Position numbers and translations under genes: made by a program. This document shows, piece by piece, positions 1 through 64,000 of a stretch of 64,000 nucleotides of DNA. Origin of the DNA: Barnesiella viscericola DSM 18177. GTDB lineage: Bacteria; Bacteroidota; Bacteroidia; Bacteroidales; Barnesiellaceae. Position 1 is the first letter of the stretch. Each line of letters starts with the position of its first letter. The notes under the pieces were generated by a model, which ran no database searches, was not told the DNA's origin, and saw nothing but the letters and a program-made list of their open reading frames with translations. The stretch is taken from positions 2,978,001 through 3,042,000 of the forward strand of contig NZ_CP007034.1 in the NCBI RefSeq assembly GCF_000512915.1. The letters run 5' to 3'.

Positions 1-266
1 TACCCGGAGCTCCGCACGAGGTGCTGCTGGTACTCGACGGCTCTACGGGACAGAATGCCTTTGAGCAGGCCAAGCAGTTTACGGCTGCCACCGAGGTGAA
101 CGAGCTGGCCATCACCAAGCTCGACGGCACGGCCAAGGGAGGTGTGGTCATCGGCATATCGGACCACTTCAAGATTCCCGTCAAGTATATCGGCCTGGGC
201 GAAGGCCTGGAAGATTTGCAGGTATTCCGCCGGAAAGAGTTTGTCGACTCCCTGTTTGGTGATTGA
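1..266 (+). CDS. ftsY: Signal recognition particle receptor FtsY (3' end only)
   Basis: This is the C-terminal end of the SRP receptor GTPase, which docks ribosome-SRP complexes at the inner membrane for co-translational insertion. The reading frame is open from base 3 and ends with TGA at 264-266; the start lies outside the window. About 87 residues are visible. They include LVLDGSTGQNA, the TKLDGTAKGG guanine-specificity/G5 region, and the conserved ending GLGEGLEDLQVF followed by F..SLF, which are standard landmarks of the SRP-GTPase NG domain in FtsY. The gene is followed after 75 bases by rimO on the same strand, a common Bacteroidales arrangement. Confidence 0.95.
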   Translation, partial: PGAPHEVLLVLDGSTGQNAFEQAKQFTAATEVNELAITKLDGTAKGGVVIGISDHFKIPVKYIGLGEGLEDLQVFRRKEFVDSLFGD

Positions 267-341
267 TTTTTCAACAATGTATTTGCGGCTGGGGAGTCGG
301 GTGCCGACTCTCGTAGCCGTTTTTTTTCATGTAATGTCAAG

Positions 342-1652
342 ATGATAAAGAATAGCGTCGATATTATTACGTTGGGCTGTTCCAAGAATCTGGTCGATTC
401 GGAACGGCTGATGCATCGCTTTGCCGAAGCCGGTTATAAAGTGCGTCACGACCCCGAGAAGGTGTCGAGCGAATATGTGGTGGTCAATACCTGCGGTTTC
501 ATCGGCGACGCCAAAGAGGAGTCCATCGAGATGATTCTGCAAATGGTCGAGGCCAAGAAGGCCCGCAAGATACGCCACCTCTATGTAATGGGCTGTCTGT
601 CGCAACGCTACCGCGAGGAGCTCGAAACCGAAATACCCGAGGTCGACAAGTTTTACGGGAAGTTCGACTGGACCAACCTCATTACCGACCTGGGGACCCG
701 CGACAACGACGACGCCAAGGATTTCGGCCGTATCCTCACCACCCCTCCGCACTATGCCTATGTGAAGATAGCCGAGGGGTGCAACCGCTTCTGCTCCTAT
801 TGTGCCATACCGCTCATCACGGGCCGTTTCGTCTCCTATCCCATGGAAGAGCTGCTCGACGAGGTGCGGTCGCTGGTAGCCCGCGGGGTGAAGGAGTTCC
901 AGATTATCGCCCAGGACCTCTCGTCCTACGGTCTTGACCTGTATGGCGAGTTGAAGTTGCCCGAGCTCATCGACCGCATGGCTCAGATACCGGGGGTGAA
1001 ATGGATACGGCTGCACTATGCCTATCCCTCGCAGTTCCCCTACGACATTCTGCCGGTGATGCGTCGTCACGCCAACGTGTGCAACTACCTCGACATCGCC
1101 TTGCAGCACATCAGCGACCACATCTTGAAAGACATGCGCCGCCATGTGACCAAGCAGGAGACCTATGATTTGTTGAAACGCATACGGGCCGAGGTGCCCG
1201 GTATCCATATCCGCACCACCCTCATGGTGGGCTATCCCGGCGAGACCGACGAGGATTTCGAGGAGCTGAAACAGTTTGTACGCGATGCCCGCTTCGAGCG
1301 CATGGGGGCGTTTGCCTACTCCGAGGAGGAGGGCACCTACGCCGCCAACCATTTCCCCGACTCGGTTCCCGAGGAGGTGAAGCAGGCCCGGCTCGACGAG
1401 CTGATGGCTTTGCAGGAGGAGATTGCCCTCGAAAACAACCGCTCGAAGGTGGGGCAGGAGTTCGATGTGATGGTCGACCGTGAAGAGGAGGATTACTATG
1501 TGGGTCGTACCGAGTACGACTCGCCCGAGGTCGACCCCGAGGTGCTCATCGCCAAGAGCCGCACGTTGCCCATTGGGGAGTTCTGTCGGGTGAAGATTGT
1601 CGAGGCCATGCCCTTTGAACTGATGGCCGAGCCTGTCACGTCGGACCGATAA
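342..1652 (+). CDS. rimO: Ribosomal protein S12 methylthiotransferase RimO
   Basis: RimO is a radical-SAM enzyme that adds a methylthio group to the conserved aspartate of ribosomal protein S12. The 436-residue length fits the family. The N-terminal UPF0004 domain carries the three cysteines that bind the auxiliary 4Fe-4S cluster (C13 in TLGCSKN, C51 in NTCGF, C85 in MGCLSQRY). The radical-SAM triad CxxxCxxC is C147, C151 and C154 in EGCNRFCSYCAIP, and a TRAM domain occupies the C-terminus. LGCSKNLVDSE is characteristic of RimO rather than MiaB. There is no recognisable Shine-Dalgarno sequence before the ATG. It lies 75 bases after ftsY and just before the menaquinone genes. Confidence 0.96.
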   Translation: MIKNSVDIITLGCSKNLVDSERLMHRFAEAGYKVRHDPEKVSSEYVVVNTCGFIGDAKEESIEMILQMVEAKKARKIRHLYVMGCLSQRYREELETEIPEVDKFYGKFDWTNLITDLGTRDNDDAKDFGRILTTPPHYAYVKIAEGCNRFCSYCAIPLITGRFVSYPMEELLDEVRSLVARGVKEFQIIAQDLSSYGLDLYGELKLPELIDRMAQIPGVKWIRLHYAYPSQFPYDILPVMRRHANVCNYLDIALQHISDHILKDMRRHVTKQETYDLLKRIRAEVPGIHIRTTLMVGYPGETDEDFEELKQFVRDARFERMGAFAYSEEEGTYAANHFPDSVPEEVKQARLDELMALQEEIALENNRSKVGQEFDVMVDREEEDYYVGRTEYDSPEVDPEVLIAKSRTLPIGEFCRVKIVEAMPFELMAEPVTSDR

Positions 1653-1667
1653 TCCTCAGCGGTGGTC

Positions 1668-2762
1668 ATGAGTGGCGCATCTTCCGCAATATCGCTTTTG
1701 CGGCAAGCCTTCGAGCAGAGTCTTGCCGCCCGTTTTCCCGCCTTTGCCTTTCGTTTGCCGGGCGGGCACACCTTTTATTGGGGCGCTTGTGCGGCCGACA
1801 GGCTGGTCACGCTCGACGCCGACCGGCTCCCGGACGAAGGGGAGGGATTCCTCTTTGCCCCGTTTGACCGGGAGGCTCTCCCTACACTCTTTTTCCCGGT
1901 AAGGCCTGTGCCGGTCGAAGAGCTCGACCCGGCCACCTTGAAATCCTGGGTCACCTCGGTGACAACGGCCGAGGAGGTCATGCCGTTGACCGATACGGAT
2001 TACCCGTCGTATGAACGGCAGGCCCAGACGCTGGTGGGGGCGATGGCTCGCGGGGAGTTGAGAAAAGCGGTGCTTTCGCGTACCGTCACACTGCCTCGGC
2101 CGGCCGTTTCGGACGTCGAACTCTTCGTGCGGCTGGCTGCCCGGTATCCCTCCGCCTTTGTCAGTTGGGTGCATCTGCCCGGTGGCAGTCGCTGGATAGG
2201 AGCCACCCCCGAGACCCTGCTCGACTATGACGGGCGGGAGTTGTCGACTATGGCGTTGGCCGGGACCCGTCGGGCCGGTAGCCCGGGCGAATGGGGGCAG
2301 AAGGAGCAGGACGAGCAGCAGATTGTGGCCGACTCGATTGTGGCCTCGCTCGCAGGTTGCGGGCTGGCTCCTGTCGTGGGGAGCCGCTTTACCCGACAGG
2401 CCGCTCAGGTGGAGCATCTGTGCACGCCCGTTTCGGTCGAGGGCCATCTCGACCGGGAGCAGTTGACCCGGGTCTTGTCGGCACTGCACCCCACACCGGC
2501 GGTCGGGGGGTATCCCAAAGAGGCTGCGAAGGAGTGGATAGACCGTGTGGAGGCACACCGTCGCCGCTACTACGGCGGATTTCTGGGGCCGATAGAAGGG
2601 GAAGGGGTGCGTCTGTTTGTCAACTTGCGTTGCATGGAGATGAACAAGAGGCATGTGAGATTGTATGTAGGTGGCGGGCTTACGGCCCAATCGCTGCCTG
2701 CCAGTGAATGGAGTGAGACCGAAGCCAAGGCGCAGACCTTGCTCTCGGTCCTTAACGGTTAA
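1668..2762 (+). CDS. menF: Isochorismate synthase MenF
   Basis: MenF converts chorismate to isochorismate, the entry step of menaquinone synthesis. The chorismate-binding fold is shown by GATPETLL, the ALAGTRRAG motif, EHLCTPV and the closing LFVNLRCMEM...RLYVGGGLTAQS segment with SEWSETEAKAQTLL. I chose the ATG at 1668; a GTG six bases upstream (1662) is in frame and would add two residues. At about 364 residues it is shorter at the N-terminus than the E. coli enzyme. It begins 15 bases after rimO and ends 13 bases before menD, so it is the first gene of a menF-D-B-C-E run. Confidence 0.93.
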   Translation: MSGASSAISLLRQAFEQSLAARFPAFAFRLPGGHTFYWGACAADRLVTLDADRLPDEGEGFLFAPFDREALPTLFFPVRPVPVEELDPATLKSWVTSVTTAEEVMPLTDTDYPSYERQAQTLVGAMARGELRKAVLSRTVTLPRPAVSDVELFVRLAARYPSAFVSWVHLPGGSRWIGATPETLLDYDGRELSTMALAGTRRAGSPGEWGQKEQDEQQIVADSIVASLAGCGLAPVVGSRFTRQAAQVEHLCTPVSVEGHLDREQLTRVLSALHPTPAVGGYPKEAAKEWIDRVEAHRRRYYGGFLGPIEGEGVRLFVNLRCMEMNKRHVRLYVGGGLTAQSLPASEWSETEAKAQTLLSVLNG

Positions 2763-2775
2763 TCGAATAAAACGT

Positions 2776-4461
2776 ATGAAGACAACAGATAAACAGGGGT
2801 GTAATGCCCTCGTCGAGATTTTGGCAAAACAGGGCGTGAAACGGGTAGTCCTTTCGCCCGGGTCGAGAAACGCCCCGCTTTTGATGGCCTTTTCGAGAAG
2901 CGAGTCTATCGAGTCGTATGTGGTGGTCGACGAACGCACCGCCGCCTTCATGGCCTTGGGCATGTCGCAGCGCAGCGGCGAGCCGGTGGCGCTGGTCTGC
3001 ACCTCGGGTACCGCCTTGCTCAACTATGCACCTGCCGTGGCCGAAGCCTATTATCAGCACATTCCGTTGATTGTCGTGTCGGGCGACCGTCCCATCGAGT
3101 GGATCGATCAGGACGACGGTCAGACCCTGCGCCAGTATGGAGCCTTGTCGCACGTGGTGAAACGGTCGTACGACCTGCGTGCCGAGTGGACCCTGGCAAC
3201 CGATGGCTGGTATTTCAACCGTTGCGTGAACGATGCCCTGCTCACCGCACTCTCGGGCGAGAAGGGGCCTGTACATATCAACCTCTCCATTACCGAGCCG
3301 CTCACTGGCGAGACCGACTGTCCGCCCCGTCCCGAGCGGTTGGTGACGAGAATACCGGCGGCCCGTGTGCCCGACGAGGAGTCGATGTCGCTCCTGAGCG
3401 ACGAGTTCATGTCGGCCCGCAAGGTACTGGTTGTGGCCGCCTTCATGCAGCCCGACGAGGCGCTGGCTCGGGCCCTCTCGCAACTGGCCCGATTGCCTCA
3501 GGTGGTAGTCCTTACCGAGACTTTGGCCAACGTGCGGGGCGAAGGGTTTATCCCCACCATTGACCGAGTCTACTCGGTGCTCGACAAGAGCGAGTGGCCC
3601 GAATTTGCCCCCGACCTGCTCATTACCCTGGGCGGTTCGCTGGTGTCGCGCATGATCAAGGCCTTTTTGCGGCAGCACAAGCCCCGGGCCCACTGGCGCA
3701 TCTCGCAGGGCGACCGGGTAGTCGATACCATGCAGGCGCTCACCCGCCAGATCGAGACTGCTCCGGCTCCCTTTATCGAGGCACTTGCCCGTCGGGTTTC
3801 GGCGGTCGGGAGCGATTACTCGGCCCGCTGGCACGACAAGGAGCGCCTGGCTACCCGCTTGCACGACGACTACATCGCCAGCATCGGGTGGTGCGACTTG
3901 AAGGCCTTCTCGATGATTCTGCCCGCCATACCGGCTGGTACCGCCCTGCAACTCTCCAACGGCACGACGGTACGTTATGCCCAGCTCTTCGACTGTCCGC
4001 AGACAAGCCGAAACGACTGTAACCGCGGGGTGTGCGGTATCGACGGCTCTACCTCGACAGCCGCCGGCGCCTCGTGTGTCGACGAGGCCATGACCCTCTT
4101 CATCACGGGCGACATGAGTTTCTCCTATGATGCCAACGGCCTCTCATCGTCCTATTTGTCGCCCCGGTTCAAGGTGATAGTCATGTGCAACGGTGGGGGC
4201 GGAATCTTCCGCTTTATCAAACCCACGGCCGGTCTGCCCGAACTGGAACGCTGCTTCGAGGTGCATCGCGATATTCCCGTTGAGAAGTATGCCGACCTCT
4301 TTGGCTTGCGCTATTTCGAAATTCACGACGAGGCGTCGGCAGCCGAGGTGCTGCCCCGCTTCTTTGCCGAGAGCGAGCAACCGGCTATTCTGGCCGTGCA
4401 TACGCCCAACGTTTATAATGCCGAGGTGCTGCGGGGCTACTTCCGCCGGGCTCGGTCATAA
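2776..4461 (+). CDS. menD: 2-succinyl-5-enolpyruvyl-6-hydroxy-3-cyclohexene-1-carboxylate synthase MenD
   Basis: MenD is a thiamine-diphosphate enzyme that condenses isochorismate with 2-oxoglutarate. The protein (561 residues) starts MKTTDKQGCNALVEIL and shows SPGSRNAPL, VVDERTAAFMALG (holding the conserved ThDP-activating glutamate), TSGTA.LNYAPAV and the ThDP/metal motif GDMSFSYDANGL...VIVMCNGGGGIFRF. The frame stays open upstream to 2671 inside menF, but the ATG at 2776 gives the normal MenD N-terminus and avoids a 90-base overlap. It sits 13 bases after menF. A 42-base gap separates it from menB. Confidence 0.95.
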   Translation: MKTTDKQGCNALVEILAKQGVKRVVLSPGSRNAPLLMAFSRSESIESYVVVDERTAAFMALGMSQRSGEPVALVCTSGTALLNYAPAVAEAYYQHIPLIVVSGDRPIEWIDQDDGQTLRQYGALSHVVKRSYDLRAEWTLATDGWYFNRCVNDALLTALSGEKGPVHINLSITEPLTGETDCPPRPERLVTRIPAARVPDEESMSLLSDEFMSARKVLVVAAFMQPDEALARALSQLARLPQVVVLTETLANVRGEGFIPTIDRVYSVLDKSEWPEFAPDLLITLGGSLVSRMIKAFLRQHKPRAHWRISQGDRVVDTMQALTRQIETAPAPFIEALARRVSAVGSDYSARWHDKERLATRLHDDYIASIGWCDLKAFSMILPAIPAGTALQLSNGTTVRYAQLFDCPQTSRNDCNRGVCGIDGSTSTAAGASCVDEAMTLFITGDMSFSYDANGLSSSYLSPRFKVIVMCNGGGGIFRFIKPTAGLPELERCFEVHRDIPVEKYADLFGLRYFEIHDEASAAEVLPRFFAESEQPAILAVHTPNVYNAEVLRGYFRRARS

Positions 4462-4503
4462 ATCCGAATTATCCGTTTTTTACGCTACAAATAACGATAC
4501 GAT

Positions 4504-5328
<825 letters not shown>

Positions 5329-5329
5329 G

Positions 5330-6385
5330 ATGTTGAAGGCGAGCTACACTCCCTATACCCTGCACTTCAAGGTACCGAGCGGAACCTCGCGCGGTATCCT
5401 CACCGACAAGGAGACCTACCTGGTGCGGGTGTGGGACGATGCCGACCCCGACCCCGACCGGTTCGGAGTAGGCGAATGTGCGCTGTTCAGAGGGCTCGGA
5501 GCCGATGACCGGCCCGAGTATGAGAGCGTGCTGCAACAGGTGTGCCGCGAGATTGACCGTTACGACACTCTCGACCTTGCGGCGTGGAGTTCTATCCGCT
5601 TCGGTGTGGAGACGGCTCTGCTCGACTGGCGGCATGGCGGCCGGCGGGTGGTCTACCCGTCGGATTTTGCCGACGGGCAGCGGGGCATCACCATCAACGG
5701 CCTGATCTGGATGGGCGACAAGCGCACCATGGCGGCGCGCATCGAGGAGAAGCTGGCTGCCGGCTTCTCGTGTATCAAGTTGAAGATAGGAGCCATCGAC
5801 TTCGACGACGAGTGCGACCTGCTCGCCTTTATCCGCCGGCGGTATCCCCGTGAGGTCATCGAACTGCGGGTCGATGCCAACGGTGCTTTCGCTCCCGACC
5901 GGGCGTTGGAGTACCTGAAACGGTTGTCGGACTATGACCTCCACTCCATCGAACAGCCCATACGGGCCGGCCAGTGGGAGGCGATGGCCCGGCTGTGCGA
6001 GACTTCGCCCCTGCCGATTGCGCTCGACGAGGAGCTGATCGGGGTGAACGGTGCCGCCGAAAAGCGTGCGTTGTTGGAAACCGTCGCCCCGCAGTATGTG
6101 GTGTTGAAGCCCTCGCTCGTGGGGGGCTTCACGGGAACGCAGGAGTGGATCGATGCCGCCCGTGTCGCCGGGGCGGGGTGGTGGATTACCTCGGCCTTGG
6201 AGTCGAATGTGGGGCTGAATGCGATTGCCCAGTTTACCGCCACCCTTCCCGTGGAGATGCCGCAGGGGTTGGGAACCGGCGCACTTTATACCAACAACAT
6301 ACCGTCGCCGCTCGAACAGGTGGGCGAACAGTTGCTTTACAACCCCGCCAGGGAGTGGGATTTTTCGGGACTGTCATGGAGATAA
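5330..6385 (+). CDS. menC: o-Succinylbenzoate synthase MenC
   Basis: MenC is an enolase-superfamily dehydratase that forms o-succinylbenzoate. The 351-residue protein shows the family landmarks in order: CIKLKIG (catalytic KxK lysines), ELRVDANGAF (metal-binding Asp), HSIEQPI (metal Glu), IALDEEL (metal Asp) and VLKPSLVGGF (catalytic Lys). I start it at ATG 5330, one base after the menB stop. The frame is open further upstream inside menB, but that part reads as low-complexity out-of-frame translation. It overlaps the start of menE by 10 bases. Confidence 0.94.
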   Translation: MLKASYTPYTLHFKVPSGTSRGILTDKETYLVRVWDDADPDPDRFGVGECALFRGLGADDRPEYESVLQQVCREIDRYDTLDLAAWSSIRFGVETALLDWRHGGRRVVYPSDFADGQRGITINGLIWMGDKRTMAARIEEKLAAGFSCIKLKIGAIDFDDECDLLAFIRRRYPREVIELRVDANGAFAPDRALEYLKRLSDYDLHSIEQPIRAGQWEAMARLCETSPLPIALDEELIGVNGAAEKRALLETVAPQYVVLKPSLVGGFTGTQEWIDAARVAGAGWWITSALESNVGLNAIAQFTATLPVEMPQGLGTGALYTNNIPSPLEQVGEQLLYNPAREWDFSGLSWR

Positions 6386-7395
6386 CCCTCAATCATCGGT
6401 TGTGCCGCACTCGCGAAGAGGTGCAGGCGGTTGCCTCGTCACAGGTGGCCGATTTCCTCGACGAATGGTATTCGTCGACCAATTTCGTGTGGGGGCATAC
6501 TTCGGGGTCGACCGGGGCTCCCAAGCCGATAAAGCTGTTGAAACAAGACATGGAGGAGTCGGCCCGGCTTACGGTCGACTATTTCGAGATTACGGACGGA
6601 ACGACGATGCTGTTGTGCCTCTCGCCCGACTACATTGCCGGCAAGATGATGATTGTGCGGGCCCTCCTGTCGGGAGCCGATTTGCTGGTCGTGCCGCCGT
6701 CGAGCCGTCCGTTGGCGTCGGTCGACGAGCGGATCGATTTTGCCGCGATGGTTCCGGCACAGGTTGTCGAGTCGTTGCGCGACGATGCGCAGCGCGCGAG
6801 GTTGTCCCGGGTGGGTGCCCTCATTATCGGCGGAGCACCGCTTCCGCCGGTGGCCGAAGAGCGGTTGTCTGGCTTACCCGTTCGTTCCTACGCCACCTAC
6901 GGCATGACCGAGACGGTTTCGCACGTGGCTCTGCGCCGTATCGGTGACCCCACGATGAACTATCGGGCTCTCGGGCAGATTACCTTTTCGGTCGACAACC
7001 GGGACTGTCTGGTTATTCACACCCCCCATTTTGCGGTCAAGGAGTTGGTCACCAACGATGTGGTCGAGTTGATTGACGAGCACCGCTTCCGATGGATTGG
7101 GCGGTATGACCATGTGATTAACAGCGGGGGTGTCAAGGTCTTCCCCGAGCGGATAGAGCAGCAGATTGCCCCCCTCTTTACCCGTCGTTTCTTTATCGCC
7201 GCCTGTGCCGACGAAAAGTGGGGCGAGTGTGTGGCACTCGCTATCGAGGGTGACCCCCTGTCGGCGACCGACGAGGCCGCCTTGCTTGCTCGCATTCGGG
7301 AGCGGGTAGGGCGTTACGAGGTACCTCGGCGGCTCTTTTATCTGCCGGCGTTTGCCGAGACCTCGTCGGGCAAGGTAATCCGTCGGTTACCCTGA
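6376..7395 (+). CDS. menE: o-Succinylbenzoate-CoA ligase MenE
   Basis: MenE adenylates o-succinylbenzoate and transfers it to CoA, supplying the MenB substrate. It belongs to the acyl-adenylate-forming superfamily. The P-loop HTSGSTGAPKPIKL, the A5-type motif YATYGMTET, the hinge region RYDHVINSGGVKVFPE and the C-terminal catalytic lysine in SSGKVIRRLP are all visible. At 339 residues it is short, like other Bacteroidales MenE proteins. The start at ATG 6376 overlaps menC by 10 bases. It is the last gene of the men run. No menH or menA is visible in the window, so those steps must be encoded elsewhere. Confidence 0.92.
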   Translation: MEITLNHRLCRTREEVQAVASSQVADFLDEWYSSTNFVWGHTSGSTGAPKPIKLLKQDMEESARLTVDYFEITDGTTMLLCLSPDYIAGKMMIVRALLSGADLLVVPPSSRPLASVDERIDFAAMVPAQVVESLRDDAQRARLSRVGALIIGGAPLPPVAEERLSGLPVRSYATYGMTETVSHVALRRIGDPTMNYRALGQITFSVDNRDCLVIHTPHFAVKELVTNDVVELIDEHRFRWIGRYDHVINSGGVKVFPERIEQQIAPLFTRRFFIAACADEKWGECVALAIEGDPLSATDEAALLARIRERVGRYEVPRRLFYLPAFAETSSGKVIRRLP

Positions 7396-7470
7396 TTCCG
7401 TCTGTTTTGGGGCTGGGCTGCGCTGTTTGGTGAAAGTCGACATTGTGTAAATTTATTTTCTGGTGCGATA

Positions 7471-7501
7471 TTGCTCGATAGCCGATTTATCACTACCTTT
7501 A
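7471..7501 (+). promoter_or_regulatory. Predicted promoter of the GH3 gene
   Basis: A Bacteroidetes-type promoter is visible: TTG at 7471-7473, 20 bases, then TACCTTTA at 7494-7501 (consensus TAnnTTTG). Transcription would start just downstream and read into the ATG at 7528. It indicates that the GH3 gene is transcribed separately from the men genes. Confidence 0.55.
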
Positions 7502-7527
7502 TTCCCACAATCACATTTGCTTTTACC

Positions 7528-9753
7528 ATGAAACGTTATTTCTATTTCGTAGGAGTCTTGCTTCTTTCGCTGGGGAGCGTGGCTACGGCCCAGACTCCGG
7601 TTTATCTGGACGATACGAAACCTGTCGAGGAGCGCATCGAAGATGCCTTGTCGCGAATGACCCTTGAAGAGAAGGTGGCCTTGTGTCACGCGCAATCGAA
7701 ATTCAGTTCGCCGGGGGTTCCCCGATTGGGCTTGCCCGAGAACTGGATGACCGACGGGCCGCACGGCATACGGGCCGAGGTGGCTTGGGACGAGTGGGAG
7801 CAGGCCGGTTGGACCAACGACTCGTGCATGGCCTTCCCGGCTCTGACCTGTCTGGCCGCTTCGTGGAACCCCGAGATGGCTCTCTTGTACGGCCGCTCGA
7901 TAGGTGAGGAGGCTCGCTACCGGAACAAGAATGTGTTGCTGGGCCCCGGGGTGAATATCTACCGCACACCGTTGAACGGACGTAATTTTGAATATATGGG
8001 CGAGGACCCCTATCTGGCCTCCGAAATGGTGGTGCCTTATATCGAAGGGGTACAGTCCAACGGGGTAGCCGCCTGTGTAAAGCACTTTGCCTTGAACAAC
8101 CAGGAGTATGACCGCTATGCGGTCGATGTGGAGGTGAGCGACCGGGCTCTCTACGAGCTCTATCTGCCCGCCTTCCAGGCTGCCGTGCAGCGTGGCAAGG
8201 CCTGGGCCATCATGGGGGCCTACAATCGCTACAAGGGGCAGCATTGCTGCCACAACCAATATTTGCTCAACGACATATTGAGGGGCGAATGGGGCTTTGA
8301 CGGGGTAGTCATCTCCGACTGGGGAGGGGTACACAACACGGTGGAGTCGGCCTATAACGGCCTCGATATGGAGTTTGGTACCGGTACCGACGGTCTGGGC
8401 GTGAGTGCGAGCGATGCCTATAATCATTATTTTCTGGCACAACCCTTCCTCGATCTGTTGAAGAAGGGAGAGATTCCCGAGTCGGTCCTCGACGGGAAGG
8501 TGCGGAATATCCTGCGACTCATGTATCGCACGACGATGAATCGGAACCGTCCCTTCGGGTCGTTCAAGAATCCGGCACATGCTTTGGCAGCCCGGCAGAT
8601 AGCCCAGGAGGGTATCGTGCTGTTACAGAATCGCGATAACGTGCTGCCCATACCACTGGACAAGACGAAGAAAATTCTGGTCGTGGGCGAGAATGCCATC
8701 AAGATGATGACGGTAGGCGGCGGCAGTTCGTCGCTGAAAGCCTGGTATGAGGTGTCGCCGCTCGACGGCCTGCGGGCCCGGGTAGGCGATGCGGCCGAGG
8801 TGGTGTATGCCCGGGGTTATGTGGGCAATACCGACGGTTCGTATAACGGTGTGGTCTCGAAGGTCGACCTGTCGGAGTCACGTTCGGCCGAAGAATTGCT
8901 GGCCGAAGCGGTAGGTTTGGCCCGGGAGTCGGACTATGTGATATTTGTCGGAGGTCTTAACAAGAACAGCCAGCAGGATTGCGAGGGGGGCGACCGGATT
9001 GCTTACGGTCTACCCTACAATCAGGACCGGGTGATCGAGGCCTTGGCCGCGGCCAATCCCCGCACAGTGGTGGTGCTCATCTCGGGCAATAGCGTGGCGA
9101 TGCCCTGGGCCGACCGGGTTCCGGCTATCGTCGAGGGGTGGTATTGCGGCAGCGAGGCGGGTAATGCCTTGGCTTCGGTGCTGGTAGGCGACGTGAATCC
9201 TTCGGGCAAATTGCCTTTCACGATAGGCAAACAACTGGGAGACTACCACGCCCATGCCTTGAACGACCCTCTGGTCTATCCGGGTGTGGACCACAAGCAG
9301 GTATATCGGGACGATATTTTCGTGGGTTACCGTTGGAGCGATCTGCAAAAGGATAGCAAGCCGCTCTTCTGCTTCGGTCATGGACTGAGCTATACCACCT
9401 TCGAGTATGGTAAGGTATCGCTCGACCGCAAGCAGATGACCGCCGCCGATACCCTGCGGGTGCGGTTGACGGTGAAGAATAGGGGTAGCCGTGCCGGTGC
9501 CGAGGTGGTGCAACTCTATGTGTCCGACCTGAAATCGGCGTTGCCCCGCCCCCTGAAAGAGTTGAAGGGCTTCCGGAAAGTGATGCTGCAACCGGGCGAA
9601 AGTCGTGAAGTCGAGTTCCTGCTCGACCGCACGAGCCTCTCTTATTTCGACGACGCGAAGCATGAGTGGGTAGCCGAACCGGGTCGATTTGAGGTGCTGG
9701 TAGGAGCCTCTTCGGGCGACATTCGGTCGAAGGCCGGGTTTGAGTTGAAATAG
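7528..9753 (+). CDS. Glycoside hydrolase family 3 (beta-glucosidase/beta-xylosidase type), secreted
   Basis: This is a 741-residue exported GH3 enzyme, expected to remove terminal beta-linked glucose or xylose from oligosaccharides in the periplasm. A type I signal peptide (MKRYFYFVGVLLLSLGSVATAQ) precedes the N-terminal (alpha/beta)8 domain. The nucleophile is D264 in GVVISDWGGVH; KHFALNNQE supplies the substrate-binding KH...N region. The second alpha/beta domain and a C-terminal fibronectin III-like domain (VRLTVKNRGSRAGAEVVQLYVSD) complete the fold. The ATG at 7528 is preferred because the open frame upstream starts within the promoter. It stands alone, with no SusCD genes beside it, so its substrate cannot be inferred from context. 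Confidence 0.92.
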   Translation: MKRYFYFVGVLLLSLGSVATAQTPVYLDDTKPVEERIEDALSRMTLEEKVALCHAQSKFSSPGVPRLGLPENWMTDGPHGIRAEVAWDEWEQAGWTNDSCMAFPALTCLAASWNPEMALLYGRSIGEEARYRNKNVLLGPGVNIYRTPLNGRNFEYMGEDPYLASEMVVPYIEGVQSNGVAACVKHFALNNQEYDRYAVDVEVSDRALYELYLPAFQAAVQRGKAWAIMGAYNRYKGQHCCHNQYLLNDILRGEWGFDGVVISDWGGVHNTVESAYNGLDMEFGTGTDGLGVSASDAYNHYFLAQPFLDLLKKGEIPESVLDGKVRNILRLMYRTTMNRNRPFGSFKNPAHALAARQIAQEGIVLLQNRDNVLPIPLDKTKKILVVGENAIKMMTVGGGSSSLKAWYEVSPLDGLRARVGDAAEVVYARGYVGNTDGSYNGVVSKVDLSESRSAEELLAEAVGLARESDYVIFVGGLNKNSQQDCEGGDRIAYGLPYNQDRVIEALAAANPRTVVVLISGNSVAMPWADRVPAIVEGWYCGSEAGNALASVLVGDVNPSGKLPFTIGKQLGDYHAHALNDPLVYPGVDHKQVYRDDIFVGYRWSDLQKDSKPLFCFGHGLSYTTFEYGKVSLDRKQMTAADTLRVRLTVKNRGSRAGAEVVQLYVSDLKSALPRPLKELKGFRKVMLQPGESREVEFLLDRTSLSYFDDAKHEWVAEPGRFEVLVGASSGDIRSKAGFELK

Positions 9754-9790
9754 TTTCGGTGAAGTCGTTAGCTTATCGAACCGGATATAC

Positions 9791-9832
9791 GCAAGAAGCT
9801 GTCGCCCCGAGGGCGACAGCTTCTTGCTTTAT
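9791..9832 (+). terminator. Intrinsic terminator after the GH3 gene
   Basis: A perfect 17-base inverted repeat (9791-9807 with 9811-9827) and a 3-base loop are followed by TTTAT. It lies 38 bases after the GH3 stop codon. It also sits between two converging genes, GH3 and the Crp/Fnr gene, but only the plus-strand side has T-rich sequence after the stem. Confidence 0.85.
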
Positions 9833-9854
9833 ATGGGGGAAGATTGTGTGCGGA

Positions 9855-10556
9855 TTATCCGAATTTGCTGATTTTGCGCAGCCGGTCTTCGTCGATGATT
9901 TGAATGCGTCGGCCGTCGACGGTAATGATCTTTTCGTTGGTAAAACTCGACAGGGTGCGAATGGCATTCGAGGTAGTCATGTTCGAGAGGTTGGCCAAGT
10001 CTTCCCGAGCCATGTAGATGTTGAGGGTGAGCCCGTCTTCCTCGACACCGTAGTTCTCTTTAAGCACCAGCAGCGACTCGGCCAGCCGACCCCGAATGTG
10101 TTTCTGGGTGAGGTTCACCGTGCGGGCGTCCGAGATGCCCAGGTCGTTGGAGAGCTCCTTGATGAAGAACCAGGCCAGCCCGTTGTTCTTGCGGATATAC
10201 TCCTCGACCAGCGGCATGGGTAAGGAACCTACCGTCGAACTCTCGATGGCGGCAGCGGCCGTGACATAGGGCTCGCGCGAGAAGTAGGCCCGGTAACCGA
10301 AATATTGAACCGGACGAATCAACCGAATGATTTGGCTGCGGCCTCCCACACCGTCTTTGTAGATTTTGACTTTCCCTTTCAGCAAGCACATGAGTTGCGA
10401 GGGATCCTCTCCTTCGCTGTATATGATTTCGTTTTTCTTGTAGTTCTGAATTTTGAAATTTTCGGCAATCGTGCGTTTTTCTTCATTTTCGAGTAATGCC
10501 CAAAAGTCAGACATCTCTTTTTGCAGAATAGACTCTAATGTGCTTTTCTTGACCAT
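9855..10556 (-). CDS. Crp/Fnr-family transcriptional regulator
   Basis: This 233-residue protein has an N-terminal cyclic-nucleotide-binding-like beta-barrel (EIIYSEGEDPSQLMCLLKGKVKIYKDG, residues about 42-70). A long dimerisation helix and a C-terminal winged helix follow, with recognition region MAREDLANLSNMTTSNAIRTLSSF. It therefore looks like a Crp/Fnr DNA-binding regulator. I see no cysteine cluster of the Fnr type at the N-terminus, so an oxygen-sensing Fe-S cluster is not supported. The ligand and targets are unknown. It is a single gene convergent with GH3, preceded by a weak -7 box (10583-10590). Confidence 0.88.
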   Translation of the reverse strand: MVKKSTLESILQKEMSDFWALLENEEKRTIAENFKIQNYKKNEIIYSEGEDPSQLMCLLKGKVKIYKDGVGGRSQIIRLIRPVQYFGYRAYFSREPYVTAAAAIESSTVGSLPMPLVEEYIRKNNGLAWFFIKELSNDLGISDARTVNLTQKHIRGRLAESLLVLKENYGVEEDGLTLNIYMAREDLANLSNMTTSNAIRTLSSFTNEKIITVDGRRIQIIDEDRLRKISKFG

Positions 10557-10582
10557 TTGCCTTATAACTATGTTTTACAGCA

Positions 10583-10590
10583 CAAAAATA
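10583..10590 (-). promoter_or_regulatory. Possible -7 box of the Crp/Fnr gene
   Basis: On the minus strand TATTTTTG, matching TAnnTTTG, lies 26 bases upstream of the start codon. I find no good TTTG at the expected distance, so support is moderate. Confidence 0.35.
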
Positions 10591-10665
10591 GGCAAAAAAT
10601 TGATATATTGTTTCTTAAAAGAGTAAAAACATTTGTTTTTTATAATAAATCGAGAGTTGTAGCAA

Positions 10666-10701
10666 TAAAAAATAAGGAGAAAGATTCAAATCTTTCTCCT
10701 T
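10666..10701 (-). terminator. Intrinsic terminator of the ftsK-lolA-trxB unit
   Basis: On the minus strand a 12-base perfect stem (10690-10701 with 10674-10685, loop of 4) is followed by the T-rich stretch ATTTTTTATT. It lies 28 bases beyond the trxB stop codon and would end transcripts coming from ftsK, lolA and trxB. Confidence 0.8.
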
Positions 10702-10728
10702 TTGAGCTGCTCAGTCAAAAACTGTTTT

Positions 10729-11676
10729 TTATAGCTTGTTATTGACGAGGTATCGTTCGGCATCGATAGCGGCCTTGCACCCCGAGGCGGCAGCCGTGAT
10801 GGCCTGGCGGTAGCGGGGATCGGCCACGTCGCCGGCGGCAAATACACCGGGCACGTTGGTAGCCGTCGTGTAGGGGTCGGTAACAATATAGCCGTTTTCG
10901 TCGAGATCGATCGAGCCTTTGAATATGTCGGTGTTGGGCTTGTGGCCGATGGCCAGGAAGAAGCCGTCGATAGCGAGGTCGTAGTGCTCTTCGTGGTCGG
11001 TATCTTTCCCCTTGACCAGATGTACCCCTTCTACGCCGTTCTCACCGAACAGACCTTCGGCCTGGGTCTCGAACAGGATTTCGATGTTGGGGTTCTCGAT
11101 AACCCGCTGTTGCATGATGTTGGAGGCCCGCAGGAAGGTTTTGCGCACAATCAGATAGACCTTCGAGGCGAGGTGCGACAGGTATTCGGCCTCTTCGCAG
11201 GCGGTATCGCCACCTCCTACCACGGCTACAATCTTCTTGCGGTAGAAGAATCCGTCGCATGTGGCGCAGGCCGATACGCCCAAGCCGGCATATTTGGCTT
11301 CGTCGGGGAGACCCAGATACTTGGCCGAGGCTCCGGTCGAAATGATGACGGTGTCGGCTTCGACCACCTTTTCTCCTTCGATGGTGATGCGGTAGGGACG
11401 GGTCGAGAAGTCGGCAGCGGTAGCGATACCCCGACGAATGTCGGTACCGAATCGGGCGGCCTGTTTCTTCAAGTCCTCCATCATGTCAAGACCCGATCGG
11501 CCATCGGGGTAACCGGGGAAATTTTCTACTTCGCTGGTCGTCGTGAGCTGACCGCCGGGTTGCATGCCCTCGTAGAGGACCGGTGAGAGGTTGGCACGTG
11601 CGGCATAGATGGCTGCCGTGTAACCGGCAGGGCCGGAGCCGATGATAAGACAACGGATATGTTCGTTCTGTTCCAT
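10729..11676 (-). CDS. trxB: Thioredoxin-disulfide reductase TrxB
   Basis: TrxB is a cytoplasmic flavoenzyme that uses NADPH to reduce thioredoxin. The 315-residue length is typical. The FAD-binding GSGPAG (residues 13-18), the redox-active CATC (C137 and C140) followed by DGFF, the NADPH motif GGGDTACEEA (154-163) and the C-terminal FAD motif GVFAAGDV are all visible. It lies 33 bases downstream of the lolA-like gene and is the last gene before the terminator at 10666-10701. Confidence 0.96.
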   Translation of the reverse strand: MEQNEHIRCLIIGSGPAGYTAAIYAARANLSPVLYEGMQPGGQLTTTSEVENFPGYPDGRSGLDMMEDLKKQAARFGTDIRRGIATAADFSTRPYRITIEGEKVVEADTVIISTGASAKYLGLPDEAKYAGLGVSACATCDGFFYRKKIVAVVGGGDTACEEAEYLSHLASKVYLIVRKTFLRASNIMQQRVIENPNIEILFETQAEGLFGENGVEGVHLVKGKDTDHEEHYDLAIDGFFLAIGHKPNTDIFKGSIDLDENGYIVTDPYTTATNVPGVFAAGDVADPRYRQAITAAASGCKAAIDAERYLVNNKL

Positions 11677-11709
11677 AACTTTTGTTCTATCTATTTTAAA
11701 GGTGAATAA

Positions 11710-12351
11710 TTAGCGTAAATCGATGATTTCGGCGTTGGGGTACTGTTTCTTGTCGAAAACAAAGGTGGCGTCGGGAAAGTTTTGCCCGGCGGTATATTTC
11801 GACAACACAATGGTGCTGCGGGTGCGGTCGCTGTAATAGAGCTGGAACGACTGGGGTGTCCATGACGAGGCGTTGACGGTGATGACCACGCGCTCGATGT
11901 TTGTTCCCTTCTTTTTGGGGGTGAGTTCGGCCACCCGCAACTGGCTGTTTTTCGATTTCAGCGCCTTGACGGTGAAGTTCTGTTTGTAGGTATTGATGAG
12001 GATATAGGGGTTGATGCTGGCCACCTCGGCGGCAGTGGGCTCGGTGAGGTTCACCTCCTGGGTCGATGCGACATAGGCCCATTGCAGCTGGCCGTTATAC
12101 CACACGGTCATGGTGGGGGTCTTCCAGTAGAACTTGTTGCCCGCGAGCTTGATAGTGCCGGACTGTTTGTCGACCGGTTCGTTCAGAGCGTTGTAGAGAG
12201 TCAGGGTGAAATTGGCCGAGAGGTCACCCGAGCGGCGGAACTTTTCCACCACCTTGTCGAGTGCGGCCGTACCGCTTTGGGCCTGAGCCACCTTGGGGCT
12301 GGCCAGGACGAAGAGAGCGGCGACGAATAGGAGAATGCGGTTGATTTTCAT
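11710..12351 (-). CDS. lolA: LolA-like outer-membrane lipoprotein carrier protein
   Basis: This is a 213-residue periplasmic protein with a type I signal peptide (MKINRILLFVAALFVLASPKVAQAQ). The family acts as a soluble chaperone carrying lipoproteins from the inner to the outer membrane. The lipobox-free signal, the alternating beta-strand pattern and the segments SGTIKLAGNKFYWKTP and VWYNGQLQWAYV resemble the LolA half-barrel (DUF4292/LolA-like superfamily in Bacteroidetes). Its ATG overlaps the ftsK TGA by four bases (ATGA, 12348-12351), so translation is coupled to ftsK. The family call is from overall pattern; sequence conservation in LolA is low. Confidence 0.75.
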   Translation of the reverse strand: MKINRILLFVAALFVLASPKVAQAQSGTAALDKVVEKFRRSGDLSANFTLTLYNALNEPVDKQSGTIKLAGNKFYWKTPTMTVWYNGQLQWAYVASTQEVNLTEPTAAEVASINPYILINTYKQNFTVKALKSKNSQLRVAELTPKKKGTNIERVVITVNASSWTPQSFQLYYSDRTRSTIVLSKYTAGQNFPDATFVFDKKQYPNAEIIDLR

Positions 12352-14906
12352 TTCATTAATTCCAATTTGTTTTCAAGGGCCATGATGTCCGATATCAATA
12401 CCTGGCGCGGTTTGCCTCCTTCGCTCGGACCCACGATGCCGGCGGCTTCGAGTTGGTCCATCAATCGGCCGGCCCGGTTGTAGCCGATGGAGTAGCGCCG
12501 TTGCAGCGAGGAGGTCGATGCCTGTCCCGAGACGACAATCATCTTGGCGGCCTCTTCGAAGAGGGGGTCGCGGTTGGCAATGTCGTTGCCTCCGCCCGTG
12601 TCGCTGTCGGCGTTCTTGTATTCGGGCAGTTCGTAGGCTTCGGGGTATCCCTGTTGCTTGCTGATGTATTCACAGATGCGTTTCACCTCGGGCGTGTCGA
12701 TGAAGGCGCACTGGATACGCTTCAATTCGCCCCCTTCGGTGAAGAGCATGTCGCCCCGGCCGATGAGCTGGTTGGCACCGGGGGCGTCGAGAATGGTGCG
12801 CGAGTCGACCATCTGCATCACCCGGAAGGCGATACGGGCCGGGAAGTTGGCCTTGATGTTACCCGTGATGACCGTCGTCGAGGGGCGCTGGGTGGCGATG
12901 ACCATGTGGATACCCACGGCACGGGCTTTCTGGGCGATACGGGCGATAGGCATTTCGACATCGCGTCCGGCCATCATGATGAGGTCGGCAAACTCGTCGA
13001 TGACCACCACGATATAGGGCATGAACTTGTGCCCGTTGTTGGGATTGAGCCGGCGGTGGATAAACTCCTCGTTATACTCCTTGATGGTTCTCACGTTGGC
13101 CTTGGCCAGCAGAGCGTAGCGGTTGTCCATCTCGATACAGAGCGAGTTGAGGGTGGCGATAACCTTGTCGCTGTCGGTGATGACCGCCTTCTCGGCATCG
13201 GGGAGCTTGGCCATGAAGTGCCGTTCGATGGACGAGTAGATGCTGAACTCGACCATCTTGGGGTCGACCAGTACGAATTTGAGTTGGGCCGGGTGCTTCT
13301 TGTAGAGCAGCGAGGTGATGATGGCATTCAGTCCTACCGACTTACCTTGTCCCGTAGCACCGGCTACCAGAATGTGAGGCATCTTGCAGAGGTCGGCAAT
13401 GAATACCTCGTTGGTAATGCTCTTGCCCAGTGCCAGCGGCAACTCGTATTTGCACTCCTGGAACTTGCGCGAGGCGAGTACCGAGTACATCGAGACCATT
13501 TTGGGGTCTTTGTTGGGCACCTCGATACCCACCGTTCCCTTGCCGGGAATGGGGGCGATGATGCGGATACCCAGTGCCGATAGGCTGAGGGCTATATCGT
13601 TTTCGAGACTTTTGATGCGGGCGATGCGCACGCCGGCCTCGGGCTTGATTTCGTAGAGGGTGACGGTGGGGCCCACGGTGGCCGTGATGGAGCTGATACC
13701 GATGTTGTAGTTTTTCAGCGTCTCGGTGATGAGCTTCTTGTTGGCTGCCTGTTCCTCCATGTTGATTTCGACCTCGCTGCTCTCGCGCTTGTCGAGCAGG
13801 TCGAAGGTGGGCCGCTTGTAGTGCGACAGGTCTTTGGTGGGGTCGTAGTCCTCCATGGGTGCCGCCTGCGTAGCCAGTTCCTCGGTCTCGGCCGTCTCGA
13901 TGACAAACGAGGGATCGCCCGTGTCGATGGTCATTCGTTTGGGCTCTTCGTGGTCGTGAGTAGCGCTCTCCTGCATCTCCTCGGGGGTAGGTATGGGCTC
14001 TACCGGAGCATCGAGAAATTCGGGCATCGAGTCGACAGGCTCCTCGTCGGGAGTCGTTTCGGTTGTTTCGATTGACTGATGGGTTGTCGTCTGCTCGGTC
14101 TTGGCCGAAGTTTCCTCCTTCGGTTCGTCAGCTCGAACTTCCGGCTCGTCGGTCATCTGGTTCTTATTTTCATCATCAACATCTTCTTCATGAGACTCCT
14201 CCGATACCTTGGCAGCCTTGTGTTTGATCGCCTGGATTGCCCGGCCGGTGAGGTTGACCGAAGAGGCCCTACGTATGTAGTCGATAGTCTTGTAGCTGAG
14301 GTGCACCAGCAGCACGATGGTAAGTGCCGCAATGAGCAGGGCCGTGCCCCAAGGTCCTATCCAGGCGTTGAGCCATTGGGTGGTGTAGTAGCCGTGGTAG
14401 CCGCCCAGGTAGAGGAAGGTGTGGTTGTAGCTGTGCAGGAAGATGAAACCGAAGAAGAGCGAGAGCACGATGATGGAGAGGGCGCAACTGATGGTGAAGC
14501 GTATCATGCGCGTGTGCGCTACCTTGATGAAGCGGCGCCCTACCACATAGAGCCACAGAGCCACGATGAAGGCCGAGATACCCATCCACCGATTGATCAT
14601 GAGGTTGGAGAGATAGGCTCCGAAAGCTCCTGTCCAGTTCTGTATGTCGTTGCTTATCGACGAGAGTTCGCCCACCGACAGGTTTTCGATTTTGCTCTGG
14701 TCGGCACTCCCGGTGAAGAAAAACGAGATGAACGAGATGGTGAGGTAGACCGAAAAGATAATGAGAATTATCCCCGTGATAAAACTTGCCTGTTCGTTCT
14801 TGAACAGGCCTTTGCGGGGTTTCTCCTCCTGAACCGATCCTTCGGCAGGTGTAGCTCCTTCCAGGGGAGTGGATTGTATTTGGGTTTCGTCTTGATTGGT
14901 AGGCAT
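12348..14906 (-). CDS. ftsK: DNA translocase FtsK
   Basis: FtsK is a septum-anchored motor that pumps DNA during chromosome dimer resolution and division. The 852 residues show four N-terminal membrane segments (about 41-64, 101-122, 137-157 and 187-205) and a charged Glu/Thr/Pro-rich linker (about 225-365). These precede the alpha/beta motor with Walker A GATGQGKS at 516-523, the Walker B-like YIVVVIDEFADL, and the ATQRPST motif. A C-terminal winged-helix gamma domain (ASTSSLQRRYSIGYNRAGRLMDQL) recognises KOPS-type sites. The linker is short compared with E. coli. Two promoter copies lie directly upstream. Confidence 0.96.
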   Translation of the reverse strand: MPTNQDETQIQSTPLEGATPAEGSVQEEKPRKGLFKNEQASFITGIILIIFSVYLTISFISFFFTGSADQSKIENLSVGELSSISNDIQNWTGAFGAYLSNLMINRWMGISAFIVALWLYVVGRRFIKVAHTRMIRFTISCALSIIVLSLFFGFIFLHSYNHTFLYLGGYHGYYTTQWLNAWIGPWGTALLIAALTIVLLVHLSYKTIDYIRRASSVNLTGRAIQAIKHKAAKVSEESHEEDVDDENKNQMTDEPEVRADEPKEETSAKTEQTTTHQSIETTETTPDEEPVDSMPEFLDAPVEPIPTPEEMQESATHDHEEPKRMTIDTGDPSFVIETAETEELATQAAPMEDYDPTKDLSHYKRPTFDLLDKRESSEVEINMEEQAANKKLITETLKNYNIGISSITATVGPTVTLYEIKPEAGVRIARIKSLENDIALSLSALGIRIIAPIPGKGTVGIEVPNKDPKMVSMYSVLASRKFQECKYELPLALGKSITNEVFIADLCKMPHILVAGATGQGKSVGLNAIITSLLYKKHPAQLKFVLVDPKMVEFSIYSSIERHFMAKLPDAEKAVITDSDKVIATLNSLCIEMDNRYALLAKANVRTIKEYNEEFIHRRLNPNNGHKFMPYIVVVIDEFADLIMMAGRDVEMPIARIAQKARAVGIHMVIATQRPSTTVITGNIKANFPARIAFRVMQMVDSRTILDAPGANQLIGRGDMLFTEGGELKRIQCAFIDTPEVKRICEYISKQQGYPEAYELPEYKNADSDTGGGNDIANRDPLFEEAAKMIVVSGQASTSSLQRRYSIGYNRAGRLMDQLEAAGIVGPSEGGKPRQVLISDIMALENKLELMK

Positions 14907-14940
14907 ATCGAATAGAGTATCTATACAACTTAATAAGGTA

Positions 14941-14972
14941 CAAATATACGAAAAGGCGAGAGCAAAGACAAA
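14941..14972 (-). promoter_or_regulatory. Proximal promoter (P1) of ftsK-lolA-trxB
   Basis: On the minus strand TTTG (14969-14972) is followed after exactly 20 bases by TATATTTG (14941-14948), a perfect Bacteroidetes sigma-ABfr-type promoter. The predicted start is about 25 bases upstream of the ftsK ATG. It lies in the proximal copy of the 85-base tandem repeat. Confidence 0.8.
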
Positions 14973-15108
14973 CGGAAAACAAAGTTTTCATGTTTAGGCT
15001 TGGCCGAGCCGCCTCCTGTATTCTGTAAATATAGCGAAAGGCGAGAGCAAAGACAAACGGAAAACGAAGTTTTCATGTTTAGGCTTGGCCGAGCCGCCTC
15101 CTGTATTC
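14942..15108. repeat. Tandem duplication, 85-base period, carrying the ftsK promoter
   Basis: Two copies (14942-15026 and 15027-15108) are nearly identical over about 82 bases. The differences are in the -7 box flank and one A/G change. Each contains two inverted repeats: GAAAAC-n3-GTTTTC and the near-palindrome GGCTTGGCCGAGCC. The minus-strand promoter of ftsK lies at one end of each copy. The remaining spacer to trkH (15109-15169) shows no other feature I can support. Confidence 0.9.
15026..15057 (-). promoter_or_regulatory. Distal duplicated promoter (P2) of ftsK-lolA-trxB
   Basis: TTTG (15054-15057, minus strand) is followed after 20 bases by TATATTTA (15026-15033). It is the duplicated copy of P1, exactly 85 bases upstream, with the final G of the -7 box changed to A. 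It may be weaker than P1. Confidence 0.6.
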
Positions 15109-15169
15109 GCCTCCCTTCCCGGTCGAGTCCAATTGGGGGGAGCTAATCATTTGGGGCGAACCTTGTGTT

Positions 15170-16633
15170 TTACGAGTTCTTCCAGAAATAGGAGGTAAAC
15201 AGGATAAGCACCGTGAACAGTTCGAGACGGCCGATGAGCATGATGAACGAGAGTGTCCACTTACCTACATCGGGAATAAAGGCGTAGCTTCCGACAGGAC
15301 CGGTGGCTCCGGCACCCGGGCCGATGTTGCTCAGGCACGAGAGAGTCGAGCCGAACGATTCCTCTATCGAGAGACCCAGGGCCGTCAGGATAATGGAGCC
15401 GGCAATGAGCACCATGACATATACCAGGATAAAGGCCAGAATCTTGGAGACCACCTCGTGCGAAATAGCCTTGCCATTGACCCGAACCGGCAGTATGGCA
15501 TTGGGGTGAATTGCCCGGAAAAATTCGTTGCGCGTGTTCTTGGCGAGTACCACCAACCGGTCTATCTTGGCACCACCGCAGGTCGAGCCCGCACAGGCTC
15601 CGAAGAACATGAGCAGCAGGAATACCGTGGTGAAGAAGGGCCCCCACGCCACATAGTCGCCTACCGTATAGCCCGTACTGGTGATGACCGTGACTACTTG
15701 GGCGAGCGATACCCGCAGGGTTTCTTCAAACGAGTCGTTCTGTCCCGTTGCATACAATCCGGCTGTTACCACAAGGGTGGCTCCTATCACGATAAAGGTG
15801 TACCATCGCGTCTCCTCGTTGGAAAAGAGCCGTTTAAAATCGCCGGTGACCGCCCGGTAAACCAGGGCAAAGTTGATGCCGGCGAAGAAAGTAAATATGG
15901 TGATGACATAGTCGATGTAAGCCGAATTCCAGTAGTTGAGGCTGGCCTGCTTGGTCGAGAATCCACCCGTGGCCATGGTACTGAATGCGTGGCAGACGGC
16001 ATCGAAGGGCTCCATCGGGCCCAGGCATAGCAGCAGACAGAGTATGGCGGTGAGCGATACATATACGTACCACAGTTTCTTGGAGGTCTCGCCAATCTTG
16101 GGTTTCAGCTTTTCGTGCGAGATACCCGTCACTTCGGAGTTGAAAAGGAACAATCCGCCCTGGTGGTTGAGCATGGGGAGTATGGCGATGGTCAAGAGGA
16201 TAATACCCATACCGCCGATGAGCTGGATAAAGCTGCGCCAAAAGAGAATGCCGTGGGGCATGGCCTCGACATTTACAAGAATAGAGGCACCGGTGGTGGT
16301 CAATCCCGATACCGATTCAAAGAAGGCGTCGGTAATGCTCAACGGGTTGGACATGAGGCAGAAGGGCAACATGCCGAAGACGGTGAAGAAGAACCATATC
16401 GAGGTGACAATCAGGTAGCTCTCGCGTTTGCCTACCTCGTTGCGGGCATTCCTGAACAGGTAGAACAGCAGTCCGCCCGTGAAGGCTGTAATCAGGGTCG
16501 ACAGCAGGAAGGCCGGAGCATCGCCGTCACCGTAGAAGAGAGCGACGAAATAGGGAACGAGCATGAATACCGCCTCCATGCACAGCAACATTCCGATGAA
16601 TTTCAGTATGACGCGAACATTGATTTTTGCCAT
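15170..16633 (-). CDS. trkH: Potassium uptake protein TrkH (membrane subunit)
   Basis: TrkH forms the K+ channel of the Trk system in the inner membrane. The 487-residue protein is a chain of membrane helices containing the four K+ selectivity-filter motifs: SGLTTTGAS, STMATGGFS, VITSTGYTVG and CLSNIGPGAG. Their glycines are the hallmark of the SKT/TrkH family. It follows trkA, encoding the regulatory subunit, by 18 bases and is the last gene of the unit that begins with the 59-residue protein and dxs. I see no clear intrinsic terminator before the ftsK repeat. Confidence 0.95.
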   Translation of the reverse strand: MAKINVRVILKFIGMLLCMEAVFMLVPYFVALFYGDGDAPAFLLSTLITAFTGGLLFYLFRNARNEVGKRESYLIVTSIWFFFTVFGMLPFCLMSNPLSITDAFFESVSGLTTTGASILVNVEAMPHGILFWRSFIQLIGGMGIILLTIAILPMLNHQGGLFLFNSEVTGISHEKLKPKIGETSKKLWYVYVSLTAILCLLLCLGPMEPFDAVCHAFSTMATGGFSTKQASLNYWNSAYIDYVITIFTFFAGINFALVYRAVTGDFKRLFSNEETRWYTFIVIGATLVVTAGLYATGQNDSFEETLRVSLAQVVTVITSTGYTVGDYVAWGPFFTTVFLLLMFFGACAGSTCGGAKIDRLVVLAKNTRNEFFRAIHPNAILPVRVNGKAISHEVVSKILAFILVYVMVLIAGSIILTALGLSIEESFGSTLSCLSNIGPGAGATGPVGSYAFIPDVGKWTLSFIMLIGRLELFTVLILFTSYFWKNS

Positions 16634-16651
16634 ATTTTTCGTTCCCCCTCC

Positions 16652-17986
16652 CTAATTGAACAACTTGTCTATTTTGTGCAGGGCCGTGTCGAGACAGAAG
16701 ATTACGACGTGGTCATTGGGTTGTATCCAGGTATTACCGGTCACGATCATACCGTGGCCGTTGCGCACCAGACCACCGATGGTCAGGTCCGACGGGAGTT
16801 TCAGCTCCTTCACCGGGGCCTTGGTGATTTTGGAGTTCTCCTTGGCCACCAGTTCCATCACTTCGGCGTCCGACAGGGCCAGACACTTGGCATTCGACGA
16901 GTCTTCATCGAGCAGCAGCTGGAAGATGCGGCTGGCCGCCAGCAGTTTCTTGTTGATGATGTTGCCGATATTCAACCGTTCGGCCGTGGAGATGAATTGC
17001 AGGTTCTCGACCTCGGCGATGGTCTTTTTTACCCCTAGCTCTTTGGCGGTGAGGCAGGCCAAGATGTTGGTCTCGGAGCTGTCGGTGAGGGCAATGAAGG
17101 CGTCCATGTCGCGAATGCCCTCCTCTTTCAGCAGGTCGACGTTGCGTCCGTCGCCCTGGATAATGATCACGTCGTTCATGTATTCGGCCAGCTTGTAGCT
17201 CTTCTGTCGGTCGCACTCGATGAGCTTGATGTCCATGTCGTCGGGAGCGTAGCCCGAGATGCGAATGGCGATGCGGCTGCCTCCCATGATCATGATTTTG
17301 TGGATTTCGGCCTCGCTTTCGCCCGAGAGTTGCTGAATCTCCTGTATGTGGTTGGGCGTGGTGGTGAAATAGGCGATGTCGCCCACCTTGATTTCGTCGT
17401 TACCGCGCGGTATGATAGTCTCGTGCAATCGCTTGATGGCCGCAATGTGATATTGGCTGTCGGCGGTGGTGAGTTCGTAGAGTTTCTTGTTGAGAATCTT
17501 GGCATTTTCATGCAGTTTGACACTCAGCACGATGAGCTCGCCGTTGCACAACTCGAACCAGTTGCGGGTCCAGGTGTGTCGCAAGGCGGTGATAACCTCT
17601 TCGGCCGCCAGCTTTTCGGGGTAGATGAGTTCGTTTACCCCCAGCGAGTCGAAGAAACTTTTGTTCTCGGGCAACAGATATTCGTAGTTGTCGACCCGGG
17701 CCAAGGTCTTTTTGGCACCCAGTTTCGAGGCCATGGTGCAAGCCATGATGTTGCGGGTCTCGAATGGCATGACGGCGATAAAGAGGTCGGCCTGGTGAAC
17801 TTTGGCCTGCTCTAATGTTTGGAATGCAGTGGGGTTGCCCACGATTGTCATGAGGTTGTAATTGGCGTCGAGTTCCCTCAGCTTCTCTTCGTTGTTGTCA
17901 ATCAGGATAATGTCCTGCTCTTCCCGGGAGAGTAGCTTGGCCAGGTGGGTTCCCACCTCTCCGGCTCCGGCGATGATGATTTTCAT
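16652..17986 (-). CDS. trkA: Trk system potassium uptake protein TrkA
   Basis: TrkA is the cytoplasmic NAD(H)-binding gating ring of the Trk K+ channel. The 444-residue protein contains two RCK repeats. The first begins MKIIIAGAGEVGTHLAKLL (Rossmann GxGxxG), the second MIMGGSRIAIRISGYA, and each is followed by a TrkA-C domain. The frame extends 17 residues further upstream, but the ATG at 17986 gives the canonical N-terminus directly before the Rossmann strand. It lies between dxs (25 bases upstream) and trkH (18 bases downstream). Confidence 0.95.
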   Translation of the reverse strand: MKIIIAGAGEVGTHLAKLLSREEQDIILIDNNEEKLRELDANYNLMTIVGNPTAFQTLEQAKVHQADLFIAVMPFETRNIMACTMASKLGAKKTLARVDNYEYLLPENKSFFDSLGVNELIYPEKLAAEEVITALRHTWTRNWFELCNGELIVLSVKLHENAKILNKKLYELTTADSQYHIAAIKRLHETIIPRGNDEIKVGDIAYFTTTPNHIQEIQQLSGESEAEIHKIMIMGGSRIAIRISGYAPDDMDIKLIECDRQKSYKLAEYMNDVIIIQGDGRNVDLLKEEGIRDMDAFIALTDSSETNILACLTAKELGVKKTIAEVENLQFISTAERLNIGNIINKKLLAASRIFQLLLDEDSSNAKCLALSDAEVMELVAKENSKITKAPVKELKLPSDLTIGGLVRNGHGMIVTGNTWIQPNDHVVIFCLDTALHKIDKLFN

Positions 17987-18011
17987 AATTAATACCCTTA
18001 TACTTTCATTT

Positions 18012-19916
18012 TTACCAATTCCCCGTGAGGGTCGCATAAATGCTCTCTTCGTCGATGCCGCACAACCGGTGTAGCTCTTTGACCGAGCCCTGGGCTATGA
18101 AGCGGTCGGGTATTCCCAGCCGTTTGATGCGTGGGGCATAGCCGTTGTCGGCCATAAATTCCAGCACGGCGCTCCCGAATCCGCCAGTGATGCAGCCATC
18201 TTCGAGGGTGATGATTCTTTTGTATTTTTTGCCTACTTGGTGCAGTATCTCTTCGTCGAGCGGCTTGACAAATATCATGTCGTAGAGTGCCGCCTGTATG
18301 CCTGCCTCCCGGGCTCGTTGCACGGCATGCAGAGCGTCGACCCCGACGGGCCCGATGCTGAGCACGGCCAGGTCGTCGCCTTCGCAGAGTTGCCGCCCCT
18401 TGCCGATGGGTATCTCGTGCATGGGGCATCGCCAGTCGACCTGACTGCCGCTTCCCCGCGGATAGCGTATGGCAAAGGGGCCGTGGTTGAGCAACTGGGC
18501 CGTGTACATGAGGTGCCGCAGGGTGTGCTCGTCCATGGGGGCGGCGAGGGTCATGTTTGGAATGCAGCGCAGGTAGCTGATGTCGAAGACCCCGTGGTGG
18601 GTTACACCGTCTTCGCCCACCAGTCCGGCCCGGTCGATGCAGAAGATAACAGGCAGATTCTGTATGGCCACGTCGTGTATCACCTCGTCGAAGGCTCTTT
18701 GCAGGAAGGTCGAGTAGATGCTGCAAAACGGTTGCAGTCCCTCTTTGGCCAGCCCGGCGGCAAAAGTGACGGCATGCTCTTCGGAGATGCCCACGTCGAA
18801 CGACCGGTGCGGGAAGCGCTCCATCATGAAGCACGACGAGCTGCCCGTGGGCATGGCCGGCGTGATGACGGTAATCTTGTCGTTCTTCTCGGCCAGCTCG
18901 ACCAGCGTGTGGCCGAAGACGTCCTGGAACTTGGGCGGCTTGTTCCCCTCGGGGTCGCTCTTGCGTTCGCCCGTAGCAGGGTTGAAACAGCCGGGCGCGT
19001 GCCAGATGGTGGGCTCTTTCTCGGCCGGTGCATATCCCTTGCCCTTGATGGTGCGCAGGTGCAGTATCTTGGGCCCCGTCATGTTCTTGATGTCGTTCAG
19101 CTTGTTGACGATGTTGATGACGTTGTGTCCGTCGATGGGGCCGAAATAGCGAATGTCGAGCCCCTCGAATATGTTCTGCTGCTTGGTGAGCAGCGCTTTC
19201 AGACTGTTGTTGAAACGCAGTATGGCACCCCGGTGCTCCTCGTCGATGAGGTTGAAGCGTCGCAGGGTACGGTAGGCGTCGTAGCGCAGTTTGTTGTATC
19301 CGCGCGAGGTGGTGATGTTGACCAGATATTCGTTCAATCCGCCCACGTTATGGTCGATGGCCATATCGTTGTCGTTGAGAATGATGAGCAGATTATTGGG
19401 ATTGATCGAGGCGTTGTTCAATCCTTCAAAGGCCAATCCGCCCGCGATGGAGGCGTCACCGATTACGGCAATCACTTTGCGCTCTTTCTGCTCGTGTTTC
19501 AGACGGGTGGCGATGGCCATGCCCAGGGCGGCCGATATGGAGTTGGAGGCGTGCCCGGCGATGAAGGCGTCGTATTCGCTCTCGGCCGGGTTGGGGAACC
19601 CGCTCAGTCCGTTCAGTTTGCGTATGGTGTCAAACTGCTCGCGACGGCCGGTGAGAATCTTGTGTCCGTAGGCCTGGTGCCCCACGTCCCACACGATGCG
19701 GTCGTAGGGGGTGTCGAACACGTAGTGCAGGGCTACGGTCAGCTCGACGGCACCCATGCTCGACCCGAAGTGTCCCGGGTTATGGGCCAGCGAGTCGATG
19801 AGGAAGCGGCGTATCTCGGCACACACCTCGGGCAGCTTTTCGACCGGCAGTTTGCGCAGGTCGGCAGGGAAGTTTATCTGTTTGAGTAGTTCTATGTTTT
19901 CGGGTTCCATGGTCAC
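18012..19916 (-). CDS. dxs: 1-Deoxy-D-xylulose-5-phosphate synthase
   Basis: DXS condenses pyruvate with glyceraldehyde 3-phosphate, the first step of the methylerythritol phosphate pathway to isoprenoids; the quinone side chain would draw on it. The 634 residues carry the ThDP-binding [17 protein letters not shown] motif and [16 protein letters not shown]. Also visible are [17 protein letters not shown] and the transketolase-like [18 protein letters not shown] with its catalytic glutamate. Two start codons (19916 and 19910) are possible. It follows the 59-residue membrane protein by 22 bases and precedes trkA by 25. Confidence 0.96.
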
Positions 19917-19938
19917 AGCTTTTTATCGACTCGACGGC

Positions 19939-20118
19939 TCATTTGCCTTTGCTTTCTTGTTTCCACCGTTTATAGAGGGGGACGAATACAATGATTCCCG
20001 AGGCGATGACGGCAAACACCACTTGCCCGTCGATGCCTCTCGACCGAATCAATGTTACGGCACAAAAGAGCCATAGCAGTGCGATACACGAAATGCGGAA
20101 CACATTATATTTTCTCAT
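19939..20118 (-). CDS. Small membrane protein of unknown function (59 aa)
   Basis: A short reading frame starts at ATG 20118 and ends 22 bases before dxs. The protein has two hydrophobic stretches (residues about 8-20 and 27-42) separated by RSRGIDGQ. It ends in a basic, lysine-rich tail (KRWKQESKGK), which suggests a two-pass inner-membrane protein. The -7 box at 20171-20178 would place it first in the transcript with dxs, trkA and trkH. I do not recognise a family. The frame continues 32 codons upstream, but that part overlaps the promoter. Confidence 0.65.
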   Translation of the reverse strand: MRKYNVFRISCIALLWLFCAVTLIRSRGIDGQVVFAVIASGIIVFVPLYKRWKQESKGK

Positions 20119-20170
20119 ATCAAATTTTTGGTTTTTCGATGTATTGACACCGACCTCCCGAGTCAACCTA

Positions 20171-20178
20171 CAAATATA
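20171..20178 (-). promoter_or_regulatory. Predicted -7 box for the 59-aa protein, dxs, trkA, trkH unit
   Basis: TATATTTG on the minus strand matches TAnnTTTG exactly. It lies 53 bases upstream of the start codon at 20118. No good TTTG occurs at the usual distance upstream. Confidence 0.5.
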
Positions 20179-20304
20179 GATATTCTTTTGCAAGAAAAGA
20201 AAATAATATACCAAAATCGCGGGATAAATAAAAGAGATGGGAAGGTAATAATAAGATAATCAGTCGATTGCCGAATGTGATGTAATCGGGGTCCTGGACG
20301 AAGA

Positions 20305-20347
20305 AAAAACAAAGATGGCGTGTCGCTCCCCGTGCAACACGCCATCT
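20305..20347 (-). terminator. Intrinsic terminator of the pheA-tyrA operon
   Basis: On the minus strand an 11-base stem (20337-20347 with 20313-20323) is followed by TTTGTTTTTTC. It lies 40 bases after the tyrA stop codon and would end the aromatic amino acid transcript. The loop is 13 bases. Confidence 0.8.
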
Positions 20348-20386
20348 CGATGGGTTTGTGGCGAAAGAGGAATCGGCCGATAACGC

Positions 20387-21160
20387 TCACTCGATATTCT
20401 TCCGCACCCGGGTGAGGTACGCTTTCATGCGGTCGGTATCTTTATGTTCGATGATGTCGAGCAGGGCCGACATCTGCTTCTGTATCTGTTTTACTTGCTG
20501 GGGCGTGTTGGGATTGAAAAGAATCTCGGTGAGCAGATAGTCGTCCTCCGAGAGCAGGCCGCGGGCTATCTCCATGTGCTTCTTGAAGGTGGTGCCCGGT
20601 GCCTCCTGGTGCTTCATGATCGAGGCGAACACCAGGGTCGAGGTGAAGGGTATCGAGAGGGAGTAGGCGATGGTCTCGTCGTGTTCGCGGAAGGAGTACT
20701 CGAAGATGTTGAGCCGCAGGCGCTGGTAGATGTCCTTGAAGAAGACCTTGCCCAGGTGGTCGCCCTCGGTGATGATGATGACGTGTTGCGTACTCAGGTC
20801 GCTGAGGTTGGCAAAGGTGGGTCCGAACATGGGGTGGGTCGATACGAAGGGGTGACCCGCCCGGGCGTAGAACTCGGGCAGACCGGTCTTGACCGAGGCG
20901 ATGTCCGACAGGATCGTGCGGTCGGGCAGGTAGGGGAGTACCGACTCGAAGGCCTCGATGGTGTATTTGACCGTGGCCGCATTGATAACCAGGTCGGGGG
21001 CAAACTCGCCTATCTCTTCGGGGCGGGTCATGCGCAGGGTGTTGAAGGCAAACCGCAGCCGGTTGGGGTCTACGTCGTAGAGGGCAACTTCGTGGTCGAA
21101 GCTGAGTACGTCGGCAAAGAACGACCCCATCTTGCCGGCGCCGAGGATAACTATTTTCAT
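20387..21160 (-). CDS. tyrA: Prephenate dehydrogenase TyrA
   Basis: This 257-residue NAD(P)-dependent dehydrogenase oxidatively decarboxylates prephenate to 4-hydroxyphenylpyruvate on the way to tyrosine. The Rossmann motif ILGAGKMGSFFAD starts the protein. SDIASVKTGL and the catalytic-histidine region VSTHPMFGPTFANL are conserved in the family, and the C-terminal part is helical. It has no fused chorismate mutase; that domain is on the upstream gene. It is the last gene of the operon, 28 bases after the DAHP synthase gene. Confidence 0.92.
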   Translation of the reverse strand: MKIVILGAGKMGSFFADVLSFDHEVALYDVDPNRLRFAFNTLRMTRPEEIGEFAPDLVINAATVKYTIEAFESVLPYLPDRTILSDIASVKTGLPEFYARAGHPFVSTHPMFGPTFANLSDLSTQHVIIITEGDHLGKVFFKDIYQRLRLNIFEYSFREHDETIAYSLSIPFTSTLVFASIMKHQEAPGTTFKKHMEIARGLLSEDDYLLTEILFNPNTPQQVKQIQKQMSALLDIIEHKDTDRMKAYLTRVRKNIE

Positions 21161-21188
21161 AGGGCAACGCTGTGGTTGAATGAAACGA

Positions 21189-22253
21189 CTATTGGTTGAG
21201 AATCTCCATCTGCTGGTGTACCGACTCCTCGTGAATGGCTTGCATCACCTCTTTCATGAACTCGGCACCCATGCCCAACTCCACGGCCTGGGCCATGCGC
21301 TTTTGCAGAATCTCGTCGTAGCGCGAGGTTTGCAACACGGGCATGCTGTGCTCCTTCTTGTATTGACCTATCTCGCGCGACACGCGCATGCGCTTGGCCA
21401 GCAGTTCGAGCAGTTGGTTGTCGAGCTGGTCTATCTGGTTGCGCAGCTCTGCGAGGTTCTCGGTGGTCTGGGTCGTTTCACGAATCACCAGCATGTTGAG
21501 TATGTAGGAGAGCGCTTCGGGGGTCACCTGCTGGTTCTTGTCGCTCCATGCACAGTCGGGGTCGCAGTGCGACTCGACGATAAGTCCGTCGAAGCCCATG
21601 TCCATTGCCTGCTGGCAGAGCGGAGCTACCAGTTCGCGCTTGCCGCCGATGTGGCTGGGGTCGCAGAAGATAGGCAGGTTGGGCAGGCGGCGGCGCAACT
21701 CGATGGGAATATGCCACTGGGGCATGTTGCGGTAGAGGTGCTTGTCGTAGCTGCTGAACCCGCGGTGGATTACGCCCAGCCGGCGCAGACCGGCGTTGTA
21801 GATGCGCTCGACGGCTCCAATCCACAGTTCCAGGTCGGGGTTCACGGGGTTCTTGATCAGTACGGGAATATCCACTCCTTTCAAGGCGTCGGCAATCTCC
21901 TGCACGGCAAAGGGGTTGGCCGTGGTGCGGGCACCTATCCACAAGATGTCGATGCCGTGTTTGAGGGCCTCGAACACGTGGCGCTCGGTAGCTACCTCGG
22001 TGGCAGTGTACATGCCGGTCTCCTCTTTTACCCGTTTGAGCCAGGCCAGTCCTTCTACGCCTACACCCTCGAAACCTCCCGGTTTGGTGCGGGGTTTCCA
22101 TATTCCGGCGCGGAATATCTTGATACCCTGTTCGGCCAGTTGGCGGGCGGTGTTCATGACTTGTTCTTCGGTCTCGGCACTGCAAGGGCCGGCTATGATG
22201 AGGGGGCGTTTGCGGTCGATCCCAGGCAGTAAAATCGGTTGTAAATCTTTCAT
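21189..22253 (-). CDS. Bifunctional DAHP synthase / chorismate mutase
   Basis: The 354-residue protein joins two activities at opposite ends of the shikimate-to-prephenate route. Residues 1 to about 260 are a KDPG/DAHP-type aldolase barrel (IAGPCSAE, FRAGIWKPRTKPGGFEG, IGARTTANP, CDPSHIGGKREL). Residues from about 265 are an AroQ-type chorismate mutase (LAELRNQIDQLDNQLLELLAKRM, KKEH). The DAHP synthase part is of the short AroF/KDSA-like class. It lies between the aminotransferase (15 bases upstream) and tyrA. The domain fusion, with mutase at the C-terminus, is common in Bacteroidetes and may let prephenate or its products control the synthase. Confidence 0.94.
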   Translation of the reverse strand: MKDLQPILLPGIDRKRPLIIAGPCSAETEEQVMNTARQLAEQGIKIFRAGIWKPRTKPGGFEGVGVEGLAWLKRVKEETGMYTATEVATERHVFEALKHGIDILWIGARTTANPFAVQEIADALKGVDIPVLIKNPVNPDLELWIGAVERIYNAGLRRLGVIHRGFSSYDKHLYRNMPQWHIPIELRRRLPNLPIFCDPSHIGGKRELVAPLCQQAMDMGFDGLIVESHCDPDCAWSDKNQQVTPEALSYILNMLVIRETTQTTENLAELRNQIDQLDNQLLELLAKRMRVSREIGQYKKEHSMPVLQTSRYDEILQKRMAQAVELGMGAEFMKEVMQAIHEESVHQQMEILNQ

Positions 22254-22268
22254 GACGGTATATAAGTT

Positions 22269-23456
22269 TTAGAATTTTACGGATTGGATTCGTTGTAAGG
22301 CTTCGTTCATTCGCTCCTCGGTGGCACAGAGCGAGATGCGCAGGTAGCGGTTGCCGCGGCTACCGAAGATGAATCCCGGGGTGACAAAGACGCGGGCTTC
22401 GTGAAGTATCCGGTCGGCCAGCGACTCGGCGTCGGGTGCCGTGTCGGGGATTCGGCCCCAAAGGAACAGTCCCACCTGCGACGGGTCGTAGCGGCAGTCG
22501 AGTGCCTGCATGATTCGTTCGGCTATCTGGCGGCGGGAGCGGTAGACGCGGTTTACCTCGTCGTACCATTCGGGACCGCACGAGAGTGCCTTGATGGCTG
22601 CACTCTGCAACGGGCGGAACATGCCCGAGTCGATATTGCTCTTTACCCGCAATATCCACTCGACGAACCGGGGGTTGGAGGCCAGCATGCCGATGCGCCA
22701 ACCGGCCATGTTGTGCGACTTGCTCAGCGAGTTCATCTCGATGCAGCACTCCCGGGCTCCGGGAACCGACAGCAGACTGAGGGGCCGGTCGTTGAGGATA
22801 AAGCTGTATGGATTGTCGTTGACGATGACGATGCCGTGACGCCGGCCAAACTCCACCAGCCGGGTGAAGAGCTCGGTCGAGGCGTTGGCTCCGGTGGGCA
22901 TGTTGGGGTAGTTGACCCACATGAGTTTGATGCGGTCGAGCGGCATCGATTCGAGTTGGTCGAAGTCGGGTTGCCACCCGTTTGCCTCGTCGAGGTCGTA
23001 GGTGAAAATCTCGGCTTCGGCCAGCCGGCTCACCGAACTGTAAGTGGGGTAGCCGGGGTTGGGCACCAGTACTCCGTCGCCGGGATTGAGGAAGGCAAGG
23101 CTGATGTGCAGGATTCCCTCTTTCGACCCGATAAGGGGTTGTATCTCCCGTTGCGGGTCGAGCTCTACGCCGTACCAGCGGGCATACCAGTCGGCAAACG
23201 CCCGGCGCAATTCGGGAATACCCACATAGGGCTGGTAGCTGTGCGTGTCGGGGCGTCGGCTCTCGGCACACAAGGTTTCGATGGTCTCGGTGTGAGGCGG
23301 TCGGTCGGGGCCGCCAATACCCAGGCTGATGATGTCGAGCCCGCGGGCGTTCAGCGCGGCAATCTCTTTCAATTTGCGCGAGAAGTAGTATTCGCTCACG
23401 CTGTTTACCCGGTTGGCGGGACGTATGGTATCAAAGGGGTTGGTTGAATTCTGCAT
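22269..23456 (-). CDS. PLP-dependent aminotransferase, class I/II (probable aromatic aminotransferase)
   Basis: This 395-residue fold-type I aminotransferase carries the PLP lysine K246 in EMNSLSKSHNMAGWRIG. Also visible are SLGIGGPDRPPHTE, the PYVGIPELR substrate-side segment and VNYPNMPTGA. By sequence it resembles the LL-diaminopimelate/aspartate aminotransferase group. By position, between pheA and the DAHP synthase/mutase and in one operon with tyrA, it most likely transaminates phenylpyruvate and hydroxyphenylpyruvate to Phe and Tyr. Its start overlaps the 3' end of pheA by 26 bases. Confidence 0.85.
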   Translation of the reverse strand: MQNSTNPFDTIRPANRVNSVSEYYFSRKLKEIAALNARGLDIISLGIGGPDRPPHTETIETLCAESRRPDTHSYQPYVGIPELRRAFADWYARWYGVELDPQREIQPLIGSKEGILHISLAFLNPGDGVLVPNPGYPTYSSVSRLAEAEIFTYDLDEANGWQPDFDQLESMPLDRIKLMWVNYPNMPTGANASTELFTRLVEFGRRHGIVIVNDNPYSFILNDRPLSLLSVPGARECCIEMNSLSKSHNMAGWRIGMLASNPRFVEWILRVKSNIDSGMFRPLQSAAIKALSCGPEWYDEVNRVYRSRRQIAERIMQALDCRYDPSQVGLFLWGRIPDTAPDAESLADRILHEARVFVTPGFIFGSRGNRYLRISLCATEERMNEALQRIQSVKF

Positions 23457-24276
23457 ATTCTCCGAGTATTTTGAAGTTCTTGGTCAATGGTCGTATGGCT
23501 TCGAGCGACTGTTTGTAGCGGGTGAAGTTGTCGAAGGTGAGGTCGATGTAAAAGCGGTATTCCCATTCCCGCCCGATGATGGGCATCGATTGGATTTTCG
23601 ACAGGTTGATGTCGTAGAAGGAGAGTATCGTGAGCACCTTCGACAGACTGCCCTGCGTGTGGGGCAGGCTGAATACCAGCGACGACTTGTTGATGCGTTT
23701 GCCGGCGGTGAGCAGGTCGCTGTAAAGCGGGTCGGCCATGATGAGGAATCGGGTGAAGTTGCGCTTGTTGGTCTCGATGCCCTCGGCCAGAATGTTCAGT
23801 CCGTAAATCTCGGCAGCCAGCCGGCCGCAAATGGCGGCATGTCCTTCGAGCCGTTGCTGGGCTATCTCCTGTGCGCTGCCCGCCGTGTCGTCCTTCTCCA
23901 CCAGTTTCATGCGGGGGTGGGCTTTGAGAAACTCGCCGCACTGCATCAGTGCCATGGGGTGGGAGTTTACCTCGCGAATGTCGTCGAGTTTCTCGCCCGG
24001 CAGGGCTGCCAGCACGTGCGAGATGCGTAATTTGTATTCCCCCACGACGTTTAGATTGCTTTTGCGCAGCAGTTCGTGATTTTGCAGCAGGCTGCCGGCG
24101 ATGGTATTCTCAATGGCCATGATGCCCAGCAGGGAGTGGTCGTGCGCCATGCGGTCGAACATCTCGGGGAAGGTGGTGCAGGCGACGGTCTCAATATCCT
24201 CCTCGCCGAAATAGGCTCGTGCGGCGGCTTCGTGATAACAACCGGCTATGCCTTGTATGGTAACTCTTTTCTTCAT
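23431..24276 (-). CDS. pheA: Prephenate dehydratase PheA
   Basis: This enzyme decarboxylates and dehydrates prephenate to phenylpyruvate. The 281 residues show the type 2 periplasmic-binding-like catalytic part (GIMAIENTIAGSL, TAGSAQEIA and TNKRNFTRFL) and a C-terminal ACT domain (SSLVFSLPHTQGSLSKVLTI). In the ACT domain the positions of the classical GALV and ESRP phenylalanine-binding motifs read GSLS and QSMP, so allosteric control by Phe may differ from enteric PheA. It is the first gene of the operon. Its start is only 13 bases beyond the end of the attenuator stem. Confidence 0.95.
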   Translation of the reverse strand: MKKRVTIQGIAGCYHEAAARAYFGEEDIETVACTTFPEMFDRMAHDHSLLGIMAIENTIAGSLLQNHELLRKSNLNVVGEYKLRISHVLAALPGEKLDDIREVNSHPMALMQCGEFLKAHPRMKLVEKDDTAGSAQEIAQQRLEGHAAICGRLAAEIYGLNILAEGIETNKRNFTRFLIMADPLYSDLLTAGKRINKSSLVFSLPHTQGSLSKVLTILSFYDINLSKIQSMPIIGREWEYRFYIDLTFDNFTRYKQSLEAIRPLTKNFKILGEYAEFNQPL

Positions 24277-24283
24277 AGGTCGA

Positions 24284-24320
24284 AAATAAAAAATCCCGTT
24301 CGTGCAATGAACGGGATTTT
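24284..24320 (-). terminator. Attenuator terminator of the pheA operon
   Basis: On the minus strand a perfect 12-base stem (24309-24320 with 24290-24301, loop of 7) is followed by a T-rich tract (TTATTTTC, with four T already closing the stem). It is a textbook intrinsic terminator lying between the leader peptide and pheA, inside the transcribed leader. Confidence 0.92.
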
Positions 24321-24365
24321 ATTGAATATGTGTTATTGTCTTGTTTTACATCATGTTTATTTGCA

Positions 24366-24377
24366 TAAAACCCCGTT
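24366..24377 (-). promoter_or_regulatory. Antiterminator strand of the pheA leader
   Basis: On the minus strand AACGGGGTTTTA (24377 to 24366), starting one base after the leader stop codon, can pair over 12 bases with TAAAATCCCGTT (24321 to 24310). The pairing has one G-U pair. The target is the 5' arm of the terminator plus one base, so the pairing excludes the terminator. A ribosome at the leader stop codon would cover this strand; a ribosome stalled on the Phe/Tyr codons would not. Confidence 0.85.
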
Positions 24378-24378
24378 T

Positions 24379-24438
24379 TTATTTTGGCCCAAAATAAAAA
24401 TAAAAGTAAAAGTAATATGCAAAATCAAAATTCTTCAT
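24379..24438 (-). CDS. Phe/Tyr-rich leader peptide of the pheA operon (19 aa)
   Basis: The short frame ATG 24438 to TAA 24379 encodes MKNFDFAYYFYFYFYFGPK. Six Phe and five Tyr fill 11 of 19 positions and alternate in the second half. Such a run of the regulated amino acids just before a terminator is the hallmark of transcription attenuation, as in the enteric pheA leader. It lies 28 bases downstream of a strong promoter and about 100 bases upstream of pheA, which with tyrA explains why both amino acids are sensed. A 12-base AT-rich inverted repeat (24376-24400) covers its last codons and could serve as a pause hairpin. Confidence 0.92.
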   Translation of the reverse strand: MKNFDFAYYFYFYFYFGPK

Positions 24439-24465
24439 TGTTCCTCTGTGGTGAGTTTCGTGTTG

Positions 24466-24496
24466 CAAATGTAATGAAATCATTTTTCAATCCAAA
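24466..24496 (-). promoter_or_regulatory. Promoter of the pheA operon leader
   Basis: TTTG (24493-24496, minus strand), 19 bases, then TACATTTG (24466-24473) is a perfect Bacteroidetes-type promoter. The transcript would start near 24459, giving a leader of roughly 180 bases before pheA. Confidence 0.8.
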
Positions 24497-24634
24497 CAAA
24501 TCGTTATAAATTTTTCGATAAAACGATAATTTTTTTATTCCATTTGAGAGCTGCGTGTACATTGTGTTTGGGTGTGCACCGAGCTTGGAAGAAAAATAGA
24601 AGGGCGGGAGAGGACGAACCCCGCATTTTTTCAC

Positions 24635-24642
24635 TACCTTTG
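24635..24642 (+). promoter_or_regulatory. Predicted -7 box of the acidic protein gene
   Basis: TACCTTTG matches TAnnTTTG exactly, 23 bases before the ATG at 24666. No good -33 TTTG is seen. Confidence 0.5.
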
Positions 24643-24665
24643 TAATCATAATAATGGAATGAGTT

Positions 24666-25127
24666 ATGGAAGTTTCGGAACAAAAACTTTTCTCTGCTTT
24701 GTGCGGGACCTTTTGTGCGGCTGTGGAAAAGGCTCGTGCAGAGTCCATGTCGCTGACCGACATGTATGTACAGGTGAAATATGACGACCAGCAGGTTGTC
24801 GTGTATGACGATGCCGACGGGGTGCTGGCTCAGGCTACCATCGAAGAGCTCGACGAGTGGCGCACGGCTCACGAAGGCGAGCCGTCGGAAGCGGCATTGA
24901 TTGCCTTGCTGAGAAAGGTATTGGAACACGACGAGGTGAACCAGGCTCTTCACACGTTGGATTTCATATCGCCCTTCTCGGTCGTGCTGGTGAATGCCGA
25001 AATGGAACCGGTGGCCGACCTCGTTACCCTTGACGACGAGAATGTCTATCTGCACGACGATTTCTGGGAGAAGATGGACAAGGAGCTCGACGATTTCTTT
25101 GAACAACTCATGGCCGATACCAAGTGA
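24666..25127 (+). CDS. Conserved-looking acidic protein of unknown function (153 aa)
   Basis: I do not recognise the family. The protein is soluble and strongly acidic, with no signal peptide or membrane segment. The N-terminus is helical with two cysteines (ALCGTFCAAVEKA), and a short strand-rich part follows (YVQVKYDDQQVVVYDDADG). The C-terminal third is very acidic (EKMDKELDDFFEQLMADTK). It has its own -7 box and a weak hairpin after the stop codon. It lies between the divergently transcribed pheA operon and trigger factor, which has a separate promoter, so the neighbours give no functional hint. Confidence 0.75.
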   Translation: MEVSEQKLFSALCGTFCAAVEKARAESMSLTDMYVQVKYDDQQVVVYDDADGVLAQATIEELDEWRTAHEGEPSEAALIALLRKVLEHDEVNQALHTLDFISPFSVVLVNAEMEPVADLVTLDDENVYLHDDFWEKMDKELDDFFEQLMADTK

Positions 25128-25130
25128 GGC

Positions 25131-25156
25131 GGCTCTCCCATTGAGGGTGAGCCTTT
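25131..25156 (+). terminator. Weak terminator-like hairpin
   Basis: A stem GGCTC/GAGCC (25131-25135 with 25149-25153), extended inward by CCC/GGG past a mismatch, is followed by TTT. It begins 3 bases after the stop codon of the acidic protein gene. Confidence 0.4.
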
Positions 25157-25221
25157 CCTCCCATCGGGCGGTTGGAAAGGTGAGGACAACCGGCCTGCAA
25201 TAAGAAAAATTTTAATAATAA

Positions 25222-25252
25222 TTTGATTATCGAAAGATAAGCACTAATTTTG
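25222..25252 (+). promoter_or_regulatory. Promoter of tig
   Basis: TTTG (25222-25225), 19 bases, then TAATTTTG (25245-25252) matches the Bacteroidetes promoter consensus. The start would lie near 25259, giving a leader of about 75 bases. Confidence 0.75.
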
Positions 25253-25332
25253 CGCTCTCAAAATTTGCACGCTTTTTGCAGGGAATAGAGAGTAACGAGT
25301 AAAAACATAAATAATTTATAAAATAGATAAGA

Positions 25333-26694
25333 ATGAACGTTTCACATCAAAACACCGACAACCTGAACGCCGTGATTTCGATTGAAATAACGAAAGCCGA
25401 TTATCAGGACAAAGTTGATAAATCTCTTCGCGCTTACGGGCAGAAAGCCAATATCCCCGGTTTCAGAAAGGGAAAAGTACCGTTCAGCATCCTCACGAAG
25501 ATGTTTGGAAAATCGGTTCGGGTAGAAGAGATAAACCGTTTGGTTTCAGAAGCTCTGTACAATTATATCCGCGACAACAAGCTCAATATCCTGGGCGAGC
25601 CGATGACGGCCGAAGACATGACGGTCGACCTCGATGCACAAGACGATTTCACCTTCCGTTTTGATGTAGCCCTGGCTCCCGAATTGGACGTGAAAGTCGA
25701 CAAAAAAATCAAGGTTCCCTACTACACGATTACCGTTGACGACGACATGGTAAAACGTCAGAACGAAGCCTTCCTGTCGCGCTTTGGCAAACAGGTTTCG
25801 GTCGACGAGTCGACCGACGAGCGCGACCTCATCAAGGGTTCGATGGTCGAGCTTGCCAGTGACGGCACTCCTCTCGAAGGCGGCATCACGGTAGAGAGCA
25901 CGATTGTTTCGCCCAACTACTTCAAGAGCGACGACGAGAAAGCCAAATTCGCCGGCGTGAAGAAGGGCGACAAGGTGGTGTTCAACCCCTCGAAGAGCTG
26001 CAACGCCTCGGTAGCCGAGCTCGCTTCGATGCTCAATACCGACAAGGAGAAAGCTGCCAATGTGACAGCCGACTTTGAGATGACAGTGACAGATATTACA
26101 CACCTGCAACCGGCCGAGTTGAACCAGGAGCTGTTCGACAACGTGTTCGGCAAAGACGTTGTAAAGAGCGAGGAGGAGTATTTCGCCAAATTGCGCGAGA
26201 TGATTGCCCGTCAGTTGGTTCCCGAAAGCGACTACAAGTTCTCGATCGACGCCCGTGCTGCTATCGAAAAAGCCGTAGGCGATTTCGAGTTACCCGACGC
26301 ATTCCTCAAACGCTGGTTGCTGGCTACCGACAAGGAGCGTAAGGCCGAGACCATCGACGACGATTACTCTCGCATGGTGCCCGACTTGAAATGGCAGCTG
26401 ATCAAGGAGCAAATCGTAAAACAGTTCGATATTCATGTCGACGACAACGATTTGAAAGCTCTGGCCAAACGGGTAGCTGCCAGCCAGTTCGCCCAATACG
26501 GCATGACCGGTGTGCCCGACGACGTACTCGAACGCTATGGCAACGAGATGCTGTCGAGCAAAGAGACCCGTTCGCGTCTCATCAACCAGGCTACCGAGCA
26601 AAAGATTCAAACCGCTATCAAGGAGTCGGTAACCCTCAACCACAAAGAGGTATCGATGGAGAAATTCCAGAAACTGTTTGAAACAGCCGAATAA
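25333..26694 (+). CDS. tig: Trigger factor (ribosome-associated chaperone)
   Basis: Trigger factor binds at the ribosome exit tunnel and shields nascent chains. The 453-residue protein has the N-terminal ribosome-binding loop with the signature GFRKGKVP (residues 43-50), preceded by SIEITKADYQDKVDKSLRAY. A middle domain in the FKBP position follows, and then a long helical chaperone domain to the C-terminus. The middle domain lacks obvious FKBP active-site residues, as is usual in Bacteroidetes trigger factors. It has its own promoter and terminator and precedes clpP-clpX, the classic tig-clpP-clpX order. Confidence 0.95.
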   Translation: MNVSHQNTDNLNAVISIEITKADYQDKVDKSLRAYGQKANIPGFRKGKVPFSILTKMFGKSVRVEEINRLVSEALYNYIRDNKLNILGEPMTAEDMTVDLDAQDDFTFRFDVALAPELDVKVDKKIKVPYYTITVDDDMVKRQNEAFLSRFGKQVSVDESTDERDLIKGSMVELASDGTPLEGGITVESTIVSPNYFKSDDEKAKFAGVKKGDKVVFNPSKSCNASVAELASMLNTDKEKAANVTADFEMTVTDITHLQPAELNQELFDNVFGKDVVKSEEEYFAKLREMIARQLVPESDYKFSIDARAAIEKAVGDFELPDAFLKRWLLATDKERKAETIDDDYSRMVPDLKWQLIKEQIVKQFDIHVDDNDLKALAKRVAASQFAQYGMTGVPDDVLERYGNEMLSSKETRSRLINQATEQKIQTAIKESVTLNHKEVSMEKFQKLFETAE

Positions 26695-26722
26695 AAAAGA
26701 GTTTGATATAAACCTTTTCAGA

Positions 26723-26755
26723 AGCCCCGGAACCTCTCGTTTTCGGGGCTTTTTG
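26723..26755 (+). terminator. Intrinsic terminator after tig
   Basis: The stem AGCCCCG (26723-26729) with CGGGGCT (26744-26750) is followed by TTTTT, 28 bases after the tig stop codon. Confidence 0.85.
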
Positions 26756-26860
26756 TCGCAGTGAGCTCCGCCCGGCAAGGGTGGTGGGGCAGGGGCTGCG
26801 CACGATATATTATTTTTTGTGAAAGATAAAGATAAAAAAGTAGGCCGCCTCCCGATTTTA

Positions 26861-26893
26861 TTTGGGGCATAACTGTTTTTATTTATATCTTTG
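26861..26893 (+). promoter_or_regulatory. Promoter of clpP-clpX
   Basis: TTTG (26861-26864), 21 bases, then TATCTTTG (26886-26893). It lies 40 bases upstream of the clpP start and after the tig terminator, so clpPX has its own start of transcription. Confidence 0.7.
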
Positions 26894-26932
26894 ACTGAAA
26901 ATAGGGATTGAAAACAATTAAAAAAGAAGTAT

Positions 26933-27613
26933 ATGATGACAAACGATTTTAGAAATTATGCGGTAAAGCATTTAGGAATGAATGGCCTTGCGCTGGATCA
27001 GTATGCACAGATTACCAGCAGCTACCTCTCTCCCACGATTATGGAAGAGCGCCAACTGAATGTGACACAGATGGACGTCTTCTCGCGTCTGATGATGGAC
27101 CGTATAATCTTTTTAGGAACGCCGATCGACGATTATACGGCCAACGTCATAGAGGCACAGTTGCTCTATCTCGACTCGGCCGACCCCGGTAAAGACATCT
27201 CTATCTATTTCAACACCCCGGGTGGGTCGGTCTACGCCGGCTTGGGCATCTACGATACCATGCAGTTCATCAGCTGCGACGTGTCGACCATCTGCACCGG
27301 TATGGCCGCCTCGATGGGAGCCGTGCTGCTGGTAGCCGGTACCAAGGGCAAACGCTTTGCGCTGAAACATTCGCGGGTGATGATACACCAGCCGATGGGC
27401 GGTGCACAAGGTCAGGCCTCCGATATTGAGATTACGGCCCGTGAGATACAGAAATTGAAGAAAGAACTCTATACGATTATCGCCGACCACTCGGGAAATC
27501 CTTACGAACGGGTAGAGAAAGACTCCGACCGCGACTACTGGATGACCGCCGCCGAAGCCAAGGAATATGGCATGATCGACGAGGTGTTGGTGAAATCACA
27601 GAAAACCATTTAA
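26933..27613 (+). CDS. clpP: ATP-dependent Clp protease proteolytic subunit ClpP
   Basis: ClpP forms the tetradecameric serine protease chamber that degrades substrates unfolded by ClpX. The 226 residues include the catalytic serine S127 in GMAASMGA and histidine H152 in RVMIHQP. The family segments [25 protein letters not shown] and [20 protein letters not shown] are also present. A short N-terminal propeptide-like stretch precedes the mature fold. A second ATG three bases downstream (26936) is equally possible as the start. clpX follows after three bases. Confidence 0.96.
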
Positions 27614-27616
27614 ATC

Positions 27617-28846
27617 ATGGCGAAAAGCGAAAAATGTAGTTTCTGCGGACGAGGTGCGAACGAGGTACGGCTCCTGATGCCGGGCCGCGACGGCTGTATC
27701 TGCGACGAGTGCGCCGAACAGGCCTACCTCCTCTCCGAAGAGTATCTGCACAAGAAGAGAAAAAAGAATCCCAAGTGGGCCATCTCCCGGGAGGAGTTGC
27801 CCAAGCCCGACCAGATAAAAGCCTTCCTTGACGAGTATGTCATCGGGCAGGACGATGCCAAGCGTTACCTGGCTGTATCGGTCTACAACCACTACAAGCG
27901 CATCATGCAGGCCTCCGACGACAGTGACGACGTGGAAATTGAAAAGTCGAACATCATCATGGTGGGCCCCACGGGTACCGGCAAGACCTTGCTGGCCAAG
28001 ACGATTGCCCGTTTGCTCAAAGTGCCCTTCACCATTGTCGACGCCACCGTGCTCACCGAGGCCGGCTATGTGGGCGAGGATATCGAGAGCATTCTCACCC
28101 GTCTGCTTCAAGTGGCCGACTATGACGTCGAGGCTGCCGAGCGCGGCATCGTGTTTATCGACGAAATCGACAAGATAGCCCGCAAGAGCGACAACCCCTC
28201 GATTACCCGCGACGTGAGCGGCGAGGGCGTGCAGCAGGGATTATTGAAACTGCTCGAAGGTTCGATTGTGAACGTACCGCCCCAAGGCGGTCGCAAGCAC
28301 CCCGAGCAGAAGATGATTGCGGTGAACACCAAGAACATACTCTACATCTGCGGTGGAGCCTTCGACGGCATCGAACGCAAGATAGCCATGCGGCTCAACA
28401 CCCATGTGGTAGGTTACAACGGCGGAGGCAGCAACAGCCGGGTCGACCGCGACAATCTGTTGCAATACATCGCCCCGCAAGACTTGAAGGCCTATGGGCT
28501 TATCCCCGAAATCATCGGCCGTCTGCCCATACTCACCTACTTGCAGCCCCTCGACCGGGAGGCGTTGCGCCGCATTCTGGTCGAGCCCAAGAACTCGATT
28601 ATCAAGCAGTATGTCAAGCTGTTCGAGATGGACGGCGTGAAGCTCACCTTCGACGACGACATGCTCGACTATGTGGTCGACAAGGCCATCGAGTTCAAAC
28701 TGGGAGCCCGCGGATTGCGTTCGATTGTCGAGACGGTGATGATGGACGCCATGTATGAGACCCCTTCGTCGAACAAGAAGAAACTGCATATCACACGCAG
28801 CTATGCAGAAAAAAAATTGGAGAAAGCAAAACTATTGGCCGTATAA
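27617..28846 (+). CDS. clpX: ATP-dependent Clp protease ATP-binding subunit ClpX
   Basis: ClpX is the AAA+ unfoldase that feeds substrates to ClpP. The 409-residue protein has the N-terminal zinc-binding domain (C7, C10, C29, C32), Walker A GPTGTGKT at 117-124, Walker [12 protein letters not shown], and the sensor and arginine-finger region typical of the family (RFGLIPE-like [13 protein letters not shown]). The C-terminal domain contains [13 protein letters not shown]. It is directly coupled to clpP with a three-base gap. Confidence 0.97.
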
Positions 28847-28863
28847 AAAACAGCAGGAAAAAA

Positions 28864-28896
28864 TTTGGTAATTACGCAGAGTTGTTTATAAATTTG
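28864..28896 (+). promoter_or_regulatory. Promoter of recQ
   Basis: TTTG (28864-28867), 21 bases, then TAAATTTG (28889-28896), 50 bases before the recQ start. Confidence 0.65.
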
Positions 28897-28946
28897 TTAG
28901 ACCGATAAGAGTATCGGCCAAACAATAACGAGAAAGAGAGAACCGT

Positions 28947-31127
28947 ATGGCAAAAGAAGTAAATTTGACTGAGGAACTGAAAAAGAATTTCGGATTCGAT
29001 ACCTTCAAAGGAAATCAGGAAGCGATTATCAAGAATTTACTCGCCGGGAAAGATACGTTTGTATTGATGCCTACCGGAGGGGGTAAATCGCTTTGTTATC
29101 AACTCCCGTCCCTGATTCTCGACGGGACGGCCGTCGTGATTTCGCCTTTGATTGCCTTGATGAAGAACCAGGTCGATGCCATGCGGAATTTCAGTGCCGA
29201 GGACGGTGTGGCTCATTTTATAAACTCCTCGCTCAACAAAGCGGCAATCGATCAGGTGAAAAGCGATATATTGTCGGGAAAAACCAAATTGCTGTATGTA
29301 GCCCCCGAGTCGTTGACCAAGGAAGAGAATATCGATTTCCTGCGTCAGGTAAACATCTCGTTCTATGCCGTGGACGAGGCGCACTGTATCTCGGAGTGGG
29401 GACACGATTTTCGCCCCGAGTACCGTCGCATACGTCCTATTATCAACGAGATAGGAGTAAGGCCGGTTATCGCCCTCACGGCAACCGCCACCCCCAAGGT
29501 GCAGCACGATATCCAGAAAAACCTGGGCATGCTCGACGCTACGGTCTTCAAGTCGTCGTTCAACCGTCCCAACCTCTACTACGAGGTGCGACCCAAGACC
29601 GCGAATATCGACAAGGACATCATCAAATACATCAAGTCGCAGGAGGGCAAGTCGGGCATCATCTACTGCCTCAGCCGCAAGAAGGTGGAAGAGCTGGCCG
29701 AACTGTTGCAGGTCAACGGCATACGGGCGTTGCCCTACCATGCCGGCATGGACTCGGCCACCCGCACGCAGAACCAGGACGCATTCCTGCTCGAGAAAAT
29801 CGATGTCATCGTCGCCACGATAGCCTTTGGCATGGGAATCGACAAACCCGATGTGCGTTACGTCATACACTACGACATACCCAAGAGCCTTGAAGGCTAC
29901 TACCAGGAGACGGGACGTGCCGGACGAGACGGAGGAGAAGGCCAATGTATAACTTTTTATATCAATAAAGATTTGCAGAAACTCGAAAAGTTCATGCAGG
30001 GAAAACCCATCGCCGAGCAGGAGATCGGGAAGCAGTTGCTGCTCGAGACGGCAGCCTATGCCGAGTCGTCGCTCTGCCGGCGCAAGATTCTGTTGCACTA
30101 CTTTGGCGAGGAGTATGAAGAAGATAATTGTGGAAATTGTGATAATTGCCTAAATCCTAAAAAACAAGTGGAAGCAAAAGATCAACTCTGTGCGGTTCTT
30201 GAAACGATCATTGCACTGAAAGAGAAATTTAAAGCCGAATATGTGATCGATGTCTTGATGGGGAAGGAGACCAGCCAGGTACTTTCCTATCAGCACGAAG
30301 ACCTCGAAGTCTTCGGCAGCGGACAGGGCGAAGACGAGCGCACGTGGAACGCCGTGATTCGCCAGGCATTGATTGCCGGCTATATCGATAAGGATATTGA
30401 AAACTACGGATTGTTGAAGGTGACCAAAGCCGGGCACGCATTCCTGAAAAATCCGGTATCGTTCAAGATTGTGAAGGATGTCGATTTTGAGGAGATGGAA
30501 GAAGAGGTGCCCATGAAGGGTGGGGCCGCCTGTGCAGTCGATCCCGAGCTTTACGTCATACTCAAAGACCTCCGCAAGAAGATAGCCAAGCGGCTCGAAC
30601 TGCCCCCCTACGTCATCTTCCAGGACCCGTCGCTCGAAGCCATGGCCACCACCTATCCCATCACCCTCGAAGAGTTGCAGAATATTCCGGGTGTGGGTGC
30701 CGGTAAAGCCAAACGCTACGGCGAGGAGTTTATCAAGGTCATCAAGGCCCATGTCGAGGAGAACGAAATCGAACGGCCCGAAGACTTGCGGGTGCGCACC
30801 GTAGCCAACAAGTCGAAGTTGAAAGTATCGATAATCCAGGCCATCGACCGCAAGATAGCCCTCGACGAACTGGCCGAGTCGAAAGGACTGGAATTCAGCG
30901 AACTGCTCGACGAGATTGAAGCCATCGTCTACTCGGGTACCAAGATAAACATTGACTATTTCCTGCGCGAGATTATGGACGACGAGCACATCGACGACAT
31001 CTTCAACTATTTCAAGGAGAGCGAGAGCGACGACCTCGAAGCCGCCATCGAAGAGTTCGGTATGGAATACAGCGAGGAGGAGATACGGTTGATTCGCATC
31101 AAGTTCCTCTCCGAAATGGGAAATTAA
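28947..31127 (+). CDS. recQ: ATP-dependent DNA helicase RecQ
   Basis: RecQ is a 3'-5' helicase acting in recombination and replication-fork repair. The 726 residues hold Walker A PTGGGKSLCYQLP, the DExH box YAVDEAHCISEWGHDFRPEY, LTATATPKV, and motif VI QETGRAGRDG. The zinc-binding cysteines are C in SLCRRKIL and the run NCGNCDNC. A winged-helix RQC domain and an HRDC domain (RKKIAKRLELPPYVIF) follow. A further C-terminal extension (about 100 residues, acidic, ending EEEIRLIRIKFLSEMGN) matches the longer RecQ form seen in Bacteroidetes. It has its own promoter and terminator. Confidence 0.96.
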   Translation: MAKEVNLTEELKKNFGFDTFKGNQEAIIKNLLAGKDTFVLMPTGGGKSLCYQLPSLILDGTAVVISPLIALMKNQVDAMRNFSAEDGVAHFINSSLNKAAIDQVKSDILSGKTKLLYVAPESLTKEENIDFLRQVNISFYAVDEAHCISEWGHDFRPEYRRIRPIINEIGVRPVIALTATATPKVQHDIQKNLGMLDATVFKSSFNRPNLYYEVRPKTANIDKDIIKYIKSQEGKSGIIYCLSRKKVEELAELLQVNGIRALPYHAGMDSATRTQNQDAFLLEKIDVIVATIAFGMGIDKPDVRYVIHYDIPKSLEGYYQETGRAGRDGGEGQCITFYINKDLQKLEKFMQGKPIAEQEIGKQLLLETAAYAESSLCRRKILLHYFGEEYEEDNCGNCDNCLNPKKQVEAKDQLCAVLETIIALKEKFKAEYVIDVLMGKETSQVLSYQHEDLEVFGSGQGEDERTWNAVIRQALIAGYIDKDIENYGLLKVTKAGHAFLKNPVSFKIVKDVDFEEMEEEVPMKGGAACAVDPELYVILKDLRKKIAKRLELPPYVIFQDPSLEAMATTYPITLEELQNIPGVGAGKAKRYGEEFIKVIKAHVEENEIERPEDLRVRTVANKSKLKVSIIQAIDRKIALDELAESKGLEFSELLDEIEAIVYSGTKINIDYFLREIMDDEHIDDIFNYFKESESDDLEAAIEEFGMEYSEEEIRLIRIKFLSEMGN

Positions 31128-31150
31128 ACGACAATCGATTCAAATAGGGA

Positions 31151-31186
31151 CGGGGCTATCCGAGGAGGGGTAGCCCCGCTTTTTTA
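31151..31186 (+). terminator. Intrinsic terminator after recQ
   Basis: CGGGGCTA (31151-31158) pairs with TAGCCCCG (31171-31178), followed by CTTTTTTATT. It lies 24 bases after the recQ stop codon. Confidence 0.9.
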
Positions 31187-31316
31187 TTCGCTCACAGTCG
31201 GGTCGCAGGGGCGTCGGGGCAGACCGGTTTCATTAGGACAACCAGAGTTCGATTGACTCGTGCGATACCCGAGGCAGGCAGCAATAAATAATTAAAAAAT
31301 CTCCGAAACGGAATAG

Positions 31317-32846
<1,530 letters not shown>

Positions 32847-32872
32847 CGGGACGAAGAAATAATTTTTTGAAA

Positions 32873-32945
32873 AATGATACACTATTTTATCGGTCGCCAT
32901 ATAATTTTTTGAGGGTAGAATCGTTAAAATAGTGTATTATTTTTT
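32873..32945 (+). terminator. Long AT-rich inverted repeat after guaB (probable terminator)
   Basis: The 20-base arms 32873-32892 and 32922-32941 match with two mismatches, enclose a 29-base loop, and are followed by a run of T to 32945. Position after guaB and the T run favour a terminator, but arms this long and AT-rich could also bind a regulator of the downstream folding-factor genes. Confidence 0.6.
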
Positions 32946-32997
32946 GGATCATGTGGGACTGTTGTAGTCTCCATAAAAAACTAACGCATATAACACA

Positions 32998-34938
32998 ATG
33001 AAAAACAAATGGCTTGTAACGGCTTTACTGGCCGGTAATGCTTGGGCGTGGCTTTTGGCTGCCGATGTCGACCCGGTTATTATGAGAGTGAACAACAAGG
33101 ATATTCACAAATCGGAGTTTGAATACATCTACAACAAGAACAGCCAGCAGCAGATTGACCAAAAGTCACTCGACGAATACGTTACGCTGTTTAAGAACTA
33201 TAAACTCAAAGTGGCTGAGGCCGAGGCTTTGGGTATCGACACGACCGAAGCGTTCAAGAAAGAGTTGGCCGGATACCGCGAGGAGTTGGCCAAACCTTAC
33301 CTGATCGATGCCTCGGTCGACGACCGGTTGGCGCGTGAGGCTTATGACCGCATGAAGGAAGATGTAGAGGTAAGCCACATACTCATCGGTCTCCATGCCC
33401 GCACCCCTCAGGAGCGTGCGGCTGCCAAACAGAAGGCCGATTCGATATTGAACTGCATCAAGGCCGGTGAGGATTTCGGCACACTGGCCGAGAAATACAG
33501 CGAGGACGGTTCACGTCAGAACAAGGGCTATTTGGGCTTCATCAGAGGCGGACGTACTGTCTATCCGTTTGAAAAGGCCGCATTTGCCCTGCAACCCGGT
33601 CAGGTATCCGACGTGGTGGAGTCGCAGTTTGGCTACCACATCATCAAGGTGCACAGCCGTCGTCCCGACCCGGGAGAGTTCCTCTTTGCCCACATCATGG
33701 TCTTGGTACCGCGTAATGCTTCGGACGAAGTGAAGGCTCAGAAAGAGGCTGATGCTCGTGCCATTTATGAGGAGTTGAAAGCCGGGGCCGATTTTGCTAC
33801 GTTGGCCAAAGAGCGTTCGGACGATAAAGGTACGGCCGTGCGGGGTGGCGAATTGCCCTGGGTGAGCTGTGGACAGTTTGTCAAGGAGTTTGAAGATGCT
33901 GCTTTTGCCCTGAAAAACAAAGGCGACATCACCGAACCCGTGTTGTCGCCCTACGGTTGGCACATCATCAAGTTGCTCGACAAGCGCGACATCAAGCCCT
34001 TTGAGCAGATGCGTCCCGACATCGTGCGCATGATGGCTCGCGACGAACGTGGCGGCATGGCTCGCGCTGCCATGGTGACGAAGCTGAAAGGCGAATACGG
34101 TTTCTCACTGGACGAGGCCCAACAGGATAAACTGGTGAAACTGGCCCAGGCAATGGGTAAGGTCGATTCGGCCTACATTGCAGCCATTCAAACCGATCAA
34201 AGCCCGTTGTTCTCATTCCAGAATCACACCTATACCGTAGCCGACTTTGCCGGATTCCTGCCCAAGGGCCGCACGGTATCGGTCAATGCTCCCGACTATG
34301 TGACTTCGATGGTCGGTGTTATGGCCGACAAGGAGATACTGGACTACGAAAAGAGCCGGTTGGAAGAGAAATACCCCGATTTCCGCAACCTCATGAACGA
34401 ATATCGCGACGGCATGCTGCTGTTCGAAGTCAGCAACCGCGAGGTGTGGGAAAAGGCTTCGCAGGATACCCAGGGCTTGCAGAAATATTTCAAGAAAAAC
34501 CGCAAGAAATACAAATGGGATAAACCTCATTACAAAGGATTCGTGCTTCAATGCGATGACGACACGACCGCTACGGCCGTCAAGAAACGCATGAAGAAAC
34601 TCGATGCCGACTCGGTCATCGTGGTACTCACGCGCGAGTTCAACACCGACTCGCTCACCCGGGTGAAAATCGAACGCGGCCTTTTTGTCGAGGGCGAGAA
34701 TCCCTGGGTAGACCAACTGGTATTCAAAGGCGCTCCCGCCAAGGTCGACGAGAAATTGCCGGTTGTCTTCGTGTCGGGCAAACTGTTGAAGAAATATCCC
34801 GAGTCCTATACCGACGTGCGCGGACAGGTAACGGCCGATTATCAGACCTACCTCGAAAAAGTCTGGGTCGAGAATCTGAATAAAAAGTACCCGGTAGAAA
34901 TAAATGAAGATGTTCTAAAAACCGTTAACAAGCAATAG
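32998..34938 (+). CDS. Periplasmic peptidyl-prolyl isomerase with two parvulin domains (PpiC/SurA type)
   Basis: A 646-residue secreted folding factor. After a signal peptide (to about residue 22, LLAAD) comes a SurA-N-like helical segment (VIMRVNNKDIHKSEFEYIYN). Two PpiC rotamase domains follow: the first includes VSHILIGLHARTP and SQFGYHIIKVHSR, the second FLFAHIMVLVPR and SPYGWHIIKLLDKR. A long unassigned C-terminal half (about residues 340-646) is rich in charged helices. It likely assists outer-membrane protein folding. It is the first of a run of four envelope genes that continues to the OstA-like gene. Confidence 0.88.
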   Translation: MKNKWLVTALLAGNAWAWLLAADVDPVIMRVNNKDIHKSEFEYIYNKNSQQQIDQKSLDEYVTLFKNYKLKVAEAEALGIDTTEAFKKELAGYREELAKPYLIDASVDDRLAREAYDRMKEDVEVSHILIGLHARTPQERAAAKQKADSILNCIKAGEDFGTLAEKYSEDGSRQNKGYLGFIRGGRTVYPFEKAAFALQPGQVSDVVESQFGYHIIKVHSRRPDPGEFLFAHIMVLVPRNASDEVKAQKEADARAIYEELKAGADFATLAKERSDDKGTAVRGGELPWVSCGQFVKEFEDAAFALKNKGDITEPVLSPYGWHIIKLLDKRDIKPFEQMRPDIVRMMARDERGGMARAAMVTKLKGEYGFSLDEAQQDKLVKLAQAMGKVDSAYIAAIQTDQSPLFSFQNHTYTVADFAGFLPKGRTVSVNAPDYVTSMVGVMADKEILDYEKSRLEEKYPDFRNLMNEYRDGMLLFEVSNREVWEKASQDTQGLQKYFKKNRKKYKWDKPHYKGFVLQCDDDTTATAVKKRMKKLDADSVIVVLTREFNTDSLTRVKIERGLFVEGENPWVDQLVFKGAPAKVDEKLPVVFVSGKLLKKYPESYTDVRGQVTADYQTYLEKVWVENLNKKYPVEINEDVLKTVNKQ

Positions 34939-34993
34939 AAAGTAGTTATTTAGTCGTATTTTAGCGAATATTTAACTCGACAGAGATATAAGA

Positions 34994-35884
34994 ATGTTCA
35001 CAAGACCGGTACTTGTATGGATTGTCCTGTTTTCGGCATGCCTTTTCACGGCGTGCCGAAATGGGTTACAGGGAGGCGGAGAGGCGTTGGTGCAGGTGGG
35101 CGACAAGACCTTGTCGCGTCAGGAGCTGCTCGACGCCATGCCCGAGGGGCTCTCGCCGGCCGACAGTGCCGAGTTTGCCGACAAGTACATACGCAGTTGG
35201 ATTGACGACGAACTGCTCTACCGGGTGGCACAGAAAAACATTCCCGACATGGAGCGTATCGATGCGCTGGTCGAGAAATACAAGCGCGACCTGGTCATCT
35301 TCGAGTACCGCAAGCGGCTGCTCAGCGAGCGGGTGGACAAGGAGTTCGACGAGCAGGAGTTGGCCGACTATTACGAGAAGAACTCCGACAAGTTCCGGTT
35401 GCGCGAAGCCATTCTCAAAGGCCTTTTTGTGAAAGTTCCCGAGACGGCCCCCAACATTGCACAACTGAAAAAGTGGTACTGCTCGACCAAACCCGACGGG
35501 GTGGAGAAAATCGAAAAGTATGCCTTGAAAAATGTGGTTATCTACGACTATTTCTACGACCGGTGGATTCCCTTTGAAGAGGTTGTGAACAATATCCCCT
35601 ACGAGTTTGGCAAGCCCGAAACCTTTTTGAAGACACACCCCAAACTCGAATTCAACAAAAACGGGTATTGGTATTTGCTGAATATTACCGAGTACCGTGT
35701 GGCGGGCGAGGTCATGCCTTACGATTTTGCCAAGCCGCAGATTCAGGAGATTCTCGCCAACAGCAGCCGCCTCGCCTTCAATCGCGAGTTGGAAGAGAGT
35801 CTCTATAACGACGCCGAGAAATCGGGCGAGATAAAGTGGCTGTACAAGCAGGACGACCCTGAAAAAAATGACAGTATAAAATAA
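34994..35884 (+). CDS. SurA-N-like lipoprotein lacking a parvulin domain
   Basis: This 296-residue protein has a lipoprotein signal (FSACLFTAC, lipidated cysteine at residue 21). A SurA-like chaperone segment follows: ALVQVGDKTLSRQELLDAMPEG and a long helical region with YIRSWIDDELLYRVAQKN. I find no PpiC motif such as HILI or GYHII. The C-terminal part keeps the beta-rich position of such a domain (GYWYLLNITEYRVAGEV) but not its active-site features. It therefore looks like a chaperone relative without isomerase activity, lying between two PpiC proteins. Partner and client are unknown. Confidence 0.7.
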   Translation: MFTRPVLVWIVLFSACLFTACRNGLQGGGEALVQVGDKTLSRQELLDAMPEGLSPADSAEFADKYIRSWIDDELLYRVAQKNIPDMERIDALVEKYKRDLVIFEYRKRLLSERVDKEFDEQELADYYEKNSDKFRLREAILKGLFVKVPETAPNIAQLKKWYCSTKPDGVEKIEKYALKNVVIYDYFYDRWIPFEEVVNNIPYEFGKPETFLKTHPKLEFNKNGYWYLLNITEYRVAGEVMPYDFAKPQIQEILANSSRLAFNRELEESLYNDAEKSGEIKWLYKQDDPEKNDSIK

Positions 35885-35896
35885 TGTTTTTGAAAT

Positions 35897-37264
35897 ATGC
35901 GTAAACTTACTGATTGGCTTTTGGTTTTCTTCGTGGCAGTAGCCGTGGCTCTGCCGGTTTTTGCCGATGACGACGACAACGTTATCGACGAGGTCGTATG
36001 GGTAGTGGGCGACGAAGCCATCTACAAGTCGGAGGTCGAAGAGCAGTATCGCCAGATGCAATATGACGGGCAGCGTATCGACGGTGACCCCTATTGTGTG
36101 ATTCCCGAGCAGCTGGCCGTACAGAAACTCTTCCTGCACCAAGCCAAACTCGATACGATTACGGTGCCCGACGCCACGGTCTTCCAGCAGGTCGAGGCCC
36201 GTATCAATTACCTCATTGCCAATATCGGCTCGAAAGAGAAGATGGAGGAGTATTTCAAAAAACCGGTTACCGAGATTCGGGAAGAGCTGGCCAGTCTCAT
36301 TCGCGACCAGGGAACCGTGCAGGAGGTACAGCGCACGCTGGTGAAGGATCTCAAAATCACACCGGCCGAGGTGCGTAAGTTCTACAACCAGTTGCCGGTC
36401 GACAGTATTCCCTACATACCTATGCAGGTCGAGGTGCAGATCATAACCCTCAACCCCAAGGTGCCGCAACAGGAGATTGACAACGTGAAGGCTCGTTTGC
36501 GCGATTTCAGCGAACAAGTCAACAAGGGTGAACGTGATTTCTCGACACTGGCCGTGCTCTACTCCGAGGATAGAGGTTCGGCCATGATGGGCGGAGAGTT
36601 GGGTTTCATGAGCAAGAGCAGTCTGGTTCCCGAGTTTGCCAATGTCGCCTTCAACCTGAACGACCCCAAGAAGGTGTCGAAAATTGTCGAGACCGAGTAT
36701 GGATACCACATCATACAGCTTATCGAGAAGCGGGGCGACCGCATCAACGTGCGTCACATTCTGTTGCGTCCCCATGTCTCCGAAAAGGATATATCCGATG
36801 CGCTGGTACGTCTCGATTCCCTGCGCACCGACCTGGTGGACAAGAAGTTTACCTTCGACGAGGTAACTCAATATGTGTCGCAGGACAAGGATACGCGCAA
36901 CAACAAGGGGTTGATGGTAAACCCGCAGACGGGCAATCCCCGGTTTGAGATGGGGCAGCTCCCTCAGGACGTGGCCAAAGTGGTGGCCGACATGCAGGTG
37001 GGCGATATTTCGAAACCTTTTGTGATGACCGACGAACGTAAGAACAAGGAGGTGGTGGCTATCGTGAAGTTAAAAAACCGTATCGAAGGACACAAAGCCA
37101 ACATGTCGGACGACTATCAGACCCTCAAAACTATTGTGGAGGAGCGGAAACGGACAGAGATTCTGAACGACTGGCTGGCCAAGAAGCAGAGCGAAACCTA
37201 TATCCGCATCAAGGAGGGCTGGCGAAACTGCGAGTTCAAATATGACGGTTGGATTAAGCAATAA
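35897..37264 (+). CDS. surA: SurA-like periplasmic chaperone / peptidyl-prolyl isomerase
   Basis: A 455-residue periplasmic protein with a type I signal peptide (VALPVFADDDDN). The SurA N-terminal chaperone module begins IDEVVWVVGDEAIYKSEVEEQYRQM. The first parvulin domain includes MQVEVQIITLNPK...ETEYGYHIIQLIEKRG; the second starts INVRHILLRPHVSEKD. SurA escorts outer-membrane beta-barrels to the BAM complex. It starts 12 bases after the lipoprotein gene and is followed after 9 bases by the OstA-like gene, so the four genes form one envelope-assembly unit. Confidence 0.9.
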   Translation: MRKLTDWLLVFFVAVAVALPVFADDDDNVIDEVVWVVGDEAIYKSEVEEQYRQMQYDGQRIDGDPYCVIPEQLAVQKLFLHQAKLDTITVPDATVFQQVEARINYLIANIGSKEKMEEYFKKPVTEIREELASLIRDQGTVQEVQRTLVKDLKITPAEVRKFYNQLPVDSIPYIPMQVEVQIITLNPKVPQQEIDNVKARLRDFSEQVNKGERDFSTLAVLYSEDRGSAMMGGELGFMSKSSLVPEFANVAFNLNDPKKVSKIVETEYGYHIIQLIEKRGDRINVRHILLRPHVSEKDISDALVRLDSLRTDLVDKKFTFDEVTQYVSQDKDTRNNKGLMVNPQTGNPRFEMGQLPQDVAKVVADMQVGDISKPFVMTDERKNKEVVAIVKLKNRIEGHKANMSDDYQTLKTIVEERKRTEILNDWLAKKQSETYIRIKEGWRNCEFKYDGWIKQ

Positions 37265-37273
37265 GAGAGGCCT

Positions 37274-38905
37274 ATGGGGCATCGTAGAGATATAAAAAAC
37301 AGCAATAAAGGTAAGAGGCATGGAACCCTGACAGGCGTTCTGTGCCTGCTTGCTGTTGGTATGTGGGCGGCAACGGTCACTCCCCAAAAGGATTTGCCCA
37401 AACGCGACGACCCCAACAAAGTCTACCTGCTGAACAGCGACGAGCTCACCTTCGACAAGGAGCAGAGTGCCGACTATCGGGTGCTGCGGGGCAATGTGGT
37501 GTTCCGCAAGGACAGCATGTACATGTATTGCGACAGCGCCTATTTTTATGAGAAGGACAACTCGCTCGACGCCTTCGGCAACGTGCACATGGAGCAGGGC
37601 GACACTCTCTTCATCTATGGCGACGTGCTCTATTACAACGGCAACGAGCAGATAGCCCGGTTGCGCGAGAACGTGCGCATGGAAAACCGCGACGTCACCC
37701 TCTTCACCGACAGCCTCAACTACGAGATGATACCCAACATCGGGTACTATTTCGACGGTGGAAAACTCGTCGATTCGCAAAACGAACTTTCGTCGGTTTA
37801 CGGGCAATATTCGCCCGACACGAAGCAGGCTCTGTTTAACTTCGACGTGCAGCTGGTCAACGAGAAATATACCCTCTACTCCGACACGCTCGAATACAAT
37901 ACTCAGACCAAGATTGCCGATATTGTGGGGCCCTCGACCATCGTGTCGGACAGCAACGTCATCTACTCCACAGCCGGCTGGTATAATACCGAGACCGACA
38001 AGTCGATGCTCTTGAAACGCTCGCTGGTCACCTCGAAGGGACAGAGCCTCACGGGCGATACGATATACTACGACCGGGCTTCGGGCTTCGGCGAAGTGTT
38101 TGGCAACATGGTGCTCAACGATTCGGTACGTTCCATCATCATGGAGGGGCAGTATGGCTTCTACAACGAGCGCACGGAGTACTCGTTTGCCACCGATTCG
38201 GCCCGGGTGCTCGAATTTTCGCGGGGCGATACCCTCTATCTGCACGCCGATACGTTGAAGTCGCATTTGATTCTGCCCGATTCCACCCGGCTGCTGCAAG
38301 CCTACCATGGCGTGCGGTTTTTCCGGGTCGACGCCCAGGGCGTGTGCGATTCGATGGAATTCACCTCGGCCGATTCGTTGCTCCACATGTACAAGCTCCC
38401 CATCATCTGGAACGAGAACTACCAGATAACCGGCGACACGATACGCATACACATGAACGACAGTTCGGTCGACTGGGCCTATATTCCGGCGGCCGCTTTT
38501 GCCACCCAGCACAAGGATTCGGTTTTCTTCGACCAGGTGTCGGGGAAGACGTTGAAGGCGTGGTTCAATCAAGGGCAGTTGCGTCAGGTCGATGTGAGCG
38601 GCAATGCCCAGTCCATATTCTACCCGCAGGAGCGCGACTCCACGCTCACCGGGCTTAACAAGGCCGAGAGTGGTTTCCTCACCATGTATCTGAAAGACCA
38701 GAAGATGGAGAAGATTATCATCTGGCCTCAGCCGCAGGGCAGCCTCACCCCCATGGAGCAGGTGAAGCCCGATCAGCTCTATCTGCCGGCCTACAAATGG
38801 TACAGCGAGTTGAGGCCGACCGGTCCCGACGACATTTTCCGCAAACCCGAGGTGAAGGTCGAGGTGGTCGAGGAGGATAAGAAGAAACACCGGTTCGGCC
38901 GGTAG
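37274..38905 (+). CDS. OstA/LptA-like protein, probable LPS transport
   Basis: A 543-residue exported protein, probably with an N-terminal signal anchor (GTLTGVLCLLAVGMWAATV) after a basic stretch. The body is a repeated beta-strand pattern of the OstA/LptA/LptD-N jellyroll type. Recurring units such as YRVLRGNVVFRKDSMYMYCDSAYFY, LDAFGNVHMEQGDTLFIYGD and GDTIYYDRASGFGEVFGNM are characteristic of the OstA-like family of Bacteroidetes. The likely role is bridging LPS across the periplasm. The C-terminus is basic and proline-containing. It directly follows surA, and mutL follows after 23 bases. Confidence 0.85.
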   Translation: MGHRRDIKNSNKGKRHGTLTGVLCLLAVGMWAATVTPQKDLPKRDDPNKVYLLNSDELTFDKEQSADYRVLRGNVVFRKDSMYMYCDSAYFYEKDNSLDAFGNVHMEQGDTLFIYGDVLYYNGNEQIARLRENVRMENRDVTLFTDSLNYEMIPNIGYYFDGGKLVDSQNELSSVYGQYSPDTKQALFNFDVQLVNEKYTLYSDTLEYNTQTKIADIVGPSTIVSDSNVIYSTAGWYNTETDKSMLLKRSLVTSKGQSLTGDTIYYDRASGFGEVFGNMVLNDSVRSIIMEGQYGFYNERTEYSFATDSARVLEFSRGDTLYLHADTLKSHLILPDSTRLLQAYHGVRFFRVDAQGVCDSMEFTSADSLLHMYKLPIIWNENYQITGDTIRIHMNDSSVDWAYIPAAAFATQHKDSVFFDQVSGKTLKAWFNQGQLRQVDVSGNAQSIFYPQERDSTLTGLNKAESGFLTMYLKDQKMEKIIIWPQPQGSLTPMEQVKPDQLYLPAYKWYSELRPTGPDDIFRKPEVKVEVVEEDKKKHRFGR

Positions 38906-38918
38906 TAAAGCGAGAAAG

Positions 38919-38925
38919 AGGAGGT
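38919..38925 (+). promoter_or_regulatory. Strong Shine-Dalgarno sequence before mutL
   Basis: AGGAGGT ends three bases before the mutL ATG at 38929. Such a complementary ribosome site is unusual in this window, where most genes show none. Confidence 0.6.
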
Positions 38926-38928
38926 ATT

Positions 38929-40830
38929 ATGAGCGATATAATCCATTTGTTGCCCGACTCGGTGGCCAATCAGATTGCGGCAGGCGAAGTGATACAGCGC
39001 CCGGCTTCGGTAATCAAGGAGCTGGTTGAGAATGCTGTCGATGCCGGGGCCACCACGATTCAGATTGTGCTGAAAGATGCCGGGCGCACCCTTATCCAGG
39101 TTATTGACAATGGCAAGGGCATGTCGCCGACCGATGCCCGGCTGGCGTTCGAGCGCCACTCGACCTCCAAGATTCGTTCGGCCGAGGATCTCTTTACCCT
39201 GCACACCATGGGGTTCCGGGGCGAGGCCTTGGCCTCTATCGCAGCGATTGCCCAGGTTGAGCTGCGCACCCGCCGCAGCGAAGACGAGGTGGGTACCTGT
39301 GTGCGCATGTCGGCTTCACACTGCGAGGGGCAAGAGTCCATATCGACGCCCGTGGGCAGCAACTTTGCCGTGAAGAATATCTTTTTCAACGTACCGGCTC
39401 GCCGAAAATTTCTCAAATCGAATCAGGTGGAGCTGAGTAATATTCTGGGCGAGTTTGAACGCATGGCGCTCATCAACACGCAGGTGGCCTTTACGCTCAC
39501 CCACAACGATACCGAACTGTTCAATCTGCCGGCCTCTAACTTGCGTCAGCGCATCGTAGCCCTCTTCGGGAAGAGCCTCAACCAGCAGCTGCTGGCGCTC
39601 GACACCGAGACCTCGCTGGTCAAGATTTCGGGTTATGTGGGGCGGCCCGAGTCGGCCCGCAAGAGGGGAGCCCTGCAATACTTCTTTGTCAACGGCCGCT
39701 ACATGCGTCACCCCTATTTTCACAAGGCGGTGACCATCTGCTACGAGCATCTGGTGCCGGTGGGCGAGATGCCCAACTACTTTATCAACCTCACGGTCGA
39801 GCCCGAGACCATCGACGTGAATATCCACCCCACGAAGTCCGAAATCAAGTTCGAGAACGAACAGCCCATCTGGCAGATTCTCTCGGCCTCGGTCAAGGAG
39901 GCTCTGGGCAAATACAGTGCGGCGCCCACCATCGATTTTGACATGGACGATGCCCCCGAGATACCCATCTCGAAACCGGGAGCGCACGTGGCACCCCCGA
40001 CGGTACAGGTCGACAAGTCGTACAATCCGTTCCGCCCGGGTGGCGGTGGGGGAGGTGCGGCCGCCAAGCGCCCCCAGTATGACTGGCAACAGCTGTACAG
40101 CAGCTTCAACAATTCGTCGCGCGAGGAGGAGCCTTTGCGTCCCGATGCGGGCGAGGAGGTGCCGTCGAAAGCCGATTTCTCGGGCGATTATGTTTCGAAA
40201 CTCTCTGACGATACTCCGGGTGAGAACAATACGATTTTCCCCGAGTTTGAGTCGAAACTGAACCAAAGCGGACGACCCGTGTTACAGTTGAAGGGACGAT
40301 ATATCACCGTGCCGACTCCCGACGGACTGATGGTGGTCGACCAGCACCGGGCGCATGGTGTGGTTCTGTTCGAGCGCTTTATGGCCGGTATCTCGTCGCG
40401 CGAGATGGCCTCGCAGCGCATTCTCTTTCCCGAGATGATGCAACTCACCGTGTCGCAGGCTGCCGTGCTGCGTTCGATTTGGAGCGAGTTGACCGCCTTG
40501 GGATTCGACTTGGCCGACATGGGGCAGAACAGTTATTCGGTTAATGCCGTGCCGGCCGGAGTCGAGGGTGTCGATGCCTGTGACCTGATTGGGCAGATGA
40601 TTGCCACCGCCTCGGAGAAGGAGCACGATGCGAAGGCTTCGTTGCAGCAACGCATTGCCTGGACCCTGGCCGAGGCCGCCGCCGTGCCGGTGGGGCAGAC
40701 CCTCTCGAAGGAGGAGATGTCGACTCTCGTCGACGACCTGCTGGCTCTCAAAACACCGGCTTATACGCCTTCGGGGAAGAGTGTCTTTGTCGTCATCTCG
40801 TATGACGAGTTGCAGAAACGTTTCAATTAA
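38929..40830 (+). CDS. mutL: DNA mismatch repair protein MutL
   Basis: MutL couples mismatch recognition by MutS to strand removal. The 633-residue protein has the GHKL ATPase N-terminus (IAAGEVIQRPASVIKELVENAVDAGA, DNGKGM, ERHSTSKI, GFRGEALASIA), the transducer domain and a C-terminal dimerisation domain. The linker (about residues 355-430) is low in complexity and glycine rich. In the C-terminal part I do not see the DQHAxxExxxYE endonuclease motif intact; the matching place reads VDQHRAHGVVLFERF. It lies downstream of the envelope genes and just before yaaA. Confidence 0.94.
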   Translation: MSDIIHLLPDSVANQIAAGEVIQRPASVIKELVENAVDAGATTIQIVLKDAGRTLIQVIDNGKGMSPTDARLAFERHSTSKIRSAEDLFTLHTMGFRGEALASIAAIAQVELRTRRSEDEVGTCVRMSASHCEGQESISTPVGSNFAVKNIFFNVPARRKFLKSNQVELSNILGEFERMALINTQVAFTLTHNDTELFNLPASNLRQRIVALFGKSLNQQLLALDTETSLVKISGYVGRPESARKRGALQYFFVNGRYMRHPYFHKAVTICYEHLVPVGEMPNYFINLTVEPETIDVNIHPTKSEIKFENEQPIWQILSASVKEALGKYSAAPTIDFDMDDAPEIPISKPGAHVAPPTVQVDKSYNPFRPGGGGGGAAAKRPQYDWQQLYSSFNNSSREEEPLRPDAGEEVPSKADFSGDYVSKLSDDTPGENNTIFPEFESKLNQSGRPVLQLKGRYITVPTPDGLMVVDQHRAHGVVLFERFMAGISSREMASQRILFPEMMQLTVSQAAVLRSIWSELTALGFDLADMGQNSYSVNAVPAGVEGVDACDLIGQMIATASEKEHDAKASLQQRIAWTLAEAAAVPVGQTLSKEEMSTLVDDLLALKTPAYTPSGKSVFVVISYDELQKRFN

Positions 40831-40840
40831 AATCGAGTAT

Positions 40841-41599
40841 ATGTTAGTCCTGTTGTCACCGGCCAAGACCATGACCGGAAAGAGCAAGGTGCGGGTGCCC
40901 GAAGTGACTTGCCCGCCGTTTATCGACGAGGCTACTCGGATAGCCCGTGAGATGGTCGGCTATTCGGTCGACGAACTGACCGAGATGTTGGGGGTGAATC
41001 GGGCACTGGCCTTGCAGACGCGGGAGCGCTATCACGACTTCCTGTCGCCCGATACGGCAGTCATTCCCGCCTTGCTGGGCTATACCGGCATTGTCTTTCG
41101 TTATTTGGCTCCGACCGATTTCTCGGAGGCTGATTTCGCTTATGCCCAGGATCATCTGCGCATCGCCTCGGCCTGTTACGGTCTAACGCGACCGCTCGAC
41201 GGTATCAAGCCCTATCGCATGGAGTATACGGTGGAGTTGCCTTCGATAGGCGAGCCGTTGGCCGACTATTGGCGCCCGCGACTCACCGACCGGCTCGTGG
41301 CCGATGTGCAGGCAGCCGGTGGTATTCTGGTCAACCTGGCCAGCCGCGAGATACAGCAGTCGCTCGACTGGGCCCGTCTCTCCCGGGAGGTGCGGGTGGT
41401 GACTCCCGAGTTTAAGGTGATCAAGGGCGACACCCTTAAAACCATTGTGGTTTATGCCAAGATGATGAGAGGGGCGATGACCCGTTTTATCTTGAAAAAC
41501 AGGCTCACCGCCCCCGATGAGTTAGAGGCCTTTTCGGCCGAAGGGTTTCACTATTCTGCCCGTCACTCCACGCCCGATCACCCTCTCTTTATCGTGTGA
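40841..41599 (+). CDS. yaaA: Peroxide stress protein YaaA (DUF328)
   Basis: A 252-residue cytoplasmic protein of the YaaA family, linked in E. coli to limiting intracellular iron and damage during peroxide stress. The N-terminal LVLLSPAKTM, the middle segment ACYGLTRPLDGIKPYRMEY and the end FHYSARHSTPDHPLFIV are family hallmarks. Start ATG 40841 follows the mutL stop by 10 bases; the frame extends further upstream only as an out-of-frame reading of mutL. No convincing terminator separates it from the convergent gene at 41704. Confidence 0.93.
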   Translation: MLVLLSPAKTMTGKSKVRVPEVTCPPFIDEATRIAREMVGYSVDELTEMLGVNRALALQTRERYHDFLSPDTAVIPALLGYTGIVFRYLAPTDFSEADFAYAQDHLRIASACYGLTRPLDGIKPYRMEYTVELPSIGEPLADYWRPRLTDRLVADVQAAGGILVNLASREIQQSLDWARLSREVRVVTPEFKVIKGDTLKTIVVYAKMMRGAMTRFILKNRLTAPDELEAFSAEGFHYSARHSTPDHPLFIV

Positions 41600-41703
41600 G
41601 GGGGCAAGGGCGTGACATGGGTTGTCTTCTTCTCGACAAGTGCTTGGAACCAGCCTTGTCGTTTACCTTGCCGTGAGTTTTCCTCCCTCCTTTTTGGGAA
41701 AGG

Positions 41704-42471
41704 TCAGATAAATAACTCGGGCTCCTTGCGCGATTCGCACGCCTTTTTCAGCATGCGGATAGAGAGGGCCACTTTCAACTTGCTTACCTTGCGGGCCTGT
41801 TGCGGACACACCGCGATACACCTCATGCACGAGATACATTTGCTCGTATCGGTCTTGCTAGGGTTGTCGAGCGGTATGGCTCCTACCGGGCACAGGGCGG
41901 CACAAGTGCCGCACCGGTTGCAGGCCCGGCTTGCGTGTGGTTTGAGAGGTACCCCGTTGTAGGGCTTGTACTGGGGATTCCCCTTGACCTCGATGGGTGC
42001 CGGGACGGTGCCACTTTTCACAGCATCGAGCTTGTCGGCGATGCGGGCTGCAAACTGTGTGAGCAGATGCTTGTCGGCCTCGTCGGGTCGGCCGGTGGCA
42101 TAGACCCGCATGATGGAGTGCTCGGCAATGCAGGCGACTCCGGCGATGGAACGGAATCCGGTTGCCTCCAACGCCGTTTTCAATTCGAGCAGGGCATCGT
42201 CGTAATCGCGGTTGCCATATACCACTACGGGAATTGCCGGGGTGTCGTGCCCGGTAATCCTTTTCAACCGTTCGAGGGCGATGGCCGGGACACGTCCACC
42301 ATACACGGGGATTGCTACCAGCAGCACCTCGTCGTGGCTCAAATCGAGAGGTGTTGCCACCGATTTGGGGGTCGACAAGTCTATCTCGGTTGCTTGCGGG
42401 TCGAGAGCCCGCCCGATGATTTCGGCAGCCCTGCGGGTACCACCCGTCGGGCTGAAATGTGCGATATACAT
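41704..42471 (-). CDS. EFR1-type flavodoxin-like / 2x[4Fe-4S] ferredoxin protein
   Basis: A 255-residue cytoplasmic redox protein. The N-terminus resembles a flavodoxin FMN-binding region (YIAHFSPTGGTRRAAEII). Two bacterial ferredoxin motifs are near the C-terminus: CNRCGTCAALCPVGAI and CISCMRCIAVCPQQA. This architecture is the EFR1 family of anaerobes, presumed to shuttle electrons; the partner enzyme is not known. It begins 15 bases after maeB on the same strand and has a perfect AGGAGG ribosome site, so it is probably cotranscribed with maeB. Confidence 0.88.
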   Translation of the reverse strand: MYIAHFSPTGGTRRAAEIIGRALDPQATEIDLSTPKSVATPLDLSHDEVLLVAIPVYGGRVPAIALERLKRITGHDTPAIPVVVYGNRDYDDALLELKTALEATGFRSIAGVACIAEHSIMRVYATGRPDEADKHLLTQFAARIADKLDAVKSGTVPAPIEVKGNPQYKPYNGVPLKPHASRACNRCGTCAALCPVGAIPLDNPSKTDTSKCISCMRCIAVCPQQARKVSKLKVALSIRMLKKACESRKEPELFI

Positions 42472-42473
42472 TT

Positions 42474-42484
42474 CGTTACCTCCT
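42474..42484 (-). promoter_or_regulatory. Shine-Dalgarno sequence of the EFR1 gene
   Basis: AGGAGGTAACG on the minus strand, with AGGAGG seven bases from the ATG, is fully complementary to a canonical 16S tail. It lies in the short gap after the maeB stop codon. Confidence 0.6.
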
Positions 42485-42486
42485 GT

Positions 42487-44772
<2,286 letters not shown>

Positions 44773-44854
44773 AAATATACGATTAAATGTTTTTAGCTGT
44801 TTAAATTGTATTTTGAGATATTGAATGGCTTATATTTTGTAAGCACATCGTGTG

Positions 44855-44871
44855 CAAATGTAGCAAATATA
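44855..44871 (-). promoter_or_regulatory. Possible maeB promoter region (two -7 boxes)
   Basis: Two adjacent minus-strand matches to TAnnTTTG occur, TACATTTG (44855-44862) and TATATTTG (44864-44871), about 80-100 bases upstream of maeB. No matching -33 TTTG is evident. The rest of 44773-45061 shows no gene. Confidence 0.4.
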
Positions 44872-45061
44872 TTGTATCTCTTGTGTTAAGAAAAATGTTT
44901 CTTTAACAATAAAGATTACATAAGTAGTTGTTTTTTCTCTATTTCACCGGGGGGGATAGGTATGCATGGTTCGTCCCTGGCTGATGAGTATGAGTGAGGC
45001 ATTGACTGCGCTCCTCTCACCGGGCCGATGTGACGGGAACAACCGTTTCGGTGTCGCTGCT

Positions 45062-46708
45062 TTACAGGTGCATGACCCTCTCCTCGAAATCGTCGCGGGA
45101 GCCGATAGCTGAGTTGCGAATTTTCACCCGATAGTTGTATATGGTTGAAAGCGAATAACACAGGAATCGGGCAATCTTGACGCTGTCGGTCGTACCCAGT
45201 CGCACCAGTGCATAGATGCGCAGTTCGGGCGTAAGCGAGTTGGGCTTGGGCGTGATGCGAGCCTCGGGAACCAGCAGTTCGTTAAACTTCTTGACAAAGT
45301 CGGGGTAGAGTTTCAGGAACGATTGGTCAAACTCGGCGTAGAACATGCGGCGTTCGTTGTTGATGATGTTTTGTGATTTCAGGTTTTTGGCAAGTTCTTC
45401 CACCTTTCCCATCGAAGCCAGTTTATTGAGCGATCGGCGGTAGTCGTCCATCTTGTCGATATAGACGGCACACTGGTCCATATAACGACTTAGATACTCC
45501 TCTTTGACATGGTTGCTTTCGATGAGAGAGTTGTTTACGGTTTGCAGATGCTTGTTGGTCTGGTTAAGTTTCTCCTTGACGCTGTTGAGCTTGTGATTCT
45601 GGAAAAACAGAATCACAAAGGTAATGAGCAATATGACGCAGAAAGCACAAGTGATGTAGGTGAAGGTAATCGACAAGGCCTTCTGTTTTTGTATCTGAGC
45701 TTGATATACCTCTTCGATAATGGTGAATACTGGCATGAATTCGAGACTTCGTACGCGGGCGTTACAGGCTTTGGCATCTTCGACCGAGCATTTGATATAG
45801 GCATAGGCGCGTTCGATATCCCCTTCGTGGAACAACTGCTCGGCCAGCCGGTGCAGCGATACATATTCCCTGACCGAGGCTTTCAGGTCGCACTGTGCCG
45901 ATAGGGCGTAGTAGATTTTCGTGCTGTCGCTCTGTTGCGTTTGGGCAAAGATTTCGGCCATGCAGTAATAAATGATGCCCCGGTCGTGCGAATTGAGGTC
46001 GTCCTGGGCGAGTCTCTCTCTCAGAATCTGCAAGGCCTGGGCATAGTCGTGTCGGGCCGTCAGTTCGTCTGATTTCACCACACAGTAGGTGAACGACGAT
46101 GGAGAGTTGACCTGTAAGATGGAGTCGCGGTAAAGGTTGAGCTGTTTGGTGTAGTTGTCGCGAATGTCGGGTTGCAGCGAGTAGTCGGCGAGCAATCCGT
46201 AAAGCGTGCGTTTCAAGTGGTAGTAATAGGGCAGGATATAGGACGGCAGTCTCTTGCGCCCCATTTTTTCCAATAACTCATTGGCCTCTTTATACATACC
46301 GGAGTTGTAGAAGCATTCGACCAGATTGAGTTGGGCTTGAATTTGCAGGTCGTTGTTGTTCAACTTGTTTGATAATTCGATTTGTCGCTTGACGTATACC
46401 GCCTGTGAATCGATACTGAATGCCCGGTAGGCGTCAACCAGATAACCCAGAGTACGGAACCGTTCTTCGGGCGACAGTTTGTTCCTCAGGCGCAACTTGA
46501 TTTCCTGAATCTGTTTCTCTTTCTGCCGGGTATAGATATAGCGTTGATTGATGAGCCGGTCGAGCGAGTCGAGCGTAGCCTCGACCGTATAGGTAACCTG
46601 CTTTTCGGTTAAAGTTGCATCGGCTTCGAAATGAGATGCCGATAAAGAGAGCAGCATGCATAGCAAAAACAGTATGGGCCGTTGGTGAGTATTCATGGTT
46701 AAGCGCAT
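45062..46708 (-). CDS. SusR-like membrane-bound transcriptional regulator (DUF6377 type)
   Basis: A 548-residue protein with the layout of B. thetaiotaomicron SusR: an N-terminal signal/anchor, a helical TPR-like periplasmic sensor (about 35-340) and one membrane segment (about 345-369). A coiled-coil-like stretch (SVKEKLNQTNKHLQTVNNSLIES) and a C-terminal LuxR/SusR-type DNA-binding helix-turn-helix follow (TPELRIYALVRLGTTDSVKIARFLCYSLSTIYNYRVKIR). SusR senses maltose; SusR-like proteins also sit next to dextran loci. It is divergent from the PUL and is its likely regulator. A second ATG at 46696 is also possible. I do not see a convincing terminator downstream. Confidence 0.88.
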   Translation of the reverse strand: MRLTMNTHQRPILFLLCMLLSLSASHFEADATLTEKQVTYTVEATLDSLDRLINQRYIYTRQKEKQIQEIKLRLRNKLSPEERFRTLGYLVDAYRAFSIDSQAVYVKRQIELSNKLNNNDLQIQAQLNLVECFYNSGMYKEANELLEKMGRKRLPSYILPYYYHLKRTLYGLLADYSLQPDIRDNYTKQLNLYRDSILQVNSPSSFTYCVVKSDELTARHDYAQALQILRERLAQDDLNSHDRGIIYYCMAEIFAQTQQSDSTKIYYALSAQCDLKASVREYVSLHRLAEQLFHEGDIERAYAYIKCSVEDAKACNARVRSLEFMPVFTIIEEVYQAQIQKQKALSITFTYITCAFCVILLITFVILFFQNHKLNSVKEKLNQTNKHLQTVNNSLIESNHVKEEYLSRYMDQCAVYIDKMDDYRRSLNKLASMGKVEELAKNLKSQNIINNERRMFYAEFDQSFLKLYPDFVKKFNELLVPEARITPKPNSLTPELRIYALVRLGTTDSVKIARFLCYSLSTIYNYRVKIRNSAIGSRDDFEERVMHL

Positions 46709-46767
46709 TAAATTATCCTCTTTTTGTGTGATGGAATTTTGAATAAAATATATTCCGAGGTCAAAGG

Positions 46768-46775
46768 CAAAGATA
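46768..46775 (-). promoter_or_regulatory. Possible -7 box of the SusR-like gene
   Basis: TATCTTTG on the minus strand lies 59 bases before the start codon. The nearest upstream TTTG is 25 bases away, longer than normal, so this is tentative. Confidence 0.4.
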
Positions 46776-46916
46776 AAAAGAATTATGAATACTTTCTATT
46801 CAAAACCTTGAAAAAGGCTATTGTATCGACTACTTTTATAATATTAATATTTTGTATAATAAATTGATTATAAGATATTTATTTTTATTAAAATACTACT
46901 TTTTTACTACATTGAG

Positions 46917-46947
46917 TTGACAACCTCAATTGCCCCCTATATTTTTG
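46917..46947 (+). promoter_or_regulatory. Predicted PUL promoter with overlapping imperfect inverted repeat
   Basis: TTG (46917-46919), 20 bases, then TATTTTTG (46940-46947) precede the first PUL gene by about 60 bases. The -33 element lies inside an imperfect inverted repeat GAGTTG-A-CAACCTC (46914-46927, one base bulge), a possible operator for the SusR-like protein. The rest of the AT-rich 300-base intergenic region (46709-47008) holds no gene I can support. Confidence 0.5.
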
Positions 46948-47008
46948 TGAACAAAATTAGAAACGCGAGATTTTCTCGGGCTTATTTATTAATCAAAATT
47001 TAAATAAC

Positions 47009-48373
47009 ATGAAAAGCAAACTCTTACTTTTCTCGGCTTTGGCCTTGTGTTCGGCTACGGTTGCAGCCAACGATTATCCCACTTCCTTATATGTAATAGG
47101 CGATGCCACTCCGGCTCAGTGGAATAGTGATGATGTTATTCGTATGGTAACGGTTGAAGAGGGCGTGTATGAATATACCGGCGATTTGACCGAAGGTCGC
47201 ATGCGTTTTGTGACCACCTATGATTTTGCTCCGGGTTACGGTCCGGCTATGGCCTCTACGGTCGTGGGTGATAACCTTAATGAAACCTATCTGGAATTGA
47301 CGACAGGTTCGCATGAGTTGGAATTTCGCAGCGACTATACCGCTCCCGACAAGTCGTTTAAAGTAATGGCTGCCGGGCGGTACCAATTCAGAGTCGATCT
47401 CACGGGCGAGACTCCGGTTGTCGAGGTGAGCGATGCTACCGATCTGCCCGACCAATGGGCTACCCACTCCGAGGCTGTTTATGCCGTAGGTTCGGCGACC
47501 AATGCCGGGTGGGCTATCGAAAACTCCATTGCACTGCATGAAACGGCATTCGATTCGGGTATTTATCAAGGCTCGCTGTATCTTAATACGGCCGACGAGG
47601 GTGCCGAGTTGAAATTTATGGTGATGCAGAAGTGGAATAACCGCATGTATGTGGCTGCCGTTTCAGGTACCTCTGTCGATGCCGTTGGTGAATATGATTT
47701 GAAATATACTACCAGTGGTGATGAGGACTGGAAATTTATCGTCAATATCGAGGGGTTATATGATGTAACGGTCGATACCAAGAACCTGAAAATGACGATT
47801 TCGGAGCCTCAGGTTTCTTTCCCCGAGCAACTGTGGCTGGTAGGTCCTGCCGTAGGAGGTTGGGAATTCGATAATAATAAAGTCTTGGTAAACAGTGGTG
47901 AAGAGGGTGTGTACTCTTGGACGGGCGATTTGGTTCAGGGTGAACTTAAATTCTTTGCCGGTGACAATTTTGGCGCTGTGGCCTACGGCGCCGAGAGCAA
48001 CATGACTCCGTTGCAGGAGGGAGTCTTGAATGTTATCATGCTGAGTAACGATGTTGACAACAAGTTCAATGTACTCTCTACGCAGGAAGGTAATTATACC
48101 CTTGTACTCAACTTGAACGATATGACTCTCGAAGTGGTTAAAAACGGCACTTCGACAGCTGTTGACGAGGTAGAGGTAATAGACTGGGTACAAGAGTCCT
48201 ATGGCATTGTGAGTGAACAAGCCCGGGCCATGGCTCTGTATGACATAAGCGGTCGGGAAGTCGTTTCGGTAAATGGTACACTGCTGCCTTTCGATGGACT
48301 TCGTGCCGGAATATATGTGTTTGTCATTGAGACTACTCAGGGTCGTGCTACGCATAAAATCGTAATTCGATAA
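47009..48373 (+). CDS. Secreted SusF/SusE-like glucan-binding protein with a T9SS C-terminal domain
   Basis: This 454-residue protein is exported by a type I signal peptide (SATVAAN) with no lipobox. It contains three repeats of the SusF/SusE starch-binding type, each opening with an aromatic-rich strand: SLYVIGDATPAQWNS (about 26), AVYAVGSATNAGWAIENS (about 155) and QLWLVGPAVGGWEFDNN (about 275). The end (MALYDISGREV...GLRAGIYVFVIETTQGRATHKIVIR) matches a T9SS type A sorting domain. It is the first gene of the PUL and is separated from susC by a strong hairpin. Role as a surface or released alpha-glucan-binding protein is inference. Confidence 0.8.
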   Translation: MKSKLLLFSALALCSATVAANDYPTSLYVIGDATPAQWNSDDVIRMVTVEEGVYEYTGDLTEGRMRFVTTYDFAPGYGPAMASTVVGDNLNETYLELTTGSHELEFRSDYTAPDKSFKVMAAGRYQFRVDLTGETPVVEVSDATDLPDQWATHSEAVYAVGSATNAGWAIENSIALHETAFDSGIYQGSLYLNTADEGAELKFMVMQKWNNRMYVAAVSGTSVDAVGEYDLKYTTSGDEDWKFIVNIEGLYDVTVDTKNLKMTISEPQVSFPEQLWLVGPAVGGWEFDNNKVLVNSGEEGVYSWTGDLVQGELKFFAGDNFGAVAYGAESNMTPLQEGVLNVIMLSNDVDNKFNVLSTQEGNYTLVLNLNDMTLEVVKNGTSTAVDEVEVIDWVQESYGIVSEQARAMALYDISGREVVSVNGTLLPFDGLRAGIYVFVIETTQGRATHKIVIR

Positions 48374-48382
48374 ATCTTTTTT

Positions 48383-48424
48383 GGGGGGGGCTGTTCGACG
48401 TGTGTGGTGGCCCCCCCTTTTTTA
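48383..48424 (+). terminator. G8...C7 hairpin with T run between the binding protein and susC
   Basis: Eight G (48383-48390) can pair with seven C (48411-48417), followed by a run of T. It has the form of an intrinsic terminator, 10 bases after the first PUL gene, and no promoter of comparable quality follows before susC. It may terminate only part of the transcripts and so set the ratio of the binding protein to SusC. Confidence 0.75.
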
Positions 48425-48446
48425 TCTTTTCCTAAAAAACATATAG

Positions 48447-51440
48447 ATGAAAAATAACCATTATGGCAGGATAGCCCTGTCGGCAATACTCTTGTGCCTG
48501 TTGCCTTTTACCGTATGGGCACAAAGCAAGGTCGAGGGAGTCGTTCTCGATGTCAATCAAGAGCCGCTTATCGGTGTCAATGTGTCGGAGAAAGGAACCT
48601 CGAACAGGACAGTAACCGATATTGATGGCCATTTCAGTCTTGGATTGAGCTCGGCCGAACCCGTGTTACACCTCAGTTATGTAGGGTATGAAGCCCAGGA
48701 TTTTGCTGTGGCAGGACAGAAGACGGTGCAGATTATCATGCGCGAGAACAACGAGATGCTCGACGAGATTGTGGTAATTGGATATGGTATCCAGAAGAAG
48801 AGTGATTTGACGGGAGCCATTTCGCAAGTTTCGTCCAAAGACCTGGCCCGCCAGCCGTCACCGAGTCTCGGTGCCGCTTTACAGGGTAGGGCAGCCGGTT
48901 TGCAGGTCGTTTCGACCGGAGCCCCGGGCAGTAACGTGAGCATGAAAATCAGAGGTATAGGTTCGATCAACAACAGTGACCCGCTTCTGGTTATCGACGG
49001 TGTACCTACCGATGTACCGTTGAATATGATCAACATGGACGATGTGGAGAGTGTCGATATTCTCAAAGATGCATCGGCTACGGCCATCTACGGTTCGCGC
49101 GGAGCCTATGGTGTGATTATCATTACCACCAAGAAAGGTTCGCAGGAACGCAACAACTTGAATGTGAAAGTGACCTACGGTTTCGATCAGTTGCAACGCA
49201 CCTTGCCCTTGCTCAATGCCTCGCAGTTCGCGTCGTTGCATAACGAGATGATGAGTGCCGGCGGACAACCTCAGTATGCCCTCTTCAACGACCCCACCAA
49301 ACTGGGCAAGGGTACCGACTGGATGGGCGAGCTCTTCCAGTATGCCCCTACGCAGACCTACTCGGCCAACTATTCGGGCGGAACCCAAAAGAGTCATTAC
49401 TACGTGTCGGGTACCTATTATGACCAGCAAGGTATTATCAAGACGACCGACTACAAGCGGTTTACCCTTCAATTCAATTCCGATGTGGAATTGTACAAAT
49501 GGTTGAAGATGGGGCATAACCTTTCGCTCAATCACGACATCAAGTCGCAAGGCGAGTATAACATACAAAACACCATGAAGGCTCTGCCCACCCAGGCCAT
49601 CAAGAACGAGGACGGGTCGTGGGCCGGTCCCGTAGGATTGGCCATGTATGTGGGCGATATAGCCAACCCCATCGGCAAGATGATGGAGAATACCTCGACC
49701 ACCAAGGGTTACAACTTGCTCGGTAATATCTATGCCGAGATAAAGCCGTGGGAGTGGCTCACCTTCAAGAGTACCTTCGGTATTCAGGCCCTCTTCTGGG
49801 ACAGCAAGAGCTGGACACCCAAGTATGACTGGGAACCCATCGAGCAACCCGAGTCGCAGGCTTCGCGCGAGTACAACAAGAGTCTCACCTGGTTGTGGGA
49901 TAACTTGCTTACCTTCAACAAGACGTTCGATGGCAAGCATGCGGTGACAGCCATGATCGGTTCGTCGGCACAGACCAATACCTACGAATTCATGAGCGGT
50001 AGCATACAGGGCTTTATCAGCGAGTCGGCACAAGAGTTGGCCAACGGTATTCTCGAACCTACGCTTACGGGTAACGGTAGCGACTGGGCCCTCCTCTCGT
50101 TCATGGGTCGTGTCAACTATACCTACGACAACCGTTATCTCTTTACCGCCACCATGCGTGCCGATGGCAGTTCGCGTTTCAGCAAGGCCAATCGTTGGGG
50201 CGTTTTCCCCTCGGTTTCGTTGGCCTGGCGAATGAGTGAGGAGGAGTGGTTCAACAAGAGCTTTGCCCTGAGCGACTTGAAAATACGGGCCGGATACGGT
50301 GTCACCGGTAACCAGGCCAGTGTAGGCAACTATGCCTATGCCTCGGTGTTGCAGACCGTGCAGTACAACTTTAACGGTAACCAGGTATCGGGTTTGGCTC
50401 CGTGGGTGATGCCCAATCCCAATGTGCGCTGGGAAGAGGTAGAGCAGTATAACGTAGGTGTTGACGCTTCGATGCTCGACAGCCGACTCCTGGTCACCTT
50501 GGACGGATATATCAAAAACACCAACGACATGTTGGTCCCCATGTCGGTGCCCATCTCTTCGGGATACTCCGACGAGAATGTGTCGCAAATCAATGCCGGT
50601 CTGATGCGTAACGTCGGCGTGGAGTTGGCTTTGACCTCGTTCAACTTCCGGGGGGGCGACTTCACCTGGTCGACCACGGCCAACGTGTCGTACAACCACA
50701 ACGAGCTGATCAGGCTCAACGGCGATGTCCCCATGTACTTCGATAACAACGTGCACATGGTGGGCTATCCCATCAGTGCTTTCTATGGATATGTAACCGA
50801 CGGTATTTTCCAGACGCAGGAGGAGGTCGACAACCATGCGATACAGACCGTGGGCAGTGACCCTACGTCGAGTACCCAGCCGGGCGATATCCGCTTCAAG
50901 GACTTGAATAACGATGGTGTCATCAACGACGACGACCGCACCATTTTGGGAAGTCCCACACCGTCGTGGACCTTTGCCATGAACAACCAGTTTTCCTACA
51001 AGGGATTCGATTTGGAAATCTTCTTCCAGGGTGTAGCCGGTAACAAAATCTACAACGGCAACCGGGCTTCGCTCGAAGCCATGAGCGTGGCCCAGAACCA
51101 GATGATTACCGTACTCGACCGTTGGCGCGGCCCCGGTACCAGCAACACCATGCCGCGTGCCGTGTTTGGCGACCCCAACAAGAACAATCGCGTATCCGAC
51201 CGTTTCCTGGAAGATGGCAGCTACCTGCGATTGAAGAACATCTCGCTGGGATATACGCTTCCCAGCCGCTTGACCAAGAAGGCCGCCATGCAGCAAGTGC
51301 GGCTGTCGGTATCGGCACAGAACCTCTTTACCCTTACCCGCTATACGGGCCTCGACCCCGAAGTGAGCGGCTCGGGTAATGATAATAATGTGTATCCCGT
51401 GACTCGCAACTTTACTTTTGGATTGAACATAACCTTTTAA
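48447..51440 (+). CDS. SusC-like TonB-dependent outer-membrane transporter
   Basis: A 997-residue importer for oligosaccharides. The signal peptide ends VWAQ. A carboxypeptidase-regulatory-like domain follows (KVEGVVLDVNQEPLIGVNV, TDIDGHFSL), then the linker/TonB-box region (MLDEIVVIGYGIQKKSDLTGAISQV). The plug contains RGIGSINNSDPLLVIDGVP, ILKDASATAIYGSRGAYGVIIITTKKG. The 22-strand barrel ends in a hydrophobic aromatic terminus (TFGLNITF). It pairs with the SusD-like gene 14 bases downstream. The long opposite-strand frame over this gene is an artefact. Confidence 0.96.
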   Translation: MKNNHYGRIALSAILLCLLPFTVWAQSKVEGVVLDVNQEPLIGVNVSEKGTSNRTVTDIDGHFSLGLSSAEPVLHLSYVGYEAQDFAVAGQKTVQIIMRENNEMLDEIVVIGYGIQKKSDLTGAISQVSSKDLARQPSPSLGAALQGRAAGLQVVSTGAPGSNVSMKIRGIGSINNSDPLLVIDGVPTDVPLNMINMDDVESVDILKDASATAIYGSRGAYGVIIITTKKGSQERNNLNVKVTYGFDQLQRTLPLLNASQFASLHNEMMSAGGQPQYALFNDPTKLGKGTDWMGELFQYAPTQTYSANYSGGTQKSHYYVSGTYYDQQGIIKTTDYKRFTLQFNSDVELYKWLKMGHNLSLNHDIKSQGEYNIQNTMKALPTQAIKNEDGSWAGPVGLAMYVGDIANPIGKMMENTSTTKGYNLLGNIYAEIKPWEWLTFKSTFGIQALFWDSKSWTPKYDWEPIEQPESQASREYNKSLTWLWDNLLTFNKTFDGKHAVTAMIGSSAQTNTYEFMSGSIQGFISESAQELANGILEPTLTGNGSDWALLSFMGRVNYTYDNRYLFTATMRADGSSRFSKANRWGVFPSVSLAWRMSEEEWFNKSFALSDLKIRAGYGVTGNQASVGNYAYASVLQTVQYNFNGNQVSGLAPWVMPNPNVRWEEVEQYNVGVDASMLDSRLLVTLDGYIKNTNDMLVPMSVPISSGYSDENVSQINAGLMRNVGVELALTSFNFRGGDFTWSTTANVSYNHNELIRLNGDVPMYFDNNVHMVGYPISAFYGYVTDGIFQTQEEVDNHAIQTVGSDPTSSTQPGDIRFKDLNNDGVINDDDRTILGSPTPSWTFAMNNQFSYKGFDLEIFFQGVAGNKIYNGNRASLEAMSVAQNQMITVLDRWRGPGTSNTMPRAVFGDPNKNNRVSDRFLEDGSYLRLKNISLGYTLPSRLTKKAAMQQVRLSVSAQNLFTLTRYTGLDPEVSGSGNDNNVYPVTRNFTFGLNITF

Positions 51441-51454
51441 CCCCCTGACCACTG

Positions 51455-52951
51455 ATGAAACGAACAACTTATATTTTATCGATTTTCGGCGCACTCGCCT
51501 TGTCGTTGAGCGCTTGCAGTGATTTCCTGAATCGTGAGCCGTGGGATTCGGTCGATACGTCGGAGGGGTTCCAAACCGCCGAAGATGCCGTGGCTGCTGT
51601 CAATGCGGCTTATCAGCCCCTGCAATGGGCCAAACTCTATAACATGCGCATCTGGACGCTCGACATCATGGCCGGCAACAGTGTAGTAGGAGCCGGTGGT
51701 GGTACCGATGGCATCGAGACGGTCGATTTGGCCAATTTCATCGCTACGGCCGACAACTTTGCCGCTCTGGATTTGTGGCGTGGCCCTTCGCCCGGTATTT
51801 TGCGTTGTAACTTCGTGTTGCAGAATGTACCCGACATGGATATGGACCAGAGCCTCAAAAACCGTTGCCTGGGCGAAGCCTACTTTTTGAGAGCCCACTA
51901 CTATTTCATTTTGGTACGTCTTTTCGGCGGGGTACCCTACATCATCACTCCGCAGACTTCGGAGTCGAATCTGTTGGTCGAGCGTGCACCGGTCAGCAAG
52001 ATTTACGAACTCATCACCTCGGACTTGAAAAATGCCATCGACCTTCTGCCCAAGAAGTCGGAGTACTCGACAACCGATTTGGGCCGGGCTACCCGCGAGG
52101 CCGCCATGGCCGAACTGATACGGGTATACATGACCTACGAGCCCAGCAACGACAAGTATGAAGAGGTGGTGCGCATGTGTAACGAAATCGGTTCGATGGG
52201 ATATGAACTGGCCAGTGATTACTCCGACAATTTCGACCCCGCCAAGAAGAATGGAGTCGAGTCGATATTCGAGGTGCAGTATTATGGCAAGACCAACTAT
52301 GACTTCTGGAGCAACGAGAACCAATGCTCCTGGACCAGTACCTTCATGGGACCCCGCAACTCCGACATGGCTGCCGGCTGTTATGGCTGGAATCAACCCA
52401 CCGCCGAGTTTGTGAGCCAGTATGAGGAGGGCGACTTGCGCAAAGACAAGACCATCTTCTATATGGGTTGCCCCACCTTCGACGGCAAGCAATACAGTTC
52501 GTCCTATTCGACCACGGGATACAACGTGCGCAAATTCTTGCTCACCAAGGCTCAGTCGCCCGACTACAACACCAGCGATGCCGATTGGGTCGTAACCCGA
52601 TATGCCGACATCTTGCTGTTGAAGGCCGAGGCTCTGAACGAACTGGGGCGTACCGTGCAGGCCGAAGACCCGCTGTATGAGGTGCGCAAACGTGCCGGCT
52701 TGACCAATCGCAGCGATGTCGAAGGGCTCACACAAGCCCAGATGCGCGAGAAGATCATACACGAGCGTCGCATCGAACTCGCCTTTGAGGGACAACGTTG
52801 GTTCGACCTGATTCGATACAAAGACAATTATGCGCTTACCTTCCTCCACTCGATAGGGAAGACTTCGGCCAGCTCCAAACACCTGTTGCTCCCGATTCCC
52901 CAACAAGAGATCGAGGCCAACCCCAAATTAACGCAAAACCCTGGTTATTAA
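51455..52951 (+). CDS. SusD-like surface glycan-binding lipoprotein
   Basis: A 498-residue lipoprotein (ALSLSAC, lipidated C21) with the SusD fold. The N-terminal DFLNREPWDSVDTSEGFQTAEDAVAAVNAAY and the helical RagB/SusD region (AEAYFLRAHYYFILVRLFGGVPYI in similar form) are typical. The C-terminal RADILLL-like RYADILLLKAEALNELG and ERRIELAFEGQRWFDLIRY are family signatures. SusD proteins cap the SusC barrel and hand substrate to it. It lies between susC (14 bases) and the SusE-like gene (19 bases). Confidence 0.95.
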   Translation: MKRTTYILSIFGALALSLSACSDFLNREPWDSVDTSEGFQTAEDAVAAVNAAYQPLQWAKLYNMRIWTLDIMAGNSVVGAGGGTDGIETVDLANFIATADNFAALDLWRGPSPGILRCNFVLQNVPDMDMDQSLKNRCLGEAYFLRAHYYFILVRLFGGVPYIITPQTSESNLLVERAPVSKIYELITSDLKNAIDLLPKKSEYSTTDLGRATREAAMAELIRVYMTYEPSNDKYEEVVRMCNEIGSMGYELASDYSDNFDPAKKNGVESIFEVQYYGKTNYDFWSNENQCSWTSTFMGPRNSDMAAGCYGWNQPTAEFVSQYEEGDLRKDKTIFYMGCPTFDGKQYSSSYSTTGYNVRKFLLTKAQSPDYNTSDADWVVTRYADILLLKAEALNELGRTVQAEDPLYEVRKRAGLTNRSDVEGLTQAQMREKIIHERRIELAFEGQRWFDLIRYKDNYALTFLHSIGKTSASSKHLLLPIPQQEIEANPKLTQNPGY

Positions 52952-52970
52952 TCAACATAAATGAAAAACA

Positions 52971-54407
52971 ATGAAAGCTAGAACTATAATAGGACTGTCG
53001 CTTCTTGCTCTCGTCGGTATGACCGGGTGTGAGGAGGATATTGTACTCGACAAGGGAGAATCTCCTCTTGAAGTGAAACTTTCGTCCGATACGGTATGGT
53101 GCGACCAACGCGCCGATGCTCAGGAGGCTCTGCAAATAACCTGGACCAGCGGTACCAATCAAGGTACAGGTGCTGCCATATCGTACTTCTTTGAGATGGA
53201 CTTGAAGGGCAATGACTTTCAAGGCGGTATCAAGTACGACATCGGCAAGACCGATTCGCGGGTAATTTCCTTTACCAATAAGGAGCTTACCGATACTCTG
53301 ATGCACTATTTCCCCACCATTCCGCTCGAACAGTACAGCGAGTTCGAGATACGGGTGACGGCAACCGTTGCCGCGGCATCGGTCCCCACCCAGGTGTCGC
53401 CTGTGAAGAGTGTGAAGATTGCCCCCTACAAGTGGCGGGTGCTCAATCTCTATATCATCGGCGATGCTACCCCCAATGGCTGGGACAATCAGTTGGCTAC
53501 CATCATGTCGAGCGACTATGACAATATAGCTCACTTCACGTGGCAAGGTATGCTGAACAAGGGCGAAATCAAGTTCAATGCCCAGCTGGGTGACTGGTAT
53601 CCCTGTTATGTGCGCGATAATGACGATCCCACCAAGATGCACTATCGCGAAAAAGAGGAGGATTACCCCGACAACAAGTGGGTCATCGAGGAGGCCGGCA
53701 ACTATTTGATCGACGTGAATCTCGACGAGCTTACCGTAAGCTTTACCAATCTCGATGGCGAGGTACCCTTCACCGAGCTCTATCTGGTGGGCGAGGCTGC
53801 ACCCACGGCCATCAAGCTCGAGCAGTCGAGCGACGACTCCTTTATATTTACCTACAATGGAGCCCTGTCGGCCGGTACCCTGCTCATTTCGACCACGACG
53901 GCGACCTCGGGTTGTGCCGGTTATCAACCGCTCGACAGCAACGGGTTGGGTTCTACCGGTATCCTGTTGCTTAGCGACCTCGGCACTGCCAGCAATCAGT
54001 GGAATATACCTGCTGCCAACAAGTATAGCGTGAAACTCGATTTGCGCAACAACCGGTTGGAGATAGGCGATTATGTAGGATATGAGCACGTATGGATTAT
54101 GGGTTCGGCAGCCCCCGGCGGTTGGTCGTGGGACAATATTACCGAGATGCAGCGCGATGCTTCCAATCCCAATGTATTCCGCTATGAGGGCTTCCTGTCG
54201 GCCGGCGAACTCAAATTCCCGCTCGAAATCGACCACAACTTTGGCGGCGACTTCATATTGGCACCGCAGGCCAACTGTCCCATCTCGGAGAATGGTACCT
54301 ATTTCATCGGCAACCAGCCCGACAACAAGTGGATTATCAGCGAAGCCGGCAATTACCGGATTACCATCGATGTGGAAAACGAAACGATTTCATTTGTAAA
54401 ATTATAA
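52971..54407 (+). CDS. SusE/SusF-type outer-membrane glucan-binding lipoprotein
   Basis: The 478-residue protein has a lipobox (VGMTGC, C20). The acidic residues EED right after the cysteine resemble a Bacteroides surface-export signal. A SusE N-terminal domain is followed by three SusF/SusE carbohydrate-binding repeats: LNLYIIGDATPNGWDNQL, ELYLVGEAAPTAIKL and HVWIMGSAAPGGWSWDN. The second lacks the tryptophan at the GW position and may bind weakly. It sits between SusD and GH66 and is likely displayed on the surface to bind alpha-glucan. Confidence 0.9.
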   Translation: MKARTIIGLSLLALVGMTGCEEDIVLDKGESPLEVKLSSDTVWCDQRADAQEALQITWTSGTNQGTGAAISYFFEMDLKGNDFQGGIKYDIGKTDSRVISFTNKELTDTLMHYFPTIPLEQYSEFEIRVTATVAAASVPTQVSPVKSVKIAPYKWRVLNLYIIGDATPNGWDNQLATIMSSDYDNIAHFTWQGMLNKGEIKFNAQLGDWYPCYVRDNDDPTKMHYREKEEDYPDNKWVIEEAGNYLIDVNLDELTVSFTNLDGEVPFTELYLVGEAAPTAIKLEQSSDDSFIFTYNGALSAGTLLISTTTATSGCAGYQPLDSNGLGSTGILLLSDLGTASNQWNIPAANKYSVKLDLRNNRLEIGDYVGYEHVWIMGSAAPGGWSWDNITEMQRDASNPNVFRYEGFLSAGELKFPLEIDHNFGGDFILAPQANCPISENGTYFIGNQPDNKWIISEAGNYRITIDVENETISFVKL

Positions 54408-54419
54408 AGTTCAAAAGAT

Positions 54420-56195
54420 ATGATAAAGAAGATATTTTTGGCCTATCTCTCCCTGTCGGTCCTCCTGTCGATTTCGGCTTGCAACCGTTTTGATGTGGAG
54501 AACGACCCCATCACCTACGGCGATGGTTACATGGAGGTACAGCTCAATACCGACAAGGCTCGCTATACACCGGGCGAGGCTGTGAATTTTACCCTGAACA
54601 AGCCGATAGCAGGTGCTTCTAATGTCATGGTGCGCTATCGTCATTTGGGTACGACTATCGAAGAGGCTCCCCTGACGAGTTGCAACTGGACTTGGCAACC
54701 GCCTGCCACTGACTATCAGGGCTATCTGGTCGACTTGTACAGCAAGGACGCCAACGGCGTAGAGACGGTCTACGGCAGTATCGCTGTCGATGTATCGACC
54801 TTGCCCGACCGATTCCCCCGCAACGGGTTCCTTTCGGCCTATGGCAACATGACCAGTCAGGACATCGCCGATGTCATGTCCAATCTGAACCGTCACCACA
54901 TCAATTATGTGCAGTTCCAAGACTGGCACTATAAGCACCACAAACCCTTGGCCGGGACTCCGTCGGCCCCGATGGAGGTGTGGACCGACATCATCAATCG
55001 CGACTGCTACAAAAAGACCGTAGAGGGGTACATCGAGAAGTCGCATCAGTATGGCATGAAGTCGTTGTTCTATAACCTGGCCTACGGTGCCTTGGCCGAT
55101 GCGGCCGATGACGGTGTGCAGGAGGAGTGGTACCTGTTCAAGGATACCAAGCACGTCTTGAAAGATTGTCACGAACTGGGCTCTCCTTTCAAGAGCAGCA
55201 TCTATATTGTCAACGCGGGCAATGAGGCCTGGATCGATTATCTGGTTCAACAGAACAGCGATGTCTATGCCGTGTTTGATTTCGACGGTTATCAGATAGA
55301 CCAGTTGGGCGATCGTGGAGAGACCTACGACTACTACGGTAATCGTGTCTATCTTGACCAGACGTTCAAACACTTTATCGAACGCATGAAAGAGGCCAAT
55401 CCCGACAAGTCGCTTGTAATGAATGCCGTAGGACAGTATGGACAGGAATACCAGATTTCGAAGGCTCCGGTCGACTTCCTTTATACCGAGGTGTGGGACC
55501 ACAACGACGATCGTGGATACACCATCTTCTCGGATATCATCACCAACAACGACAAGTGGTCGGGTGGCAAGAAAACGGTTCTGGCCGCCTATATGAACTA
55601 TGAGCACGGGCGCAAGGGCCGCAGTTATTTCAATACCCCCGGAATCCTGATGGGTACGGCCGCAGCATTTGCCTGGGGCGGTTCTATCCTGCAACTGGGC
55701 GAGCATCTGCTCTGCAACGAATATTTCCCCAACAACAACCTCTCGATGCGGGGTGAGTTGAAGATTGCACTGGTTCACTACTACGATTTCCTCACCGCAT
55801 ATCAGAATCTGCTGAGAGAAGAGGGCGAGTGGTATGGAGTCGATGTGACCACGCCCGCCGGTAACGTGACGTTCAATCAATGGGGGCCGGTGAGAGGGCA
55901 GGTCGCCACCGTGGGCAAGCGCTTTGCCTCTTGCGATGTGATACAGCTGCTCAGCTATCGAAACGCTACTCATCTGGATTGGTGCGACACCAACGCCGAC
56001 CAGGGTGAACCCGACTTGTTGGAAAACTTGACGGTGAGCTTTGCCGTGAAACAGACGCCCAAATCGGTATGGGTGGCTTCGCCCGATGTAAAGGACGGGA
56101 TAGCCATACCGCTCGAATACGAGTATGCGGGTGGTAAGATAACGACTACACTCCCGGCCTTGAAGTACTGGGACATGATTGTCGTGGAGTATTAG
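54420..56195 (+). CDS. GH66 dextranase-like lipoprotein
   Basis: A 591-residue lipoprotein (SISAC, C21). Glycoside hydrolase family 66 contains endo-dextranases and cycloisomaltooligosaccharide transferases. The nucleophile region FDFDGYQIDQLGDRG places the catalytic aspartate at D294; the acid/base is E357 in LYTEVWDHNDDRGY, by comparison with the S. mutans and Bacillus family members as I recall them. The length leaves no room for the inserted CBM35 of the cyclising enzymes, so a dextranase is more likely. It starts 12 bases after the SusE-like gene and is the best pointer to an alpha-1,6-glucan substrate. Confidence 0.88.
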   Translation: MIKKIFLAYLSLSVLLSISACNRFDVENDPITYGDGYMEVQLNTDKARYTPGEAVNFTLNKPIAGASNVMVRYRHLGTTIEEAPLTSCNWTWQPPATDYQGYLVDLYSKDANGVETVYGSIAVDVSTLPDRFPRNGFLSAYGNMTSQDIADVMSNLNRHHINYVQFQDWHYKHHKPLAGTPSAPMEVWTDIINRDCYKKTVEGYIEKSHQYGMKSLFYNLAYGALADAADDGVQEEWYLFKDTKHVLKDCHELGSPFKSSIYIVNAGNEAWIDYLVQQNSDVYAVFDFDGYQIDQLGDRGETYDYYGNRVYLDQTFKHFIERMKEANPDKSLVMNAVGQYGQEYQISKAPVDFLYTEVWDHNDDRGYTIFSDIITNNDKWSGGKKTVLAAYMNYEHGRKGRSYFNTPGILMGTAAAFAWGGSILQLGEHLLCNEYFPNNNLSMRGELKIALVHYYDFLTAYQNLLREEGEWYGVDVTTPAGNVTFNQWGPVRGQVATVGKRFASCDVIQLLSYRNATHLDWCDTNADQGEPDLLENLTVSFAVKQTPKSVWVASPDVKDGIAIPLEYEYAGGKITTTLPALKYWDMIVVEY

Positions 56196-56204
56196 AAAAA
56201 TGAC

Positions 56205-56256
56205 CGACGGGGACGGGAGGGCTTCCCGGTGTGGGAATACCTCCTGTCGCCCGTTG
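56205..56256 (+). other. Extended RNA hairpin between the GH66 and GH31 genes
   Basis: The outer stem 56205-56211 pairs with 56250-56256, and the inner stem 56212-56220 with 56240-56248, separated by a one-base bulge (56249). A further TTCCC/GGGAA stem (56223-56227 with 56233-56237) closes a 5-base loop. Two G-U pairs occur. No T run follows, so it is not an ordinary terminator; it may stabilise or process the mRNA between the two enzymes. Confidence 0.6.
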
Positions 56257-56300
56257 GGTAAAAGAGAAACAGATTGCTTATTTTGGAATACAGTTTTTTT

Positions 56301-59300
56301 ATGAAGTACAAATTGTTGTCCATTTTGATGCTGTGTGCCAGTATAGGCGTGCAGGCACAGGAAGAATTTTTGTGTGGCGACAGGATAGCGGTGTTCTATC
56401 CGCCCCAGTTCGATTCGTCACAAACGTTGGCGTCGTTTGCCGTACAGAAAGAGTTGACCCGCCAGGGCGATTTGCCCGGCGATTGGGAGATACGTCCCGT
56501 TTTCACAACCGACGGGGAGGGTAAAACTCTGGTCGAAATTGCTTATAGCGACGATGCCGACTTGTATGGCACGGGACTGGTGACGGGGAAACTGAGAAGA
56601 AATGGAACTTCGATCGAAATATGGAATAAAGACAATTATGGTTATTACGTCTCCAACTGCCTTTATCAGTCGCACCCGTGGGTAATGGGTGTACGTCCCG
56701 ACGGCAAAACCTTCGGTATCATTGCCGATAATAGCTGGCGCTCCAAATTGGAACTCTCCAATCCCATGAAGATTACCAGCGAGGGTCCGGCCTTCCGGGT
56801 GATTGTAATCGAGCGCGATTCTCCCAGCGAGATGATGCAGGTGCTGGGCGAACTGACCGGTACCATCAATTTGCCGCCGCTGTGGGCCCTGGGTTTCCAT
56901 CAGTCGCGGTTCAACCCCACCTATAAACCCGACGAGATTGTAGCGATGGGGCAGGAGTTCCGCAAGCGCAATTTGCCGTGCGATGTATTTTGGGTAGATA
57001 TTGACTACATGGACGGGAAACGTATCTTTACCTATGATGCCAACGAATTTTTCAATTCGTCCAAGGTGGCTTCGCCCGATGCACTCAACGAGACGATGCA
57101 TGAGATGGGCTACAAAATGGGTTATATTACCGACCCGGGCGTGAAAATCGACGAATCATACACGGTTTATCAGCAGGGCCAAAGCGGCGACCACTGGGTG
57201 AAAGCCGAGGATAAGGTGACCGACTACGAAGGCGAAGTGTGGCCGGGTATGTGCAAGTTCCCCGATTTCACACAACCTCAGACCCGCGAATGGTGGGCCG
57301 GCCTTTATGGCGAGTTTTACAAGGCTCATGACATGGACGGCGCCTGGAACGACATGAACGAACCGGGTGTATTCAATACTCCAGAGTGGACCATGCTCAC
57401 GACCAACTGGCACCGGGGAGGTGGCGATTTGGCTGCCGGACCTCACATGCGTTATCACAATCTCTATGGGTCGCTCATGACACAAGCCTCTTACGAGGGT
57501 CTTGTCAAGAGCCGTCCCGACAAGCGCCCCTTCCTTCTCTCTCGTGCCAATCACTTGGGTGCACAACGCTATTGTGCCACTTGGACCGGCGATAACCTGG
57601 GTACGTGGGAACACATGATGCTGTCGGTACCGATGTGCATCACGTTAGGCCTTTCGGGTCAACCCTTCGGTGGACCTGACGTAGGCGGTTACGGACTCGA
57701 TGTTACTCCCGAGCTGTTGGCTCACTGGATGGCCCTCTCGGCCTATTATCCCTTCTCCCGGAACCACACCTCGGGCTGCTCGCAGGAGCCGTGGGTATTT
57801 GGTACTGCGGTAGAAAATGTTTCGCGCAATGCACTCAACCGCCGCTATCGGTTGTTGCCCTATCTGTACACGCTGTTTCACGAATCTTCGGTCGACGGTA
57901 TGCCGGTCATGCGTCCGCTCTTCTTTGCCGATTTGACCGATACCGATTTGCGTGACCAGGAGCAAGCCTTCCTGTTGGGTGGCGACCTGATGGTAATCCC
58001 TCGCTGGGCCAACCACGTGACTCTGCCCAAGGGCGATTGGGACCAGCTGCAACTCGAAGCCGAGGACGATGGTTACCAGCCGTTGCTGGCTCTGCGTCCC
58101 GGTAGCGTGTTGCCCTATTTGGGCCATACGGTTCAAACGACCGCTGTCTATGAAGCCGATTCGCTTACCCTCTTCGTGAATCCTTCGGACGATGGTACGG
58201 CTTATGGCGAGATGTATGACGATGCCGGCGAAGGGTTTGACTACAAGAATGGTGATTATGCACTCTTGCAGTTCAACTGCGAACCCTATGCCCAGGATTC
58301 TCTGGCGGTAACCGTGGTCAAGAGCGAAGGTAATCTCGACAAGACCCGTCATTATCGGGTAGCCGTAGTTGGTGGAGCCGAGACCTATTATTCGTCCTGG
58401 ACGACCGACAGTCGCATCGTTGTACCCCATGTGGAAGATGTGACCGAAGGGATAGACCTGTCGCAGACAATCGGTAAGGTAATCTTCGTAACCGGTACCT
58501 TCAACGACTGGGACGTAGACCAGTATGTACTCACCGGTAATACCGACGGATTTATGGTGAGCGAACGTATCTACATCGAGAAGGGCGACCATCGCCTCAA
58601 ATTTACCAATTCTCCTACGTGGAGCGGCGACGATTGGGGTGATGCCGACGGTCTGAGCGGTGTGGCCAAACCGAGTACCGGCAAACCCGATATTACCTTC
58701 CATATTGCCAATAGCGGCAACTACAACATCATGTTCAACCCCACGACGCTCGAATATGCCATCATGCGTACTTTCGACTCCAACGAATCGATTATATACG
58801 TGGGCGGAACATTCAATAACTGGACGCTCAACTATTTCAGTCAGATGGACCTGGTCGACAACCATGTGTGGAAGAGTGATGCCATCTATTGCGAGGCCGG
58901 GGACCAGGAATTGAAATTTGTCAATACCAATAATTGGAGCAACAAGGATTGGGGTGGTATTGAAGGATTGAGCGGGACAGCCATGGAGACTACCGGCAAG
59001 AGCGACTCGAACCTGAAATTCACCTTGGCCGAGAGCGGATATTATGTGATGACTTTCAACGATCAGTCGTTGGCCTATTCGATACAGCGGGTTTCTGACC
59101 CGTCGGCTGTCGAGGAGGTGAAGGCCGAGCCTTCGTGCCGCATTTATCCCAACCCTACGGACGGTATATTGAACGTCCTGCTCGATGTCGACAATGCTCA
59201 GATGCGCATTTCCTCGCAAGACGGCCGCTGCCTGCAAGAGCAGTCGCTCACCCGCAACCTCTCGACCGTCGATATCAGCTCGTTGCCCGAGGGTTCCTAT

Positions 59301-59357
59301 ATCGTGGACTTCCGTTGGGACAAAGGTCATGAAACTCAAAAACTGATTAAAAAATAA
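56301..59357 (+). CDS. GH31 alpha-glucosidase-type enzyme with two glucan-binding-like modules and a T9SS tail
   Basis: A 1018-residue secreted enzyme starting MKYKLLSILMLCASIGVQAQ; the upstream frame adds only nine residues. The GH31 catalytic part (about 90-620) shows PCDVFWVDIDYMDGKRIFTYD, the nucleophile D351 in GAWNDMNEPGVF and the acid/base D431 in ATWTGDNLGTWEHM. Two tandem modules (about 725-822 and 832-930), each with GTFNxW and a W-D-W/G-rich loop, resemble starch/glucan-binding domains. The C-terminus (about 940-1018) is a T9SS type A sorting domain (IYPNPTDGILNVLL, LPEGSYIVDF, KLIKK). It likely works on alpha-glucan chains at the cell surface. Confidence 0.9.
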   Translation: MKYKLLSILMLCASIGVQAQEEFLCGDRIAVFYPPQFDSSQTLASFAVQKELTRQGDLPGDWEIRPVFTTDGEGKTLVEIAYSDDADLYGTGLVTGKLRRNGTSIEIWNKDNYGYYVSNCLYQSHPWVMGVRPDGKTFGIIADNSWRSKLELSNPMKITSEGPAFRVIVIERDSPSEMMQVLGELTGTINLPPLWALGFHQSRFNPTYKPDEIVAMGQEFRKRNLPCDVFWVDIDYMDGKRIFTYDANEFFNSSKVASPDALNETMHEMGYKMGYITDPGVKIDESYTVYQQGQSGDHWVKAEDKVTDYEGEVWPGMCKFPDFTQPQTREWWAGLYGEFYKAHDMDGAWNDMNEPGVFNTPEWTMLTTNWHRGGGDLAAGPHMRYHNLYGSLMTQASYEGLVKSRPDKRPFLLSRANHLGAQRYCATWTGDNLGTWEHMMLSVPMCITLGLSGQPFGGPDVGGYGLDVTPELLAHWMALSAYYPFSRNHTSGCSQEPWVFGTAVENVSRNALNRRYRLLPYLYTLFHESSVDGMPVMRPLFFADLTDTDLRDQEQAFLLGGDLMVIPRWANHVTLPKGDWDQLQLEAEDDGYQPLLALRPGSVLPYLGHTVQTTAVYEADSLTLFVNPSDDGTAYGEMYDDAGEGFDYKNGDYALLQFNCEPYAQDSLAVTVVKSEGNLDKTRHYRVAVVGGAETYYSSWTTDSRIVVPHVEDVTEGIDLSQTIGKVIFVTGTFNDWDVDQYVLTGNTDGFMVSERIYIEKGDHRLKFTNSPTWSGDDWGDADGLSGVAKPSTGKPDITFHIANSGNYNIMFNPTTLEYAIMRTFDSNESIIYVGGTFNNWTLNYFSQMDLVDNHVWKSDAIYCEAGDQELKFVNTNNWSNKDWGGIEGLSGTAMETTGKSDSNLKFTLAESGYYVMTFNDQSLAYSIQRVSDPSAVEEVKAEPSCRIYPNPTDGILNVLLDVDNAQMRISSQDGRCLQEQSLTRNLSTVDISSLPEGSYIVDFRWDKGHETQKLIKK

Positions 59358-61535
<2,178 letters not shown>

Positions 61536-61556
61536 GGCGGGGTTTCTCGCTGTCGA

Positions 61557-61670
61557 GCGGGCGGTCAGTCTCTTCTCTCCGATTGTGAATGACCTCGGTT
61601 GTGGTGTGGCAGAATGATGTACACCGCAGCCGGGGGTAGGAGAGGGGAGAGTGACCGCCCGCATTTTTTG
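61557..61670 (+). terminator. Large two-stem structured terminator at the end of the PUL
   Basis: An outer 11-base stem (61557-61567 with 61652-61662) continues inward past one mismatch into 12 further pairs (61569-61580 with 61639-61650). Inside the loop a 12-base stem (61596-61607 with 61621-61632, two G-U) closes a 13-base loop. The outer stem is followed by ATTTTTTG. It is much larger than needed for termination and may also protect the PUL mRNA or form a stable RNA. Confidence 0.8.
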
Positions 61671-62167
61671 TGTCATAGGGCGAGGGTTTTTCTCTGCATT
61701 CACATTTCAATTCTCTTACAGGGGTGCTTTGTGCGGGGCGTAAAATCAGCGGGGAGCAAAGGCAATTCGTCGAAAACACCTTTGAAATGTCTCTTTTTAC
61801 GGCTTCTGTCGTACGGTTTTGGTTCAAAAAGCATCGAATCGGAAAAATAGAACTAAATATCGGAGATAAGGAACTAATTTGTAAGGGAGGAAGGATTTAT
61901 CTTTGCACTCGGGAAATAGGTAAAAGATAGGTTATATGGTGAAATATATAAATTTTATTTTATTTTATTTTTTCATTATTTCCAGCTATTATACAGACTT
62001 TATCCCTAAATTTGTAACATTTGAAAATGTGGCTGAAATCCCTTGTTTATCGGGGGAATAGATGAATTTACAGCCCCGGGAAGGAAGTATAGGGAAAATT
62101 ATTGTTAACATTTATTAGTATAAGGTTGGGCTTAGGATACCAACGTTGAAATAATATTTAGTTACTT
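61671..62167 (+). other. About 500-base intergenic region before the efflux genes
   Basis: No coding frame here is convincing; a 68-codon plus frame at 61724-61930 lacks family features and overlaps promoter-like sequence. The region turns AT-rich from about 61840. Three matches to TAnnTTTG were seen: TATCTTTG (61898-61905), TAAATTTG (62007-62014) and, less well placed, ACATTTG. The last 100 bases are AT-rich leader sequence. Confidence 0.6.
61878..61905 (+). promoter_or_regulatory. Possible promoter of the RND efflux genes
   Basis: TTTG (61878-61881) and TATCTTTG (61898-61905) are 16 bases apart, shorter than the usual 19-21. An alternative -7 box is TAAATTTG at 62007-62014. Either would give a long untranslated leader. 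Confidence 0.35.
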
Positions 62168-63334
62168 ATGAATATGAAACTGACCAAAAATTTGATTCAA
62201 CCCATCGCCGGTGCGATGCTTTGTATTTTTTTGTTTTCCTGTGGAGGGAAAAATGCTCAGACAGGTGGAATGGCTCGTGAGTATGCCGTGATGACATTGG
62301 AGCCCGATTCAATGGAGTGGTATAGTAACTATCCTGCTGCCATCAAGGGTAAACGGGACATCGAGATACGGCCGAACGTGAGCGGCTTTATTACCGAATT
62401 GAGAGTGGACGAGGGATCTGTCGTAAGAAAAGGTCAGGTCCTTTTTGTTATCGATACGGTCCCCTACAAAGCCGCTTTGAAGGTAGCCGAGACCAATGTT
62501 GAGGTAGCTCGCGCCAATGCCGAGACGGCTCGCCTGACGGCCGAGAACAAACGCGAACTGCAACGCCGCGACATCATCAGCGAGTATGACCTGCAAATGG
62601 CCGAAAACTCCTATGCGTCGGCCAAGGCTCAGTTGGCTCAGGCCGAGGCCCAGCTGGTAAATGCCCGCAACAACGACTCCTACACGCGGGTAACCAGTCC
62701 GCTCGACGGGGTGGTGGGCGAGATTCCCTTCCGGGTAGGTAGCCTGGTATCGCCTTCGTCGACCACGCCGCTGACTACCGTATCGGACAACTCTGAGATG
62801 TATGTCTATTTCTCGATGACCGAACGCCAGGTTCTCGAACTGGCTGCCCAATACGGTGCCGACAATTTCTTGAAAAAGCTCCCCGAAGTGTCGCTCAAAC
62901 TCTCCGACGGTAGCGTTTATCCCTTGAAGGGCGAAATTGAGACCATCAGCGGTATCATCGACACGCAGACCGGTTCGTCGAACATGCGTGCCACCTTTGC
63001 CAATCCGCACAAGCTGTTGCGCAGCGGCGGCTCGGGTGTGATCATGATCCCGATGAAGAACAACCAGGCACTGTTGGTACCGCAGAAGGCCACGTATGAG
63101 ATTCAGGACAAGAAATTTGTATACGTCCTCAACGATGATTCTACGGTGAAATCGACCGAGATTACCGTTTCGTCGATTGATAACGGTAAAGATTACATGG
63201 TGCTCTCGGGCCTCAAAGTCGGCGACCGCATTGTAATCGAAGGTGTCAATACCCTCAAAGACGGTATGAAGATACAGGTAGCCGGAGCTCAGGCTCCCGC
63301 CCAGGAACCGGCACAAGCACAAAGCAAACAATAA
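62168..63334 (+). CDS. RND efflux periplasmic adaptor (AcrA/MexA-type) lipoprotein
   Basis: A 388-residue membrane-fusion protein that links an RND pump to an outer-membrane channel. The lipobox FLFSC puts the lipidated cysteine at residue 25. The biotinyl-lipoyl halves RPNVSGFITELRVDEGSVVRKGQVLFVID and YTRVTSPLDGVVGEIPFRVGSLV flank a long alpha-hairpin (about 105-165, Ala/Glu/Gln rich). The beta-barrel and membrane-proximal domains follow, with a Gln/Ala-rich tail. A second ATG (62174) is also possible. The pump gene begins 29 bases downstream. The substrate is not predictable. Confidence 0.94.
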   Translation: MNMKLTKNLIQPIAGAMLCIFLFSCGGKNAQTGGMAREYAVMTLEPDSMEWYSNYPAAIKGKRDIEIRPNVSGFITELRVDEGSVVRKGQVLFVIDTVPYKAALKVAETNVEVARANAETARLTAENKRELQRRDIISEYDLQMAENSYASAKAQLAQAEAQLVNARNNDSYTRVTSPLDGVVGEIPFRVGSLVSPSSTTPLTTVSDNSEMYVYFSMTERQVLELAAQYGADNFLKKLPEVSLKLSDGSVYPLKGEIETISGIIDTQTGSSNMRATFANPHKLLRSGGSGVIMIPMKNNQALLVPQKATYEIQDKKFVYVLNDDSTVKSTEITVSSIDNGKDYMVLSGLKVGDRIVIEGVNTLKDGMKIQVAGAQAPAQEPAQAQSKQ

Positions 63335-63363
63335 CCCTTTCAACTTCAAAATAGGAAAAGATT

Positions 63364-64000
63364 ATGAAGTTAGACAGATTTATCAATCGCCCGGTATTAT
63401 CGACCGTTATCTCCATTTTCATGGTTATACTGGGCCTTATCGGACTTGTATTCCTACCCATCACGCAGTATCCCGATATTGCGCCGCCTACGATACAGGT
63501 CTCTACAACCTACACGGGTGCCAATGCCCAGACGATATTGAACAGCGTTATCGCTCCTTTGGAGGAGTCGATCAACGGTGTGGAGGACATGATGTACATG
63601 ACCTCGTCGGCCACCAATACCGGTTCGGCCTCCATCACCGTATATTTCAAACAGGGTACCGACCCCGATATGGCTGCTGTGAACGTGCAGAACCGGGTGT
63701 CGAAAGCCTTGAACTTGCTGCCTGCCGAGGTAACTCAGGTGGGTGTGATTACCCAGAAGCGGCAGACCAGTATGCTGATGGTATTCTCTCTGTATAGTCC
63801 CGACGACCGGTACAGCCTCGAATTCCTCGAAAACTACGCCAAAATCAATGTGATTCCTCTGGTACAACGTATCCCGGGTGTGGGTGATGCCAACGTTATG
63901 GCTACCGACTACTCGATGCGTATCTGGCTCAAACCCGACGTGATGGCCCAGTATGGCCTCATGCCTACCGATATTGCCGCCGTCCTGGCCGAGCAGAATA
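63364..64000 (+). CDS. RND efflux pump inner-membrane subunit (AcrB/MexB-type), 5' part
   Basis: The frame starts at ATG 63364 and is open to the end of the window (212 codons). The first membrane helix (FINRPVLSTVISIFMVILGLIGLVFLPITQYPDI) and the porter-domain segments are typical of HAE1-family RND pumps: PPTIQVSTTYTGANAQTI, the VIAPLEESINGVEDM motif, GTDPDMAAVNVQNRV and YSMRIWLKPDVMAQYGLMPTDI. The pump uses proton flow to expel hydrophobic compounds. It follows its adaptor by 29 bases. The remaining roughly 800 residues are beyond the window. Confidence 0.95.
   Translation, partial: MKLDRFINRPVLSTVISIFMVILGLIGLVFLPITQYPDIAPPTIQVSTTYTGANAQTILNSVIAPLEESINGVEDMMYMTSSATNTGSASITVYFKQGTDPDMAAVNVQNRVSKALNLLPAEVTQVGVITQKRQTSMLMVFSLYSPDDRYSLEFLENYAKINVIPLVQRIPGVGDANVMATDYSMRIWLKPDVMAQYGLMPTDIAAVLAEQN

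Follow-up and report, generated by a model that had tools for sequence, protein, structure and literature searches.

A predicted ribosome-mediated Phe/Tyr transcription attenuator ahead of pheA in Barnesiella viscericola and its relatives in the Bacteroidia

The DNA immediately upstream of pheA in Barnesiella viscericola carries, on the minus strand, a promoter-like sequence, a very short ORF rich in Phe and Tyr codons and a strong hairpin, and the question raised by this locus is whether these elements are the working parts of an attenuator or have come together for some other reason. A first-pass annotation of the window (by which we mean the whole 64,000-nucleotide stretch analysed here, taken from a genome that consists of a single contig of 3.08 Mb) proposed that they constitute a complete Phe/Tyr attenuator. 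From the sequence comparisons and folding models described below, the locus very probably encodes a ribosome-mediated transcription attenuator that would sense charged tRNA-Phe and tRNA-Tyr and would control the pheA-aminotransferase-DAHP synthase/chorismate mutase-tyrA operon.

The Pfam content of the four successive genes of this operon (Table 1) indicates that it makes both Phe and Tyr, as the annotation had stated. The genes dxs (DXP synthase), trkA and trkH come after tyrA on the same strand (window positions 15170-19916). The nearest upstream ORF that we take for a gene (24666-25127), which has no Pfam match, sits on the opposite strand; two minus-strand mechanical ORFs (24425-24763 and 24504-25106) overlap it antisense and were not counted as genes. 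The possibility that the hairpin is the terminator of an upstream gene was rejected on this arrangement and, because the nearest upstream gene is on the opposite strand, a minus-strand terminator between the promoter and pheA most likely ends a leader transcript.

Direct reading of the minus strand bore out the presence of the attenuator parts ahead of pheA, in the 5' to 3' order of promoter, leader ORF, antiterminator strand, 44-nt spacer, terminator and U-rich tract. The promoter assigned by the annotation conforms to the pattern TTTG-N19-TACATTTG, a type of motif that we take to be the Bacteroidales promoter consensus and that is matched five times in the window against 0.59 expected. The leader peptide, MKNFDFAYYFYFYFYFGPK, has the 19 residues, including 6 Phe and 5 Tyr, that had been ascribed to it, and when the window's upstream region was shuffled 5000 times with dinucleotides preserved, no ORF attained its F/Y density of 10/12 (a density of 8/12 was reached in 2/5000). 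The terminator, AAAATCCCGTTC-ATTGCAC-GAACGGGATTTT (24320-24290), is indeed a perfect stem of 12 bp, closed by a loop of 7 nt, with a folding energy of -15.7 kcal/mol, and the pheA ATG starts 14 nt beyond the last base of the stem. The antiterminator strand, AACGGGGTTTTAT (24377-24365), can form a 13-bp duplex with ATAAAATCCCGTT that includes one G-U pair, and it is overlapped within segment 2 by TATGCAAA (24367-24360), the partner of segment 1.

Table 1. Features of the pheA operon and its leader region, in window coordinates
Feature	Position	Strand	Basis
Promoter, TTTG-N19-TACATTTG, Bacteroidales-type	24466..24496	(-)	motif matches in window; TANNTTTG in relatives
Leader peptide ORF MKNFDFAYYFYFYFYFGPK, ATG to TAA, stop included	24379..24438	(-)	sequence; shuffles; codon-position pattern in relatives
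Segment 1, 5' strand of 1:2 protector, TTTGCATA, inside Phe-Ala-Tyr codons	24416..24423	(-)	MFE fold, swap test, covariation
Segment 2, antiterminator strand and overlapping segment-1 partner	24360..24378	(-)	pairing, shuffles, swap test, fold, covariation
Segment 3, terminator 5' arm, also 3' partner of antiterminator	24309..24322	(-)	pairing, covariation
Segment 4, terminator 3' arm	24290..24301	(-)	pairing, covariation
U-rich tract of intrinsic terminator, partly within stem	24283..24293	(-)	sequence
pheA, prephenate dehydratase, first gene past attenuator	23431..24276	(-)	PF00800
Aminotransferase class I/II	22269..23456	(-)	PF00155
DAHP synthase fused to chorismate mutase	21189..22253	(-)	PF00793 + PF01817
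tyrA, prephenate dehydrogenase	20387..21160	(-)	PF02153

The upstream regions of pheA were compared in four samples. The near set comprises the best 80 of 555 PheA relatives in named genomes, placed by class from their record names and PheA similarity; two of its members, labelled Lachnospiraceae (L048) and Paenibacillus (L077), were taken for misnamed assemblies and a third (L069) is designated only as an uncultured bacterium. Within these best 80 of 555, the closest named loci are those of Barnesiella sp. An22 and An55 (PheA identity 93%). The order sample consists of 60 loci in other genomes (a PheA match was obtained in 61/149 genomes), the class sample of 30 of the 32 same-class matches, with the two most distant (G160 and G243) left out, and the out-of-class sample of 28 of 95 matches, hand-picked across families. 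Removal of eight regions shorter than 150 nt, together with two identical copies, left 188 loci besides the window. An ORF was counted as a leader if it had an ATG start and an F/Y density of at least 6/12; in simulated upstream regions of whole-genome loci a density of 7/12 occurred in 14/2380 and one of 8/12 in 2.

Such leaders lie upstream of pheA in 140 of the 160 other Bacteroidia loci (near 64/74, order 49/56, class 27/30), as opposed to 3 of the 28 loci outside the class. Both amino acids are represented at least twice in 140/144 leaders, the window's included, and just 2/144 are without Tyr. A terminator is present behind 143/144, and a hairpin of -10 kcal/mol or better was found in 141/143 real loci compared with 4.3% of 2880 shuffled leader-to-gene stretches. 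The annotation had named relatives that lack the leader codons or the competing stem as evidence that would count against an attenuator; leaders, terminator and stem are kept in most of the relatives sampled. Among the 20 Bacteroidia loci with no ATG leader, four (L080, L104, L134 and L150) have candidate leaders that begin with GTG or TTG. In another 12, a mechanical ORF of 100 codons or more on the same strand ends within 180 nt upstream of pheA or at its start, so that pheA may not be the first gene of the operon there, and the last four (L042, L055, L095 and L167) have neither feature. Trp codons also occur in 28/144 leaders (L121, L141 and L161 are examples), and some of these leaders may sense Trp as well, since the window's operon includes a DAHP synthase.

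The pattern of substitutions within the leaders bears on what it is that selection maintains there. Pairwise differences per site were computed for codon positions 1, 2 and 3 across the eight codons that close the F/Y block. The 65 sequences of the near set give 0.065, 0.386 and 0.368, the order set 0.150, 0.550 and 0.508, and the class and out-of-class loci combined 0.228, 0.578 and 0.492, with position 1 the lowest in each case. Position 1 stays U, while position 2 alternates between U and A (Phe versus Tyr) and position 3 between C and U. As read from these sequences, such a pattern is the requirement of a mixed Phe/Tyr codon sensor and not the product of mere U-richness. It also speaks to the alternative of nascent-peptide arrest, by which a hydrophobic F/Y-rich peptide would stall the ribosome from within the exit tunnel, so that the stall, and not starvation, would set the fold of the RNA. 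TnaC is an arrest peptide that acts with Trp, and the block FAYYF.FYFYF is recognisably kept in the near relatives, as this alternative would have it. An arrest peptide would nevertheless be expected to preserve side chains, not codon classes, whereas Phe and Tyr interchange freely here (0.386 differences per site at codon position 2 against 0.065 at position 1), and the residues outside the block vary with RNA pairing, in that class-sample leaders with NTWQ or RFYFSN, for example, pair with downstream strands of their own (L120, L122 and L126). We therefore consider peptide arrest to be very unlikely, and a sensor of charged tRNA to be the better reading of the leader.

The signals that would start transcription and translation of the leader differ in their conservation. 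The 90 nt that precede the leader contain the element TANNTTTG in 61/63 near loci (7% expected), 36/48 of the order set and 14/30 of the class and out-of-class loci; these counts, and those that follow, leave out three leaders with less than 60 nt upstream. SD-like motifs in the last 20 nt before the leader number 2/63, 3/48 and 0/30 in the same three sets, no excess over shuffles in any of them. The suggestion that the leader is translated without a Shine-Dalgarno site thus holds for the group, but not for the window itself, which is one of the two near loci with such a motif: an SD-like AGAGGA lies immediately 5' of its leader ATG and is absent from its closest relatives (L002-L006).

What stays fixed in the geometry of these elements is the distance between the last control codon and the antiterminator. 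The duplex that the post-leader segment can form with the 5' arm of the terminator was equalled by no more than 10 of 200 shuffles in 131/143 loci, and by no more than 2 of 200 in 107, leaving 12/143 loci outside the best 5% of shuffles. In the 131 loci the median distance from the last F/Y codon to the antiterminator start is 10 nt (sd 2.9; 5-14 nt in 122/131), but when that start is measured from the stop codon the sd rises to 11.3 nt, and anchoring to the stop codon was rejected on this comparison. The placement of the antiterminator strand one base after the stop codon, to which the annotation had drawn attention, is correct for the window, which belongs to the 19/131 loci where the strand begins at or past the stop, but it is not the conserved geometry. 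In 91/131 loci the strand begins 10 nt or more inside the leader ORF, and in 73/131 it lies entirely within it; a stop-codon rule therefore fits only a minority. The comparison yields instead a simple design rule, namely that ~10 nt separate the last control codon from the start of the antiterminator, independently of where the stop codon lies.

Three helices compete for these segments, as in a canonical attenuator: the protector 1:2, in which the codons for F-A-Y pair with the antiterminator region, the antiterminator 2:3 and the terminator 3:4. The protector was absent from the first-pass annotation and is added here. When partner strands were swapped between loci, the mean energy of the 2:3 helix fell short of that obtained with a locus's own partner (-11.9 versus -17.7 kcal/mol), and in the distant set of 78 loci 0/20000 permutations gave a value as low. 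The corresponding values for 1:2 are -10.5 versus -15.2 kcal/mol, with 0/5000 permutations as low, both overall and separately in the near, order and class/out-of-class subsets. Covariation, which the annotation had put forward as a check on the stems upstream of pheA, was scored, with 500 shuffles per helix, in near leaders aligned by MAFFT (64 of the 65). Standard pairs fill 90.7%, 85.0% and 73.2% of the alignment cells for 3:4, 2:3 and 1:2, respectively, and the covariation scores of 0.289, 0.243 and 0.229 (shuffled means 0.144, 0.172 and 0.166) were matched by 0/500 shuffles for each helix, the protector included. Both-side changes exceed the shuffles for 3:4 (2/500 as high), but among these 64 near sequences they do not for 2:3 (187/500) or 1:2 (143/500). 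The 1:2 score is nearly equalled after a slide of two columns, which leaves the exact register of that helix uncertain. A two-hairpin model without a protector was rejected on the 1:2 swap test; synonymous-codon nulls, against which 1:2 reached the 5% level in only 49/143 loci, did not decide the matter. The protector offers, from the sequences, a reason for the leader residues that are neither Phe nor Tyr, since FAYY, FTYY, NTWQ and RFYFSN vary together with the downstream partner. In three class-sample loci (L122, L125 and L126) segment 1 extends upstream as far as the leader start codon or close to it, where the 1:2 helix could also limit the initiation of leader translation.

These helices need to be considered together with the possibility that the hairpin is a constitutive leader terminator, or the end of a small RNA, whose product would be a short stable RNA and a fixed level of read-through. 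The strength of the stem is what one would expect in that case, and regulation is itself deduced here from sequence. A constitutive terminator, however, needs no Phe/Tyr ORF, no fixed distance between antiterminator and control codons and no covarying alternative helices, and we regard it as a highly improbable explanation of a locus at which all of these accompany the terminator of the proposed attenuator.

The effect of ribosome position was modelled by folding the transcript as far as segment 3 while the footprint of the ribosome was masked, and the values given are means over the 131 loci. A ribosome placed on the last F/Y codon gives an antiterminator probability of 0.74 (above 0.5 in 96% of loci); this probability falls to 0.12 when the ribosome is four codons further along and to 0.00 when it is past the antiterminator strand. 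With no ribosome the mean is 0.55, values below 0.5 being obtained in only 34% of loci (the window has 0.82), which means that, at equilibrium, the protector on its own does not settle the state of the untranslated leader. The minimum-energy fold of the full window transcript is 1:2 plus 3:4, and it still keeps the terminator when a ribosome is stalled on the last Phe codon. The switch must therefore be kinetic, with 2:3 pairing before segment 4 is made. Other attenuators likewise depend on the formation of 2:3 before segment 4 is synthesized.

The sequence of events that these models suggest is as follows. Under a shortage of Phe or Tyr, the leading ribosome would stall on the UUY/UAY run and cover segment 1, and its front edge, ~10 nt past the A-site codon, would leave segment 2 free to pair with segment 3, whereby the terminator would be blocked and the operon transcribed. 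With ample supplies of both amino acids, the ribosome would advance a few codons and cover segment 2, which in most relatives would itself be translated, and the 3:4 terminator would halt transcription. If no ribosome is present, the 1:2 helix would compete for segment 2 and favour termination, though only partly. We infer from the sequences that termination would take place at 3:4, that it would depend on tRNA charging and that transcription and translation would be coupled across the leader.

Alternation between a terminator and an antiterminator is also known from RNAs that bind ligands, and the ORF might be incidental to an element of the riboswitch or T-box kind. No known RNA family was found at the Rfam gathering threshold in the window, and a lax search of the leader gave nothing convincing (the top score, for trpB, was 25.4 of 59 bits). 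The three-base periodicity and the F/Y density fit a translated sensor instead, and a ligand-binding RNA seems to us extremely unlikely.

The E. coli pheL-pheA leader (Rfam Phe_leader, RF01859) is a proven attenuator and a close counterpart of the Bacteroidia element. The two share the target gene pheA, a leader with a run of Phe codons and an intrinsic terminator, and by our own reading of the E. coli sequence its GGGAGG antiterminator strand follows the last Phe codon by 8 nt, compared with the median of 10 nt reported above. In the computed E. coli fold the 1:2 helix is likewise built on a GCA (Ala) codon within the Phe run. The covariance model does not match, however, the window leader scoring 16.1 against a gathering threshold of 55 bits, and the Bacteroidia leaders differ from pheL in their mixture of Phe and Tyr codons ahead of an operon that makes both amino acids, in the lack of SD sites in the group and in an ORF that often runs through the antiterminator strand.

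A 2004 article by Vitreschak and co-workers is said to mention Bacteroidetes/Chlorobi in its abstract. Bacteroid-trp (Rfam RF01692), which is presumably a Trp leader-peptide element, has no match anywhere in this genome at its gathering threshold of 49 bits. The Anth_synt_I_N domain (trpE) also has no match in this genome, which is 99.87% complete, and is present in 14/14 control genomes; the organism is thus possibly a tryptophan auxotroph. Bacteroid-trp is listed as a cis-regulatory RNA motif from this phylum (cis-reg 'y'; PMC2864571). A study of Flavobacterium psychrophilum reports strong clues of leader-peptide attenuation ahead of amino-acid operons and describes, upstream of pheA, a structured 5' element that is conserved in other genera of the Flavobacteriaceae and has no Rfam hit (PMC9723704). 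This element and the Bacteroidia attenuator probably belong to the same family, because the leader is present in 27/30 class-sample loci, some of which (family f123) are, at a guess, Flavobacteriaceae; the section of that study on the pheA element gives no leader sequence, helices, geometry or distribution in the Bacteroidales. The uORFC-13-1 motif, which lies ahead of the DAHP synthase gene aroF, resembles the present element in that a uORF containing one or more Phe codons directly precedes an intrinsic terminator (PMC8632094). It is unlike the Bacteroidia leaders in its RBS and possible -10/-35 promoter regions; neither Bacteroides nor Bacteroidetes was found in the main text of that report. 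Long 5' UTRs of B. thetaiotaomicron contain sORFs that are described as reminiscent of leader peptides, with BT_4401 as an example (PMC7366714). In the portions of the open-licence literature covered by our search, no description of a pheA attenuator in the Bacteroidales was found. The type of attenuator is accordingly a known one with precedents in the phylum, to judge from Bacteroid-trp and the flavobacterial pheA element, and the present element has no match in Rfam.

The three leaders detected outside the class provide some indication of how the attenuator has been inherited. The PheA proteins of these loci (L114, L133 and L137) fall on the Bacteroidia side of a branch with 100/100 support in a midpoint-rooted tree, although support for their precise positions is weak and the branches leading to them are long (0.68-1.0). 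Relatives from two of their three families, f133 and f136, fall on the other side; full-length PheA of other members of f145 is not included in the tree. The leader was not found at the 25 other out-of-class loci among the 28 examined. That the attenuator follows the pheA gene in these three loci suggests horizontal co-transfer. We lean towards the view that a Phe/Tyr attenuator with SD-less leaders and a usually translated antiterminator is ancestral to the Bacteroidia and class-wide, that it has been kept with the pheA lineage and that it has been carried horizontally into other classes.

Attenuation by a leader peptide requires a ribosome close behind the RNA polymerase, and translation in the Bacteroidia is mostly initiated without Shine-Dalgarno sites. 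If the view just given is true, conservation of the attenuator would imply tight coupling of transcription and translation throughout the Bacteroidia, at least near promoters. A phylum-level literature search by titles or abstracts found no test of coupling in this class. The conserved pheA attenuator would offer a native reporter of coupling in gut Bacteroidales as well as a natural sensor of Phe/Tyr supply.

Other amino-acid operons of the same genome were inspected for similar leaders. A Thr leader ahead of the homoserine dehydrogenase gene, with a fold no better than shuffles (z 0.3), is not claimed. A His-rich leader, MLFLSLHHHHLHIPYGGVR, lies upstream of hisG (L203 offsets 497-556; G000:C1 near 2648996), accompanied by a Bacteroidales-type promoter and a hairpin that resembles an intrinsic terminator, and is a probable second attenuator. 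Upstream of ilvD there is an ORF rich in branched-chain residues, MNIMLLHVISLSVISELIVVSR (L205 offsets 695-763), which is probably the leader of an Ile/Leu/Val attenuator. Both leaders rest on inspection, the whole-region fold giving z values of -2.0 for his and -0.3 for ilv. By sequence reading, GGTGGAAAGG, which follows the ilvD leader ORF, complements the 5' arm of a terminator-like hairpin downstream.
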